A stretch of DNA of 64,000 nucleotides from Acetobacteraceae bacterium (GTDB taxonomy: Bacteria; Pseudomonadota; Alphaproteobacteria; Acetobacterales; Acetobacteraceae): assembly GCA_009693865.1 (NCBI GenBank), contig SHWL01000001.1, positions 1 to 64,000 of the forward strand, written 5' to 3'. This document shows, piece after piece, positions 1 to 64,000 of the stretch; position 1 is the stretch's first letter, and the number at the start of each line of letters is the position of its first letter. Position numbers and translations under genes: made by a program. The notes below the pieces were generated by a model, which saw nothing but the letters and a program-made list of their open reading frames with translations, ran no database searches and was not told where the DNA came from.

Positions 1-119
1 CTACACATTGATGCAGGTGTTTTCGGTGACAGTATTTGAAAAGGCCTCGATAGAATCTGTGATTTCTCAAACAGCTGACAGTTCCGAACATGTCATGGAC
101 GATAACCAATTGAATTTAT

Positions 120-713
120 TCAGCTATTGACCGGACAATAGTGATCTGGGTTATCAGCAAGAAACTTGGTGAGGCTCTCGTTAAACCAACCTTTGATCAA
201 CCGAACATTCGACGCCACCTTGGGTAATTTTCCTGAAAGATTAAAATGTCCTTTGGCAAAACTCCATCCGATCCAATCTTCCTGCAACCCATCGAACGAA
301 TCAAACCCATATATTACTTCGCTGGTCAATCCAGCTATGTAATTGGTCGACTTCGCTTTATACACACCAAACTCAACGATCATTCCATCAATGGTACGGC
401 GAGAAAACGCATAGCGCCATAAGGCATGGATATCACTAAAACATAAGGCGGATGCCATTCTTGCTTCCGCGTAATCTGCCGAGTCGGCGATCGCACGCCG
501 CACGGTTTCGGAAACGACCTGAGGTTGACTCTCCGCCATTGGCGGGGCTGGAGGGAGACGCCTACGGATATACGCGATGAGAGCAACCAATGTAGCATCT
601 ACAATCGCCTTGGCTGTTCTGTTGATCATGATTTCATCCTGAGCTCGCATCAACAATACCATTTCTGTTCTTCCCAGCGCAAGCGCATACTCAAAAATAC
701 GATTCAGTGGCAT
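120..713 (-). CDS. C-terminally truncated TylF-like SAM methyltransferase
   Basis: The translation contains EFGVYKAKSTNYIA, a SAM-binding glycine-region equivalent of TylF/macrocin O-methyltransferase-like enzymes, followed by IYGFDSFDGL and NVRLIKGWFNESL, which match the usual order in that family. Members are normally about 230-260 residues and continue into an HIDxDxYSS metal-binding motif. Here the frame stops 19 residues after the GWF motif, and none of the three frames over the last 120 bases of the window restores that motif. The gene is therefore probably a remnant. The start shown is the first ATG; nothing decides it strongly. The stretch 1-820 is visibly richer in A+T than the rest of the window, a sign of transfer. 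It lies upstream of glf in the same or a neighbouring transcription unit on the far side of a 108-base gap. Substrate unknown. Confidence 0.55.
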   Translation of the reverse strand: MPLNRIFEYALALGRTEMVLLMRAQDEIMINRTAKAIVDATLVALIAYIRRRLPPAPPMAESQPQVVSETVRRAIADSADYAEARMASALCFSDIHALWRYAFSRRTIDGMIVEFGVYKAKSTNYIAGLTSEVIYGFDSFDGLQEDWIGWSFAKGHFNLSGKLPKVASNVRLIKGWFNESLTKFLADNPDHYCPVNS

Positions 714-821
714 CAGGATCGGCGTTCATACTAATGCCGGAACCTGATATGTGCATACCATCACAAGCTCGCCGATCCTATTTATATCTAAAACGGTATT
801 TTAACCGATTATGGCGGGTCA

Positions 822-1991
822 TCATTGCTTGATGGGCCGCCCGTCCCGGAAATACGGAACCAACTGAGCCTCGTACACTCGCAAAGCTGCGCCAATCGCC
901 TGATGCATATCGAGGTAACGATACGTGCCAAGCCGCCCCGCGAAGATCACATTTTGTTCCGCCTCGGCCATGGTCCGATAATCATCGTAGCCCGCCTTAT
1001 CGGCGGTCCGGTTGATCGGATAATACGGTTCATCATGCTGCCGCGCAAAACGTGAGTACTCCCGGAAGATCACACTTTTCTCCCGCTGATAATCGCGCTC
1101 CGGATGCAGGTGCCGGAATTCGTGGATCCGGGTGAACTCGACGTCCGGATCGGGATAGTTCACGACACTGGCCCCCTGGAAGTCGCCGACCGGCATGACC
1201 TCCCGTTCGAAATCCAGCGTTCGCCAGCCAAGTTCCCCGGCTCGAAAGTCGAAATAGCGATCGATTGGCCCGGTGTAGACCACTGGTATATTCGCCGGGA
1301 TGTTCGCACGTACATGGAAATAATCGACGCCGGTGTGGACGCTGACACCCCCGGCCGCCAGCATACGCCGGAATATCTCCCCGTACCCAGTAAGCGGCAA
1401 CCCCTGATGCCGGTCGTCGAAGTAGGAATCCTCGAACGTCAGCCGGACAGGAAGCCGCGAGATGATATCGGCGGGCAGCTCCCGCGGGTCGGTCTGCCAC
1501 TGCTTTGCTGTGTAACCCTTGATGAATGCCTCGTACATCGTCCGCCCAACCAGCGAGATCGCCTTCTCCTCCAGGTTCGCGGGGTTGACGATTCCGGACA
1601 CCGCGACTTCCTTCGCGATCAGGGCGCGAGCCTCATCGGGGCTCAGAAACCGGCCGAACAAGGTGGACAGCGTGCCCAGGTTCATCGGCATGGTGAAGAA
1701 CCGGTCGAGATGCCGGACGATCACGCGATGGCGATAATTGGAGAACGCCGAGAACCGGTTGACGTAGTCCCATACCGCCTGGCTGCTGGTATGGAACAGA
1801 TGCGAACCATAGGTGTGAACCTCGATTCCGGTGGCAGTATCCACTTCGGACCAGGCGTTTCCACCGATATGCGGCCGCCGCTCGAGCACACAAACCCGCT
1901 GCCCGAGTTCCGCGGCGCAGCGCTCGGCGATCGTCGCGCCAAAAAAGCCACTGCCCACAACAATCAGGTCGTAGGCCGAAAAGTCAGGCAT
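822..1991 (-). CDS. glf: UDP-galactopyranose mutase
   Basis: Flavoenzyme that converts UDP-galactopyranose to UDP-galactofuranose, the donor for galactofuranose in surface polysaccharides; cytoplasmic. The N-terminus has the FAD dinucleotide motif (VVGSGFFGA), then the family signatures ERRPHIGGNAW and HTYGSHLFHT, and the C-terminal ends in GRLGTYRYLDMHQAIG, all characteristic of Glf. The length of about 389 residues is normal. The ORF track begins at 2024, but the ATG at 1991 is preceded by GGAGG six bases upstream and starts directly before the conserved YDLIVVGSG, so it is preferred. It diverges from the M16 peptidase gene. The nearby glycosyltransferases suggest a shared polysaccharide role. 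Confidence 0.95.
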   Translation of the reverse strand: MPDFSAYDLIVVGSGFFGATIAERCAAELGQRVCVLERRPHIGGNAWSEVDTATGIEVHTYGSHLFHTSSQAVWDYVNRFSAFSNYRHRVIVRHLDRFFTMPMNLGTLSTLFGRFLSPDEARALIAKEVAVSGIVNPANLEEKAISLVGRTMYEAFIKGYTAKQWQTDPRELPADIISRLPVRLTFEDSYFDDRHQGLPLTGYGEIFRRMLAAGGVSVHTGVDYFHVRANIPANIPVVYTGPIDRYFDFRAGELGWRTLDFEREVMPVGDFQGASVVNYPDPDVEFTRIHEFRHLHPERDYQREKSVIFREYSRFARQHDEPYYPINRTADKAGYDDYRTMAEAEQNVIFAGRLGTYRYLDMHQAIGAALRVYEAQLVPYFRDGRPIKQ

Positions 1992-2213
1992 CGAATCCTC
2001 CGGGCATCGATCCGAATCAACCATCGCGGGGATGACAACGCGGTGTCAAACCAAACATAGCGCGCCGATCTCAGAATCGTCGCATACGTCGCCCAGTCCG
2101 ATGGGCCGTTTGACCCTGCCCCAACGCATGCACCATGTTGCACCCGGCCCGAGACACCCATATTGATGACTCCAACGTCCCATCCCCCCGTTGGCCCAGG
2201 AATCAACCCCCCA

Positions 2214-3479
2214 GTGAACGAGCTCATCCAGACCACCCGCCTCCCCTCCGGCCTCACCGTCGTGACGGAACGCATGGACCGGGTCGAAACCGTCTCCTTC
2301 GGCGCCTATGTCGCCACCGGCTCCCGCAATGAGACCGAGGCGGAGAACGGCGTCTCGCACTTCCTCGAGCATATGGCCTTCAAAGGCACCGAAACGCGCT
2401 CCGCCGCCGCCATCGCGGAGGAGATCGAGAACGTCGGCGGCCACATCAACGCCTACACCGCCCGCGAACAGACCGCCTACTATGTCAAGGTCCTCAAGGA
2501 GGACACGGCGCTGGCCGCCGACATCATCGGCGACATCCTGACCCACTCGACGTTCGAACCGGAGGAGATGGAGCGCGAACGCGGCGTCATCCTGCAGGAA
2601 ATCGGCCAGGCCAACGACACCCCGGACGACATCATCTTCGACCATTTCCAGGAAGTCGCTTACCCCTCCCAATCCCTGGGCCGGCCCATTCTGGGGACCG
2701 AGGAAGGGATCCGGGAAATGCCCCGCGCGATCCTGACCGCATATATGAAGCGGCACTACGCGCCATCCAACGTGGTCGTCGCCGCGGCGGGGAACCTGGA
2801 ACATCAGCAGGTCCTCGACCTGGTCCAGCGCCATTTCGCCGACCTGCCAGCCCAGACGGCGCCGGGCATGGAGACCGGAACGTATCGGGGCGGCGAGTTC
2901 CGGGAAGCCCGCGACCTGGACCAGGTCCATATCGTTCTTGGCTTTCCCTCGATCGGTTTTTCCGACCCGGATTACTACCCGACGCTGCTGCTCTCTACCC
3001 TTCTGGGCGGCGGCATGTCGTCCCGGCTGTTCCAGGAAATCCGGGAAAAGCGCGGCCTGGTTTATTCGATCTACTCGTTCGCCCAGCCGTATATGGATGG
3101 CGGCCTGTTCGGCATCTACGCGGGCACAGGGGAAAGCGAGGCCGAAGAACTGATGCCCGTGACCCTGGAAGAATTACGCAAAGTGCAGACCTCCGTCACC
3201 GAGTCCGAACTGGCGCGCGCCAAGGCGCAGGTGAAGGCCAGCGTGCTGATGTCGCTGGAAAGCACCGGCAGCCGGTGCGAGCAGTTAGCCCGGCAGCTCC
3301 AGGTCTTCGGCCGGGTGCTGTCCACCGAGGAGACCGTCCGAAAAATCGTGGCGGTCACGCCCGAAGATATCCAGCGCGCCGCCGTCAGGCATTTCCGCGG
3401 GAAGCCAACCCTGGCCGCCATGGGTCCCGCCACGCGCGTACCCGGCCTGGCGCAGATCACGGAAACACTGGCCGCGTAA
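2214..3479 (+). CDS. M16 family zinc metallopeptidase (processing peptidase-like)
   Basis: Pitrilysin/mitochondrial-processing-peptidase type protein. The inverted zinc motif HFLEH (residues 49-53 from this start) and the downstream ERGVILQEI supplying the third ligand are both present, so the active subunit signature is intact. The second, inactive-like half has YSIYSFAQPYMDGGLFGIYAGT, typical of the family. Length of about 421 residues is usual for bacterial single-chain homologues of the mitochondrial beta subunit. The open frame runs back to a TTG/ATG pair at 2163/2166. The GTG at 2214 puts the family start a few residues before TRLPSGLTVVTE and is preferred, but the ATG at 2166 cannot be excluded. 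It precedes the polysaccharide genes by 154 bases. Physiological substrate unknown. Confidence 0.9.
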   Translation: MNELIQTTRLPSGLTVVTERMDRVETVSFGAYVATGSRNETEAENGVSHFLEHMAFKGTETRSAAAIAEEIENVGGHINAYTAREQTAYYVKVLKEDTALAADIIGDILTHSTFEPEEMERERGVILQEIGQANDTPDDIIFDHFQEVAYPSQSLGRPILGTEEGIREMPRAILTAYMKRHYAPSNVVVAAAGNLEHQQVLDLVQRHFADLPAQTAPGMETGTYRGGEFREARDLDQVHIVLGFPSIGFSDPDYYPTLLLSTLLGGGMSSRLFQEIREKRGLVYSIYSFAQPYMDGGLFGIYAGTGESEAEELMPVTLEELRKVQTSVTESELARAKAQVKASVLMSLESTGSRCEQLARQLQVFGRVLSTEETVRKIVAVTPEDIQRAAVRHFRGKPTLAAMGPATRVPGLAQITETLAA

Positions 3480-3633
3480 CGGCTTCGCAAGTCAGGCGGC
3501 GCCAGAATGCGGCGATGACGGAGCGGCCTGGCCGTTAGGTGGGGATGAGACCCGCGCGGCTGCCAGCAAATTCTGGAATCCGTCGGCCAACCTGTGCTTT
3601 ACCTCCGCCCCACCCGCGAAAAGGAATCTCCTG

Positions 3634-4944
3634 GTGCGTATCACGATGATCGGAGGTGGCTATGTCGGCCTCGTCTCCGGCGCCTGTTTCGCGGAATTCG
3701 GCACCGACGTGACCGTGGTGGAAACCGATGCGGGGAAGCTCACCGCCTTGCGGGACGGCCGCATGCCCATCTTCGAACCCGGGCTTGAAAAACTGGTGCG
3801 GGAAAATGTCGCCGCCGGCCGCCTGTCCTTCACCGGCGACCTGACCGAGGGCGTGCAGGATGCCGAGGCTGTGTTCATCGCCGTCGGCACTCCGGCCCGC
3901 CGGGGCGATGGCCACGCCGACCTCACATATGTCTATGCCGCCGTCGAACAGGTGGCGCGCGCGCTGACCACCTCCACCGTCATCGTCACAAAGTCCACGG
4001 TGCCCGTCGGCACGGGACGCCGGATCAAGGAAATCGTGGCCGCGGTCCGGCCCGATCTGGAGATTCACGTCGCCTCGAATCCCGAATTCCTGCGCGAAGG
4101 CAACGCCATCACCGATTTCATGCGCCCGGACCGCGTGGTCATCGGCTCGGAAACCGAGCGCGCGCGGGAGGTTCTGGGCCGCCTCTACCGCCCGCTCAAT
4201 CTGATCGAGACGCCGATCCTGCATACCGGAATAGAGACGGCTGAACTGACGAAATACGCCGGCAACGCGTTCTTGGCGATGAAGGTCACGTTCATCAATG
4301 AAATGGCCGATTTGTGTGAAAAGGTGGGCGCCGATGTTCACGACGTCGCGCGCGGGATCGGTCTCGATGGCCGGATCGGCCGGAAATTCCTCCACCCCGG
4401 GCCGGGCTATGGCGGATCGTGCTTCCCGAAGGACACTCTGGCGCTGGTGCGCACGGCGCAAGACCACGGGGCGCCGTCCCGGCTGGTCGAGGCAACGGTC
4501 CTCGTCAACGAAGCCCGCAAATCCAGCATGGCGATGCGTGTCATCAACGCCTGCGGCGGGTCCGTCCGCGGCAAGACCATCGGTGTACTGGGCCTGACCT
4601 TCAAGCCGGAGACCGACGACATGCGCGACTCGCCGTCGTTGCCGATCGTCTCCCGGCTGGCGGGCGACGGTGCCGCGATCCGCGCCTTCGACCCCGAGGG
4701 AATGGAACAGGCAAAACCCTTGCTGCCGGAGTCGGTCACGTATTGCCGTGATGCGATGGATGCAGCGACCGGGGCGGATGCGGTGATCCTGATCACGGAA
4801 TGGAACGAGTTCCGGGCGCTTTCCCCGACCCGGCTGCGCGATACCATGCGCGGCCGGGTGTTGGTCGACCTGCGCAACGCATGGGACCCCGTGGCGATGC
4901 GGCAGGCTGGGTTCGATTACCATGGAATTGGCCGGCCCGGTTGA
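3634..4944 (+). CDS. ugd: UDP-glucose 6-dehydrogenase
   Basis: Oxidises UDP-glucose twice with NAD+ to UDP-glucuronate, a precursor for acidic exopolysaccharide or lipopolysaccharide. The N-terminal Rossmann motif is MIGGGYVGLVSG. The middle domain has KSTVPVGTG and SNPEFLREG, and the catalytic nucleophile is Cys263 in GPGYGGSCFPKD. The C-terminal UDP-binding domain starts around VLGLTFKPETDDMRDSPS. The 436-residue length matches the family. The start is GTG with AAGGAA about seven bases upstream; the frame begins immediately with the conserved RITMIGGGYVG. It stands at the head of a plus-strand run of glycosyltransferase-type genes, which fits delivery of UDP-glucuronate to that pathway. Confidence 0.96.
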   Translation: MRITMIGGGYVGLVSGACFAEFGTDVTVVETDAGKLTALRDGRMPIFEPGLEKLVRENVAAGRLSFTGDLTEGVQDAEAVFIAVGTPARRGDGHADLTYVYAAVEQVARALTTSTVIVTKSTVPVGTGRRIKEIVAAVRPDLEIHVASNPEFLREGNAITDFMRPDRVVIGSETERAREVLGRLYRPLNLIETPILHTGIETAELTKYAGNAFLAMKVTFINEMADLCEKVGADVHDVARGIGLDGRIGRKFLHPGPGYGGSCFPKDTLALVRTAQDHGAPSRLVEATVLVNEARKSSMAMRVINACGGSVRGKTIGVLGLTFKPETDDMRDSPSLPIVSRLAGDGAAIRAFDPEGMEQAKPLLPESVTYCRDAMDAATGADAVILITEWNEFRALSPTRLRDTMRGRVLVDLRNAWDPVAMRQAGFDYHGIGRPG

Positions 4945-5118
4945 GCCCGCGAGCCACTTCCGGCCACGCCATTATTCGCTCCCGTGCCCGACCGGCGATT
5001 GTCCCGGCCAATCGCCGGGGCACCGCGCCCGGCCGAATGTCAGGTTTCAACCGGCCGATCATCGAATTTTGCGCTCCGCATTAAGGTTTCATCAACCGTG
5101 AGGCGCTATGCCGCGGTC

Positions 5119-6105
5119 ATGAAGCTGACCGTCTGTGTCTGTACGCATAACCGGCCACGGTACGTGCGCGACTGCCTCGAGGGCTTACGCCGCCAGAGCG
5201 TACCGCAAGAGTGTTTCGCCCTCGTGATCGTCGACAGCGGCTCGTCCGAGCCAGCGCGCTCCGATCTCGTTGTCCTTGCGCGGGATTATCCAGGCGCCCG
5301 GCTGCTCCGGGTCGACGAACCCGGGGTCAGCACCGCCCGCAACGCCGGAGCCGCCGCGGCAGCGACAGGCTTCATCGCCTACATCGACGATGACGCCATT
5401 CCCGCGGCGAACTGGATCGAGGCAATTCTTGCCGCGCTCAGCGGTGACACTCGACCCCCGGTCGTGCTCGGAGGCCGCATCCTGCCAAAATGGGAGGCGC
5501 CGCTGCCCGCGTGGTGGCCGCCCGGTTTACGCGGCGTTCTGTCGATCATCGAGCACGAGGGCGTAGGTGAGTATCGCTCGGCGGCACTACCGGCTGGATT
5601 GGAACCCTACGCGGCCAACATGGTTGTGCACGCGCCCACCTTATTATGCGTAGGCGGTTTCGGATGCGGAATAGGCAGGATCGGGACCGCCTTGTTATCG
5701 GATGAAGAGGTCCAACTCGCCTGGCGGTTGCAGGACATGGGGCTGTCCGCGCGATACGACTCACGAATCGTGGTGTTCCATCAGATTCAGGCTCGCCGCC
5801 TGAACCCGGACTGGCTGTTATCGCGTTTATATTGGCAGGGAGCCTCGACGGTGCTGACCCGGCGGCTGTTACACTATCGCGGCGCGCTCTGGCGCGAGTT
5901 CCCACGCCGCCTCCTTGTGGCGATCTTGTATGCCCCTGTCGCGCTCTGGCCCCGTGATTCCACCCGATTTCTGGCGGTTCGCTGGCGTTGGGCGTACGCC
6001 GCCGGCTTCCTTCGGGCCGCGCTTGGCTGGCGCGCGGCAAATGCCGCCCGCCGCATTGCCGGCACCGCGCACCACGCGGCCTCCCGCGCCCCAGCCATTT
6101 CATGA
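5119..6105 (+). CDS. Family 2 glycosyltransferase
   Basis: GT-A fold transferase using a nucleotide-sugar donor. The N-terminus MKLTVCVCTHNRPRYVRDCLEGL is the classic GT2 beginning. The donor-binding aspartates are seen in VIVDSGSS and in the DxD-type IAYIDDDAIP. The C-terminal part is basic and has a hydrophobic stretch near YAPVALWP that may associate with the membrane. The ORF track places a start at 4984, but the 45 extra residues are unlike the family; the ATG at 5119 opens directly on the conserved core. Its stop overlaps the next gene's ATG (ATGA), so the two are translationally coupled. Acceptor unknown, probably a surface glycan. Confidence 0.88.
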   Translation: MKLTVCVCTHNRPRYVRDCLEGLRRQSVPQECFALVIVDSGSSEPARSDLVVLARDYPGARLLRVDEPGVSTARNAGAAAAATGFIAYIDDDAIPAANWIEAILAALSGDTRPPVVLGGRILPKWEAPLPAWWPPGLRGVLSIIEHEGVGEYRSAALPAGLEPYAANMVVHAPTLLCVGGFGCGIGRIGTALLSDEEVQLAWRLQDMGLSARYDSRIVVFHQIQARRLNPDWLLSRLYWQGASTVLTRRLLHYRGALWREFPRRLLVAILYAPVALWPRDSTRFLAVRWRWAYAAGFLRAALGWRAANAARRIAGTAHHAASRAPAIS

Positions 6106-7082
6106 TCCTCTATAACTGGCGGGGCCCGGCCCAGAATTTCGGCGACGAACTGAACACCCTGCTGTGGCCAAGGCTGCTGCCGGATTTCTTCGACCACGAC
6201 GGGGCGGCACGGTTCCTTGGCATCGGTTCCATTCTCGACGGACGCCACGATCCAACAGCGCTGAAACTGGTCGCAGGCTCGGGGTATGGTGGTTATGAGG
6301 CGCCGATCGTGCTCGATGAGACATGGGTCGTGCACTGGGTCCGGGGACGCCGTACCGCGCGGATGCTCGGCCTGCCGCTTTGCCTTGGCATTGGTGACCC
6401 TGCCTCTCTGATCCCGCTCGCGGGCCTCGCGCCCCCACGCGAAAATCAGGATATCGGCTTCATGCCGCATTTCGAAAGCGCGATCCGGGGCGCCTGGCGG
6501 GAAGCAGCGGCGCTGGCGGGCATAACTCTGATCGACCCGCGCGACGATCCGCGGTCGGTCATCGCCGCGATTTCCCGGTGCCGTGTGATACTCAGCGAAG
6601 CGCTGCATGGTGTCATCGTCGCCGACGCCTTGCGAGTTCCCTGGATCGCGGTCGAACCGCTCGCCCCCATCCACCGCCCAAAATGGCTCGACTGGGCCGA
6701 GACCGTCGATCTGACGATCGCGTTCCATCGGCTCCCGCCCTCGACGTTACTGGAGCGGGCCCATCTCTCGGGCATGGCGCGCTTTCACGCGGGAAGATGC
6801 CTGTTGAACCGGCAGGCCGCGCGGCTCCGCGCCATCGCGCGAAATCAATATATTGACCGGGCGGCCCAGGCACTGCGGAAGGTCGCGCGCGCGGCGCCCC
6901 AATTGTCCGGCGCAGGGGCGCTGGATCGCGGTCAGAGCAGGATGGTGGACGCGATCGCTGCCCTGCGGCGCGACCCGATGCGCCGACCCCACCAGACAGA
7001 GCAGGTCCAGATCGACCCGCCACCCTTGCACCGCCGCGCGGTTTCCGCCTACCACGAGATGCCCGGCCGGCTCATCGCCTGA
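6102..7082 (+). CDS. Polysaccharide pyruvyltransferase family protein
   Basis: The start MILYNWRGPAQNFGDELN and the later SRCRVILSEALHGVIVADAL are hallmarks of the polysaccharide pyruvyltransferase (CsaB/WcaK-like) family, which transfers pyruvate from phosphoenolpyruvate to glycan hydroxyls as a ketal. Length about 326 residues. The ATG at 6102 overlaps the stop of the preceding GT2 gene by four bases (ATGA), a strong reason to prefer it over the track start at 5988. The arrangement ugd, GT2, pyruvyltransferase, methyltransferase-glycosyltransferase suggests a decorated acidic polysaccharide. The family is also used by some proteins that do not transfer pyruvate, so the exact reaction is inferred. 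Confidence 0.82.
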   Translation: MILYNWRGPAQNFGDELNTLLWPRLLPDFFDHDGAARFLGIGSILDGRHDPTALKLVAGSGYGGYEAPIVLDETWVVHWVRGRRTARMLGLPLCLGIGDPASLIPLAGLAPPRENQDIGFMPHFESAIRGAWREAAALAGITLIDPRDDPRSVIAAISRCRVILSEALHGVIVADALRVPWIAVEPLAPIHRPKWLDWAETVDLTIAFHRLPPSTLLERAHLSGMARFHAGRCLLNRQAARLRAIARNQYIDRAAQALRKVARAAPQLSGAGALDRGQSRMVDAIAALRRDPMRRPHQTEQVQIDPPPLHRRAVSAYHEMPGRLIA

Positions 7083-7121
7083 TTCCGGTGCCGTTCCACC
7101 GCGTGGGAGCTTCTGTCGCTG

Positions 7122-8834
7122 ATGCCGTCCGTGCCCGACCTGTCACGGCTCATTCCGCTCAGCGCCCGCGTCGTACTGGATGTCGGTTGCGGCCGGGGGG
7201 ACGTCGGCGCCGCGTACCGCCGATTAAACCCCAATGCGCGCCTGCTGGCCATCGACAACGATCCGGAGATGGTGATCGAAGCCCGCCGTCATTACGACGA
7301 GTGCGTCCTGGCCGGCGCGGAAGCCGAAATCCTGCCTTTCGACGTCCCAAAGGGCGTCGATTGCATCGTCTATAGCGCGATCCTGGAGCATCTGGCCTCC
7401 CCCTTCGACGTCCTCCGGCGCCACGCCCGGTTGCTGGCCCCAAACGGAACCATGCTGATTTGCGTCTCCAATGTGGAACACTGGAGCCTCGCGCGGCGCT
7501 TGCTGATGGGCGACTTCCGGTATGAGGACGCCGGCCTGATGGACCGCCGGCACCTGCGCTGGTTCAGTCTTGAAACCATGGGGACGGGCCTGCTCGAAGC
7601 CGGGCTTGTGCCGATCGATGTGCAACCCAGAATTTTCGATGAACCCGGAGGCCAGGCGTTCGTCGAGGCGATCGCGCCCGCGTTGCGCAATCTGGGCATC
7701 GACCCCGCCAACTACGTTCGGAATGCGTTGCCGCTACAGCATGTCTGGCGCGCGAGGCGTGAACCGGTTCGCCGGCTGATCGTCGCGGGCGATATGTTGC
7801 ATCCGATCGGCGGAGTATCGCATTTGCGGGTCCTCCATCCGCTGGCGGCCATGGCGTCCGATCCCGAAGTCGTCACCAACCTGGCTCCGCCGGAGAACCC
7901 GCCTGAGTTCACCGATCCCTCGGAGGCCAAACCGGACGGCGCGGACGTTCCGCGGATTTTCATCCTGCACCGGCCCGCTCTGTTCGGGGCCGGGGGCCAG
8001 GCAGTCGTCGATCGTCTTATCGACCGGGGATGGCTGGTGGTGACCGAGTTCGACGACCACCCGGATTTCATGCGCGGGCTGGACACTCCGGACCTGGTGT
8101 CCTTCCGGGGGGTACACGCCGTGCAGACCACGACCCCGATTCTGGCGGAGGTGCTACGCCAACGAAACCCTGAACTGGCGCTGTTCCCCAATGCGATCGC
8201 GTCGCTGCCGGATATCCGCAATTTCACCGACCCCGGCGTCCTGACGGTGTTTTTCGGTGCTTTGAACCGCGAGCAGGATTGGCGTCCGGTCATGGGACCG
8301 ATCAACGCGATCGCCGCCCACATGGGTGGGCGGCTTCGGTTCCGGGTCGTGCACGACGAGGGGTTTTTTCAGGCCCTGGAAACCCGTCACAAAACGTTCA
8401 CTCCACTCTGCGACTACGACACATATCTGGATCTTCTCGGGACCTCGGAAATCTCGCTCATGCCGCTGGACGACACGCCCTTCAATCGCGCGAAGTCCGA
8501 TCTGAAATTCATCGAAGCCGGTGCGTGCCGGGTCGCCTCGCTCGCCAGCACCGTCGTGTACCGGCATAGCATCGCCGAGGGCGAGACCGGACTGCTGTTC
8601 GATGGGCCTGACGCGTTTCACCGGCAATTCCTGCGCCTGGCAGCGATCCCGGACCTCGCATTGGAACTCGGGAACAATGCTCGCCGCGTGGTGATTCGCG
8701 ACCGCATGCTGGCGGATCAGGTTGCGCCGAGAATAGCGTGGTACCGGGATTTGTGGCGGCGGCGGGACGCGCTGACGCAGGCGCTTCGCGCGCGGACCGC
8801 CGATTGGCCGCAATTCCGGGAGCGTCACGATTAA
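7122..8834 (+). CDS. Methyltransferase-glycosyltransferase fusion protein
   Basis: Two domains are visible. Residues about 1-210 form a class I SAM-dependent methyltransferase: motif I is VVLDVGCGRGDVG, followed by LAIDND (motif II) and YSAILEHLASP (the IxxVLEH-type motif of UbiG/UbiE-like enzymes). Residues about 230-560 look like a GT-B type glycosyltransferase or its sugar-binding half, with a segment ending in SDLKFIEAGACRVASLAS and ETGLLFDG, where GT4 enzymes bind the donor. The link between the two is short. The gene sits 39 bases after the pyruvyltransferase-like gene, in the same direction. The expected role is adding and methylating a sugar on a surface glycan; neither substrate is evident. 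Confidence 0.82.
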   Translation: MPSVPDLSRLIPLSARVVLDVGCGRGDVGAAYRRLNPNARLLAIDNDPEMVIEARRHYDECVLAGAEAEILPFDVPKGVDCIVYSAILEHLASPFDVLRRHARLLAPNGTMLICVSNVEHWSLARRLLMGDFRYEDAGLMDRRHLRWFSLETMGTGLLEAGLVPIDVQPRIFDEPGGQAFVEAIAPALRNLGIDPANYVRNALPLQHVWRARREPVRRLIVAGDMLHPIGGVSHLRVLHPLAAMASDPEVVTNLAPPENPPEFTDPSEAKPDGADVPRIFILHRPALFGAGGQAVVDRLIDRGWLVVTEFDDHPDFMRGLDTPDLVSFRGVHAVQTTTPILAEVLRQRNPELALFPNAIASLPDIRNFTDPGVLTVFFGALNREQDWRPVMGPINAIAAHMGGRLRFRVVHDEGFFQALETRHKTFTPLCDYDTYLDLLGTSEISLMPLDDTPFNRAKSDLKFIEAGACRVASLASTVVYRHSIAEGETGLLFDGPDAFHRQFLRLAAIPDLALELGNNARRVVIRDRMLADQVAPRIAWYRDLWRRRDALTQALRARTADWPQFRERHD

Positions 8835-8989
8835 GGGAGGGTCTGGGGCACGACACGCTGCCTCCCCTGCCATCCCGGCCCTTTGTGACGGTGATGACCA
8901 TGGAAGGTAGAGCCCCCCGCCCCGAAACGGGCTTAATCTGACGCCGATGGGCCGGCGGCCCTCCGATAACGTTTGGCCAGGACCCCGCC

Positions 8990-10360
8990 ATGCCCCACTT
9001 TATGATAGCTCTTGTCGTCGCGGCGGCGCCGGTCACCGCGCTTCTGGCCATGGCGTTGACCGGCCTGGCCGCGCCTTGGCCCGCCACCGTCGCGATCGCC
9101 GTCACTTTGGTACCGGCCGCCGCGTTCAGCCTGCTTTGGGCCCGCGACCTCAACCTGCTTACCGCCGCGGTCCGCCAGATGGAGGCCGGTGGTGATGGCG
9201 GTGGCGGCACCGAAAGTGTGGGTCCCACCCTCATGGAACCCCTCGGCCGGGAAATCGCGCGGCTCGCACGGCATCTCGCCGCGAGGGCAGCCCGAATTGA
9301 GCAGGAACGCCTGGCGGACACCTTGATCCTGGAACGTTTGCCCGACCCGGTCGTCGTGCTGCGCCGCGATCGAACGGTCAGCCGCCGGAACCTGGCCGCG
9401 GAGGCCATTTTCGGGGCCGACCTGGCGGCTGTCCTGCGTCACCCCGCGCTACGCGATGCCCTGGATCACGCGATCGCCCAGGGAGAGACGAAGGCCGCCG
9501 ATCTGGCGATCGCCGCGCCGGTCGCGCGCGAGTTGCGGGCAACAGTCGTGCCGATCGACCCGCCGCTACGGGACGGCGGTTGCGCCCTGGCGGTCCTGTC
9601 CGATCGCACCCGGGAGCACAGCATCGAACGATCCCACGCGGATTTCGTCGCCAATGTGAGCCACGAATTGCGCACACCGCTTGCCTCGTTGATCGGTTTC
9701 ACGGAGACACTGCTTGGTCCCGCCGAGGACGATCCTCCCGCCCGCAAGCGTTTCCTGGCCATCATGGCCGAACAGGCCGCGCGGATGAACCGGCTGATCG
9801 ACGATTTGCTGAGCCTGTCGCGTATCGAGATGGCGGAGCATCAAACCCCGTCCGACCGGGTCGATCTCGTTGCGTTGCTGCCCAGGATCGTCGCGGGGTA
9901 CGAACCGAGGCTGGCGGGCGGATCTTATATTGAGACCATGATTCCACCGGATTTGCCCGTGGTGACCGGCGACGCTGACCAGATCGCGCAGGTAATACAG
10001 AACCTGCTGGATAACGCCGTGAAATACGGCAGGGAGGGGGGTACGGTGCGGCTGAATGCCACCTTGCCCCGGCCCGGCGATTCATGGCCGTCGCGTCCCG
10101 GCGTGATAGTTGCCGTGGCCGATGAGGGCGCGGGCATTCCACAAACCCACATCCCACGGATCACCGAGCGATTCTATCGCGTCGACAAGGGCCGCTCCCG
10201 CGCCGCCGGCGGGACCGGCCTTGGGCTCGCGATCGTCAAGCACATCGTCAACCGCCACCGTGGCCAATTGTTGATCGTGAGCGAGGAAGGCCTGGGCACG
10301 ACCGTCAGCGTGTGGCTGCCTTTGACGCAGCCAGGCGTTCGGGCCGGAGACGCGGATTGA
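8990..10360 (+). CDS. phoR: PhoR-type sensor histidine kinase
   Basis: Membrane-bound kinase probably sensing phosphate status. Two hydrophobic segments occupy residues about 4-28 and 32-50. A linker and PAS-like domain (LERLPDPVVVLRRDRTVSRRN) follow. The dimerisation/phosphoacceptor box is FVANVSHELRTPLASLIG with His225. The ATPase domain has the N box QNLLDNAVKYG, G1 DEGAGIP, F box ERFYRVDKGRSR and G2 GGTGLGLAIVKHI. This RxxGGTGLGLAIVKHI ending and the short two-segment membrane anchor are typical of PhoR. In many alphaproteobacteria phoR is followed by the pst genes and phoB. Neither is present here, so the assignment rests on sequence resemblance and the partner regulator is elsewhere. 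Confidence 0.8.
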   Translation: MPHFMIALVVAAAPVTALLAMALTGLAAPWPATVAIAVTLVPAAAFSLLWARDLNLLTAAVRQMEAGGDGGGGTESVGPTLMEPLGREIARLARHLAARAARIEQERLADTLILERLPDPVVVLRRDRTVSRRNLAAEAIFGADLAAVLRHPALRDALDHAIAQGETKAADLAIAAPVARELRATVVPIDPPLRDGGCALAVLSDRTREHSIERSHADFVANVSHELRTPLASLIGFTETLLGPAEDDPPARKRFLAIMAEQAARMNRLIDDLLSLSRIEMAEHQTPSDRVDLVALLPRIVAGYEPRLAGGSYIETMIPPDLPVVTGDADQIAQVIQNLLDNAVKYGREGGTVRLNATLPRPGDSWPSRPGVIVAVADEGAGIPQTHIPRITERFYRVDKGRSRAAGGTGLGLAIVKHIVNRHRGQLLIVSEEGLGTTVSVWLPLTQPGVRAGDAD

Positions 10361-10424
10361 GAGGGCGACCGGCGGGGCCCATGAAAGCGGGATGCAAATG
10401 CGCGAGCGGCGCGCCCGGAAACGG

Positions 10425-11513
10425 TTACTCCCCGCTCAACCATTCGAACGTGGGCGAAACGATCAGTGGCCGGTCGCTATCCACGCTGACCCCGCATAGG
10501 GTCCGGCGCATTCCCGGGACGCGGCGTTTCTGAAACGCCGCGCGCGCCGCCTCATCCGCGCCATGCAGGATGCCCTGCGGCACGTGCGACAACGTGGCGG
10601 GTTTGCGAGAGCTGCCTTCGTCGTGATGGACGAACACGCTTTCGTCGTTATCGACGTTACGGTGATAGGACGGCAGTTCTTCCGCGTTCGGGTCGGCCAC
10701 CGCGATCTGCGGCACGAAGGAAATGACGACGAACCCGGAGGCCTGGAACGTGCACCACGCGGAAGGCGCCACATGAATGCGATCCGAACTGATCGGAATG
10801 ATGTCGCGAATGTTCAGTTTGAAGGGGAACAGATCGCCTTTCCAGCCGACCGACACCAGAGGATTATTCCGATAGTAGATCGAACTGTGAATCCCGCGAT
10901 GCCTCACACGCAATTCATGTTCTTCACGCTGCGGAAATCCGTAATCGCACAGTTCCGGCAACACCAAAATCGTTGGATCGACAGGCATATGGCGCCCGGT
11001 CTGGTGGTGCTCGGTCAGCGACAGCGGCGCGGGAGACTCAACCACCAGCATGTGACTCTCGCCCTTCTCGGGCATCAGGCTGAATGTGATGCCCTTCGGG
11101 ATCAGCACATAATCGCCAGGCTCGTAGTCCAGCCGCCCAAACTCGGTGGCGAACATCCCTGTGCCCTTATGCACGAAATACAGAAGGTCCCCGTCGAGAT
11201 TTCGAAACGCATAGGGCATCGCCGCCGCGCGCCGGCTGATGGCGACGCTGACATCGGCGTTGGACAGCATCGGCTCCGGTTCGCCGCGCGGATCGAACTG
11301 GTCGGACGGTTCGACCCGCGTGGTATCCGCGACCCGGCGCGGGACCAAGGGGCCATCGACACGGACGATCTCATTGGGACCGTGTTCGCGGTAGATCATC
11401 GCCACCGGGCCAAAAAAGCCCTGACGGCTGATATGTTCCTCACGGAGGTCGCCCAGACCGACGCGGGCCTGACGGACATGGCGGCCGCGGGCGTGATGGA
11501 TCCAGGATCGCAT
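10425..11513 (-). CDS. hmgA: Homogentisate 1,2-dioxygenase family protein
   Basis: Cupin-fold iron(II) dioxygenase that opens the homogentisate ring to maleylacetoacetate in tyrosine/phenylalanine breakdown. Recognised by FVHKGTGMFATEFGRLDYEPGDY and IPKGITF in the N-terminal barrel. In the C-terminal barrel the iron ligands are likely carried by SYHRNVDNDESVF and GILHGAD, matching the YHRN...E...HGPD pattern of the family. At 362 residues it is shorter than classic enzymes (about 430-450), and the surrounding motifs diverge, so a related gentisate- or homogentisate-like substrate is possible. The ATG at 11513 has AAGGGAG upstream. None of the other homogentisate pathway genes is beside it. 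Confidence 0.72.
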   Translation of the reverse strand: MRSWIHHARGRHVRQARVGLGDLREEHISRQGFFGPVAMIYREHGPNEIVRVDGPLVPRRVADTTRVEPSDQFDPRGEPEPMLSNADVSVAISRRAAAMPYAFRNLDGDLLYFVHKGTGMFATEFGRLDYEPGDYVLIPKGITFSLMPEKGESHMLVVESPAPLSLTEHHQTGRHMPVDPTILVLPELCDYGFPQREEHELRVRHRGIHSSIYYRNNPLVSVGWKGDLFPFKLNIRDIIPISSDRIHVAPSAWCTFQASGFVVISFVPQIAVADPNAEELPSYHRNVDNDESVFVHHDEGSSRKPATLSHVPQGILHGADEAARAAFQKRRVPGMRRTLCGVSVDSDRPLIVSPTFEWLSGE

Positions 11514-11597
11514 GGCGTGGCACTCCCTTCAGCGGTTCTCGTTATCGCGTGACAACGCCACTTGTGCCGGGTCAGGTCAAGGACAGCGGCGTCCGGT

Positions 11598-11784
11598 CAG
11601 CAATTCTCATCATGGCTGCTGACCTCTCCCAAATCGTCATCCTCCGGCGCGACCGGAGGATCCGGAGCGGCACCACGCCTTGCTTTCCGGCGCTATTATA
11701 CGCGGATATGTGCCGCTACCGATCCTCCGGTCACGCCGGAGGATGACGAAAAAGCAAGCGGCATCGCCATAATGAGAATTGCTG
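11598..11784. repeat. Nested inverted-repeat (BIME-like) element
   Basis: Two arms are near-perfect reverse complements. The outer block CAGCAATTCTCATCATGGC (11598-11616) pairs with 11766-11784. The inner block 11635-11673 pairs with 11710-11748, differing at only a few positions. Each inner block is itself a palindrome (ATCCTCCGG, five-base loop, CCGGAGGAT). The layout is two REP-like hairpins in head-to-head orientation around a spacer of about 36 bases, ending just before the ntrX stop. It separates ntrX from the downstream hmgA-like gene and could act as a transcription end or RNA-stabilising structure. No transposase is encoded. Confidence 0.75.
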
Positions 11785-11792
11785 GCGTCCGA

Positions 11793-13190
11793 TCAGCCGC
11801 CTACCCGTTCATCGGAACTGACCCCAAGCTGCTTCAACTTCCGGTGCAGAGCGCTGCGCTCCATTCCGACGAACTGCGCGGTCCGCGAAATATTGCCGCC
11901 AAATCGCAACAACTGCGACTGAAGATATTGCGTTTCGAACAAATCCCGCGCCTCCCGCAATGGAAGCGACATGATGTCGGCACCGGGATCGATGGTCAGG
12001 ACGCGCGGCGCGCTCGAGCCTATTTCGGGCGGAAGCATGTCGGCGCGGATCGCCTCGGTTGCCCCACCCGGCGCCATGATCAGCAGCCAGTCCATCAGAT
12101 TTCGCAACTGCCGCACGTTGCCTGGCCAGTCGTAGGCCTGTAGCGCCGCCAGCGCATCGGCCGACAATTCCCGCGCCGCCATCCCGGAAGTCTCGGCCGA
12201 GCGTCCAATGAAATGCCGGGCGAGGTCCGGCACATCCTCCCGCCGTTCCTTCAACGCAGGCAGTTTCACCGGCACGACGGCCAGCCGGTAAAACAGGTCT
12301 TCGCGGAACCGGCCGGTGCCGATCTCGGCCTGCAAATCGCGATTGGTGGTCGCGATCACCCGGACGTCGACCCTGACCCGGTTGGAGCCTCCGACGCGTT
12401 CGAAACTCTGGTCCTGCAACGCGCGGACGATCTTGCCCTGAGTTTCCAACGGCATATCCGCCACTTCGTCCAGAAGCAGTGTCCCGCCGTGAGCACGTTC
12501 CAATACACCGGCGCGGCGGGGTTGCGCCGACGCGTCGGGGCCGGGCTCGACCCCGAACAGTTCCTCCTCAAAACGGGCGGGCGCCATGGTCGCGCAATTC
12601 ATGACGACAAATGGCCCGTCGGCCCGCCGGGATCGGCCATGGATCATTCGCGCCACGACCTCCTTGCCCGATCCGGCCGGCCCGGCGATGAGCACGCGGG
12701 AACCGGTGGGTGCGACCTTATCCACCTGACCGCGCACCTGTGCCATGGCAGCGGACTCGCCGATGAGCCCGGCTTCGGGGCCGGCGCGAAGGCGGAGTTC
12801 GGCGTTTTCCCGATGCAGGGCCGCGGCTTCCAGAGCGCGACGAACCACCAGCAGCAAGCGGTCTGACTGGAACGGTTTCTCAATGAAGTCGTAGGCCCCG
12901 TGTTGAATGGCGCCTACCGCCATCTCGATCGTGCCATGGCCGGAGATCATGATGACCGGCACTGCTGGCTCCTCGGCGTGGAATGATTCCAGCAATCCAA
13001 TTCCATCGAGCGTTGAGCCCTGTAGCCAGACATCCAAAACGACCAGAGACGGACGGCGCGCATGGAACGCGGCCAAAGCGGTATCTGAGTCGCCAGCGGC
13101 CCGGGTTTCGTAGCCCTCGTCGGCCAGGATGCCGTCGATCAGCATCCGGATATCGGGCTCGTCGTCGACGATCAGAATGTCAAACGCCAT
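11793..13190 (-). CDS. ntrX: Nitrogen regulation response regulator NtrX
   Basis: Response regulator of the NtrYX pair, linked to nitrogen metabolism, redox control and envelope functions in alphaproteobacteria. The receiver domain occupies residues 1-120 with the phosphoacceptor Asp53 (LVVLDVW) and the Lys in FIEKPF. The AAA+ domain has a Walker A AGPAGSGKE and Walker B-like TLLLDEVADMP. The GAFTGA loop needed to contact sigma-54 is absent: the region reads LFGVEPGPDASAQPRRAG, as is usual for NtrX. The C-terminus has a Fis-type HTH (NISRTAQFVGMERSALHRKLKQLG). Its start overlaps the ntrY stop by eleven bases, so the two are coupled. A BIME-like element follows the stop. Confidence 0.95.
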   Translation of the reverse strand: MAFDILIVDDEPDIRMLIDGILADEGYETRAAGDSDTALAAFHARRPSLVVLDVWLQGSTLDGIGLLESFHAEEPAVPVIMISGHGTIEMAVGAIQHGAYDFIEKPFQSDRLLLVVRRALEAAALHRENAELRLRAGPEAGLIGESAAMAQVRGQVDKVAPTGSRVLIAGPAGSGKEVVARMIHGRSRRADGPFVVMNCATMAPARFEEELFGVEPGPDASAQPRRAGVLERAHGGTLLLDEVADMPLETQGKIVRALQDQSFERVGGSNRVRVDVRVIATTNRDLQAEIGTGRFREDLFYRLAVVPVKLPALKERREDVPDLARHFIGRSAETSGMAARELSADALAALQAYDWPGNVRQLRNLMDWLLIMAPGGATEAIRADMLPPEIGSSAPRVLTIDPGADIMSLPLREARDLFETQYLQSQLLRFGGNISRTAQFVGMERSALHRKLKQLGVSSDERVGG

Positions 13191-15468
13191 GAGAGGTTCC
13201 GGCGTGCGACGGCATATACGATGCCCCTGGGACGGAGGTGGACGGCCAAACCAAGGCCGCTACCGTGCCAGGCCCGTCCGGCCGATCCTCCAGAGTTACA
13301 TGACCGCCGTGATCCTCCATGATCTTCTTCACGATCGCGAGTCCCAATCCGGTTCCTTTCGGTTTGTGGGTCACATACGGCTCCATGAGCCGGCCTCTGT
13401 CTTCGCGCGGCAGTCCGATTCCATCATCGGTGACGCGCAGTGATACCAGACCGTTCGAGTCTGTCACGGACACGGTGATCGCCCCGGCGCCGTCCCGCAT
13501 CGCCACCGCGTCAGCCGCGTTGCGCAACAAATTGGTGATCGCCTGCCTCATCATGCGCCGATCGCATGGTACGACCGGCCCACGTGCCGGGATGTCGCTG
13601 GACCAGGCGATCCCCGGGAGCGCCGTCTTCTGCAACACAAGCGTCTCACGGGCGATCAGGCCGACATCCTCCGGTTTGATCACCGGCTGCGGCATCCTCG
13701 CGAAGGCCGAGAACTCGTCGACCATCCGGCCGATATCGCCGACATGACGGATGATCGTGTCGGCACATATCCCGAACGTTTCCGGATCGGAGGTGATTTC
13801 CTTGGTGAACCGGCGCTTCAGCCGTTCGGCCGCCAATTGGATTGGGGTCAGCGGGTTCTTGATCTCATGCGCGATACGCCGCGCGACATCGGCCCAGGCC
13901 GCCTTGCGTTGAGCAAGTTGAAGTTCAGTGATGTCGTCGAAGGTTACAATGAAGCCGTTCACTCTTCCAGCCGTCATCTCCGCCCCGATCCGGACCAGCA
14001 GCGTGCGAGGTTTGCTCGGCGGCCCGATCCGGACTTCTTCGGTGCGCGGGCGCTCTGGCGCGGCGCGCGCGGCTTCGATCAGGCCGGCGAATTCTGGCAC
14101 CACGACCTCCAGGTCGCGGCCGATCGCGGCGAGAAGATCGACCGCCAGCAGTTCGGTGGCGGTGCGGTTTGGCAGTTCGATCCGGCCGCGCGCATCCAGG
14201 CCGATCACGCCGGCCGACACGCCCGCCAGCACGGTCTCGGTAAACCGGCGGCGGCCGTCGATCTGGCTGTAGGCCTCCATCAGTTCGGCCCGTTGCGCGG
14301 CGAGCTGACCGGTCATCCGATTGAACGCGCGCGAAAGGCCCGCGAGTTCGTCACGCGTCTGACCCTCCGTGACGCGCACGCCCAGATCGCCGCCGCGAAC
14401 CCGCTCGGCGGCGTTGATCAGCGTGCCAATGGGACGGGCGATCTGGTTGGCCATGACCAGACCGATCAGCGCGGCGGCAAGCAGCACCAGCAGCGCCACG
14501 ACCGCGAAAATCCATGCGAAGGCGATTTGCAGCCAGGACCGGCTTTCATCCAGACGCTGATATTCCGACACCGCCTGTTCGGTGCGGGTCATGTAGCCGA
14601 GGATCTTCGGATCGACCGGACGGCCAATCATCAGCAGCAACGGCGGCGTCGCATTCAGCCGCGCCACCGCGCGAACGCGCGTGCCATCGCCGCCATTGAG
14701 CACCTGGACATCGCCGTCGAGCGCCTGGCGCGACACAGCCGGCGGCGGTGGATCGACGCCAAACCCCACGAACAGCCCGGCCGCCGCAAGAATCTGGCCG
14801 GTATTGGGCTCGTAAATCACTGCTTCGGTCAGGCCGCGCAGCGTCGTTTGATTGTCCAGCACACTGACGAACACGGACGGGTCGGCGGCGAGATATTGGC
14901 CGGCCCGCGCGAGGTCATTGGCCATTTCCAGCGCATCTGAGCGGATCGTATTGCGGTGTTCCTCCAGGTAGCCGTGGGACACCTGGAGTGATTCCGCCAA
15001 CGCCGCGCGCACCGGATCGTTGAACCAGGCCTGGATGCCGAAATGGAAGAAGGCGACGGCGAAACAGGCGACCAGGATGGTCGGTGCCGCGGCGACACCA
15101 CTGAACAACAGCACAAGGCGGACATGCAGTTGCGAGCCGGCCGAGCCGCGCCGCCGCTCCACCCAGACCCGCGTCAGCCGACCCGCGACCACCGCCCCCA
15201 ACAGCAACAGTACCGATACGTTGGCCAGCACCAGTGTCGTGCCAACCCCGGGCCTGAGGCCGAATGGCGAACCGCGCGCGATAATGATGAACGTCGACAG
15301 ACCGACACACAACGCGATGGCCGCGAGGATGAAAGTCATCGTCTTGCTGACCAGGACCCGGCTGAGGCCGGACAGTAGCGTGGCACCCAGGCCCGGCGCG
15401 GCGGGCACGGGCGGGCCGGACGTCATTTCGTCTGGGGCCAATGCGCTTCTGGGGGAGAAGATGTTCAT
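13180..15468 (-). CDS. ntrY: Nitrogen regulation sensor histidine kinase NtrY
   Basis: Membrane sensor kinase partner of NtrX. Several hydrophobic segments lie in the first 150 residues (for example MTFILAAIALCVGLSTFIIIA and LLLLGAVVAGRL), followed by a large extracytoplasmic loop, another membrane segment (WIFAVVALLVLLAAALIGLVMA), a HAMP domain (RPIGTLINAAERVRGGDLGVRV), a PAS domain (ETVLAGVSAGVIGLDARGRIE) and the kinase core. The H box is RRIAHEIKNPLTPIQLAAERL; the ATPase boxes are NLLRNAADA, DDGIGLP and KGTGLGLAIVKKIMEDHGG. The ORF track extends to 15678, but those residues are translated from the upstream repeat element. The ATG at 15468 gives the usual length of about 762 residues, though its ribosome binding site is weak. 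Confidence 0.93.
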   Translation of the reverse strand: MNIFSPRSALAPDEMTSGPPVPAAPGLGATLLSGLSRVLVSKTMTFILAAIALCVGLSTFIIIARGSPFGLRPGVGTTLVLANVSVLLLLGAVVAGRLTRVWVERRRGSAGSQLHVRLVLLFSGVAAAPTILVACFAVAFFHFGIQAWFNDPVRAALAESLQVSHGYLEEHRNTIRSDALEMANDLARAGQYLAADPSVFVSVLDNQTTLRGLTEAVIYEPNTGQILAAAGLFVGFGVDPPPPAVSRQALDGDVQVLNGGDGTRVRAVARLNATPPLLLMIGRPVDPKILGYMTRTEQAVSEYQRLDESRSWLQIAFAWIFAVVALLVLLAAALIGLVMANQIARPIGTLINAAERVRGGDLGVRVTEGQTRDELAGLSRAFNRMTGQLAAQRAELMEAYSQIDGRRRFTETVLAGVSAGVIGLDARGRIELPNRTATELLAVDLLAAIGRDLEVVVPEFAGLIEAARAAPERPRTEEVRIGPPSKPRTLLVRIGAEMTAGRVNGFIVTFDDITELQLAQRKAAWADVARRIAHEIKNPLTPIQLAAERLKRRFTKEITSDPETFGICADTIIRHVGDIGRMVDEFSAFARMPQPVIKPEDVGLIARETLVLQKTALPGIAWSSDIPARGPVVPCDRRMMRQAITNLLRNAADAVAMRDGAGAITVSVTDSNGLVSLRVTDDGIGLPREDRGRLMEPYVTHKPKGTGLGLAIVKKIMEDHGGHVTLEDRPDGPGTVAALVWPSTSVPGASYMPSHAGTSHGV

Positions 15469-15481
15469 CCCGTCCGGCCAC

Positions 15482-15750
15482 CGGAAGGGGCTTGCGCCGG
15501 GGAAGCGTCCGGGCTCCGACCCGAAACCCGCCAGGAGGTTCTGCTCCCTGGACCTCCGGCAAAGGCAGTGGCCTTCGCAATCCGTCCATTTCTGGTTGGG
15601 AGTGAGAGGGGGCCTGCTCGGATGTTGAAAGGTCTCTGATGCCCCCCTCTCACTCCCAACCAAATTGAGGGGTTCCAAGGGCCACTGCCCTTGGCGGGAG
15701 TCCAGAGGGCGGCGCCCTCTGGTCGGGGTCCGGGGTGAAACCCCGGCGCC
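15482..15750. repeat. Large compound inverted repeat between ntrC and ntrY
   Basis: A 20-base perfect stem, TGGTTGGGAGTGAGAGGGGG (15593-15612) with its complement at 15643-15662, surrounds a 30-base loop. The similarity continues outward: the left flank (CCAGGAGG...CTCCCTGG, then GGCAAAGGCAGTGGCC) is an imperfect reverse complement of the right flank (CCAAGGGCCACTGCCCTTGG, CCAGAGGGCGGCGCCCTCTGG, CCGGGGTGAAACCCCGG). Each outer motif is also a hairpin. It looks like two copies of the same intergenic repeat unit inserted head to head. It fills nearly the whole 298-base ntrC-ntrY gap and would strongly structure the ntrCYX transcript. The 102-codon ORF on the minus strand here is a by-product of the repeat. 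Confidence 0.72.
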
Positions 15751-15766
15751 CTCCCGGCGCGGGCTG

Positions 15767-17224
15767 TCACATCACGCCCCGGATCACGGGGATTTCCAGG
15801 TCGCGGATTTTCTTGCGCAACGTATTGCGATTGAGGCCCAGCATGGCGGCGGCCTTGATCTGGTTGCCACGTGTCGCGGCCAGGGTCAGGCGGATCAGCG
15901 GCCGCTCCACTTCCGCGATGATCCGGTCGTACACCCCAGTGATCGCCATGCCGTCGTCATGGGCCGCGAGGAATTCCTTGATGTGACGTTCCACCGCGCG
16001 AGATAGCGTGTCCGGACCGGTCCGGGCCGGCTGATCCGGCGTTTGGATCGGAGTGGGCGCGGCTTCGGCCAGATCCGCGTTGACGATATCGCCCGTGATG
16101 GTTTCCTCGGGGCACAGCGCGGCGAGCCGCCGCATCAGGTTTTCCAGCTCCCGCACATTACCGGGCCAGGGATGTTGTTTCAGCCTGTCCACGGCGGTCT
16201 GATCCAGGTTCTTCGGGGGCAGGCCGTCTTCCCGCGCGCGATCCATGAAGTGGCGAGCCAGCAATGGAATGTCCTCCGCCCGTTCGCGCAGCGGCGGCAG
16301 ACGAATTGGGACAACGTTCAGGCGGTAGAACAAGTCTTCGCGAAATTGCCCGAGCCTTATGGCGTTGCGCAGGTCGCGGTGGGTGGCGGCGATGATGCGG
16401 ACATTGGCCTTGATCGGCTGGCGGCCACCCACCGAGGTGAATTCGCCCTCTTGCAGCACGCGCAACAAGCGGGTTTGCGCTTCGGGCGGCATGTCGCCGA
16501 TCTCATCCAGGAACAGTGTGCCACCGTTGGCCTGTTCGAAGCGGCCCTGGGTACGGTTGGTGGCGCCGGTAAAGGCGCCGCGCTCATGGCCGAACAATTC
16601 GCTTTCGATCAGTTCGCGCGGGATCGCAGCCATGTTGACAGCGACAAAAGGTCCGGCCCGGCGCTTGCCGTAATCGTGCAGCGCGCGCGCCACCAATTCC
16701 TTCCCGGTGCCGGACTCGCCGTTGATCATCACCGTCAGATCGGCGGTCGTGAGCCGCGCGATGGTCCGGTAAATCTCCTGCATCGACGGGCTACGGCCGA
16801 TCAGCGGCAGACGCTCCTCCGAGTCGCGCGCCTCAGGAGCCCAGATTGTGTGTTCGGCGGGCACCTGCAGCGCGCGGCCGACAACGGAGATCAATTCGGC
16901 CAGGTCGAACGGCTTCGGCAAATACTCGAAGGCGCCGCGCTGGGCCGCCTTGACCGCCGTCATCAGCGTCGATTGCGCGCTCATGACGATCACCCGCAAA
17001 TCAGGGCGGATGCGCTTGATGCGCGGGATCAGATCGAGACCGTTTTCATCGGGCATCACCACGTCGGTGATGACAAGATCGCCCTCCCCCTCCTCCACCC
17101 AACGCCAGAGCGTCGCCGCATTCCCGGTACTGCGAACCTGATAACCGCTGCGCCCAAGGGCCTGGGTCAGGACGGTTCGGATCGATCGGTCGTCGTCGGC
17201 GACGAGAACGGTCGGCGGCGTCAT
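15767..17224 (-). CDS. ntrC: Nitrogen regulation response regulator NtrC
   Basis: Sigma-54 activator of nitrogen assimilation genes, phosphorylated by NtrB. The receiver domain has Asp54 ([13 protein letters not shown]) and [10 protein letters not shown]. The central AAA+ domain has Walker A GESGTGKE, an intact sigma-54 loop GAFTGA ([15 protein letters not shown]), Walker [14 protein letters not shown] and the R-finger region. The C-terminal Fis-type HTH is [24 protein letters not shown]. The true length is 485 residues. The track ORF extends upstream to 17617 through ntrB in another frame. The ATG at 17224 shares its A with the ntrB stop (TGATG), so translation is coupled. The contrast with the GAFTGA-less NtrX two genes away is clear. 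Confidence 0.97.
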
Positions 17225-18357
17225 CAAGCAGGATCCTTTTCCGAAACGACCGGCAAATGCAGGCGAAATTCTGTACGCCCAGGCCGGGAGTCGACCTCGA
17301 TCAGCCCCCCATGGTCGCCAACGATCTTGGCGACCAGCGACAGGCCCAATCCGCTGCCCGATGCCTTGGAGGTCACGAAGGGTTCGAACAAATGCGGTCT
17401 GATGTCCTCGGGGATGCCCGGCCCATTGTCCCGGACCCCGACATAAAGCGGCAGATCGACCCGCTCTGACGTGCCGGGCACGGCGATCCGCATGCCGTGT
17501 TGAAACCCGGTGGTGAGCACGATTTCTGGATGCGCGACACCGGCCGTGAGAATCGCTTCGGCGGCGTTCTTCACGAGGTTCAGGATGACCTGCACCAACT
17601 GGTCCCGGTTGCCCCATACCGGCGGCAGCGAAGGATCGTAATTCTCCTGAAACCGCACGGTTTCCGCGAAGCCCGATTGCGCCAGTCGCCGCACGTGCTC
17701 CAACACGCGATGGACATTCACGGCGGTGCGCGCAATCGGCTTTTCCGAGAACGCCTCCATCCGGTCGACCAGCGCGCGAATGCGGTCGGCTTCGTCGCGG
17801 ATCAGCACCGTAAGCTCGCGGTCCGCCTCATCGACGCTCGCCTCCAGCAACTGGGCCGCGCCGCGAATGCCGGACAGTGGATTCTTCACCTCATGCGCCA
17901 GGATCGCCGCCATGCCACTGACACTGCGTGCCGCGCCCCGGAACGCGAGTTGGCGATCCAGCGAGCGTGCAGCCGAAGCATCCTGCAAAACCAGAACGAC
18001 CGCGCCCGGTTCCTCCGCCATGGCTGAGCCCAGTACCGTGATGCCCGTTTTGACGAGGCGTGGGCTTTCCAGCGACAGATCGTGGTTGGACACCGTGCCT
18101 TCGGTCTGGCGCACCTGTTCAATCAGCAAATACAGCGGACTGTCGGCAGGAACCAGGTCGTTCAACCGCATTTGCGCGAGGCCGGAGGCGGAGATGCCGA
18201 GAAATTGCTCGGCGGCGTGATTGACCTGGCGAAACCGGTTGTCCGCGTCCAGCACGACGACCGGAACCGGCAGCGCGCTGAGGATCGCCGCGCTATCGAT
18301 TGCGCGCGGGCCTCGGCCAGGGAGCAAGCCAACCGCGCGGGAGAGGACGGAACTCAT
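17224..18357 (-). CDS. ntrB: Nitrogen regulation sensor histidine kinase NtrB
   Basis: Soluble kinase/phosphatase that senses nitrogen status through PII protein and controls NtrC. The N-terminal PAS domain covers about residues 25-130 ([29 protein letters not shown]). The H box is [26 protein letters not shown]. The ATPase domain has [35 protein letters not shown] and [19 protein letters not shown], the last highly typical of NtrB. There are no membrane segments. The 377-residue length is normal. The start codon overlaps the dusB stop (ATGA) and its own stop overlaps the ntrC start, so dusB-ntrB-ntrC is a tightly coupled operon. Confidence 0.96.
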
Positions 18358-19439
18358 GCCGCTTCCAGAACCTCTTCATCCAAATGGAGGCCTCCTTGTC
18401 CCACCGCGCGGGTCACGCCGCGCGCAATCAGCGGGTCATAGAAGGCATCCAAGGCCGCGATGACCGGCTCGGCGTCCGGCAGCCTGTTCATCAGGGCGCG
18501 GAATTCGGCCGAGCCCGGGAGGCCCTTCGAGTACCAGGACAAATGCTTGCGCGCGAGCCGCACGCCGGCCGAGCGGCCAAACTGGTCCAGCAAGGCGCGA
18601 TAGTGGTTCAGAACGATCGCTTTTTGCCGCGCCAGTCCGGGGTCGGGCAACCTTACCCCAGTTGCCAGAAAATGCGCCACCTGCGCCAGGAACCAGGGAC
18701 GTCCGTAACAACCGCGGCCGATCATGACGCCGTCGGCGCCCGACAGGCGCAACGCGGTGGCGGCGTCGTCCTCGGTCAGGATATCGCCGTTGACGATCAC
18801 CGGCAGGGTGACGGCCTGTTTGACGCGGGCGACAAAAGCCCAGTCGGCGGTGCCGTTATAAAGCTGCTGCCGCGTGCGCCCATGCACGGTCACCATCTTG
18901 ATCCCCGACTCCTGGGCGATTCGCGCCAGGTTGGGGGCGTTGAGGTTGTCGCGATCCCAGCCCATGCGCATTTTCAGCGTGACCGGGACTCGGACGGCGT
19001 TGACCGTGGCCTCCAAAATCGCGGCGGCTGCGCGTTCGTCGCGCATCAGGGCTGAGCCGGCCATCTGGCCAATTGCGACCTTCTTCACGGGACAGCCAAA
19101 ATTGATATCGATGAGGTCGGCGCCTTTGCCAGTGGCGATGCGCGCGGCCTCGGCCATCGCGGTCGGATCGCAGCCCGCCAGTTGCACCGCGGATATGCCA
19201 CCGTCACCATCGACCTGAGCCATGGTCAGGGTCTTTTGATTTTCGCGGATCATCGCCCAGGAGGCGATCATTTCGGAAACGACCATACCGGCGCCGAGGG
19301 ATTTGGCGGTGCGGCGGAACGGTAGATCGGTAACACCGGACATCGGCGCCAGAATGACCGGCGTGTCGATTCGGACGCCACCCCCCAGATCGATTGGTCT
19401 GAGGGCAGGAAGGTTGTTTTCTGACCGGTAGTTGCCCAT
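18354..19439 (-). CDS. dusB: tRNA-dihydrouridine synthase DusB (NifR3)
   Basis: FMN-dependent reductase that makes dihydrouridine in tRNA D-loops. The TIM-barrel N-terminus has [16 protein letters not shown]. The active-site cysteine is in [10 protein letters not shown], and the FMN-binding parts include [26 protein letters not shown] and [16 protein letters not shown]. The C-terminal helical tRNA-binding domain includes [12 protein letters not shown]. Length 361 is slightly longer than usual because of a short N-terminal extension. It is the first gene of dusB-ntrB-ntrC, known as nifR3-ntrB-ntrC in other alphaproteobacteria. In many of those ispDF lies directly upstream; here it is about 5.5 kb away. 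Confidence 0.95.
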
Positions 19440-19648
19440 GATTTGGGCAAATTAGCGCGTGAGCACGCGGCATGCAACGGGGCTGCGGGGGCGGTGTCAC
19501 GCCGCGTTTATCTTTTGCCGACATTGCGTGCCGGGTCAATCTCCACGCAAGCGGTATCCTGGCCGGTTTTCCACGACCAGTGTCTTCAACAAGACCCATT
19601 GCAACGCGAGATCGTCGGGGGACAACAGTATGGGGACGTCCATGGAGC

Positions 19649-19690
19649 GGTTCCTTTTCCATTAAAACCGCAATCCAATTAGAAGGAACC
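19649..19690. promoter_or_regulatory. Inverted repeat upstream of the STAND gene
   Basis: GGTTCCTT (19649-19656) pairs with AAGGAACC (19683-19690) around a 26-base A+T-rich centre containing ATTAAAACC. It may be an operator or promoter region for the downstream gene. The wide loop makes a terminator unlikely. Confidence 0.35.
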
Positions 19691-19721
19691 CAGCCGCCGG
19701 TCGTCCCGATCCTTCGTGACA

Positions 19722-19741
19722 TTGGCGACCTTTGGCGACCT
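19722..19741 (+). promoter_or_regulatory. Perfect tandem 10-base repeat before the STAND gene
   Basis: TTGGCGACCT occurs twice back to back, sixteen bases before the start codon. A period of one helical turn would place two identical faces side by side, as in cooperative repressor binding. Because the downstream protein begins with an HTH-like domain, autoregulation is a reasonable hypothesis; it has not been shown. Confidence 0.35.
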
Positions 19742-19757
19742 ATCGCGGAGTATTGTC

Positions 19758-22700
19758 ATGGCACCTCGATCGCGACCCGAATTGCTTAAGCACAAGCGGT
19801 TTCTCGCGCGCCTGATCGCCACGGCCTGGGAGAATGGACAGCGTGCCGAGCCCATGAAGCAGAACCAGGAAATCCGGCGGTGGACAGCCGATACCCTTGC
19901 TGATGCGGTCGGGTCGAATATCCGAGCGGTGCAAGGATGGCGTGACGAGAAGCGGCCTCAAAGGCCACTGGGGATCATGCCATTGTTACGCGTCTTCTAT
20001 GGTGATCGGCCGGAACACCTGGCAGCGCGGCAGACAATGCTGGAGGCATGGCGCCGCGCCGGTGGTATTCCGGATATCGACCTGACGCCGGTCGACAGCT
20101 CGGGTAACTGCCAGGCCGAGGCTGCGGCCTCGCTTCAAGGATTCACCGGTGGTCCCAAACCCATCCACCCGGACATCCATTCCATTGGCGATCTGTTCAC
20201 TGGCCGCGACGACTTTCTGGTTCGCCTCCGCGCCAGCCTCACGCGCCAGAGCGCTGGTGTCTCGGCCATCCGCGCCCTGAATGGAATGGCTGGCATCGGC
20301 AAGACCCAAGCGACGATGGAATACGCTCTGCGATACCAGGACGAGTACACCGCCCTGCTGTTCGTCCGAGCCTATGACGAGGCCACGCTAGACCGCGAAC
20401 TGGCCGCGCTGACCGGGGTGCTGCGGCTGCCGGAACGGGAAACAGCCGACGTCAATGTGCGCAAGGACGCGGTGCTGCGCTGGTTGAGGGCGCATTCCGG
20501 CTGGCTGCTGATCCTGGACAATGTCGATACGCCGGAGGCTTTGCGAGCGGCGACCGACCTCGGCCGGTCGTTGCGGTCCGGGCATGTGCTGCTGACCAGC
20601 AGGCTGGAGAGGGCGTTCGCCCAGGATATCGAGACGCTGGAACTCGGGTTGCTGACGCCGGGGGACGCAGTTTTGTATTTGATGAGGGCGACGGAGGGAC
20701 GGCGGCAGCCGGAGGGGGACGCGGAGGCTTGGGCGGGGGCGTTGGCGGAGGCGCTAAATCGCTTACCCTCTGTCCTGCATGGAGCCTCAGTCATCATCTC
20801 GCAAAGGCGCGTCACCTTTTCCCGCTACCTTGCGGAACTGACGCTTGAGGCGACAAGAGGCGTAGACCCGATTCTCGACGCTGCTATCTCGACCGGCATC
20901 GGCCACTTGTCGGAGCAGACCCGGACCATGATCGAGAGGCTCTCGTTTTTCACAAATGACCCGATACCGGAGTTCTTGTTTGAGGTGTATCCATTCGGAG
21001 CCACGCCACTGGAAGGCCAACTGGTGGCCTTCAACCTGCAACAGAACTCCTTTATCGGGCGACCCAGTCCGGTTCACAGCACTACCATCGTTGATCCTGC
21101 GGTCCGCGATCTGGCCTACGCACGTCTCGCTGCAGATCCCGAAAGGCACTTCACTCGCCTGAACGAGGTCTTGATCTGGCTCAACGCGGCGTTTGATGGC
21201 AACCCCCTGGATCCGGGAACCTGGCCCAACCTGGAACGATTAGCCCCTCATGCCGAGGCTGTGGCCGTGGCCGCCGATAAGGCGGGGATCGCTGAACCGA
21301 CAGGAAGGTTAATGAGCGCAGTCGGGACGCTATTCCAGTCCCGAAATCAACCACAAAGAGCAGAGCCGTTACTGGGCCGTGCGCTGGCTCTCCTCGAGGC
21401 TAGCCGTGGCCGACAACACCCGAGCGTAGCTACAGGACTTATCCAGCTTGCGCAGGTCGTCCAGAGCAACCGAGGCCCGGAAGAGGCAGTGCCGTTAATC
21501 CGCCGTGCGCTCGCGATCAACGAGGCAAGTTTCGGCCCCAACCATATGAACGTAGCGATTGTTCTGAACAATCTCGTTGAGTTGCTTCATGAAACTAGCC
21601 GCATGGATGAGGCGGAACGGCTGGCGCGGCGGCTCCTAGTGATCTGCCTCATACCCCAAGGAGTTGAGTCAGGCCCGCATCCGCTCCACGATACGGCAAT
21701 CCAAAACTACCGACTCGTGCTTGCAAGGTTGGGCCGGACCAATGCTGAGATAAGTACGGAAATCTCCCGCGCCAAACTCGAAGCCAGTCTACTTAATCCG
21801 CCCATGGACGCAGCCTACAACCAATCACTGCCATCAGATCCCATCCCGGTCCAAGTGGCAGGTCCACACTTCGCTGTAAGTGTCACTTCCAGGATTGCGC
21901 AGGCGCCACCCTCATCGATCGATGCCGATGGCAATGATACCCGTCGCATTCGGCAATTGCTCCCGCTGGTCCGAGACGCCGTGAACGACCTCGCAGCAGG
22001 TCTTAAACCCAACGATAACGCGTATCCCGAACTCGCTCGTGATGTCACGTATTACCGGGGCGCGCTTTCTAACGCCGAGCCAGAGATCGCGTGGGGTCTA
22101 GTTTGGGGTCTCGGTGTGCGCCTTGAGGAAGCCGCCGCCGCCGCTGAGCGCAAGATTGGCGACCAACTGGCACCACCACTAGAGGATTCAACTCTGGCAG
22201 CTTTGCAATCGCTGCGAAGCCTTCACGCTCCCCTTATCCTGGCCACAACCGCGGGTCGGGAGTTGCAAGAACAAAGTGATCGCCTTCGCATGACGCGTGA
22301 GGAGCAAGCGGCGTTACGTGAAGACGCGGTAGCTCTGTCAATCACGCTTCAACAGGACCAGGAAATCATCGAGTCGGAAGCCGCCGCCATCATCGTTCAG
22401 GCCGCTGCTGCTATCGGCGAGGGTCGCCACCCGGAGAGAGGTACCATCTTTGGTATCGCAACGATCAAACATACCTCAATCGTGCTAATCAGTGCAGCGA
22501 TAATCGCGGCCCCCGCCAGTCTAATTGGCGGTGTATTTGGTGTCGGCCTCACAATGGCCGCTTGGGAAGCAATCAAAAAGTCGCCGATTTTTGCGGCGGC
22601 GACCGCGGGTCTTGGTGAGGATTTCAATAAGGTGTTGGAGGTCGGCGGGGCTGCGGCGCAAAATCGTTTGGCTAAGCTTGCCCCCTTCAGAAGATTTGTT

Positions 22701-22817
22701 CGGGCTAATGAACAACAATTGCGCCGAATCGCAATGAATACGCGACAGTTACAATGGATGCTCCCATATATAGACTTTATCGTGAAAACAGACGGCTTTC
22801 AGAATGAAACTGAATAG
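19758..22817 (+). CDS. STAND NTPase with HTH, NB-ARC, TPR and membrane segment
   Basis: About 1019 residues. Order of parts: an N-terminal HTH-like domain (WTADTLADAVGSNIRAVQGW then PRPL-type loop), a linker, an NB-ARC type ATPase with Walker A GMAGIGKT (about residues 176-183) and Walker B LLILDNVD (about 250-257), a winged-helix-like part, kinesin-light-chain style TPRs (ALLEASRGRQHPSVATGLIQL and AINEASFGPNHMNVAIVLNNL), and a C-terminal alanine-rich helical stretch followed by one or two hydrophobic helices (IVLISAAIIAAPASLIGGVFGVG). STAND proteins act as switches, often in antiphage defence or regulation. A C-terminal membrane segment would suit a membrane-damaging effector; this is inference. 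The ATG at 19758 has GGAG seven bases upstream. The gene lies alone in an accessory island and has lower G+C toward its 3' end. The trigger is unknown. Confidence 0.8.
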   Translation: MAPRSRPELLKHKRFLARLIATAWENGQRAEPMKQNQEIRRWTADTLADAVGSNIRAVQGWRDEKRPQRPLGIMPLLRVFYGDRPEHLAARQTMLEAWRRAGGIPDIDLTPVDSSGNCQAEAAASLQGFTGGPKPIHPDIHSIGDLFTGRDDFLVRLRASLTRQSAGVSAIRALNGMAGIGKTQATMEYALRYQDEYTALLFVRAYDEATLDRELAALTGVLRLPERETADVNVRKDAVLRWLRAHSGWLLILDNVDTPEALRAATDLGRSLRSGHVLLTSRLERAFAQDIETLELGLLTPGDAVLYLMRATEGRRQPEGDAEAWAGALAEALNRLPSVLHGASVIISQRRVTFSRYLAELTLEATRGVDPILDAAISTGIGHLSEQTRTMIERLSFFTNDPIPEFLFEVYPFGATPLEGQLVAFNLQQNSFIGRPSPVHSTTIVDPAVRDLAYARLAADPERHFTRLNEVLIWLNAAFDGNPLDPGTWPNLERLAPHAEAVAVAADKAGIAEPTGRLMSAVGTLFQSRNQPQRAEPLLGRALALLEASRGRQHPSVATGLIQLAQVVQSNRGPEEAVPLIRRALAINEASFGPNHMNVAIVLNNLVELLHETSRMDEAERLARRLLVICLIPQGVESGPHPLHDTAIQNYRLVLARLGRTNAEISTEISRAKLEASLLNPPMDAAYNQSLPSDPIPVQVAGPHFAVSVTSRIAQAPPSSIDADGNDTRRIRQLLPLVRDAVNDLAAGLKPNDNAYPELARDVTYYRGALSNAEPEIAWGLVWGLGVRLEEAAAAAERKIGDQLAPPLEDSTLAALQSLRSLHAPLILATTAGRELQEQSDRLRMTREEQAALREDAVALSITLQQDQEIIESEAAAIIVQAAAAIGEGRHPERGTIFGIATIKHTSIVLISAAIIAAPASLIGGVFGVGLTMAAWEAIKKSPIFAAATAGLGEDFNKVLEVGGAAAQNRLAKLAPFRRFVRANEQQLRRIAMNTRQLQWMLPYIDFIVKTDGFQNETE

Positions 22818-22998
22818 CCCGCAGACTCTGCGTGAAGAAAACTGAAGGGTATCCTATGCGGAGTTCCGTGAGACCGCGACCGACCGCCGTAATATCAGCC
22901 GACGTGTCCCCAGCCGATCTCGGCCAACCCAAAAATGGCTCACGCTTACGCCGCCCCACGCAACGCGCCATAATCCGCATCACCGGGGGGGCAAAATC

Positions 22999-24207
22999 AT
23001 GAAATCCAGTCAGGATCACATCCTCACCAGCCATGTCGGCAGCCTGCCGCGCCCGGACAACCTGATCGCGGCGCACCGAGCCCATGAAACCGGCCAACCG
23101 ATCGACGACCAGGCGTTCCAACTCACGCTCCGCCAAGCGGTCGACGAGGTCGTGCGCCATCAACACGATCTCGGCATCGACATCCCCGGCGACGGGGAGT
23201 TCGGCAAACCGATGGCTTCGCAAGTGCAGTACGGTTCCTGGTGGCGCTATTCATGGCAACGCCTCGGCGGCCTCGCGTTCGACAAACCCGCCACGTTTGA
23301 CTCCACACCGCGACAGTCCCGACCCGGAAATGTCGTGCTGACGAGCTTTGGCGACCGGCGGGATCGAAGCCAGTTCGCCGCCGCCTACGCCGATCCCGAC
23401 TCCGGCATCACCACCGGCCCTCGCCCGCCCGGGCCAGTCTGCGTCGAGCCGATCGTCTACACCGGCCACGACGCGATCCAGGCTGACATCGCCAGGTTCA
23501 AACAGGCGATGCAGGCGACCGGCCTCGAGGAAGGTTTCATGAGCGCGGTCGCCCTGGGCAGCGCCTCACGCATCGCCAACGAATACCACAAAACCGAGGA
23601 GGAACTGCTGTTCGCCTGCGCCGACGCGATGCGCGAGGCATACAAAGCGATCGTCGACGCGGGCTTCGTCCTGTAGCTTGACGACCCGGCGCTCGCCGAG
23701 AACTGGGACATGATCAAACCCGAGCCCACCCTGGACGATTATAAGAAGTTCTCCATGCTCCGCGTCGAGGCGTTGAACCACGCGATCCGCGACCTGCCGG
23801 CGGACCGCGTCCGGTTTCATCTGTGCTGGGGCAGTTGGCACGGTCCGCACACGACCGACATCCCCATGCGCGACATCGTCGAGGTGATGCTGGCGATCAA
23901 CGCGCATGCCTATTCGTTTGAGGTCGGCAACGTCCGCCACGAGCACGAGTGGAAAGTCTGGCAAGACGTGAAACTGCCAGACGGCAAGCTGATCCTTCCA
24001 GGCGTCGTCAGTCATGCCACCAACGTGGTCGAGCATCCCGAGCGTCGCCGAACGCATCCTTCGTTTCGCCGGCGTCGTCGGGCGGGAACGCGTCATTGCC
24101 TCCACCGACTGCGGTCTCGGCGGCCGCATTCATCCGCAAATCGCCTGGGCCAAGCTCGAAGCCCTCGCCCAGGGGGGGCGCTGGCGAGCCGGCAACTCTG
24201 GCGTTGA
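22999..24207 (+). pseudogene. Cobalamin-independent methionine synthase family pseudogene
   Basis: The reading frame encodes a UROD/MetE-like C-terminal domain protein: LTSHVGSLPRPDNL, GDGEFGKP, then the zinc-ligand motifs FHLCWGSWHGPH, SFEVGNVRHEHEW and STDCGLGGRIHP. Three lesions break it. An in-frame TAG at 23674-23676 sits between DAGFVL and LDDPALAENW, where a glutamine codon is expected (CAG to TAG). A frame change near 24045, after VVEHPE, moves the code to frame 2 (SVAERILRFAGVVGRERVIASTDC). A run of seven G at 24172-24178 returns it to frame 1, giving ALASRQLWR and a normal stop. The remains are listed in the track as several ORFs. It lies between the STAND gene and the quinone reductase gene. 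Decay looks recent because the motifs are well kept. Confidence 0.85.
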
Positions 24208-24303
24208 GCCACAGGCGTCGCTGACCACCACCCAGTCCGCGTCTCGCGGGATGGGCGTGTCACGGTCAGCCTGTGGCCCCAGCACGCACCATCGGAATCC
24301 CTC

Positions 24304-24972
24304 ATGCAAGTCCTGATCGTCCATGCCCATCCCGAGCCGAACAGTTTCAACGGCGCCCTGACCCGCGCCGCGGTCGAGACCCTCACCAACCTGGGCCACT
24401 CCGTCACCGTCTCCGACCTGTACGCGATGAAGTTTCACGCCCCGTCGGACCGCTCCAACTTCGCCACCGTCGCCGACGCCGCCTACTTCAAACCGCAGGC
24501 GGAAGAGTCCCACGCCACGCGGCACGCGGGCTTCGCTCCGGAGCTTGAGGCCGAAATCCTGAAGCTCGAAGCCTGCGACCTACTGATTTTCCAGTTTCCC
24601 ATTTGGTGGTTCGGTCTGCCGGCGATCCTGAAAGGCTGGGTTGACCGGGCCTTCGTCATGGGCCGCACCTATGGCGGCGGGCGGGTTTACGACACCGGCG
24701 TATTCCGCGGCCGCCGCGCGATGCTGTCGCTGACAACCGGCGCGCCTCCGGAAAGCTGGCTGCCGGGCGGCACCCACGGGGACATCAACGCCATCCTCCG
24801 CCCGATCCATCGCGGCATCCTTCAGTTCGTCGGGTTCGATGTGTTGCGTCCGCAACTGTCGTGCTCGCCGGCCAGAGTTGGGGACAACGAACGAAAGGCG
24901 ATGCTGGACGACTGGCGTCGGCGCGTTTCCGGACTTGAAGAGGAAGTTCCGATGGACGTGGGGTATTACTGA
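24304..24972 (+). CDS. NAD(P)H quinone oxidoreductase, flavodoxin-like fold
   Basis: Flavin-binding two-electron reductase of quinones or related acceptors, of the NQO/MdaB/KefF type. The sequence begins MQVLIVHAHPEPNSFNGALT (phosphate-binding loop of FMN/FAD), has the central FQFPIWWFGLPAILKGWVDR motif that packs on the flavin, followed by LSLTTGAP. Length 222 residues is typical. It is close to ispDF (43 bases, same direction) and to the MetE-like pseudogene. The physiological acceptor is not evident. Confidence 0.88.
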   Translation: MQVLIVHAHPEPNSFNGALTRAAVETLTNLGHSVTVSDLYAMKFHAPSDRSNFATVADAAYFKPQAEESHATRHAGFAPELEAEILKLEACDLLIFQFPIWWFGLPAILKGWVDRAFVMGRTYGGGRVYDTGVFRGRRAMLSLTTGAPPESWLPGGTHGDINAILRPIHRGILQFVGFDVLRPQLSCSPARVGDNERKAMLDDWRRRVSGLEEEVPMDVGYY

Positions 24973-25015
24973 CCGGCCAATTGACCCGCGCCCTTCCGTG
25001 GGCCACGTCTCCCCG

Positions 25016-26146
25016 ATGCACCTCGCCGCCATCCTCGTCGCCGCCGGCACCGGAAGCCGGTTCGGCGCGGACATTCCGAAACAATTTCTTACACTTCTCG
25101 GTCAGCCGGTCATCCGCCATGCCGCGCGCGCGCTGATCGAGGCCGGAGCGACACTCCAACCCGTGGGCGAGGCCACCCCGATCGCCAAGGCCCTCGAGGG
25201 ACTACCACATCTGCCCACCGTTCCGGGCGGCGCGACCCGCCAGGAAAGTGTTCGCGCCGGCCTTCTGGCATTGCGATCGTTCGCGCCGGATTTCGTGCTG
25301 GTGCATGACGCTGCCCGCCCGGTCATTCCACCAGGCACCGTCCCCGCTTTGCTCGCCGCGTTGTCTCATGCCCCCGGCGCCATCCCGGCCGCGCCGGTCG
25401 CCGATACCCTGAAACGCGCGGAAAATGGCCTCATCCTGGAAACCGTCCCGCGCGAGGGCCTGTTCCGCGCTCAGACCCCCCAGGCGTTCCGCTTTCCGGC
25501 GTTACTCGCGGCACATCACGCCGGCGTGACCGGGGCGACCGACGACGCATCGTTGCTGGAAGCCCTCGGCCAGTCGGTTGCGGTTGTCCCCGGTTCGGAA
25601 CTCAACATCAAACTCACCTACCCCGACGATCTCGCCCGATTGGAGGCCGCGATGACAATTCCGATGCTTCCCCGGGCCGGCACCGGCTTCGACGTACATG
25701 TACTGACGGACAACCGGCCGCTGGTGCTGTGCGGGGTCACGGTGCCGCATGACAAAGGGCTCTCCGGTCATTCCGACGCCGATGTCGGGATCCACGCGCT
25801 GTGCGACGCGATCTATGGCGCGCTGGCCGAGGGGGATATCGGCCGCCACTTCCCGCCCTCCGAGGCCAGTTGGAAGAATGCCGACAGCGCGCTGTTCCTG
25901 GCCCATGCCGCCGCCCGGATCGCGGCGCGAGGCGGACGGCTGGTCAATGCCGACGTCACCCTGATCTGCGAACGGCCAAAGATTGCCCCCCACGCCCAGG
26001 CGATGCGCGAGCGGCTGGCGTCGATTTTGGGGGTCGACGTGGGGTTTGTCTCGGTCAAGGCCACCACGACAGAAAGGCTTGGCTTCACCGGCCGTGGCGA
26101 GGGCATTGCCGCTCAGGCGGTGGCGATGGTCCTGCTTCCGGGGTAG
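25016..26146 (+). CDS. ispDF: Bifunctional IspD/IspF enzyme
   Basis: Catalyses two steps of the MEP isoprenoid pathway: CTP-dependent formation of CDP-ME (IspD) and cyclisation to MEcPP (IspF). The N-terminal IspD half has ILVAAGTGSRFGADIPKQFL, the CTP-binding loop, then VPGGATRQESVRAGL and VLVHDAARPVI. The C-terminal IspF half starts at about residue 220 with GTGFDVHVL (zinc ligands Asp and His) and has GHSDADVGIHALCDAI, then RGEGIAAQAV. The fusion is common in alphaproteobacteria. The track starts at 24839 inside the previous gene; the ATG at 25016 opens on the conserved core. Some alphaproteobacteria have this gene next to dusB; here a 5.5-kb segment intervenes. Confidence 0.96.
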   Translation: MHLAAILVAAGTGSRFGADIPKQFLTLLGQPVIRHAARALIEAGATLQPVGEATPIAKALEGLPHLPTVPGGATRQESVRAGLLALRSFAPDFVLVHDAARPVIPPGTVPALLAALSHAPGAIPAAPVADTLKRAENGLILETVPREGLFRAQTPQAFRFPALLAAHHAGVTGATDDASLLEALGQSVAVVPGSELNIKLTYPDDLARLEAAMTIPMLPRAGTGFDVHVLTDNRPLVLCGVTVPHDKGLSGHSDADVGIHALCDAIYGALAEGDIGRHFPPSEASWKNADSALFLAHAAARIAARGGRLVNADVTLICERPKIAPHAQAMRERLASILGVDVGFVSVKATTTERLGFTGRGEGIAAQAVAMVLLPG

Positions 26147-26293
26147 GAAGCGCTGGATCCCCGCCGCGAACGTCGTCAGGGGCTCAATTTATCAGGAGAA
26201 AGCATGGCGCGGCGTTTCAACGTCCGAGCAGGCTCTCTTGCGGCACCCGGCCTCAGGATGTTAGTCCCGCCGCATGCGACAAGGGGTTGCCTG

Positions 26294-26575
26294 ATGCCGT
26301 CCACGTTCGAAACCGTTGCCGATATCATCGCCGATACGTGCGATATCGAGCGTGACAAGATCACGCCCGAAAGCCATGCGATCAACGATCTTGGCATCGA
26401 CAGCCTGGACTTCCTCGACATCGCCTTCGCGACCGACAAAGCATTCGGCATCAAGATGCCGCTGGAGCAGTGGACCCAGGACGTCAACGACGGCAAGGTT
26501 CCGACCGACGAGTATTTCGTCCTCGGCAATCTCTGCGCCAACATCGACAAGCTGGTGGCGGCCAAATCCGCCTGA
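26294..26575 (+). CDS. acpXL: Acyl carrier protein AcpXL
   Basis: Dedicated acyl carrier protein for very-long-chain (C28-type) hydroxy fatty acids of lipid A, as described in rhizobia. The phosphopantetheine serine is Ser37 in [11 protein letters not shown]. The C-terminal segment [33 protein letters not shown] is much longer and distinct from ordinary AcpP and closely resembles AcpXL. The 93-residue length fits. The track start at 26204 is upstream; the ATG at 26294 starts with the family N-terminus [13 protein letters not shown]. It leads a five-gene plus-strand run with fabZXL, fabF2XL, fabF1XL and fabG. The order acpXL-fabZXL-fabF2XL-fabF1XL is the same as in Rhizobium. Confidence 0.9.
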
Positions 26576-26613
26576 GGCCCAATTCGGTCCTCCGGTGAGG
26601 GTCAGGTAACGCG

Positions 26614-27087
26614 ATGATCCTCGAATACTTTCAAATGATCGACCGGATCGAGTCGCTCGATCCCAGCGCGGGGACAATTCGGACCCACTGTCAGGTGCCC
26701 GCCGAAAGTCCGGTTTTCGTCGGACACTTTCCTGGCTTCGCCCGTCTTCCCGGCGCCCTGATGATCGAAACGATGGCGCAAACCGGTGGCTGGCTGATTC
26801 TGGCGGCGCGGCGTTTTGCCAGCATGCCGTTCCTGACCAGGGTCGAAAGCGCCAAAATGCGCCGCTTCGTCGAGCCTGGCGAAACGCTGGAGGGCACCGC
26901 CTCGCTGACCCACGACGGCTCCGGGTACGCGGTGGTCGAGGCGGCGATCTCGACCGCCGGGAAAAAGGTCGCGTCGGCTGAAATCCGCTATGCCGTCGGC
27001 CCCTTCCCGAATGATACGATCCGCGCCGCCATGATTGCCAAGGCCCGGGAGATCGGGTTCGCCGAGGAATTCCTCCATGTCCCCTGA
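26614..27087 (+). CDS. fabZXL: 3-hydroxyacyl-ACP dehydratase FabZXL
   Basis: Hot-dog fold dehydratase expected to act on AcpXL-bound 3-hydroxyacyl chains. The catalytic histidine is in GHFPGFARLPGALMIE (His38) with Glu52 at the end of that stretch, the usual FabZ pair. Length 157 residues. The ATG follows acpXL by 38 bases. Divergence from ordinary FabZ in the surrounding residues and the cluster position support a specialised role. Its 3' end overlaps the next gene by eleven bases, so the two are translationally linked. Confidence 0.85.
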   Translation: MILEYFQMIDRIESLDPSAGTIRTHCQVPAESPVFVGHFPGFARLPGALMIETMAQTGGWLILAARRFASMPFLTRVESAKMRRFVEPGETLEGTASLTHDGSGYAVVEAAISTAGKKVASAEIRYAVGPFPNDTIRAAMIAKAREIGFAEEFLHVP

Positions 27088-28258
27088 CCGCATGCCGTCT
27101 GACCGGGACCCGCTGATCACCGGCATCGGCCTCATCACCTGCCTGGGCGAAGGCGAGGAAGCACACCTCGCCGCGCTCGACTCGTTCGTCCCCATCGTCG
27201 ATGTAACGACATTCGCGCCTTATCCGGTACATCCGATGACGGCGCTGGCGCTGGACACGCAAATCCCGAAACGTGGCGATCAGCGGCAGATGGAGCCCTG
27301 GCAGCGGATCGGGGTTTACGCCGCGGGCCTCGCGCTGGACCAGGCGAAGGTCAAAGGCGATACGGCGTTGTTGGAGCGGATGGACATGATCGTCGCCGCC
27401 GGTGGCGGGGAGCGGGATTACGCGGTCGACGCGGCGATCCTGGCGGCCATGCCGAAAGCGGACGATCCCGACGTCTACCTGAACGAGCATTTGCTGTCAG
27501 ATCTCCGCCCCACTTTGTTTTTGGCGCAGTTATCGAACCTGTTGGCGGGCAATATCTCCATCGTGCATGGCGTGATCGGCTCGTCCCGCACATTCATGGG
27601 CGAAGAAGCCTCGGGCGCCGACGCGCTGCGCATCGCCTGCGCCCGCATCCAGGCTGGTCAGAGCGAGATTTGCCTCGCCGGCGGTTCGTTCAACGCGCAG
27701 CGGCCGGACACGTTTCTGCATCATGCGATGGGGCACGCGCTGCGCCGCGGCGGTCATGCGCCGGTCTGGGCGCGCCAGGCCGAAGGCGGCGGGGCCATCC
27801 TGGGGTCGGTGGGATGCTTTCTGGTGATCGAAAGCCGCGCCCATGCGCTCGCCCGAGGTGTCATCCCCAAGGCTTGCATCGCCGGTATCGAGACGGATCG
27901 CTGCGGCCGCGCGCCAGGAGAAGCCGCCGCCAGCGCCGCGCGTCAGGCTGCCGCGCTAGGGAATGCCAGCGCCGTGATCTCCGGGGCGAGCGGCGCCGCG
28001 CGCGCGACGGCCGAGGAACGGGAATTTCTGGATAGACTTGGTCTGCCGGTGCGCGCCGTGGCCTCTGCCATCGGCCATTCGCTGGAACCGTCGTTCCCGG
28101 CCGCGGTCGCCCTGGCGGCCATGAGCATCGCCCGCCGAAAACTGTTTCCACCGCTGGAACCCGCCGAGGCACCGTTCGAGGGACAGCTCGCTGGCCTGCT
28201 CGTCACATCCTGGGGCATGTGGCGTGGCGAGGCCACCGCCCTCGTCACCCCGGCATAG
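27077..28258 (+). CDS. fabF2XL: Beta-ketoacyl-ACP synthase-like FabF2XL, active-site Cys missing
   Basis: Thiolase-fold condensing enzyme homologue. Where active synthases have TACASG, this protein has FMGEEASGADAL, so the nucleophilic cysteine is a glutamate by alignment on the ASG-x-x-AL signature. The first active-site histidine motif (NAHGTGT type) is also absent, replaced around ISGASGAARATAEE, while a later GHS motif (AIGHSLEP) remains. It resembles a chain-length factor (KS-beta) of type II polyketide synthases more than an independent catalyst. The next gene encodes a complete synthase, so a heterodimer is plausible but inferred. The ATG at 27077 has GAGGA upstream; the ATG at 27092 is an alternative. 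It is part of the acpXL cluster. Confidence 0.82.
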   Translation: MSPDRMPSDRDPLITGIGLITCLGEGEEAHLAALDSFVPIVDVTTFAPYPVHPMTALALDTQIPKRGDQRQMEPWQRIGVYAAGLALDQAKVKGDTALLERMDMIVAAGGGERDYAVDAAILAAMPKADDPDVYLNEHLLSDLRPTLFLAQLSNLLAGNISIVHGVIGSSRTFMGEEASGADALRIACARIQAGQSEICLAGGSFNAQRPDTFLHHAMGHALRRGGHAPVWARQAEGGGAILGSVGCFLVIESRAHALARGVIPKACIAGIETDRCGRAPGEAAASAARQAAALGNASAVISGASGAARATAEEREFLDRLGLPVRAVASAIGHSLEPSFPAAVALAAMSIARRKLFPPLEPAEAPFEGQLAGLLVTSWGMWRGEATALVTPA

Positions 28259-28268
28259 GAGACCGGTC

Positions 28269-29546
28269 ATGCCGGATACCGATCATCTGGGCCGCCCCAC
28301 CGTCGCCATCACCGGGACGGGGATCATTACGTCGCTCGGGCAAGGGCAACAGAAGAACTGGCGGGCGCTGACCGCCGGCGTCTCCGGCATCCACCGGATC
28401 ACGCGGTTTCCGGTCGCCGGCATGCGCACGACAATCGCCGGAACGATCGATTTCATCCCGGTCGCCGACCCCTCCGCCCCCGCCTTTGCCCAACGCCTCG
28501 CGGAACTCGTCGTCGCGGAAGCCCTGGCCGAATCGGGAGTGGATCGGCCTGGGGATTTTCCGGGCCCGCTGTTCATGGCCTTGCCGCCGGTGGAAATAGA
28601 ATGGCCACAACGCAGCGCTCTGGCGGCCGCGTCCAGTGTGAATGACGGCCTGAGCTACACCGACCTGATCCGCGCCGCCGAAAGCGGACATTTTGAACCC
28701 TGGTATGAGCGGTTCCTGTTCGGTTCTGTCGGCGAGGCCCTCGCCACGCGATTTGGTACGAAGGGGTCACCGATCGCGACTTCGACCGCCTGCGCTTCGG
28801 GCGGCACGGCCATTCAACTGGGCGTAGAGGCAATTCGCCGGGGTGAATGCGAAGCGGCTCTGGTGGTGGGAACCGATGCCTCGGTCAATCCCGAAAGTCT
28901 GATCCGGTTCAGCCTGCTGTCGGCGTTATCGACCCGCAATGATCCGCCGTCCTCCGCGGCCCGGCCATTCAGCAAGGATCGCGACGGTTTTGTGATGGCC
29001 GAGGGCGCGGGAGCTTTGGTCCTGGAAAGCCTGGCCCATGCGCGCGCCCGGGGCGCCGCCATCCTGGGCATTCTGGAAGGCTGCGGCGAGGCGGCGGACG
29101 GGTTCCACCGCACGCGGTCGTCGCCCGACGGCAAACCGATCGTCTCATGCATGCAACGGGCCCTGGCGGACGCGGGCCTGTCGCCGGATGCGATTGGTTA
29201 TGTCAACGCGCATGGCACTGGCACGCCGGAAAACGACCGGATGGAATATGTCGGGATCGCCGCCGTGTTCGGGGAGCGGGTGAGTTCGTTGCCGGTCTCG
29301 TCCAACAAATCGATGATCGGTCACACGTTGACGGCGGCGGGCGTCGTCGAGGCGATATTCACACTGTACACGATCCGGAACGGTTTGCTGCCGCCGACGA
29401 TCAATTACGACATTCCCGATCCGGCGCTGCCAGTCGACTGCGTGCCGAACTCGGCCCGAGCGGCGAAGGTGTCGCACGCGATTTCGAACTCCTTCGGATT
29501 TGGCGGACAGAATGTCTGCATCGTCGTCGGCGCGGAACCGTCGTGA
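28269..29546 (+). CDS. fabF1XL: Beta-ketoacyl-ACP synthase FabF1XL
   Basis: Condensing enzyme expected to elongate AcpXL-bound acyl chains with malonyl units. The complete catalytic triad is visible: Cys in ATSTACASGGTAIQLG, His in YVNAHGTGTPEND and His in SNKSMIGHTLTAAG. The N-terminus VAITGTGIITSLGQG and the C-terminus NSFGFGGQN are typical of FabF. Length 425 residues. The ATG at 28269 has AGGAG seven bases upstream. The gene follows fabF2XL by ten bases and its stop overlaps the next start (GTGA). Confidence 0.92.
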   Translation: MPDTDHLGRPTVAITGTGIITSLGQGQQKNWRALTAGVSGIHRITRFPVAGMRTTIAGTIDFIPVADPSAPAFAQRLAELVVAEALAESGVDRPGDFPGPLFMALPPVEIEWPQRSALAAASSVNDGLSYTDLIRAAESGHFEPWYERFLFGSVGEALATRFGTKGSPIATSTACASGGTAIQLGVEAIRRGECEAALVVGTDASVNPESLIRFSLLSALSTRNDPPSSAARPFSKDRDGFVMAEGAGALVLESLAHARARGAAILGILEGCGEAADGFHRTRSSPDGKPIVSCMQRALADAGLSPDAIGYVNAHGTGTPENDRMEYVGIAAVFGERVSSLPVSSNKSMIGHTLTAAGVVEAIFTLYTIRNGLLPPTINYDIPDPALPVDCVPNSARAAKVSHAISNSFGFGGQNVCIVVGAEPS

Positions 29547-30250
29547 CTCGCGCGCTGGTCATTGGCGGGCGTCGCGGAATTGGCGCCGCCGTGGTGCGAA
29601 CGCTGACGGAGCGGGGGTTTGAGGTCACGTTCACCTATCGCACCGATGCTAACGATCTACCAGCTACAGCGCTGAAGCTGGACCTCTCCGATCGCACCGA
29701 AGTCGAGACTTTCGCGAAGACGCTTGAGGACGGCCCGGCCTGGGATGCTCTGGTGCAGGTGGGTGGTACGACTTACGACGCGCTGGCGGCGATGATGGAC
29801 CAGGACAAGGCCGAGCAGGCCATGCAGGTTAATTATTTCGCGTTCACTCGCATCGCGCGCGCGGTGGTACGGCCGATGATGCGAGCACGAAATGGACGGA
29901 TCGTCGCGGTCGGATCGGTGATCGGCCAGGTCGCGAGCCAGGGTAATACGGCTTACGGCGCCACCAAGGCCGCGTTGCTGGCCTACGTGAAGGGCCTGGC
30001 GATCGAGAGCGCGCGGCGCGGGGTCACGGTGAATTACGTCGCGCCGGGCTTCGTCGATACTGAAATGATGGCGCCGTTCGCCGCACACCGCGCGGCGACA
30101 GAGGCGCGAGTTCCGGCCGGCAGGTACGCGAGACCCGAGGAAATCGCCGCCGTGGTCGGATTTCTGGTTTCGCCCGAGGCGGGCTACGTCAATGGCGCTT
30201 TCATCCCGGTGGACGGGGGGCTGACGGCGTCGGCCGGCATTCCGCGGTAA
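29543..30250 (+). CDS. fabG: 3-oxoacyl-ACP reductase-like SDR
   Basis: Short-chain dehydrogenase/reductase probably reducing 3-oxoacyl-AcpXL to the 3-hydroxy form. The cofactor motif GGRRGIGAA is present near the N-terminus, and the catalytic Ser-Tyr-Lys set is in VAVGSVIG and AYGATKAA. Family endings VNYVAPGFVDTEM and VNGAFIPVDGG follow. Length 235 residues. The track begins at 29147 in another gene's region; the GTG at 29543 overlaps the fabF1XL stop by four bases and is the clear start. In rhizobial acpXL clusters a zinc alcohol dehydrogenase-like gene usually occupies this role, so an SDR here is a variation. The acyltransferase LpxXL is not in the window. Confidence 0.85.
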   Translation: MTRALVIGGRRGIGAAVVRTLTERGFEVTFTYRTDANDLPATALKLDLSDRTEVETFAKTLEDGPAWDALVQVGGTTYDALAAMMDQDKAEQAMQVNYFAFTRIARAVVRPMMRARNGRIVAVGSVIGQVASQGNTAYGATKAALLAYVKGLAIESARRGVTVNYVAPGFVDTEMMAPFAAHRAATEARVPAGRYARPEEIAAVVGFLVSPEAGYVNGAFIPVDGGLTASAGIPR

Positions 30251-30486
30251 CCGGCTTCACGCAGCGCCAACGGGTCAGGAGGCTCGCCGGGCTTGCCCGG
30301 TCCCCGCCCAGATGCCAATCAGCGGCTTGGGATCATTGGACTATCGCGATTCCAACGACACCCCCTTGCAACGCGCGCACGCTCGGTGCATTGCTCCTCG
30401 ACAAGAAAATACCCTTGAATATACCGGGCAACCCACGCGACGCCCCGCCCCGCCCCGGGTTCCCAGATGCGTAAAGGAAGGATTGG

Positions 30487-31623
30487 ATGCGCCTCGCGGT
30501 GCTGAAGGAACGCCGTGTGCCGGAATCCCGGGTTGCCGCGACACCGGACACAGTCAAACGCCTTATCGGTCTCGGCCTGACCGTCGCCATCGAAACCAAC
30601 GCCGGAGCCTCCGCCTCCATCCCCGACTCGGAATTCTCCGCGGCCGGCGCGGAAATAGCCCCCAATCCAGCAGCGACCCTGGCGGGCGCCGGGATCGTCT
30701 TCGCGGTCCAGGCACCGCTGCCCGACGAGCGCGCATTGATCCCACGCGGTGCGTTGTTGATTTGCACGGCCGGCGCTTTCGCCGAAGCGGACCTCGTGCC
30801 GTCGCTGGCAATGGCCGGAATAGACACCGCGGCGATGGAGTTGCTGCCCCGTATTACCCGGGCGCAATCGATGGACGTATTGTCGAGCCAGGCAAACCTC
30901 GCGGGCTACCGCGCGGTGATTGAGGGCGCCTTCGCCTTCCAACGCGGGTTCCCCATGATGATGACGGCCGCGGGCACCGTTCCGCCGGCTCGGGTGTTCG
31001 TCATCGGCGCGGGCGTCGCCGGCCTGCAGGCCATCGCGACGGCCCGGCGTCTGGGCGCCATCGTCTCCGCCACCGATGTCCGGCCCGCGGCGAAGGAAGA
31101 AATCAAGTCTCTGGGCGCCAGCTTTGTGGGTGTCGAGGATGACGAAACCGCCGGCCAGACCGGTGCGTATGCCCGTGAGATGAGTGAGGCCTTTCGCCAA
31201 AAGCAGGCCGATCTCATGGCCGCCGCCGTCGCCAGGAACGACATGGTGATCTGTACGGCGCTGGTGATGGGCCGCAAGGCGCCGGTCATTGTCTCCAACG
31301 CGATGGTCGCGTCGATGAAGCCGGGCAGCGTGATCGTCGATCTGGCCTCTGACGCCGGCGGCAACTGCGAAGCGACGATGCCTGGTCACCGCGTCGACGT
31401 GAACGGCGTAACCATCCTCGGCTACAATAATTGGCCCAGTAGAATCCCGGTGGCGGCGTCGTCGCTGTATGCGAAGAATCTGCTGACCTTCCTGACCACG
31501 TTCTGGGACAAGGACGCGAACGCGCCCAAACTCCCGGACACGGACGACATCGTCAAAGGCGTCATGCTCACCCGGGGCGGTGCGATCGTCCACCCGAGCT
31601 TCCTGCCCTCCCAGGCCGCCTGA
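30487..31623 (+). CDS. pntAA: NAD(P) transhydrogenase alpha subunit part 1
   Basis: Soluble NAD(H)-binding domain I of the proton-translocating transhydrogenase, which makes NADPH from NADH using the proton gradient. Recognised by RLAVLKERRVPESRVAATPD at the start, the Rossmann region RVFVIGAGVAGLQAIATARRLGA, and the loop with DVRPAAKEEIKSLGASF. The 378-residue length and absence of any membrane segment match the split alpha subunit of alphaproteobacteria. AAGGAAGG precedes the ATG. It starts the operon pntAA-pntAB-pntB with 21- and 12-base gaps. Confidence 0.96.
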   Translation: MRLAVLKERRVPESRVAATPDTVKRLIGLGLTVAIETNAGASASIPDSEFSAAGAEIAPNPAATLAGAGIVFAVQAPLPDERALIPRGALLICTAGAFAEADLVPSLAMAGIDTAAMELLPRITRAQSMDVLSSQANLAGYRAVIEGAFAFQRGFPMMMTAAGTVPPARVFVIGAGVAGLQAIATARRLGAIVSATDVRPAAKEEIKSLGASFVGVEDDETAGQTGAYAREMSEAFRQKQADLMAAAVARNDMVICTALVMGRKAPVIVSNAMVASMKPGSVIVDLASDAGGNCEATMPGHRVDVNGVTILGYNNWPSRIPVAASSLYAKNLLTFLTTFWDKDANAPKLPDTDDIVKGVMLTRGGAIVHPSFLPSQAA

Positions 31624-31644
31624 GCATCGGAGACCCGACCCGAC

Positions 31645-32034
31645 ATGAATCCAACACAGATCGCGGAAGAAGCACGACGGCTCGCGGAGCAGGCGACCGC
31701 GCTCGCCATGCACGCGCAGTCGATCACGGCCCAGGTGAACGGGGTGGCGACGGCGGTGGAGCCGTTTGTGTTCCTGCTGGCGATTTTCCTGATGGCCTGT
31801 TTCGTTGGATACTATGTGGTGTGGAACGTGACACCTGCGCTGCATTCGCCATTGATGGCGGTGACCAATGCAATTTCGTCGGTGATCATCGTGGGCGCGA
31901 TGCTCGCGACCGGACTGGGCACGTCGAACTGGTCGATCGCTTTCGGTTTCATCGCGGTCGTGCTTGCCTCGGTTAATATCTTCGGCGGGTTCGTGGTGAC
32001 GCAGCGCATGCTGTCGATGTTCAGAAGAAAGTAA
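31645..32034 (+). CDS. pntAB: NAD(P) transhydrogenase alpha subunit part 2
   Basis: Small membrane protein forming part of the proton channel domain II of transhydrogenase. About four hydrophobic helices are seen, for example [46 protein letters not shown] and [26 protein letters not shown]. The motif [17 protein letters not shown] is highly conserved in this subunit. The 129-residue length fits, with a longer N-terminal arm than some relatives. It lies between pntAA and pntB. Confidence 0.95.
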
Positions 32035-32046
32035 TAGGCAGCACCG

Positions 32047-33453
32047 ATGTCCGCCAGTCTCACCTCGCTCGCGTATTTGGTTGCCGCGGTACTTTTCATT
32101 CTGGCTTTGCGCGGCCTGTCGTCCCCGGTGACATCACGCCAGGGTAACCGGTTTGGGATGGTCGGCATGGGGATCGCCGGCGCGGCGACCCTGCTCCAGC
32201 ACGGCATGGGCCTTGGCGGTTTCGGGCTGATCGCCCTGGGGCTGATCATTGGCGGCACGACCGGCACGGTGCTGGCGCTACGGATTCAGATGACGGCGCT
32301 GCCGCAGTTGGTGGCGGCGTTCCATTCGCTGGTCGGTCTGGCGGCGGTATTCGTCGCGGCCGCCGCGTTGAATGCGCCTGAAGCCTTCGGCATTGGCTCG
32401 CGCGGCGCAATCCACATGCAGAGCCTGGTGGAAATGTCCCTGGGCCTTGGCATTGGCGCGATCACCTTTTCCGGCTCGCTGATTGCCTTCGCCAAGCTAC
32501 AGGCATTGATGAAGGGCGCCCCGATCACCTTCCAGGGGCAGCATTACCTGAATTTGGGCCTGGGGATTCTGCTGGCGGTCCTGATCCTGGCCTTCGTGCT
32601 CACGGGCGGCCATCAGGTGCTTTTCTGGATGGTGGCGCTGCTGGCGCTGACGCTGGGGTTCCTGATCATCATTCCGATCGGCGGGGCGGACATGCCGGTC
32701 GTGGTATCCATGCTCAACAGCTACTCCGGTTGGGCGGCGGCGGGGATTGGGTTCACCATCCAGAACCTCGCGCTGATCATTACGGGGTCCCTGGTGGGCG
32801 CATCGGGTGCGATCCTGTCCTACATCATGTGTAAGGGCATGAACCGGTCGATCGTCAACGTGCTTCTGGGCGGGTTCGGAACCGGGAGCGGGACCGCCGC
32901 GCCCGGTGGTCCGGCGGGCGACCGGACGGTGAGGAACGGCAACGCGGACGACGCGGCGTTCATCATGAAGAACGCGTCCAAAGTGATCATCGTCCCCGGC
33001 TACGGCATGGCGGTGGCGCAGGCCCAGCACGCGTTGCGGGAGATGGCGGATACGCTGAAGAAGGAAGGCGTGGAGGTAAAATATGCCATCCATCCTGTCG
33101 CCGGCCGCATGCCCGGCCACATGAACGTGCTGCTGGCCGAGGCGAACGTGCCCTATGACGAGGTGTTCGAGCTGGAGGAGATCAACAACGAATTCGCCAC
33201 CGCCGACGTCGTATATGTCATCGGGGCGAACGACGTGACCAACCCGGCGGCGAAGACCGATCCATCGTCGGCGATTTATGGGATGCCGATTTTGGATGTG
33301 GAGAAGGCGGCGACCGTGCTGTTCGTGAAGCGGTCGATGGCATCTGGTTATGCGGGCGTGGATAACGAGCTGTTCTTCCGGCCCAACACGATGATGCTGT
33401 TTGGCGACGCGAAAAAGATGACAGAGGAAATCGTGCAGGGGATGGCACATTGA
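32047..33453 (+). CDS. pntB: NAD(P) transhydrogenase beta subunit
   Basis: Contains the rest of the membrane domain II and the NADP(H)-binding domain III. The N-terminal two thirds hold many hydrophobic helices with the conserved segments VAAFHSLVGLAAV, GADMPVVVSMLNSYSGWAAAG and ALIITGSLVGASGAILSYIM. The C-terminal part has VIIVPGYGMAVAQAQHALREM, HPVAGRMPGHMNVLLAEANV and IGANDVTNPAAKTD for NADP binding. Length 468 matches the family. It ends the operon; the convergent glycosyltransferase gene ends 91 bases further, and no clear terminator is seen in that gap. Confidence 0.97.
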   Translation: MSASLTSLAYLVAAVLFILALRGLSSPVTSRQGNRFGMVGMGIAGAATLLQHGMGLGGFGLIALGLIIGGTTGTVLALRIQMTALPQLVAAFHSLVGLAAVFVAAAALNAPEAFGIGSRGAIHMQSLVEMSLGLGIGAITFSGSLIAFAKLQALMKGAPITFQGQHYLNLGLGILLAVLILAFVLTGGHQVLFWMVALLALTLGFLIIIPIGGADMPVVVSMLNSYSGWAAAGIGFTIQNLALIITGSLVGASGAILSYIMCKGMNRSIVNVLLGGFGTGSGTAAPGGPAGDRTVRNGNADDAAFIMKNASKVIIVPGYGMAVAQAQHALREMADTLKKEGVEVKYAIHPVAGRMPGHMNVLLAEANVPYDEVFELEEINNEFATADVVYVIGANDVTNPAAKTDPSSAIYGMPILDVEKAATVLFVKRSMASGYAGVDNELFFRPNTMMLFGDAKKMTEEIVQGMAH

Positions 33454-33544
33454 GCAGCGAAGCACGAAGGTTCCCCGCCGTTACGTGTGGTTTCGGATAT
33501 CAGCTTCTGTTCACCGGCAAGCGGCTGCCTGAATTCGGATGAAA

Positions 33545-34540
33545 TTAGCCGCCTTCTGGCGCGCCCCAACGCTTGATTATCCGGCTCCTGATCAACTGCG
33601 TCACCCCCCGGAGCAAATCGATGGCGGGCGCCGGAGATTCCCGGAGGCAATCGCGAACCAGACCGCGATCAAGCGGTATGCGGTCCTTGACCATCGCCAT
33701 TGCCGTGATCACAGTACCCGCCCTCTCATTGGCGGCCTTTCGCCGGATCTTGGCCCGGTGCTCCTCAGACAACGGCACAGTACGCAGGGCGAAGTTATAA
33801 TACCGTATCAAATCCCGTGAGACCCGTAGCGCCTTGTTAGATTTCCAATCTTCGACGATCGAAATATGCTCGGCGGCGTCGGCGCCGAACACCTCGACCC
33901 GGCTACTGAATACGACGGACGGCGACAAGGATGCGATGCTCATCCAGAAGGCCAGATCGTCGCAGATTCCGCACGATGGCTCAAATCTCAGGCCGCCAAA
34001 CACGTCCGCCCGGTAGACAGCGGAAGATGTCACAAAGGGAGATCGGTCGACCAGCAAGGACAGGTAATCGCCCTGAAGAGCAAAGATATCGCTTTGACCA
34101 TCAATCGGGTGATGCTCAGCAGACCTGAAACCGGCCGTTTCGAACAAGGTCGATCCGGTTCGCGGAAGCGAACCATCGGAAAAATAGATGTTGCCGTGCT
34201 TCTCCAGATTGGTGACTGCCCGCGCGATATGATCGGGCGTCCACAAATCGTCGGAATCGAGTAATGCAATCCAGGCGCCGCCAGCCGTTACCGCCGCCAG
34301 CCCGGTATTCCGCGCGGACGCCGGACCCGCATTGGGCTGCCGGATAACGGTGATGGCGTGGCGAAACCCTGGATCGATATCCAACAATTCGACGGCGGCG
34401 GGAATTGGCGATTCGTCGTCCACCACGATGACACGTATCTCCGGGGCGTCCCGCTGGTCGAAGACACCCCGCAAGGCACTGGACAACAGGCCGCGTATCC
34501 TTTGAAAAAATGGGATGATCACGACCACGTGTCGGGACAT
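33545..34540 (-). CDS. Family 2 glycosyltransferase
   Basis: GT-A type transferase. The N-terminus VVVIIPFFQRIRGLLSSALRGV and the VIVVDDESP motif are typical of GT2; the donor site DxD-type motif is in WIALLDSDDLWTPDHI. The C-terminal third is more basic and may contact membrane or acceptor. Length about 331 residues. The track starts at 34564, but the ATG at 34540 has GAGGA five bases upstream and is preferred. It diverges from the flippase gene; together they probably belong to a small O-antigen or exopolysaccharide locus. Sugar and acceptor are unknown. Confidence 0.87.
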   Translation of the reverse strand: MSRHVVVIIPFFQRIRGLLSSALRGVFDQRDAPEIRVIVVDDESPIPAAVELLDIDPGFRHAITVIRQPNAGPASARNTGLAAVTAGGAWIALLDSDDLWTPDHIARAVTNLEKHGNIYFSDGSLPRTGSTLFETAGFRSAEHHPIDGQSDIFALQGDYLSLLVDRSPFVTSSAVYRADVFGGLRFEPSCGICDDLAFWMSIASLSPSVVFSSRVEVFGADAAEHISIVEDWKSNKALRVSRDLIRYYNFALRTVPLSEEHRAKIRRKAANERAGTVITAMAMVKDRIPLDRGLVRDCLRESPAPAIDLLRGVTQLIRSRIIKRWGAPEGG

Positions 34541-34705
34541 CGTGTTCCTCGGCTGTGCTGCCACCTGCTACCATTACCGCGCCAATCTGGCGATTTCCAG
34601 CCGGGAGCCCAACGCTCACAGGTCTTGGGCCAGGCCGTCACATTGCGGCGAGCCTGGATAGCGGGTAGAAGCCATCGGCGATGTTGGGAATTACCGCGGC
34701 CCTTA

Positions 34706-36229
34706 ATGTCAATTGATACTCCAGCGCCCTCCCTGGCAGTTCGCATGGCGAAAGGGGCGGGGTGGATCATCGCGGGGCGGATGTGTTCGCGTGTGCTTGG
34801 CATCGTGAACACGATCATCCTGGTGCGGCTGCTGTCACCGGCGGATTTCGGACTGGTCGCGCTCGCCACCTCCCTGGCGGTATCGCTCGAAGCACTTGTA
34901 TCCGTTGGCGTCAACGACGCCCTGATACGCGAAACCGAGCCGGATCGCGCGCTGTACGACACCGGATTCACGATGAACCTGTTACGGTGTAGTTTCGTTT
35001 CCCTCGCCATCCTGGCGTGCGCGGTCCCGGCGGCACAATTTTTCGGCGACCCCAGATTAACGCCCCTGCTTCTGGTTGTCGCCGGCATGATCCTGATCAG
35101 CGGTTTCAGCAACATCGGTGTCGTTGAATTCAGGCGTAACCTGTCGTTCGACAAGGAATTCGTGATCGGAATGGTGCCTCGCATCGTGGGCATCCTGACA
35201 TCCATCGTCTGCGCTGTGATCTTCGCGAATTACTGGGCTTTGGTGGCCGGGCTCGTGAGCATGCGCGGACTTGCCCTGATCCTGACTTACTGGATGCATC
35301 CGTACCGGCCAGGGATAACATTGCGCGCGTGGCGGCGGATCATTGTGTTTTCGTTTTGGACGTGGCTGAGTTCAATCATTGGCATGATGAAAGAGCGGAT
35401 CGACGCGCTTGTGATCGGCAGAGTTCTTGGACCGGGGCCGGTCGGCATCTACGCGATTGGGCTGGAAATCGGCACCCTGGCATCGACCGAGTTGCTGGAG
35501 CCGCTCGCCACCGCGATGTTCTCCGGCTTCGCCGCCGGACGGCGGGAGGGTGCCGACAACGGCCAAGGCTTCTTCAAAGCGATCTCCGTCACGTTGATGC
35601 TGACGCTGCCAATCGGCATCGGAATCTCCCTGGTCGCCGCGCCTGTCATTAACCTTCTGTTCGGCACGCGCTGGTCGGAGGCGATTCTGTTGGTGCAGGT
35701 GTTCGCGTTACTTGGCGTGACAAGGCTCATTCCCTATTTCAGTTCGGTTTTGCTGTCGGCTCACGGCATGTTGCACACCCAATTTCGTATCTCCGCCATC
35801 GGGCTTTTCGTGCGCGTTGTCGTAATGCTGGCGCTGATCGGGCCTCTGGGCCTGATCGGGGCGCTTATCTCCGCGACCGCTTGCGCGATGGTGGAGGAAG
35901 TTCTGTACTTGGTGGTCACGTTTCATGTGTTCAAACTACGCACCATCGATCTGCTCCGGACGACATGGCGCAGCTTCCTGGCCGCCACCGTGATGGCGCT
36001 CGTGGTCTACGCCGAAGGCATAGGCTGGGCGCCCGCGTCCCATGAAACGGTGCCGCTGCTGGTCGATCAGGGGATCGCCGTGTCCTCCGGAGCCGCGACC
36101 TATTGCGGGGTCGTGCTGGCGATATGGTGGGTCTGTGGCCGTCCGGACGGAGCCGAAACGATGTTGCTTTCGATCATCAAAGATACCTGGCGCCACATGG
36201 CCAGCAATCCGCGTGGCCGGCGCGCCTGA
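34706..36229 (+). CDS. Lipopolysaccharide flippase (PST/Wzx family)
   Basis: Multi-helix membrane protein that moves lipid-linked oligosaccharides across the inner membrane. Hydrophobic segments repeat every 30-40 residues across nearly the whole length (for example GWIIAGRMCSRVLGIVNTIILVRLL and TLMLTLPIGIGISLVAAPVINLLF), giving about a dozen helices. The opening GAGWIIAGRMCSRVLGIVNTIILVRLLSPADFGLVA and FGLVALATSLAV are typical of PST-type exporters. The track ORF begins at 34358 in the opposing gene; the ATG at 34706 starts the family-like sequence (507 residues). It is divergent from the GT2 gene and convergent with rpoC. Confidence 0.9.
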   Translation: MSIDTPAPSLAVRMAKGAGWIIAGRMCSRVLGIVNTIILVRLLSPADFGLVALATSLAVSLEALVSVGVNDALIRETEPDRALYDTGFTMNLLRCSFVSLAILACAVPAAQFFGDPRLTPLLLVVAGMILISGFSNIGVVEFRRNLSFDKEFVIGMVPRIVGILTSIVCAVIFANYWALVAGLVSMRGLALILTYWMHPYRPGITLRAWRRIIVFSFWTWLSSIIGMMKERIDALVIGRVLGPGPVGIYAIGLEIGTLASTELLEPLATAMFSGFAAGRREGADNGQGFFKAISVTLMLTLPIGIGISLVAAPVINLLFGTRWSEAILLVQVFALLGVTRLIPYFSSVLLSAHGMLHTQFRISAIGLFVRVVVMLALIGPLGLIGALISATACAMVEEVLYLVVTFHVFKLRTIDLLRTTWRSFLAATVMALVVYAEGIGWAPASHETVPLLVDQGIAVSSGAATYCGVVLAIWWVCGRPDGAETMLLSIIKDTWRHMASNPRGRRA

Positions 36230-36327
36230 GCCGCCTTACCCGATCGGCGCGATATGCCAGGGCGACGGCCATTAAACACTGGAACGGGCAGCACCGTCAG
36301 GCTCGAATAACGTCAACGTGACGCACG

Positions 36328-36365
36328 AAAAAGCTGGGGCCCCCTCGGGAGGCCGCCGGCTTTTT
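36328..36365. terminator. Bidirectional intrinsic terminator between flippase and rpoC
   Basis: A hairpin with AAAAAGC on the left arm and GGCTTTTT on the right, with a G+C-rich inner stem (GGGGCCCCC...GGAGGCC region). The T-run on each strand allows termination of both convergent units: the plus-strand flippase and the minus-strand rpoC. Confidence 0.75.
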
Positions 36366-36382
36366 CGGCTTCAGACCAGCCG

Positions 36383-40543
<4,161 letters not shown>

Positions 40544-40608
40544 GCGACCGATCCTTCAAAGTTGCGACAGCGGCCGCGCCGGAGTTTGCTCAGGCACGGC
40601 CACGTTCC

Positions 40609-44784
<4,176 letters not shown>

Positions 44785-44846
44785 GGATTATCCTGCCTGC
44801 CGTTGCGTTCAGCCACACCCGGGGAACCGGGTGCCGTCGTCGGTCG

Positions 44847-44892
44847 AAAAAGCGTGACGGGGGCGGGAATCGTCTTGATTCCCACCCGTCAC
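44847..44892 (-). terminator. Attenuator-like hairpin with U-tract between rplL and rpoB
   Basis: Read on the minus strand, GTGACGGGTGGGAATC pairs with GATTCCCGCCCCCGTCAC around a five-base loop and is followed by GCTTTTT. It is a strong candidate for partial termination, comparable in position with the attenuator known between rplL and rpoBC in Escherichia coli, which lowers polymerase expression relative to ribosomal proteins. Confidence 0.75.
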
Positions 44893-44903
44893 CGGATCGA
44901 ACC

Positions 44904-44927
44904 GGTCCGGGAGCCGCCTCCCGGACC
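44904..44927 (-). promoter_or_regulatory. Perfect 10-base-pair hairpin after rplL
   Basis: GGTCCGGGAG and CTCCCGGACC form a perfect stem with a four-base loop, eleven bases from the attenuator-like hairpin and 24 bases after rplL. It may be an RNase processing or mRNA stabilising structure; it has no U-tract. Confidence 0.5.
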
Positions 44928-44951
44928 AGAGCGTCATCGCCAAAAATCGCG

Positions 44952-45326
44952 TTACTTGACCTCCACGGTCGCGCCGGCGTCTTCCAGCATCTTCTTGATC
45001 TTCGCCACTTCGTCCTTGCCGATGCCTTCCTTGACGGCCTTCGGCGCGCCTTCGACCAGGTCCTTGGCTTCCTTCAGGCCGAGGCCGGTGATGGTGCGGA
45101 CTTCCTTGATGACGTTGATCTTCTTGTCACCGTGCGCGGTCAGCATGACGGTGAATTCGGTCTGTTCCTCGACCGGCGCGGCGGCCACGGCGACAGGCGC
45201 GGCCGCGGCGGCCACCGGGGCGGCAGCGGAGACGCCCCACTTTTCTTCAAGCAGCTTCGACAGCTCGGCGGCTTCCAGAACGGTCAGACCAGACAGCTCC
45301 TCAGCGAGTTTTTGTAGATCGGCCAT
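44952..45326 (-). CDS. rplL: 50S ribosomal protein L7/L12
   Basis: Stalk protein that recruits translation GTPases. The N-terminal dimerisation part [20 protein letters not shown], the Ala/Pro-rich hinge and the C-terminal domain [24 protein letters not shown] are all typical. Length 124 residues. GAGG precedes the ATG. It lies between rplJ and rpoB on the minus strand. Confidence 0.99.
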
Positions 45327-45396
45327 TTTCTTTCGTCCTCAACAGTATCATAGAGTTATGGTTGGTTCCTCGCAAGCCGCCAGAAGCGGCCCACGA

Positions 45397-45921
45397 TTAA
45401 GCGGCGGCGGCTTCATCCTTTCTGGCGAAGGCCCCGAAGACCCTGGCGAGTTGCCCGCCCGGCGCCTGAAGGATGGCGGCGATCCGGGTCGCGGGGGTCG
45501 AAATCATCCCCAGCAGACCGGCCCGCAGCACATTCAGGCTCGGCAGATCGGCGAGCGCCTTGATCCCGTCAGCGTTCAGCATCCGGGCTCCAAGAGCTCC
45601 CCCAATCACTTCGAACTTCTCGTTGGTCCTGGCGAACTCGACGGCCGTCTTCGCCACCGATACCGGGTCGGCCGACCACGCGAGCGCGGTCGGGCCTTTC
45701 AGCATCGCGACGATACCGTCGAATCGGGTCCCTGCCAGAGCGAGATGGGCCAGCCGGTTTTTCGCGACTCTGTACGTCGATCCTGATGCCCGCATCTTGC
45801 GGCGCAAGTCCGAGGCCTCGGCGACCGTCAGTCCCCCATTTCGGGCGACCACGACCATCGTGGTGGCTTGCAACGCCAGATTGAGCTCAGCGACGAATTC
45901 GCGTTTTTCCGTACGGTCCAC
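45397..45921 (-). CDS. rplJ: 50S ribosomal protein L10
   Basis: Base of the ribosomal stalk that holds L7/L12 dimers, and the translational autoregulator of its operon. Recognised by DRTEKREFVAELN, the YRVAKNRLAHLAL region and the GxxARxxxAxAxxxE-type C-terminus (FARKDEAAAA). Length 174 from GTG at 45921, which has GGAG nine bases upstream and begins with the family N-terminus. The track start at 45978 adds 19 unrelated residues. A 339-base region before it probably contains the regulatory leader. Confidence 0.97.
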   Translation of the reverse strand: MDRTEKREFVAELNLALQATTMVVVARNGGLTVAEASDLRRKMRASGSTYRVAKNRLAHLALAGTRFDGIVAMLKGPTALAWSADPVSVAKTAVEFARTNEKFEVIGGALGARMLNADGIKALADLPSLNVLRAGLLGMISTPATRIAAILQAPGGQLARVFGAFARKDEAAAA

Positions 45922-46260
45922 GCATCGTCTCCGTTTTGGTCCCCCACGGCGGATGCCGTGAGCAACCGGGTTGCCCAAGGACCGGAGCGGTGACCCGCCC
46001 GATCCGGTTCGCCTGTCCCGTGCCGTCCATCAGATCCCCCTGGCAGGTTCCCTGGAGGACGCCACCTCAAGCCGGAACCACCAAACTCATCGCCGGAGCG
46101 ATCAATCTGGCACCCCGTCTCCCACCCGCGGATCCGAAGATCCCTTAATATCCGCCTGAGGATAACGTGTGGTCTCGGACAGGTTCGGACGCCCAAGGCG
46201 ATAAGCCTTGACGTCCTGCCCACCGCCACCCGGAGCCGGTCCGGACAACGGCGTATCTTG
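45922..46260 (-). promoter_or_regulatory. Region upstream of rplJ, probable L10 leader
   Basis: A 339-base stretch without a gene. In other bacteria the mRNA leader of rplJ binds L10-L12 for autoregulation. A hairpin CAAGGC/GCCTTG (46194-46210) and several G+C-rich pairings are seen, but I could not fold the leader reliably by eye, so the assignment rests on position. The 219-codon ORF crossing it is not supported. Confidence 0.45.
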
Positions 46261-46953
46261 TTAAACGCCCAGTGAGCTGACTTCGACCTTGATGCCAGGT
46301 CCCATCGTGCTGCTGACGGCGGCGCCCTGCATGTAAGTCCCTTTCGCCCCTGTCGGGCGGGCCTTCTGCACCGCATCCGCCAGCGCGCGAGCATTTTCCA
46401 GCAGCTTCGCCTCGTCGAAGCTGACCTTGCCGATACCGGCATGGATGATGCCCGCCTTTTCGGCGCGGAATTCGACCTGCCCACCCTTGGCGGCCGTAAT
46501 GGCGTCCTTCACGTTCATGGTGACGGTGCCCAGACGGGGGTTCGGCATCAGGCCGCGTGGGCCAAGAATCTTTCCCAGACGGCCGACCAAACCCATCATG
46601 TCCGGTGTCGCGATGCAGCGGTCGAAGGCGATCTCGCCGGCCTGGATTTTCTCCGCCAGATCCTCGGCGCCGACGACATCCGCGCCAGCCGCCGTCGCCT
46701 CATCGGCTTTCGGCCCGCGAGCGAACACGCCCACGCGCACCGTCTTTCCGGTGCCGTTCGGGAGGTTGGTCAGCCCGCGCACCATCTGGTCGGCGTGGCG
46801 CGGATCGATGCCCAGGTTGAGCGAGAGCTCCACCGTTTCGTCGAACTTCGCCTTCGCGTTGGTCTTGATCAGGTGGATCGCCTCATCCAGCGTGTAGGAC
46901 TTGGTAGCATCGACGGCCGCATAGGCCGCCTTCAGACGTTTGCCCCGCTTCAT
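46261..46953 (-). CDS. rplA: 50S ribosomal protein L1
   Basis: Binds 23S rRNA at the L1 stalk and helps exit of deacylated tRNA. Typical segments are [60 protein letters not shown] and the C-terminal [20 protein letters not shown]. Length 230. It begins three bases after the rplK stop with GGAGGG upstream, so it is coupled with rplK. Confidence 0.99.
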
Positions 46954-46956
46954 CGG

Positions 46957-47391
46957 TCAGCCCTCCACCACTGTCAGTCCCATCGACTTCGCGGAGCCGG
47001 CCAGCATGCGCATGGCGGCTTCGATGTCGTTGGCGTTCATGTCCTTCATCTTCACCTCGGCGATTTCCCGCAGTTGGGTCGTCGTGACCCGGCCAACCGT
47101 TGCACCCTTGCCGACGGTGGGGCTGCCCTTGTCGATCTTTGCCGCCCGTTTGAGAAAATACGTGTTCGGTGGGGTCTTGGTGATGAAAGTGAAGCTGCGG
47201 TCGGCGTAGGCCGTGATCACGACGGGAGTCGGTGTTCCCGGCTCCATATTTTGCGTGAAAGCGTTGAATTCCTTGACGAAATTCATGATGTTCAGGCCGC
47301 GTTGGCCCAACGCCGGTCCCACGGGCGGGGACGGGTTCGCCTTGCCGGCAGGTATCTGAAGCTTGATGTAACCGACGATTTTCTTCGCCAT
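46957..47391 (-). CDS. rplK: 50S ribosomal protein L11
   Basis: Binds the GTPase centre of 23S rRNA. The sequence has [38 protein letters not shown] and the C-terminal [23 protein letters not shown]. Length 144. The ATG at 47391 begins with the family N-terminus; the track extends to 47697 without support. Upstream genes nusG and secE, common neighbours of rplK, are missing, so the operon promoter must lie in 47392-47644, where I cannot define a -35/-10 with confidence. Confidence 0.99.
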
Positions 47392-47644
47392 GATCCCTGG
47401 TTCCTGTATCCTATGTGAACGCCGGGGACCGCGGTACCAACGACAACGGGCCGTCATAGATCGACGGCTTGGTGTCTCCCGCGTTCCAAGTGAGGGGGCG
47501 TATGTAGCGATGCCCCCCGGGCTTGTCCAGGGGCAATTTTCAGCCGCGCCATGGCCGTCCCTGGACGCTCCCCCCGGTTCAGAATATTCGGCCCCGCTCC
47601 GCGGTCCAGACAGAATACGAACCAGCCCAGGGGATGTTTCTGGG

Positions 47645-48871
47645 TCAGACGCGCGCCGCGATATGATCCGCGAGGCGGGCCGCGTCATCCCCGACACCGA
47701 ACAGGAATGAGGAACTCATCTGGGACAGGAATGGCAAACCGAGGAAATACAGGCCCGGCACATCGGTAACGCCCCCGCGGTGAACCGGCGCGCCGCGCAC
47801 GTCCAAAACGGGGACATCGATCCAACCGAAATCGAAGCCATACCCGGTCGCCCAAATAACCGTTCCAATACCGGCGGCCCGTAAATCCAGGCGCCGCATC
47901 GGTTCGGCGAGAGAAGCTGGGGCCGCCGTCATGACCCGCGCATCAGGATCCTCCAGCATGTCCAGGCCCACACGGGCGATATGCGCGTCCACGAAATCCA
48001 TGAATCCGAGAAACGCGGCATCGCCATGTGCCAGGTTTTCCAGCAGGTCCGGCGCGAACGCCATGATCCCATCCCGCGCCGCCTCCGCCCGCCCCAGAAG
48101 CACCACACCCTGGGCCGCGAAATTCCGAAAATCGATGGTATGGCCCCCATGAGCCCCCGTGTGCACCAGCGGCGACCGGTCTGGCCCGCGCTTATCAGCC
48201 GGAGTCTTGTCCATCCCCGTCTCGATCCACCACCAGACATGGTCGTGCCCGCGATACCGGCGCGGCGTCCGGCGATGCTTGCCAACTGAGAGATAGACCC
48301 GCCGACCCACTCGCATCAGTTCCTCAGCGATTTGCGCGCCAGAGGCCCCCGCGCCGACAACCAACACCGCGCCCTCCGGCAATTGGCCGGGATCGCGGTA
48401 ACTTCCGGCATGCAACTGGAGGACGCCGATCCCCTCGGGCAATAACGCGGGAACGATGGGGCGCTGGAAGGGGCCGGTGGCGACGACCACATTTCCTCCC
48501 TCAATCCGGCCACCGGACGTCTCGACCATGAAGCCAGCCGCGCCGTCGCTCCGCCGCAGCGCCGTTACCTCGACACCGCACCGCACTGGCGCGGCAATGA
48601 AGCTCGCATAGGCGGCGATGAAATCGACGATCTCGTCGCGCGAGGCGAAGCCGTCGGGGCCAGTGTGAGGCAACGGAAAATCCGGCAGCTGTACCAATGC
48701 GTTGGGAGTCTGAAACCGCAAACCGTCCCACCGCTCCGTCCGCCAGCGTTCGGCGATGCGATGCCGTTCCAAGACAAGATGCGGCCGGCCGCGCTTGCTG
48801 AGCTGGTGGCTCATGGTCAAACCCGCCTGACCGCCGCCAATGACCAGTGTCTCGACGTGCTCGACCTGCAT
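47645..48871 (-). CDS. Flavin-dependent monooxygenase (CzcO-like)
   Basis: FAD- and NAD(P)H-dependent oxidoreductase. The FAD motif is [12 protein letters not shown] at the N-terminus and the NADPH motif [16 protein letters not shown] around residue 180. The family segments [22 protein letters not shown] and [15 protein letters not shown] match the flavoproteins once linked to potassium or metal transport (CzcO-like) and related monooxygenases. Length 408. The ATG at 48871 has GAGGGG upstream; the track start at 49042 lies in the divergent gene region. It is between the rplK promoter region and the TPR gene. The substrate is unknown. Confidence 0.85.
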
Positions 48872-49025
48872 TGTCCCCTCGGATTGGTAGGTCACGCTAA
48901 CAAACCTCGCCCGGCGCTCAAATCTGAGCAGGCGACAAGGAGTATGAGCGTGCTCGATGAAGCGCCCCTTGTTCCACCACCACGCCCCCTGATACGAACA
49001 GCCTCCTCCGCCTTGAAGGCCCGCC

Positions 49026-49535
49026 ATGCCCGACTTCCCCAAACTCCGCGCCGAGCGCGCCGAACTGGAACTGACCCTCGAGGCACGGCAGCGCGACCTC
49101 GGCCCCGATCATCCGGACCTCGCCCCTGACATCCGCGCTTTGGGCAGGCTGGCCCATGAACTCGGAGACTTTCAGGACGCCCAATCGCTCCTGCACCGCG
49201 CGCTGGCACTGTACACGGAATCCCTTGGAGCAGAGCACCCGGAAACCGCCACCACGATCAACCACATCGGCCTCATCCTGCACGACCTGGGCGACCTGGA
49301 CGCGGCCGCCTCGGCGTTCGAAAGGGCGCTGGCGCTGGATGAGCAGGCTCTGGGCCGCGAGCATGTGAACGTCGCCCGCGACTGCAACAACCTGGCGGGC
49401 GTACTACGAGACATGGGCGATCGCTACGCCGCGAAGGAGGCGTTGGACTGGTCGCTGTCGGTCTACATGGTGCAACTGGGGCCGGATCATCCGACCACGA
49501 AATCGGTGAAACGCAACCGGATGTTGCTCGGGTGA
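49026..49535 (+). CDS. Kinesin-light-chain-like TPR protein
   Basis: About 169 residues consisting mostly of 42-residue tetratricopeptide repeats: ALGRLAHELGDFQDAQSLLHRALALYTESLGAEHP, INHIGLILHDLGDLDAAASAFERALALDEQALGREH and CNNLAGVLRDMGDRYAAKEALDWSLSVYMVQLGPDHP. It has no enzymatic or membrane domain, so it is expected to be an adaptor. Its TPRs resemble those of the STAND protein at 19.8-22.8 kb. The 3' end overlaps the HAD gene by four bases (GTGA), so it is coupled to that gene. Confidence 0.85.
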   Translation: MPDFPKLRAERAELELTLEARQRDLGPDHPDLAPDIRALGRLAHELGDFQDAQSLLHRALALYTESLGAEHPETATTINHIGLILHDLGDLDAAASAFERALALDEQALGREHVNVARDCNNLAGVLRDMGDRYAAKEALDWSLSVYMVQLGPDHPTTKSVKRNRMLLG

Positions 49536-50179
49536 CACGCGCCGTTCTTCTCGATCTGGACGGGACATTGTCGGACTCGCGGCCGGGGATCGCGGCGAGC
49601 TTCCGTCATACGCTCACGCGGCTTGGGCATGATCCGGACCAGACCGGCGACCTGACCTGGGCCGTCGGTCCGCCGATCGCGGTCTCCCTGGAACAGTTGT
49701 TGGCGCCCTATGGCGACGATCGGGTGGCGGAGGCGCTGGCGATCTATCGGGAACAGTATTCGGCAGTGGGGCTATACGACTGCGCCGCCTATCCAGGGGT
49801 CGTGGCGATGCTGGACCGATTGCGGGCGGCGGGCATGACGATGTGCATCGCGACCTCCAAACGGAAAGATTTCGCCGAACGAGTGATCGATCATCTCAAC
49901 CTGCGGCCCTTCGTCCGGACCGTTTATGGGGCCCTGCCAGGAGGCGGTCTGGAGCACAAAAAGGATTTGCTGGCGCATATCCTCGACGCGGAAGGTTTCG
50001 ACGCCGCCGCCTGTGTCATGGTGGGCGACCGTCTGCACGACATCGAGGCCGCCAAAGCAAACGCTATCCGGTCCATTGGCGCCGTGTGGGGATATGGCGG
50101 GCGAGCAGAACTGGAAGCGGCCGGAGCGGACGCAATCGCCGACGCACCGGAGGACATAGCGCCGCTGACTTTGGGCTGA
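49532..50179 (+). CDS. HAD family phosphatase, phosphoglycolate phosphatase-like
   Basis: Haloacid dehalogenase-like hydrolase. Motif 1 is VLLDLDGTLSDS, motif 2 the serine/threonine in CIATSKRK (also giving the lysine) and the last aspartates in VMVGDRLHDIEAAKAN. A helical cap lies between motifs 1 and 2. Length 215. The start is GTG overlapping the TPR gene stop. The sequence is closest to phosphoglycolate phosphatase-like (Gph) enzymes, but the substrate cannot be told. It precedes rtcB by 104 bases in the same direction. Confidence 0.88.
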   Translation: MTRAVLLDLDGTLSDSRPGIAASFRHTLTRLGHDPDQTGDLTWAVGPPIAVSLEQLLAPYGDDRVAEALAIYREQYSAVGLYDCAAYPGVVAMLDRLRAAGMTMCIATSKRKDFAERVIDHLNLRPFVRTVYGALPGGGLEHKKDLLAHILDAEGFDAAACVMVGDRLHDIEAAKANAIRSIGAVWGYGGRAELEAAGADAIADAPEDIAPLTLG

Positions 50180-50283
50180 GGCGGCGGTTGGTCCAATTTT
50201 ACGCGGGATGTCAAAGCGTTCGACTACCCGACGGTATGGCCCGCGACACGGCGCCAGCGCCCGGCACGGATGAGGGAGCAAGG

Positions 50284-51642
50284 ATGACCACGACGCGACG
50301 TGCTGACCCGTTGGAAATCGCGGCTCGTGAACTGGCGGTCGCCGCTGGCCTCGACCCGGATTCGCGCGTACCGAAACCGGGCAGCGAACGCGGCCAGCCA
50401 GCATGGTGCGAGTTCCGGGATGCCGCGCGCTCCAATCAGAACGCTCGTGAGCAAGCGGAACTCGCCGCCAGCATCGTCAATCTGCGTCCACAGGAAGATC
50501 GGTTTCAGAATGCGCCCCTGACGGTCATGGGCAATCACGACCCGAACACAATCAGCCAGATGCGGAACTGCATGGCCATCGGGAACGTGATCAAGGGCGT
50601 GATTTGCGCGGACGGCCATCTTGGTTACGCACAGCCTGTTGGCGGCGTCATCGCTTACGAGAAGCAAATCAGTATCAGCGGCGTCGGTTTCGATATCGGC
50701 TGCGGCAACATGGCCATCCGCCTCGACACACCGTTTGCGGCCATCAAAGATCGCGTTGCGCCGATCCTGGCGGATGTCCGCAAGGTCATTTCGTTCGGCG
50801 TTGGGCGCACGAACGACGAGCGGGTCGAACATGATTTGTTCGATGATGGTGACGCATGGCGCGAAGCCGATATGACCGAATATCGTCAGAAGGCCGTCAA
50901 GCAACTCGGAACGGTCGGCTCAGGCAATCACTATGTGGACCTGATGGAGGATGAAAGCGGCCTTGTCTGGATCGGCGTGCATTTTGGCAGCCGGGGATTC
51001 GGTCACACGAGCGCGACCCGCTACCTGAAAATGGCCGGTGGAAAGGACGGAATGAATGTCGCGCCCGCCGTGGTGGACGAGGACACGGAACTGGGCCGCC
51101 GCTACATCGCCGCGATGCAACTCGCCGGGCGCTATTCGTATGCGGGCCGCGAATGGGTCGTTGAACGTGTTCGCCAGATCATCGGCGGTTCGGTGACGGA
51201 TATGGTCCACAATCACCACAATTACGCCTGGCGCGAAACGCATGACGGGCGCGATCTCTGGGTTGTCCGCAAAGGCGCCACACCGTGCTTCCCCGGCCAG
51301 CGCGGTTTTGTCGGCGGGTCGATGGGCGACGATGCCGTCATCACGGAAGGCGTGGACTGCCAGGAAGCAAGGGATGCGCTCTATTCGACCGTGCATGGCG
51401 CCGGCCGGCTGTTCGGCCGCAAGCAGGCAATCCGCGCATTCACCAGGCCGCAAATGGACGAATGGCTGCGAGGGCGCGGTGTCATGCTGTCTGGAGGTGG
51501 ACTGGATGAAAGCCCGATGGCCTATCGCCGGTTACCGGAAGTGCTGGGGCACCATGCGGCATCGACGAAGGTGTTGCACACATTGCGTCCGTTCGCCGTG
51601 GCAATGGCTGGAGAGGCAGAATACGATCCTTGGAAGGATTAG
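50284..51642 (+). CDS. rtcB: RtcB-type RNA-splicing ligase
   Basis: GTP- and Mn-dependent ligase that joins RNA ends carrying 2',3'-cyclic or 3'-phosphate to 5'-OH ends. Metal and nucleotide sites are conserved: ADGHLGYAQPVGGV, GVGFDIGCGN (Cys140), VGSGNHYVDLM, HFGSRGFGH, HNHHNYAW and the guanylylated histidine region STVHGAGRLFGR. Length 452 residues, in the range for the bacterial RtcB2-like group. The ATG at 50284 comes after a G-rich stretch; the track ORF extends back into the HAD gene. No archease or RtcR is nearby, but tRNA-His begins seven bases after the stop on the other strand. Confidence 0.95.
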   Translation: MTTTRRADPLEIAARELAVAAGLDPDSRVPKPGSERGQPAWCEFRDAARSNQNAREQAELAASIVNLRPQEDRFQNAPLTVMGNHDPNTISQMRNCMAIGNVIKGVICADGHLGYAQPVGGVIAYEKQISISGVGFDIGCGNMAIRLDTPFAAIKDRVAPILADVRKVISFGVGRTNDERVEHDLFDDGDAWREADMTEYRQKAVKQLGTVGSGNHYVDLMEDESGLVWIGVHFGSRGFGHTSATRYLKMAGGKDGMNVAPAVVDEDTELGRRYIAAMQLAGRYSYAGREWVVERVRQIIGGSVTDMVHNHHNYAWRETHDGRDLWVVRKGATPCFPGQRGFVGGSMGDDAVITEGVDCQEARDALYSTVHGAGRLFGRKQAIRAFTRPQMDEWLRGRGVMLSGGGLDESPMAYRRLPEVLGHHAASTKVLHTLRPFAVAMAGEAEYDPWKD

Positions 51643-51648
51643 GGGCGG

Positions 51649-51719
51649 TGTGACTGTCGGGAATCGAACCCGAGTGACGGGAATCACAGTCCCGCGCCTT
51701 ACCATTGGGCTACAGTCAC
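51649..51719 (-). tRNA. tRNA-His (anticodon GTG)
   Basis: Reading the minus strand, GTGACTG at the 5' end pairs with CAGTCAC at the 3' end. The anticodon stem CGGGA/TCCCG closes the loop CTGTGAT with anticodon GTG. The T arm TCGGG/CCCGA surrounds TTCGAAT. The D arm is GCCCAATGGTAAGGC. The base after the acceptor stem is A, not the C73 of most tRNA-His, a trait known from many alphaproteobacteria. CCA is not encoded. Confidence 0.93.
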
Positions 51720-51736
51720 CACCATATTCGGAGGAT

Positions 51737-51813
51737 TGGTCTGGGCGGCTGGATTTGAACCAACGGCCCGCGGATTCCAGGTCCGCCACTCTACCAAACT
51801 GAGCTACGCCCAG
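51737..51813 (-). tRNA. tRNA-Pro (anticodon TGG)
   Basis: On the minus strand CTGGGCG pairs with CGCCCAG, followed by ACCA, so CCA is encoded. D arm AGCTCAGTTTGGTAGAGT, anticodon stem GCGGA/TCCGC with loop CCTGGAA, T arm GTTGG/CCAGC with TTCAAAT. The C1-G72 pair and A73 are typical of tRNA-Pro. Position 33 is C rather than the usual T, so the TGG assignment carries some doubt. Confidence 0.85.
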
Positions 51814-51895
51814 GACACACTCATCCGACTGCGTGATTACGCAGGTCGCGGTCGATGGTGTCGTAAAGTGAACATGGCGGCCTTCTATCCGGGGC

Positions 51896-51957
51896 GATCC
51901 CGAGGCGCAACCGGAAAACGCTCGAGGTTCCGGATTCGAGTCCTGCCGGGATCGCCA
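51896..51957 (+). pseudogene. tRNA-like remnant lacking the anticodon arm
   Basis: GATCCCG pairs with CGGGATC, followed by GCCA (discriminator G and CCA). A D-arm-like GCGCAACCGGAAAACGCT and a T-loop-like TTCGAGTCCTGC are present, but only 62 bases separate the ends and no anticodon arm fits; the 5' strand of the T stem also does not match. It looks like a tRNA gene that lost about 15-17 bases, or a fragment left by an integration event. It is on the opposite strand to tRNA-Pro and tRNA-His. Confidence 0.4.
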
Positions 51958-52056
51958 TGGCGTCCCGGCTCAATGATAGAATACCCGGCGGCTCTCATGT
52001 TTGCCGCGGCATGCCGTGTCCATATACGATGACGGCGGAAACGCAGGGAGGCCGCA

Positions 52057-52386
52057 TTGGACGACGTCATATCCGGCGCATACGTCTTTACGGGCGAACG
52101 ATCGTCGAAGAGCTACCGCCTTAACAAGATGGCCAACACTCTGAGCGTGCCCGAAAACCGCGCGCGGTTTCAGGCCGATGAGCCCGGTTACATGCGTGGA
52201 ATGGGTTGCTCGGACCTGGAAATCGACCTGGTGCGCGACCGCGACTGGAAGGGCATGATGGACCACGGTGCCAGCATTTATTTGTTGCTGAAGATCGGCG
52301 CCGCCACCGGCGTGTCGTTGCCTGAAATCGGCACCCATACCGGCGGCATGACCGTCGCGGAATTCCACGCGCGAAAGGGACACTGA
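52057..52386 (+). CDS. ligA: Protocatechuate 4,5-dioxygenase alpha subunit-like
   Basis: Small non-catalytic helical subunit that covers the active site of the LigAB extradiol dioxygenase. The family pattern YRLNKMANTLSVPENRARFQADEPGYMRGMGCSDLE and the ending NEIGTHTGGMTVAEFHARKG-like (EIGTHTGGMTVAEFHARKG) are recognisable. Length 109. The start is TTG with GGGAGG five bases before it. The ligB gene follows immediately. The complex opens protocatechuate or a related catechol; the substrate is inferred from family. Confidence 0.9.
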   Translation: MDDVISGAYVFTGERSSKSYRLNKMANTLSVPENRARFQADEPGYMRGMGCSDLEIDLVRDRDWKGMMDHGASIYLLLKIGAATGVSLPEIGTHTGGMTVAEFHARKGH

Positions 52387-52387
52387 C

Positions 52388-53215
52388 ATGGCGAAGGTGA
52401 TTGGCGGCATCGGTACCTCCCACGCGCCCACGATTGGCGTCGCCTGGGACAAGGGGCAACAGAAGGAGCCGCTATGGGCCCCGCTGTTCGATGGATACGG
52501 CCCCGCGCGGCAGTGGCTTGAGGATGTGAAGCCGGATTTGTTCCTGGTCGTTTACAATGACCACGTGAACCGGTTTTTCTTCGATGCCTACCCGACCTTC
52601 GCGCTCGGGGTCGGCGCCGTTCACGCCCAGGCGGATGAGGGGTGGGGAAAGCGGCCGTTCGGGGATATTCCGGGCGATCCGGATTTCGCCTGGCACCTCG
52701 CGCGGTCTCTGATCGAGGATGAGTTCGATCCGACGATCTGCCAGGAAATGTCGCTGGATCACGGCGTGCTTTCGTTCCTGCCGATCCTGACCGACTCCGA
52801 CTGGAAAGTGCCGGTCGTTCCGCTCGCGGTGAATGTGATCCAGCATCCAATCCCAACCGCGCGGCGGCTGTTCCGGCTCGGCGCGGCGTTGCGGCATGCG
52901 ATCGAGACCTACCCCAAGGATAAACGCATCGTCGTGTTCGGCACCGGTGGCCTGACGCATCAGCTTCACGGACAGAATTTCGGCAAGCACAACGAGGCCT
53001 GGGACAATGAATTCATGGACCGCCTCGAGACCGACCCAACGGGGCTCTCGGAATTGTCGATCCAAGAGTACATGGAACGCGGCGGCACCGAGGGGGTCGA
53101 GATGATCATGTGGCTCGCGATGCGCGGGGCGTTGGGTGGAGCCGTGACACGGGTGCATCGCAACTACACCGCGCCGTTCACGACCGGTTACGGGCTGCTG
53201 GTGCTGGAGACCTGA
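52388..53215 (+). CDS. ligB: Protocatechuate 4,5-dioxygenase beta subunit-like
   Basis: Catalytic subunit with non-heme iron that cleaves a catechol ring at the meta position. The iron ligands fit GIGTSHAPTIG (His12), VVYNDHVNRFF (His about 59) and the Glu near DEF; the acid-base residue lies in GTGGLTHQLHG. Length 275. The ATG follows the ligA stop by one base, so they are coupled. No other genes of the protocatechuate meta pathway (ligC, ligI, ligJ, ligK) are in the window. The neighbouring genes on the opposite strand encode an aldo/keto reductase and a PanE-like reductase. Confidence 0.92.
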   Translation: MAKVIGGIGTSHAPTIGVAWDKGQQKEPLWAPLFDGYGPARQWLEDVKPDLFLVVYNDHVNRFFFDAYPTFALGVGAVHAQADEGWGKRPFGDIPGDPDFAWHLARSLIEDEFDPTICQEMSLDHGVLSFLPILTDSDWKVPVVPLAVNVIQHPIPTARRLFRLGAALRHAIETYPKDKRIVVFGTGGLTHQLHGQNFGKHNEAWDNEFMDRLETDPTGLSELSIQEYMERGGTEGVEMIMWLAMRGALGGAVTRVHRNYTAPFTTGYGLLVLET

Positions 53216-53242
53216 GCGCGGCGGCGCTTTCCGTCATGCGGC

Positions 53243-54241
53243 CTAACGGCTTTCCCCGTTGAACCCCGTCCGTAGTTCCGCCAACCGCGCCATCGCCGCC
53301 ATCGGCATCGGACCTTTCAGAACCGCTGCGAGCCCGTCCTCAAACTCTTGCACCGTCGCCATGCCGACAAGGATTGTGCCCATCGCCGGGTGGGCAATCG
53401 CGAATCGGATCGCGGCCTCCGGCAGGCTGGACGCGAAGCCTTCCGTCGCCAGCGGCATCAACCGGCGCGCGCGTGCCAGATCGCCCTCATAGGTTTCCGC
53501 TGTTCCGATCGGCGCGGGGGGCGCCGACGCGATCGGATGGCGCTGATCCGAGCCGCTAAGGGCGCCGCCGGCGATGACGCGAATGCCGACGACGCCCACT
53601 CCGGATTTCTGGGTGTGGTCGAATATCCGGCCATAGTCCTGCGCCGGGTACCCCGCCGGCAATGGCCCAGCGGGCGAGGGGTTCAGCATGTTGTAGCTGA
53701 TTTGCGCGCTATCGAATTTTTCCGAGTCGATGACCTGATGCAGAGCGGCGGTGTCGCCCACGGCGGTGATGCCAAGGAAACGGGTTTTGCCGGCTTTCCT
53801 CAGGGCGTCGAACGCCGGAACGACTTCGTTCAGCACCTGCGCCGCGGTGAGCGATGCGCCACCACCGTTCACAGTGATCGCGTTATGCAAGTGGAAGATG
53901 TCAACATGGTCCATGCCCAGACGCCCAAGGCTGCCGTCCAGCGATTCCGTGACCGTCGCGGCGATCCGGCCGAATGATTCGGGGGGTATCCGAACTTTCG
54001 TGCCGACGAAGGCATTCTTCGGTTTCAGGGATTTCCAGACGCGGCCGAGATTCGTTTCGGACGCGCCATCGCCATACTGCACCGCGGTATCGAAATAATT
54101 GATCCCAACATCCAGCGCCCGCCCGGCGGCCCGTTCCTGGTCCGCCGCGGCACCCCGGACCATCAGTCCGCCCACCGCGCCGCAGCCGAACCCCAGGATC
54201 GAGATATTCATGCCGGTGCGGCCGTAAACGCGCGTTTCCAT
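53243..54241 (-). CDS. Aldo/keto reductase
   Basis: NADPH-dependent (beta/alpha)8 barrel oxidoreductase. The catalytic set is recognisable: Asp and Tyr in NYFDTAVQYGDG, Lys in VGTKVRIPP and His in DIFHLHNAI. The C-terminus has GMATVQEFEDGLAAVLKG for cofactor binding. Length about 332 residues. The track start at 54367 lies inside the neighbouring gene; the ATG at 54241 has GGGAG upstream and follows the panE-like stop by four bases, so both are probably one transcript. Substrate unknown. Confidence 0.88.
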   Translation of the reverse strand: METRVYGRTGMNISILGFGCGAVGGLMVRGAAADQERAAGRALDVGINYFDTAVQYGDGASETNLGRVWKSLKPKNAFVGTKVRIPPESFGRIAATVTESLDGSLGRLGMDHVDIFHLHNAITVNGGGASLTAAQVLNEVVPAFDALRKAGKTRFLGITAVGDTAALHQVIDSEKFDSAQISYNMLNPSPAGPLPAGYPAQDYGRIFDHTQKSGVGVVGIRVIAGGALSGSDQRHPIASAPPAPIGTAETYEGDLARARRLMPLATEGFASSLPEAAIRFAIAHPAMGTILVGMATVQEFEDGLAAVLKGPMPMAAMARLAELRTGFNGESR

Positions 54242-54245
54242 CTCG

Positions 54246-55226
54246 TCAGCTCCCATAAAGGCCCGAGACCCGGGCTCGTAATTTGCACAATGCCACCAGC
54301 AGATCGAGCGACGGCGTCGCCACCCCGGCGATCCGCGCCAATACCAGCGGCGCGTCGAACAGGCCATCGATCTCCATCGGCCGGCCGAGTTCCAGATCCT
54401 GCAAAATGCTTGGCTTATGATCCATGCCGGACTGGCTGTTCACCCGCGCCTCATGGTTCACTCCCGGCCGCGCTCCCAGCGCCTGGGCGATCGCGGCGGC
54501 TTCGTGCATGACGCGTAACGAGGTCTCGCGCGCGGCCGGTTCGGTGTAGACGGTCTTCGGCGCCGAACCGGACAAGACAGCCAGCGTCCCGCCGGCGAGG
54601 TTACCAATCAGCTTGTTCCAGATTTCGGTGCGGATTTCCGTCGTCGCCTCGCCGCTGATACCGCCTTTGGTGATCAGGTCAGCGAGTGCCACGACGCGCG
54701 GACTCAGTGTGCCGTTGGGCTCACCCAGTACAACACGGGATTTGGGCTGCTCGACGTCGATGACGCCGGGAGCGATGACGGCGGAGGCAGAGTAAACGAC
54801 GCCGCCAATGGCGCGCTCGGGGCCGATGGCCTTGAACAACACGTCATCGGGGTCGATTCTGGGCAGCCGTTGGCCGTCGTGCGGGCCGCCGAGATGAAAG
54901 AAAAACCACCAGGGAATGCCATTCATGACGAAGGGCACGGATGTCTCAGATTTTAACAGCGGACCAATCCCTGCCGCCACGGCGGGCAGCGCCGGGGCCT
55001 TCACGGTGACGAAGACCGCGTCTACCGGGCCGACCTCACGCGGGTCATCGGTCGCCTGAACTTTTATCCGATGCACGCCATCGACGGCGTGGACCTCCAG
55101 CCCGTTGGCCTGGATCGCCGCCAGATGGGCGCCGCGCGCGATGACGGAAACTTCGGCGCCGCCTTTCGCCAGTCGCGCCGCCAGGTGGCCGCCAATGGCT
55201 CCGGCCCCGTAAACACAGACACGCAT
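54246..55226 (-). CDS. panE: 2-dehydropantoate 2-reductase family protein
   Basis: NADPH-dependent ketopantoate reductase-like protein. The cofactor motif is VCVYGAGAIGGHLAARL; the catalytic lysine and the family segment VFVTVKAPALP follow, with EIWNKLIGNLAGGTLAVLSG giving the second conserved lysine, and the C-terminal pattern SILQDLELGRPMEIDGL is characteristic of PanE/ApbA. Length 326. No other pantothenate genes are near, and paralogues with other substrates are common, so the symbol is tentative. It is flanked by the zinc-ribbon gene upstream (15-base gap) and the aldo/keto reductase downstream. Confidence 0.8.
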   Translation of the reverse strand: MRVCVYGAGAIGGHLAARLAKGGAEVSVIARGAHLAAIQANGLEVHAVDGVHRIKVQATDDPREVGPVDAVFVTVKAPALPAVAAGIGPLLKSETSVPFVMNGIPWWFFFHLGGPHDGQRLPRIDPDDVLFKAIGPERAIGGVVYSASAVIAPGVIDVEQPKSRVVLGEPNGTLSPRVVALADLITKGGISGEATTEIRTEIWNKLIGNLAGGTLAVLSGSAPKTVYTEPAARETSLRVMHEAAAIAQALGARPGVNHEARVNSQSGMDHKPSILQDLELGRPMEIDGLFDAPLVLARIAGVATPSLDLLVALCKLRARVSGLYGS

Positions 55227-55241
55227 CAGGATGCTACTCGT

Positions 55242-55469
55242 TCAGTTGTCGTTTGGGGCATCGGAAGCGGTTCCCGACGCCGGGTCAAGGCCGCGTCCGG
55301 GACCGAATCTCGTGCGGCGCATCCGCAGGAGTTCCATCAGGTCGGTGACGCCGATCATCACGGCGTCCACGCCGCAGAGTGGACACAGCGGGCTCTCTCC
55401 GTCGTCGACCCAGTCGATGACCTCGATAGCCTCGTACACCTGCAGACAATGGAAACAGCCGCACCACAT
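55242..55469 (-). CDS. Small zinc-ribbon-like protein
   Basis: A 75-residue protein with cysteine pairs CGCFHC and CPLCGVD about 20 residues apart, a likely zinc site. The segment YEAIEVIDWVDDGESPLCPLCG resembles a family of small proteins of unknown function that occur in proteobacteria. GAGGG lies before the ATG. It starts a probable minus-strand operon with the PanE-like and aldo/keto reductase genes. The first half of the antiparallel ORF 55231-57003 is not translated. Confidence 0.68.
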   Translation of the reverse strand: MWCGCFHCLQVYEAIEVIDWVDDGESPLCPLCGVDAVMIGVTDLMELLRMRRTRFGPGRGLDPASGTASDAPNDN

Positions 55470-55551
55470 CGTTTTGCCCTCGCGAGGCTTCGGTTATACA
55501 GGGCACCCGGGCGCCGCGGAACGGCGGACCGTTCCACGGAAGCGAGTCCGC

Positions 55552-57003
55552 GTGCGACGCCCCCTCCTTCTCCTGATCCTCCTCACCACCGCCGGCCGGC
55601 TCGCGTTTGGATGGGCCATCGGCCTGGGTGTCGACGAATCCTACATGGTCTCGGCCGGGCGCGTTCTCAGCCTTGGCTATTTCGACCATCCCCCCGCCGC
55701 CTGGTGGCTTTCCTGGGCTTCGACCCACCTGTTCGGCTCCGAGGCGCCGGTCGTCGCCCGCCTGCCGTTCATTCTGCTGTTCGCCCTCACCACGTGGATG
55801 ATGGCCCGCATCGGAGAAATCCTTGCCGGCCCCTCCGCCGGTTTTTGGGCCGCCGCGACACTGAACCTGTCCCCGGTGTTCGGTATTACCGGCGGAGGCT
55901 GGGTGTTGCCCGACGGACCGCTGGACTGCGCCCTGACCGGCGCCGCGCTGTGCCTGATCCGCGCCCTGCCCGCCAGAGGCTTGAGCGCCGCCGGTTGGTG
56001 GTCCGGCGCCGGCATCTGCGCGGGTCTGGCAACGTTTTCGAAATACTCCGCGGTACTGACCATCGCGGGAGCATTCCTGTTCCTGCTGCTCGACCCCATG
56101 CATCGCCGGTGGTTACGCCGATGGGAACCATATCTGGCTGTCGTTCTCGCGCTGTTGGTGTTCTCCCCGGTCATCGTCTGGAATGCTTCGCACGAGTGGG
56201 CGTCCTTCGCCTTCCAGGGCACCCGCGCCGGCGGGCTCCGCTTCCGGCCCTGGCTGACCCTTACGACCCTGGGTGGCGAAGCCCTGTTCGTCCTTCCGTG
56301 GTTCTGGGTGCCGATGATGGTTCTGGGCGTGAAAGCCTTTCAGGAAGGCTGGCGCGAGAAGCTACTGGCCTGCCTCGCCGCGCCCCCGATCATCGGTTTC
56401 GCCTTGATCGCCGCCTGGTCATCCCAGCGGGTGATGTATCACTGGGCTTCGCCGGGTTACCTGATGCTGTTTCCTTTGTTGGGCCGGTTCGTCGCGGAGG
56501 CATGGGATCTGCGCGTTGTTCGCACCGTGATTGCCGCCACCGCCGCTGTCTGGGTTGTCAGCATGGCAACCGTCGGCACACATATTCGGATCGATTGGCT
56601 ACACACCATCATGCCCGCGAAGGATCCAACCGCCGAGGGCTTGGACTGGATATCCCTGCGTGACGATCTGACCGCCCGAGGCCTGTTGGCGGGCGGAACG
56701 ATCGTGGGGGTTCCGAACTGGCGCGACGCGGGCAAGATCGCCCATGCACTTGGTCCGGATGTAACCGTGATCTGCCTTAACGCGGACTCGCGCCAATTTG
56801 GCTTCGCGTCGCCCGCGCGGCGCTGGGACGGTAGCGATGTCCTGGTGCTGGTGGCCGATCGCGCGGACACGGTCATTCCCGCTCTGGGCGGAAAGTTCGA
56901 CCGGCTCGAGCCTTTGCCACCATCCAACGTCACGTTGCGAGGACGGACGTTGAAAGTCGTGACGGTCGCGCGAGGGACCGGATTCCGGCCCGGTGGTCTT
57001 TGA
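55552..57003 (+). CDS. GT39-like membrane glycosyltransferase
   Basis: Polytopic membrane protein of the ArnT/PMT-like glycosyltransferase superfamily that uses lipid-linked sugars. It starts with RRPLLLLILLTTAGRLAFGW, followed by the extracytoplasmic loop with GVDESYMVSAGRVLSLGYFDHPP, whose aspartate/glutamate and the DHPP motif are the signature of this family (as in DxxYF-DHPP). About ten hydrophobic stretches are seen up to WVVSMATVGTHI. Length 483 from GTG at 55552. The ribosome binding site is weak and the exact start uncertain; the track ORF begins at 55231. It is convergent with the SGNH gene, only four bases apart. Confidence 0.85.
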   Translation: MRRPLLLLILLTTAGRLAFGWAIGLGVDESYMVSAGRVLSLGYFDHPPAAWWLSWASTHLFGSEAPVVARLPFILLFALTTWMMARIGEILAGPSAGFWAAATLNLSPVFGITGGGWVLPDGPLDCALTGAALCLIRALPARGLSAAGWWSGAGICAGLATFSKYSAVLTIAGAFLFLLLDPMHRRWLRRWEPYLAVVLALLVFSPVIVWNASHEWASFAFQGTRAGGLRFRPWLTLTTLGGEALFVLPWFWVPMMVLGVKAFQEGWREKLLACLAAPPIIGFALIAAWSSQRVMYHWASPGYLMLFPLLGRFVAEAWDLRVVRTVIAATAAVWVVSMATVGTHIRIDWLHTIMPAKDPTAEGLDWISLRDDLTARGLLAGGTIVGVPNWRDAGKIAHALGPDVTVICLNADSRQFGFASPARRWDGSDVLVLVADRADTVIPALGGKFDRLEPLPPSNVTLRGRTLKVVTVARGTGFRPGGL

Positions 57004-57007
57004 TCCC

Positions 57008-58144
57008 TCAGTCGAACAACGACAAATCGATCACGTCCCCCATCCGGTTATAGCCAATATCTCCCGGATGCAGATGATCGCCGTTGTCGTAAACCGGCAG
57101 CATCCGCGCCGGATGGTCGGGATCGCGAAGCTCCTTGTCGAAGTCGATTACCGCGTGGAACGCGCCGGACGAGCGCATCCATTCGTTCACCGCCAGCCGT
57201 TTCGCCTCGCCCTCAGGTGTCCAGGCGCCCAGCATGAACGATTCGTGCTCGAACGGGGTCAGGGTGCCGCCGAACATTTTGATGCCGCGGCCGCGGGCGC
57301 GCGTCGCTATCTGGTTCAGCCCATTGATCAGATCGTCGGCCGTCACGGCCTCTTCTTTCAGGCCGCGGCGGTTGCGGATGTCGTTGATGCCGAGAACGAC
57401 GATGGCGTGAGTGACGCCCGGTTGCGACAACACGTCGCGGTCGAAGCGCCGAACCCCGCTGTCACCGCGAATATCGTGACAAATGCGGTTACCGCCGAGC
57501 CCCTGGTTCATCACCCCGAACATTTTCCCGCGGCGCGCGATTAAACGGCGGGCGAGTTGATCCGGCCAGCGGCAGAACGCGTCATGCGTCGATATGTTGC
57601 CATCCGTGATCGAATCGCCCAGTGCGACGATGCCGCCCACGTCCGGGCTTGTAAGCACGTCGATGCCGCTGAGAAAGAACCAGTCGTCGATGACCCGGCT
57701 GGCGAACATCACCTCCATCCCGGTGAAATCGCCTGGCGGAGAGAGATAATTGAATTGCCGGGCATATCGTCCGGTCACCCCGAAACTTGCCGGGATCTCG
57801 CCGGGAACATGGATGCTGACGGCGAGATCTTCCAATGGCCGGACGGTCAGAGAAACCGGGTCGCTGATGACAAAGGCGCCCGTTGGGATTTTGACCGCGC
57901 CGGCGCCGTTGAACGTGACCTCTCGGTCCGTGCCGGGCTTGATCGCGGCTCCGGCGCCACGTAGCGCGACATGGGTCGCGCCGATGATCAAATCGCCCGT
58001 GCCCGCGGCGTTCGACAACCGGATACGGATCGTATCGCCCCCGATACTGATGCGCGGGAACATGCGAATGGTGGGACTGCTTAGCGCCACGCCATCCGCC
58101 GGCGCGGGGGTCGCGGCCCAGGTGCCAACCCAATGGGACGTCAT
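57008..58144 (-). CDS. SGNH/GDSL-family hydrolase
   Basis: Esterase-like protein. Catalytic blocks are GIVALGDSITDGNI (block I serine), GLGGNRI (block II glycine), VVLGINDIRN (block III asparagine) and DNGDHLHPGDIGYN (block V aspartate and histidine). An N-terminal beta-sandwich of about 150 residues (RISIGGDTIRIRLSN) precedes the hydrolase domain, as in carbohydrate-esterase-like members. Length 378. There is no clear signal peptide, so it may be cytoplasmic. AGGAGG lies upstream of the ATG. The substrate is unknown. Confidence 0.88.
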   Translation of the reverse strand: MTSHWVGTWAATPAPADGVALSSPTIRMFPRISIGGDTIRIRLSNAAGTGDLIIGATHVALRGAGAAIKPGTDREVTFNGAGAVKIPTGAFVISDPVSLTVRPLEDLAVSIHVPGEIPASFGVTGRYARQFNYLSPPGDFTGMEVMFASRVIDDWFFLSGIDVLTSPDVGGIVALGDSITDGNISTHDAFCRWPDQLARRLIARRGKMFGVMNQGLGGNRICHDIRGDSGVRRFDRDVLSQPGVTHAIVVLGINDIRNRRGLKEEAVTADDLINGLNQIATRARGRGIKMFGGTLTPFEHESFMLGAWTPEGEAKRLAVNEWMRSSGAFHAVIDFDKELRDPDHPARMLPVYDNGDHLHPGDIGYNRMGDVIDLSLFD

Positions 58145-58317
58145 GCCGTATCCTCCTGTTTGCGGGTAACGGAGGCGAAGCTCGGCCCGCCGTCAAGGCA
58201 TACGGGTGACGCTGACACCGGATGGTGATTCCGGCATCGCTGACACGGCCGGTTTGACCGTGGCACCACGCCTGTCATACTGACCGGTAGCCGCCTCAAC
58301 CAGACAGGGTCAAAGCC

Positions 58318-59577
58318 ATGCGCCTCATGTGGTTCCACCTGATGCCCTATACCGAATTGCCAGACGATTTCCGGCAGAAACATCCGTCGGTGTGGGTGGA
58401 CATCCATTCCTCGCTGTTCGACCCGAAACGCGCGCACCTGATGTACAACGACTTCATGGATGAGTTGGAGTACGCGGCGGATTGCGGCTTCGACGCGGTG
58501 TGCGTCAACGAGCATCACTCGAACGGCTATGGACTGATGCCGTCACCCAATCTGATCGCCTCGGCCTTGTCGCGCCGCACGAAAGACACCGCGATCTGCG
58601 TCATGGGCAATTCCCTGGCGTTATATAATCCCCCGACCCGCGTGGCGGAGGAATTCGCCATGATCGACGTGATCTCCGGTGGGCGGCTGATCGCCGGCTT
58701 CCCGGTCGGCACGCCGATGGATACGACTTTTTGTTACGGTCAGAATCCGTCGATGCTGCGGGAGCGGTATCTGGAGGCACACGATCTGGTGATGCGCGCC
58801 TGGACCGAGAAAGACACGTTCGCCTTCAACGGCAGGTATAATCAGCAGCGGTATGTGAATATCTGGCCTCGCCCGGTGCAGCAGCCACATCCGCCGATCT
58901 GGATCCCTGGCGGGGGCTCGATCGAGACCTGGCAATGGTGCGCCGAGATGGATTACGTTTATGCGTATCTGTCGTATTTCGGTTACAAGGACGGCAAGGA
59001 GACCATGGACGGTTTCTGGCGGGAAATGGCGCGGCTGGGCAAGGACCGCAATCCAAACCGCGCGGCCTTCCTGCAGTTTGTCGGCGTCGCCGAAACCCGG
59101 GAAAAGGCGTTGGAACTATATCGCGAGCCGGCGGAATATTTTTATGGCCGTTGCCTGTTCACCGATCCGAAATGGGCAGGCCCGCCGGGCTACATCACCG
59201 AAGCCACGCAGCGCGCCGGTCTGACCAGCCAGGTCGGCCGCGCCGCGACGCAAAGTGCCCGCACCCAGACTCGCGCGACCGAAATGGCCGATATCGTCGA
59301 TAAGGGTTATGTCATCGTCGGCTCCCCGGACGAGGTCGTGGAACAACTGACCGAGGTCGCGGAATCGTTGAACGTCGCGCATCTGATGTTACTGTTGCAG
59401 TTCGGCAACATGAACAAGGATCTCGCGAAGTTCAACACGAAGCTGTTCGCGGAAAAATGCATCCCGAAGCTGAAGTCATTGTTCAGCGAGTGGGACGACC
59501 GCTGGTGGCCACAACCGATGGAAGCGGCCCTGCGGGCCGAGGTGCCGGCCTTTACGCCCGAGCTGGCCGCGGAATAA
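58318..59577 (+). CDS. LLM-class flavin-dependent monooxygenase
   Basis: Bacterial luciferase-like TIM-barrel enzyme using reduced flavin from a partner reductase. Features are DFMDELEYAADCGFDAVCVNEHHSNGYGLMPSP, typical of the family (EHH motif), MIDVISGGRLIAGFPVG and the flavin-binding CYGQNPSMLRERY region. Length 419. The ATG has only a weak site upstream. It diverges from the SGNH gene and converges with the ThDP genes. The likely substrates include sulfonates, alkanes or similar carbon compounds; no direct evidence. Confidence 0.88.
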   Translation: MRLMWFHLMPYTELPDDFRQKHPSVWVDIHSSLFDPKRAHLMYNDFMDELEYAADCGFDAVCVNEHHSNGYGLMPSPNLIASALSRRTKDTAICVMGNSLALYNPPTRVAEEFAMIDVISGGRLIAGFPVGTPMDTTFCYGQNPSMLRERYLEAHDLVMRAWTEKDTFAFNGRYNQQRYVNIWPRPVQQPHPPIWIPGGGSIETWQWCAEMDYVYAYLSYFGYKDGKETMDGFWREMARLGKDRNPNRAAFLQFVGVAETREKALELYREPAEYFYGRCLFTDPKWAGPPGYITEATQRAGLTSQVGRAATQSARTQTRATEMADIVDKGYVIVGSPDEVVEQLTEVAESLNVAHLMLLLQFGNMNKDLAKFNTKLFAEKCIPKLKSLFSEWDDRWWPQPMEAALRAEVPAFTPELAAE

Positions 59578-59584
59578 GCCAGCT

Positions 59585-59627
59585 CGGCTCCTCGTGTTCG
59601 GGGGCCAACCCCTCGAAAAGGGAGCCG
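59585..59627. terminator. Hairpin between convergent genes, no U-tract
   Basis: CGGCTCC (59585-59591) pairs with GGAGCCG (59621-59627), with an inner CGGGG/CCCCTCG pairing. It lies between the stop codons of the LLM gene and the ThDP gene. It lacks a T-run on either strand, so termination is only suggested by position. Confidence 0.35.
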
Positions 59628-60215
59628 TTAAGCCGCGCCCAGAGCTGCCCGCACGTCGCTGACAACCTTATCGGAGCTACGCTTCCGCCAGCGGACCCGT
59701 TGTCCGATCGGGGTGTTCTCAACCTCCGGCCACACCTTCAACGCGACGAACACCGGGCCCGGCTTCGACAGGATCCCCGATAGTTCAGCGCTGAACTGGT
59801 CGAGTTCGGAATAATTGTACGCCCGCGGATAGCCCGCGCCTCGCGCGATCATCGCGTAATCAACGTGTTTCGAGTTTGGCACTGGCTGTCCGCCTGTCGT
59901 CGCGTAAACCTCGTTGTCCAGGATGAAATGATAAAAATTCGCGGGCGCCTGTTCGGCGATTGTCGCGAGTTGCCCCATGCTCATGAGGATATCGCCCTCG
60001 GAATCGAACAGCACGACCTTCTTCCCGGGTTGCGCCAGGGCCAGACCGAGTCCGAAACCGGAATGACCGCCCATGGCGGGATCGCCCAGAGGAATGTCCA
60101 TGACGGTATCTGAGATTGCCATCCAATGCTTGCCGCCTCGGCCGGATATCACGATCGAGTCGCCGCGATGCCGCTCAAAGACCTTCAATACTTCCGCTGT
60201 GTACATCATGGCCAT
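59628..60215 (-). CDS. ThDP-dependent decarboxylase, cofactor-binding subunit (ComE-like)
   Basis: The C-terminal half of a ThDP enzyme as a separate chain. It has the ThDP/Mg binding motif GDILMSMGQLATIAEQAPANFYHFILDNEVYATTG: the GD of the metal site and the DN about 27 residues later. The sequence GDPAMGGHSGFGLGLAL is typical of sulfopyruvate decarboxylase beta (ComE) and phosphonopyruvate decarboxylase. Length 195. AGGAG precedes the ATG. It is six bases after the matching N-terminal subunit. Its substrate is not proved. Confidence 0.82.
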   Translation of the reverse strand: MAMMYTAEVLKVFERHRGDSIVISGRGGKHWMAISDTVMDIPLGDPAMGGHSGFGLGLALAQPGKKVVLFDSEGDILMSMGQLATIAEQAPANFYHFILDNEVYATTGGQPVPNSKHVDYAMIARGAGYPRAYNYSELDQFSAELSGILSKPGPVFVALKVWPEVENTPIGQRVRWRKRSSDKVVSDVRAALGAA

Positions 60216-60221
60216 TCGCTC

Positions 60222-60734
60222 CTACCGGTTGAAGCCGTGATATTCGTCGCCGACCAGGACGACGACGGGACCCTGGATTTTCTCGGCTTCCTTGAAGGCA
60301 ATGCTGATCCGGTCCGCGTCGCCGTCGTTCTCCACGAGGTAGAAGGGGATTCCGAAGGCCATCAGGAATCGCTCGGTGTAGGTCGCGGCGGTGTCGGTGT
60401 TGACGCCGTGGCGGGTGTAGCCGCGGTAACCGACCATCAGTACGATCGGCACTTTCAGACCCATCAGCCAACCGCGGATGGAGTCACCGGATTCCATCAT
60501 TCCGGTGTTCTGGATCAAAATCATCGGCTTCTTGCCGCCCGCGAACAGGCCCGCGGCGATGGAGCACGCGTGCCCCTCCCGCGTCACACCAACCAGCCGT
60601 AGGTCCGGGTCAGCCTGCATCAGCAGAAACAACCAGTTGGTCTCACTGTCCGGTAGCCAAACGATGTCGGTGACACCGTTCTGCTTCATTTGCCGCATCA
60701 CCGTCTCCGGGCTCAGCGCCGCCGCTTCCGTCAT
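60222..60734 (-). CDS. ThDP-dependent decarboxylase, pyrimidine-binding subunit (ComD-like)
   Basis: The N-terminal half of the same enzyme. The conserved catalytic glutamate is in GVTREGHACSIAAGLFAGGKKP, and the ending GPVVVLVGDEYHG. Length 170. It resembles the alpha subunit of sulfopyruvate decarboxylase (ComD). GGAGGG precedes the ATG. The pair would decarboxylate a 2-oxo acid with an anionic tail, such as sulfopyruvate or phosphonopyruvate. It diverges from the MBL gene 76 bases away. Confidence 0.82.
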   Translation of the reverse strand: MTEAAALSPETVMRQMKQNGVTDIVWLPDSETNWLFLLMQADPDLRLVGVTREGHACSIAAGLFAGGKKPMILIQNTGMMESGDSIRGWLMGLKVPIVLMVGYRGYTRHGVNTDTAATYTERFLMAFGIPFYLVENDGDADRISIAFKEAEKIQGPVVVLVGDEYHGFNR

Positions 60735-60810
60735 GGTGCCCCCTCCCCTGGTCGAACCAGGCTCCGTCAGTTAACATCAGGCATTCGCAAAGGGGAAGGA
60801 GACCTGTGTC

Positions 60811-61680
60811 ATGAGCATGACGTTCAAGGCCGGCGACGCGACGATCCACCGGATCATCGAAATGGAATGCGGCATGACGCCGGCGCGGGAGTTCCTGCCG
60901 AACCTGACGCAGGAGGTGCTGGACGCCAACCGCGCCTGGATGCATCCGGCGGCGTTGGACGCAGAGGACAAACTGGTGCTGTGCTTCCAGTCTTATGTGG
61001 TTCAGACCGGGGGGAAGAATATTCTGGTCGATAGCTGCATCGGCAATGACAAGGACCGGCCAGCGCGTCCGCTGTGGCACAAGAAGAAAGACGACGCGTT
61101 CATGAAGGGCCTCGCCGCGGCGGGTCTCACGGTGAACGACATCGACTTCGTTCTGTGCACGCATCTTCACGTCGATCACATTGGCTGGAACACACGGCTG
61201 GAGAACGGCCGCTGGGTGCCGACGTTCCCGAAGGCGCGCTATATCTTCTCCAAGACCGAACTGGATTTCTGGGTCGAGGCCGCCAAGAAGGGCGACCAAC
61301 CGCAGATCGTCGACAGCGTGATCCCAATCGTCGAAGCGAAGGCCTGCGACCTCGTTACGTCAGATCATTCGCTGAGCGATCTGGTCACGCTGATCCCGAC
61401 GCCGGGTCACACGATCGACCATTACGCTGTGACAATCGGCAAAGGCGGCAAGGACGCGGTGTTCACCGGCGACCTGATCCACACTCCGCTACAAGCGCTG
61501 CATACCGAACTTGCGTTCCGGATGGATTACAATCCGGCTCAGGGCGCGGCGTCGCGGCGGAAGTTTCTGGAGACATATTGCGATACGGAGACGCTATGCT
61601 GCTTCGCGCATTTCCCGTCCCCCTCGAAGGGTTATGTGAAACGTTGGGGTAACGGGTTCAAGTGCGATTACGTCACCTGA
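60811..61680 (+). CDS. Metallo-beta-lactamase fold hydrolase
   Basis: Metal-dependent hydrolase. The HxHxDH motif is CTHLHVDHIGWN, with later ligands in TPGHTIDHYAV and FTGDLIHTP and the last histidine in CCFAHFPSPSKG. Length 289. AAGGAG precedes the ATG. The sequence resembles lactonase-like (AHL-lactonase/UlaG-type) proteins in the MBL superfamily, but the substrate is unknown. The stop overlaps the convergent aminotransferase gene by eight bases. Confidence 0.9.
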   Translation: MSMTFKAGDATIHRIIEMECGMTPAREFLPNLTQEVLDANRAWMHPAALDAEDKLVLCFQSYVVQTGGKNILVDSCIGNDKDRPARPLWHKKKDDAFMKGLAAAGLTVNDIDFVLCTHLHVDHIGWNTRLENGRWVPTFPKARYIFSKTELDFWVEAAKKGDQPQIVDSVIPIVEAKACDLVTSDHSLSDLVTLIPTPGHTIDHYAVTIGKGGKDAVFTGDLIHTPLQALHTELAFRMDYNPAQGAASRRKFLETYCDTETLCCFAHFPSPSKGYVKRWGNGFKCDYVT

Positions 61681-62995
61681 AGGCGGCGTCGACCGCTTCG
61701 CCGAGGCGGTCGACGATCGTATCGATTTCGGAAGCCGTGACGATGTAAGGCGGGGCGACGATGTAATGGTCGCCCCGTTTTCCGTCGATGGTACCGCCCA
61801 TGGGATACCCCGCCAGGCCTCGCTCGAACGCCTCGCGCTTGACCTTTTCATTGATCTTTAACGAGGGATCGAAGACCTGTTTGGTGCCGCGGTCGGCGAC
61901 GAACTCCAACGCCCAGAACAGACCGCGGCCGCGGATATCGCCAACGTGGCGGTGGTTGCCGAATCTCTCGACCAGGGCTGCTTCCAGTTTCACGCCCATG
62001 GCGCGGACGTTGTCCAACAATCCTTCGTCGCGGATGACCTGTTGCACCGCCAACGCAGCGGCGCAGGCGACCGGGTGCGCCTGATAGGTCTGGCCATGCA
62101 GGAACCCGCCAGTGCCGTTCGCCAGCGCCTGAACGATCCGGTCAGCGATCAATATGCCGCCGATGGGCTGGTAGCCGCCGCCCAGACCTTTGGCGATGAC
62201 CTGGATGTCGGGAACGATGCCCTCCTGTTCCCAGGCATGCATGGTCCCGGTGCGTCCCATACCGCACATGACCTCGTCCAGGATCAGCAACGCGCCATGG
62301 CGGTCGCAAATCTCCCGCACACGTTTGAAGTAGCCGGGGATCGCGACGACGCAGCCGGTGGTCGCGCCCACGACGGGCTCGGCCAGGAAGGCGATGACCG
62401 TCTCGGGGCCGAGACGTTGAAACTCAACCTCCAGTTCGTTCGACAACCGGTCGAGATAAGCGGCGTCGGTTTCACCATCCAGCTTGAAACGATAGGCGAA
62501 ACACGGCGACACCAGACTGTGGGCCTGGCTCAGGATTGGTTCGTAATATTCCCTCCGCATCATGTTCCCGCCGGCCGCCAACGCGCCCAACGTCGTGCCA
62601 TGATACGATTGCCGCCGCGCGATGGTTCTGACACGTCCGGGCTGACCGATTTCCAGGAAATACTGACGGGCCAGTTTGATCGCCGCCTCATTCCCCTCCG
62701 ACCCCGACGAACAGAACCACGCGCGCGTCAGCCCGCCCGGTTCGTCATGCAGCAGGATCTCCGCCAGATCCTCCGCCGGTTGGTTGGAGAACGTTCCAGT
62801 GTGCGCATAGGCCATGGTCGAAGCCTGACGCGCGATCGCCTCGGCCACGCGCCGGTTGCCGTGACCGAGAGCGGCGACCGCGGCACCGCCAGACGCATCG
62901 ATGATCGTGCGCCCGTCGGCTGTGCGCAGGTAAATCCCCTCGCCGCTGACCGCGACGGGGGGAATGGCACCTGTGCGATGGAGGACGCGACTCAT
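61673..62995 (-). CDS. Class III aminotransferase
   Basis: PLP enzyme of the omega-amino acid:pyruvate transaminase type. The cofactor lysine is in VIAKGLGGGYQPIGG; RAWFCSSGSEGNEAAIKLARQY is the phosphate-binding region; LILDEVMCGMGRTG has the metal-adjacent aspartate. Length 440. The track starts at 63061 in the next gene; the ATG at 62995 overlaps the LLM stop (ATGA), so translation is coupled with the monooxygenase gene. Substrates in this class include taurine, beta-alanine, 4-aminobutyrate and other amines. Confidence 0.92.
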   Translation of the reverse strand: MSRVLHRTGAIPPVAVSGEGIYLRTADGRTIIDASGGAAVAALGHGNRRVAEAIARQASTMAYAHTGTFSNQPAEDLAEILLHDEPGGLTRAWFCSSGSEGNEAAIKLARQYFLEIGQPGRVRTIARRQSYHGTTLGALAAGGNMMRREYYEPILSQAHSLVSPCFAYRFKLDGETDAAYLDRLSNELEVEFQRLGPETVIAFLAEPVVGATTGCVVAIPGYFKRVREICDRHGALLILDEVMCGMGRTGTMHAWEQEGIVPDIQVIAKGLGGGYQPIGGILIADRIVQALANGTGGFLHGQTYQAHPVACAAALAVQQVIRDEGLLDNVRAMGVKLEAALVERFGNHRHVGDIRGRGLFWALEFVADRGTKQVFDPSLKINEKVKREAFERGLAGYPMGGTIDGKRGDHYIVAPPYIVTASEIDTIVDRLGEAVDAAFR

Positions 62996-64000
62996 GCGGG
63001 AGTCAGATGTTTGATCCGCGGTGCCACATCCTCCGCCAATAACCGCAACGACGTGTGCCACGCGTCCGGATTGTCCGCGTAATCGAATCCGAACACCAGA
63101 ATCCCACCGAAACCGCCAACATCGTTGTAGATCTTCTCCATTTTCCGCGCGACGGTCTCAGGCGAGCCGATCAACCAGTTGTGCTTCGCGCAATATTCCG
63201 GTGTCACATCGGAATCCGGCACCGACTCGTCATGCTTGAGGTATTTCAGATACCCGAACTGACCGAGCAGCGGCAGGAAATATTCCCGCATCATCCGGCC
63301 CATCATGCCACCGACAGACAACTCCCAGGCCTGCTCATCGGTTTCCGCCACGAACACTTCCCGGAATACGCGCCAGTCCGATCGTTTCGGTGTTTTTCCG
63401 GTGCGGCGCGCGCCCTCCTCGACAGCAGCCCAGTGGGTGACGAGATGACCGGCGTTCAGGTTCAAACTCAACGGCATGAACCCATGCTCACCAGCCATTT
63501 TCAGTGTGTCGGAGTTGGGCGACAGCCCGGCCACGCCAATTCGGGGATGCGGTTTCTGCAACGGTTTGATGTGCGGCTTCAGGAAACCGAACATCAGATC
63601 CGGTTTGTTGACGTTCCAGTATTTGCCTTTGAACTCGAAGGTCGGCTCGTCGCTCCACAGCCGTAGGATGATGTCCAGCGATTCCCTCGTCATCTCGCGG
63701 TGCTTGCCGGTCGTACCGTCGACGTCGAACATGGCCCAGTCGCTCGGGAGGCCAGAGGCGGCGACGCCGAACAGCAGGCGGCCTTCGGACAGATGGTCCA
63801 GCATCGCGACCCGGTTCGCGAGTTCCGCCGGGTGGTGATAGGGAAGCAAGAACCCGCCGGGTCCAATCTTAATTCGTTTTGTCTGCATCAGCGCCTGGGC
63901 GATCAGCAAATCGGGCGCCGGATGCGGCTCCCACGGAGCGGTGTGATGTTCGCCGATCCACGCCTCCGAGTAGCCGAGTTCATCCAGCCAGCGCAGCGTC
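62992..64000 (-). CDS. LLM-class flavin-dependent monooxygenase, N-terminus beyond window
   Basis: Luciferase-like flavin monooxygenase cut by the window edge. The track starts at 63909, but the frame continues to position 64000 with YSEAWIGEHHTAPWEPHP, which is the usual N-terminal EHH region, so the true start lies outside. Later parts are GGFLLPYHHPAELANRVAMLDHLSEGRLLFGV and GSPETVARKMEKIYNDVGGFGGIL. It is upstream of the aminotransferase gene and coupled to it. The reductase partner is not visible. Confidence 0.88.
   Translation of the reverse strand, partial: TLRWLDELGYSEAWIGEHHTAPWEPHPAPDLLIAQALMQTKRIKIGPGGFLLPYHHPAELANRVAMLDHLSEGRLLFGVAASGLPSDWAMFDVDGTTGKHREMTRESLDIILRLWSDEPTFEFKGKYWNVNKPDLMFGFLKPHIKPLQKPHPRIGVAGLSPNSDTLKMAGEHGFMPLSLNLNAGHLVTHWAAVEEGARRTGKTPKRSDWRVFREVFVAETDEQAWELSVGGMMGRMMREYFLPLLGQFGYLKYLKHDESVPDSDVTPEYCAKHNWLIGSPETVARKMEKIYNDVGGFGGILVFGFDYADNPDAWHTSLRLLAEDVAPRIKHLTPA

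Follow-up and report, generated by a model that had tools for sequence, protein, structure and literature searches.

The ntr locus and its intergenic palindrome

The window analysed here is a stretch of 64,000 nucleotides from the draft genome of an Acetobacteraceae bacterium (4.48 Mb, 209 contigs, completeness 81%). Its minus strand carries the gene order dusB-ntrB-ntrC-ntrY-ntrX. NtrC (TIGR01818, 703 bits), NtrX (NF051870, 697 bits), and DusB score above the cut-offs of their profiles, and the NtrB protein gives its best score with NR(II), yet below the cut-off. NtrY is identified by its position and by orthology with the neighbouring ntrC/ntrY pairs of relatives. The gap between the ntrC stop codon and the ntrY start codon is taken up by a compound palindrome, about 280 nt long, whose parts are listed in Table 1.

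The palindrome consists of a long central hairpin with three short hairpins on each side. The central arms, 20 bp long and 100% complementary, enclose a 30-nt apex, and the element as a whole matches its own reverse complement at 70% across 267 bases. The first-pass annotation had described a perfect 20-base stem, two imperfect copies of one unit in head-to-head orientation, flanks that form hairpins of their own, and a place inside the ntr operon between ntrC and ntrY. The complementarity, the self-match, the hairpins (for example, H5), and the gene assignments with their coordinates confirm this description.

Table 1. Features of the palindromic element and its neighbouring genes (positions in the window).
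Feature	Position	Strand	Basis or remark
ntrY	13180..15468	-	ATG at 15468, 14 nt past the element; position and ntrC-ntrY orthology in relatives
Whole palindromic element, REP/BIME-like, Acetobacteraceae family	15482..15765 (approximate)		BLAST family and covariance model R1
Terminal inverted repeat, left, GCGCCGGGGAAGCG	15494..15507	+	Arm alignment
H1, outer short hairpin, CGGGCTCCGACCCG	15510..15523	+	Sequence, family alignment
H2, short hairpin, CCAGGAGGTTCTGCTCCCTGG, partly decayed in the ntr copy	15531..15551	+	Sequence; intact in other copies
H3, short hairpin, CAAAGGCAGTGGCCTTCG	15560..15577	+	Sequence; covarying helix 2
Central hypervariable stem, left arm	15593..15612	+	14/17 consensus pairs with both-side changes between copies
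Apex, 30 nt	15613..15642		Halves not homogenised with each other; sequence comparison
Central hypervariable stem, right arm	15643..15662	+	Complementarity to left arm
H4, short hairpin, CCAAGGGCCACTGCCCTTGG	15675..15694	+	Sequence, family alignment, covariation
H5, short hairpin, CCAGAGGGCGGCGCCCTCTGG	15702..15722	+	Hairpin type that hosts an IS in other copies
H6, outer short hairpin, CCGGGGTGAAACCCCGG	15730..15746	+	Sequence, family alignment
Terminal inverted repeat, right (reverse complement GCGCCGGGAGGGCG)	15747..15760	-	Arm alignment
ntrC	about 15767..17230	-	Stop at 15767, abuts the element; TIGR01818, 703 bits

The palindrome is real and stands far above chance expectation. Folded as RNA of the minus strand it reaches -182.7 kcal/mol, where shuffled sequences reach -131.2 ± 6.1 (z = -8.5), and folding of the element as DNA gives z = -7.9 against shuffled sequence. 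Neither an intrinsic-terminator-like site (a GC hairpin with a T run behind it) nor a sigma-70-like site is present inside the element, and an intrinsic terminator is ruled out for the former reason. A role as terminator only is rejected for the family as well, because copies also lie between divergent genes, despite the frequent location of one end at a stop codon. Rfam 15 returned sub-threshold matches alone, nearly all to miRNA hairpin models, which argues against a known RNA family; a plasmid origin is rejected, since the ntr copy has no plasmid match.

A dispersed repeat family in the Acetobacteraceae

BLAST with the ntr element gave 66 matches at no fewer than 40 places in this genome. 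The first-pass annotation had named absence of the unit elsewhere in the genome as one half of what would refute it, and this half does not hold. H1-H6 and the central stem are common to the copies in the family alignment. A covariance model (R1) built from 34 copies matches 20 of 29 genomes of the genus, with a few to more than 100 matches each (both strands counted), and the family is present in half of the sampled Acetobacteraceae genera (30/60). These copy numbers are lower bounds, as part of the first-look candidates were scored. About 140 genomes of the class outside the Acetobacteraceae gave no match at E ≤ 1e-4 under stricter filters, and a composition artefact of the model is rejected on this ground. 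Copies in other genera (G067, G077, and G088) have the order hairpin, spacer, long stem with a G-rich block plus C at its end, apex, stem, spacer, and hairpin, and their sequences differ. Judged by NtrY, the closest relatives that have a name are Acidisphaera sp. S103 and genomes of Rhodopila.

All copies for which gene context was determined with a simple gene finder are intergenic (18 between codirectional, 6 between convergent, and 5 between divergent genes), and several to many have a stop codon at one end. Terminal inverted repeats are present, with TTAAGGAAGG ends in G006, G008, and G041 and GCGCCGGG ends in the ntr copy. A search for the Y1/RAYT transposase (Y1_Tnp, PF01797) found none in this genome at its 81% completeness. 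RAYT occurs in 5 of the 29 genus genomes without correlation to copy number, G007 being the only one of these five with a large copy number; a RAYT-driven REP is rejected on these two grounds. No published description of the family was found in the open-licence literature. The ntr palindrome is one copy of a dispersed, non-coding, REP/BIME-like repeat of the Acetobacteraceae and not an ntr-specific device.

Two further regularities concern the shape of the copies. GTTnnAAC is frequent at the apex centre (for example, GTTGCAAC, GTTTCAAC, and GTTGAAAC) in G000, G006, G007, G067, and G107, the remaining apex being variable. At some loci (L036, about 2470-2840, L047, L033, and L064) the inverted similarity of the flanks extends past the shared element in a locus-specific manner; in L036, 27 of 31 bases outside the element are inverted-similar, as if the palindrome grew outward.

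The ntr junction in relatives and a possible local effect

In many relatives the ntrC-ntrY spacer is about 30 nt or less. In G007, which of the relatives with both genes on one contig is the closest, they are separated by a different spacer of 172 nt without the element, and other relatives carry unrelated CGTCATGGCCGGG-type palindromes at the junction. G004 has half an element at a contig start beside ntrY, and here it is the opposite half that faces ntrY. The short spacers, the other palindromes, and the spacer of G007 indicate that the element is lineage-specific at this junction. Because several relatives carry other palindromes there, the junction is a tolerant site for palindromic repeats. 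Junction palindromes of the CGTCATGGCCGGGC...GCCCGGCCATGACG type were seen at L168, L176 (tandem), L187, L088, L089, and L095.

In a dusB-ntrBC-ntrYX transcript, a very stable hairpin is predicted directly after the ntrC stop codon. By analogy with REPs near stop codons, it may lower or uncouple the expression of neighbouring genes, and an effect of the element on NtrYX expression is plausible; such an effect need not be the reason why the element is kept. For E. coli, downregulation of translation is reported for REPs that lie fewer than 16 nt away from stop codons (PMC12306157).

Sequence turnover in the central stem

The central stem changes its sequence and keeps its pairing. Among 35 copies in this genome there are 34 distinct left-arm sequences; 22 of the stems pair perfectly, and the two arms of a copy mismatch on average at 2.1% per bp, whereas arms from different copies share 67% identity. 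Five other genomes show the same relation, with within-copy mismatches of 0.5-4.9% against 62-77% identity between arms of different copies. In the 34-copy alignment, 14 of 17 stem pairs have changes on both sides. The number of cells changed on both sides is 154, compared with 52 ± 5.5 after shuffling and at most 47 with partners slid. For pairs of copies in this genome whose flanking modules are at least 95% identical, the modules are 97% identical and the stems about 83%.

The 60-nt flanks on either side of the central stem are on average 62% identical to each other within one copy (copies of this genome), so that homogenisation is confined to the stem. Conservation in the stem lies in an apex-proximal GGGGGCC-type block, and the apex is not homogenised. 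Stem mismatch is equal across gene contexts (2.5% between divergent and 2.3% between codirectional genes). Over all genomes, G-T and A-C mismatches in the stem are about equal, a weak observation given that the orientation of a palindrome is arbitrary; as a test of wobble bias for RNA-level selection it is uninformative for the same reason and was set aside.

Orthologous copies in related species

Changes within single copies could be followed in G006, G008, and G041, genomes of the same genus with an ntr-region identity of 90-92%, at shared element sites whose flanks can be aligned. Eight comparisons with hand-aligned arms, several of which share a genome, contain 7 changes that are identical in the two arms, 16 changes in one arm, and 3 unmatched changes. 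By permutation 0.52 paired changes are expected, and none of 20,000 permutations reached 7. Three neighbourhood pairs also match between this genome and G007; they were excluded from the count since their flanking modules differ.

Among the individual events, SET3a has a 1-nt T insertion in both arms, and both arms of SET6 carry the adjacent two-base change TG -> CC. The G041 copies of SET2 and SET3 are inverted in place between the terminal repeats, and in SET5 the G006 copy has cleanly lost the central stem and nothing else. Stem divergence between orthologues is of the order of flank divergence, and it therefore appears that the stem sequence is free and only the pairing is held.

Proposed template switching and its alternatives

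The comparisons between copies suggest that the stem probably stays self-complementary by the recopying of one arm from the other during DNA replication. During replication of the palindrome, the nascent strand would fold back on, or switch to, the opposite arm. The switch point would be the conserved apex-proximal G-rich block, from which copying would run outward and then return. A mutation in one arm would thereby be copied across or erased, such that the sequence drifts and the hairpin stays perfect, and the same template switching would also invert the element. The conserved GGGGGCC-type block and the non-homogenised apex are as expected if copying starts there and goes outward, and we read the paired indel, the paired substitutions, the inversions, and the stem loss as marks of template switching between palindrome arms. 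There is precedent for such events. Template switching between inverted-repeat arms leads to arm homogenization and spacer inversion (PMC8604942), and it can give rise to hairpins and maintain them, with multibase compensatory changes (PMC8794818). Arm homogenization together with inversion at orthologous sites, the hallmark of an inverted repeat maintained by template switching, is found here. Since one-arm changes exceed paired ones in the orthologues (16 vs 7), copying would be slow, and selection could achieve the same. Whole-stem replacement from another copy would also mimic paired changes.

The main rival is that the hairpin is useful to the host and that selection on each copy keeps the pairing through ordinary compensatory mutation, which we regard as rather unlikely. 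The uses that come into question are protection of mRNA 3' ends, Rho-dependent attenuation, and binding of a nucleoid protein or of gyrase at a DNA site. Covariation well above shuffles, an architecture that several genera share although the sequences differ, and a stop codon at one end of many copies, like some E. coli REPs (PMC12306157), speak for selection. However, every gene orientation is occupied with equal pairing, and no copy was detected in roughly half of the genera sampled or in about one third of the genomes of the genus. The paired indel, the adjacent substitutions in both arms, the inversions in place, and the clean loss of a stem are, moreover, signatures of mutation. The absence of a G-T excess over A-C in stem mismatches points the same way, weakly because of the arbitrary orientation. 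It is worth noting that covariation across copies is usually taken as proof of a selected RNA structure. The paired changes, inversions, and stem loss seen here are also expected from DNA-level copying, which would make the family a caution for RNA-structure discovery; it would also serve as a natural bacterial test set for DNA copying versus selection.

A mobile element (MITE or REPIN) that transposes through a hairpin intermediate, and so makes a fresh perfect stem at each jump, could explain the high copy number, the terminal inverted repeats, the lineage-specific presence at the ntr junction, and the occurrence of roughly one stem sequence per copy beside near-identical flanking modules (the 97% against 83% of the pairs in this genome). 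We consider it improbable, because orthologous copies keep their stem apart from a few paired or single changes, which implies that stems also evolve in place. Moreover, Y1/RAYT is absent from this genome and present in just five genomes of the genus, and no target-site duplication could be defined, as relatives with both sides of a junction are too divergent and offer no close empty site. Still less probable is dedicated machinery that rewrites the central stem across the Acetobacteraceae, diversifying it and copying it from arm to arm to give each copy a perfectly palindromic tag. Least probable of all, and very doubtful, is retention of the element at the ntr site to separate NtrBC from NtrYX expression. 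The exact fit from ntrC stop to ntrY start and the element at the G004 junction favour it. This is the reading of the first-pass annotation, in which the palindrome's position would split the operon's transcription or stabilise its upstream part. As a specific claim it is not supported: copies occur in many unrelated intergenic regions and in all gene orientations. The genome-wide family, the element-free junction of G007, the short spacers or other palindromes of further relatives, and the lack of a terminator or promoter consensus in the element also argue against a splitting role.

Relation to known repeats

The element resembles REP/BIME repeats (GTAG and CGTC superfamilies) in being extragenic and palindromic, in its tens to more than 100 copies, in its hairpins of alternating orientation, and in its frequent position beside stop codons. 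REPs, however, are about 14-50 nt with a common motif, whereas the whole element is about 250 nt, with seven hairpins and a long central stem without consensus; single flanking hairpins (e.g. H2-H5) do have REP-like size and consensus. By eye, in an uncounted inspection of the 40 listed copies, no GTAG was seen at the hairpin feet, and GTAG lies near the apex in some. A GTAG REP, or REPtron, has a conserved GTAG tetranucleotide at the foot of its palindrome and an associated RAYT; the latter was not found in this genome. A survey of tagged REPs (PMC3733652) reports CGTC repeats as missing in the Acetobacteraceae, a gap that this repeat would fill.

Like MITEs and REPINs, the element is short, non-coding, dispersed, and hairpin-forming, and it has terminal inverted repeats, but no parent transposase was found, none of the copies encountered has a gene inside, and it is not AT-rich, unlike typical prokaryotic MITEs (PMC10969869). 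With quasipalindrome correction by template switching it shares arm homogenization, multibase paired changes, and inversion (PMC8604942, PMC8794818). The template-switch precedents are yeast coding sequences and RNA genes, whereas here the process would work on a dispersed repeat family and yield one stem sequence per copy. The element works like a REP/BIME-type repeat and is filed neither as a GTAG REP nor as a proven MITE. Its distinctive character is a hypervariable, arm-homogenised stem in a dispersed family. ERIC is an intergenic imperfect palindrome of more than 100 nt with a sequence consensus through its centre; both are long intergenic palindromes, and they differ in that the central stem of the Acetobacteraceae element has no consensus.

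Insertions within the hairpins

Two kinds of insert were observed in the short hairpins. An IS with ends CATACGCGCGAA... sits at one point (GGGCnnnGCCC followed directly by CATACGCGCGAA) in hairpins of the family or similar ones at 10 or more places, and from this insertion pattern it is a putative hairpin-targeting IS. It was seen at contig ends or junctions of this genome at L032, L035, L037, L038, L051, and L056, and further at L058, L062, L063, L410, L413, and L414. A nested, hairpin-forming insert of about 22 nt (CCCCCGCCTTCGCAGGGGCATG type) lies within the H2/H5 or H4 hairpins at L037, L039, L042, L043, L052, L057, L059, L060, L061, and L065. The same type of insert is present in G008 (L356 and L357), where the G006 orthologues are without it.
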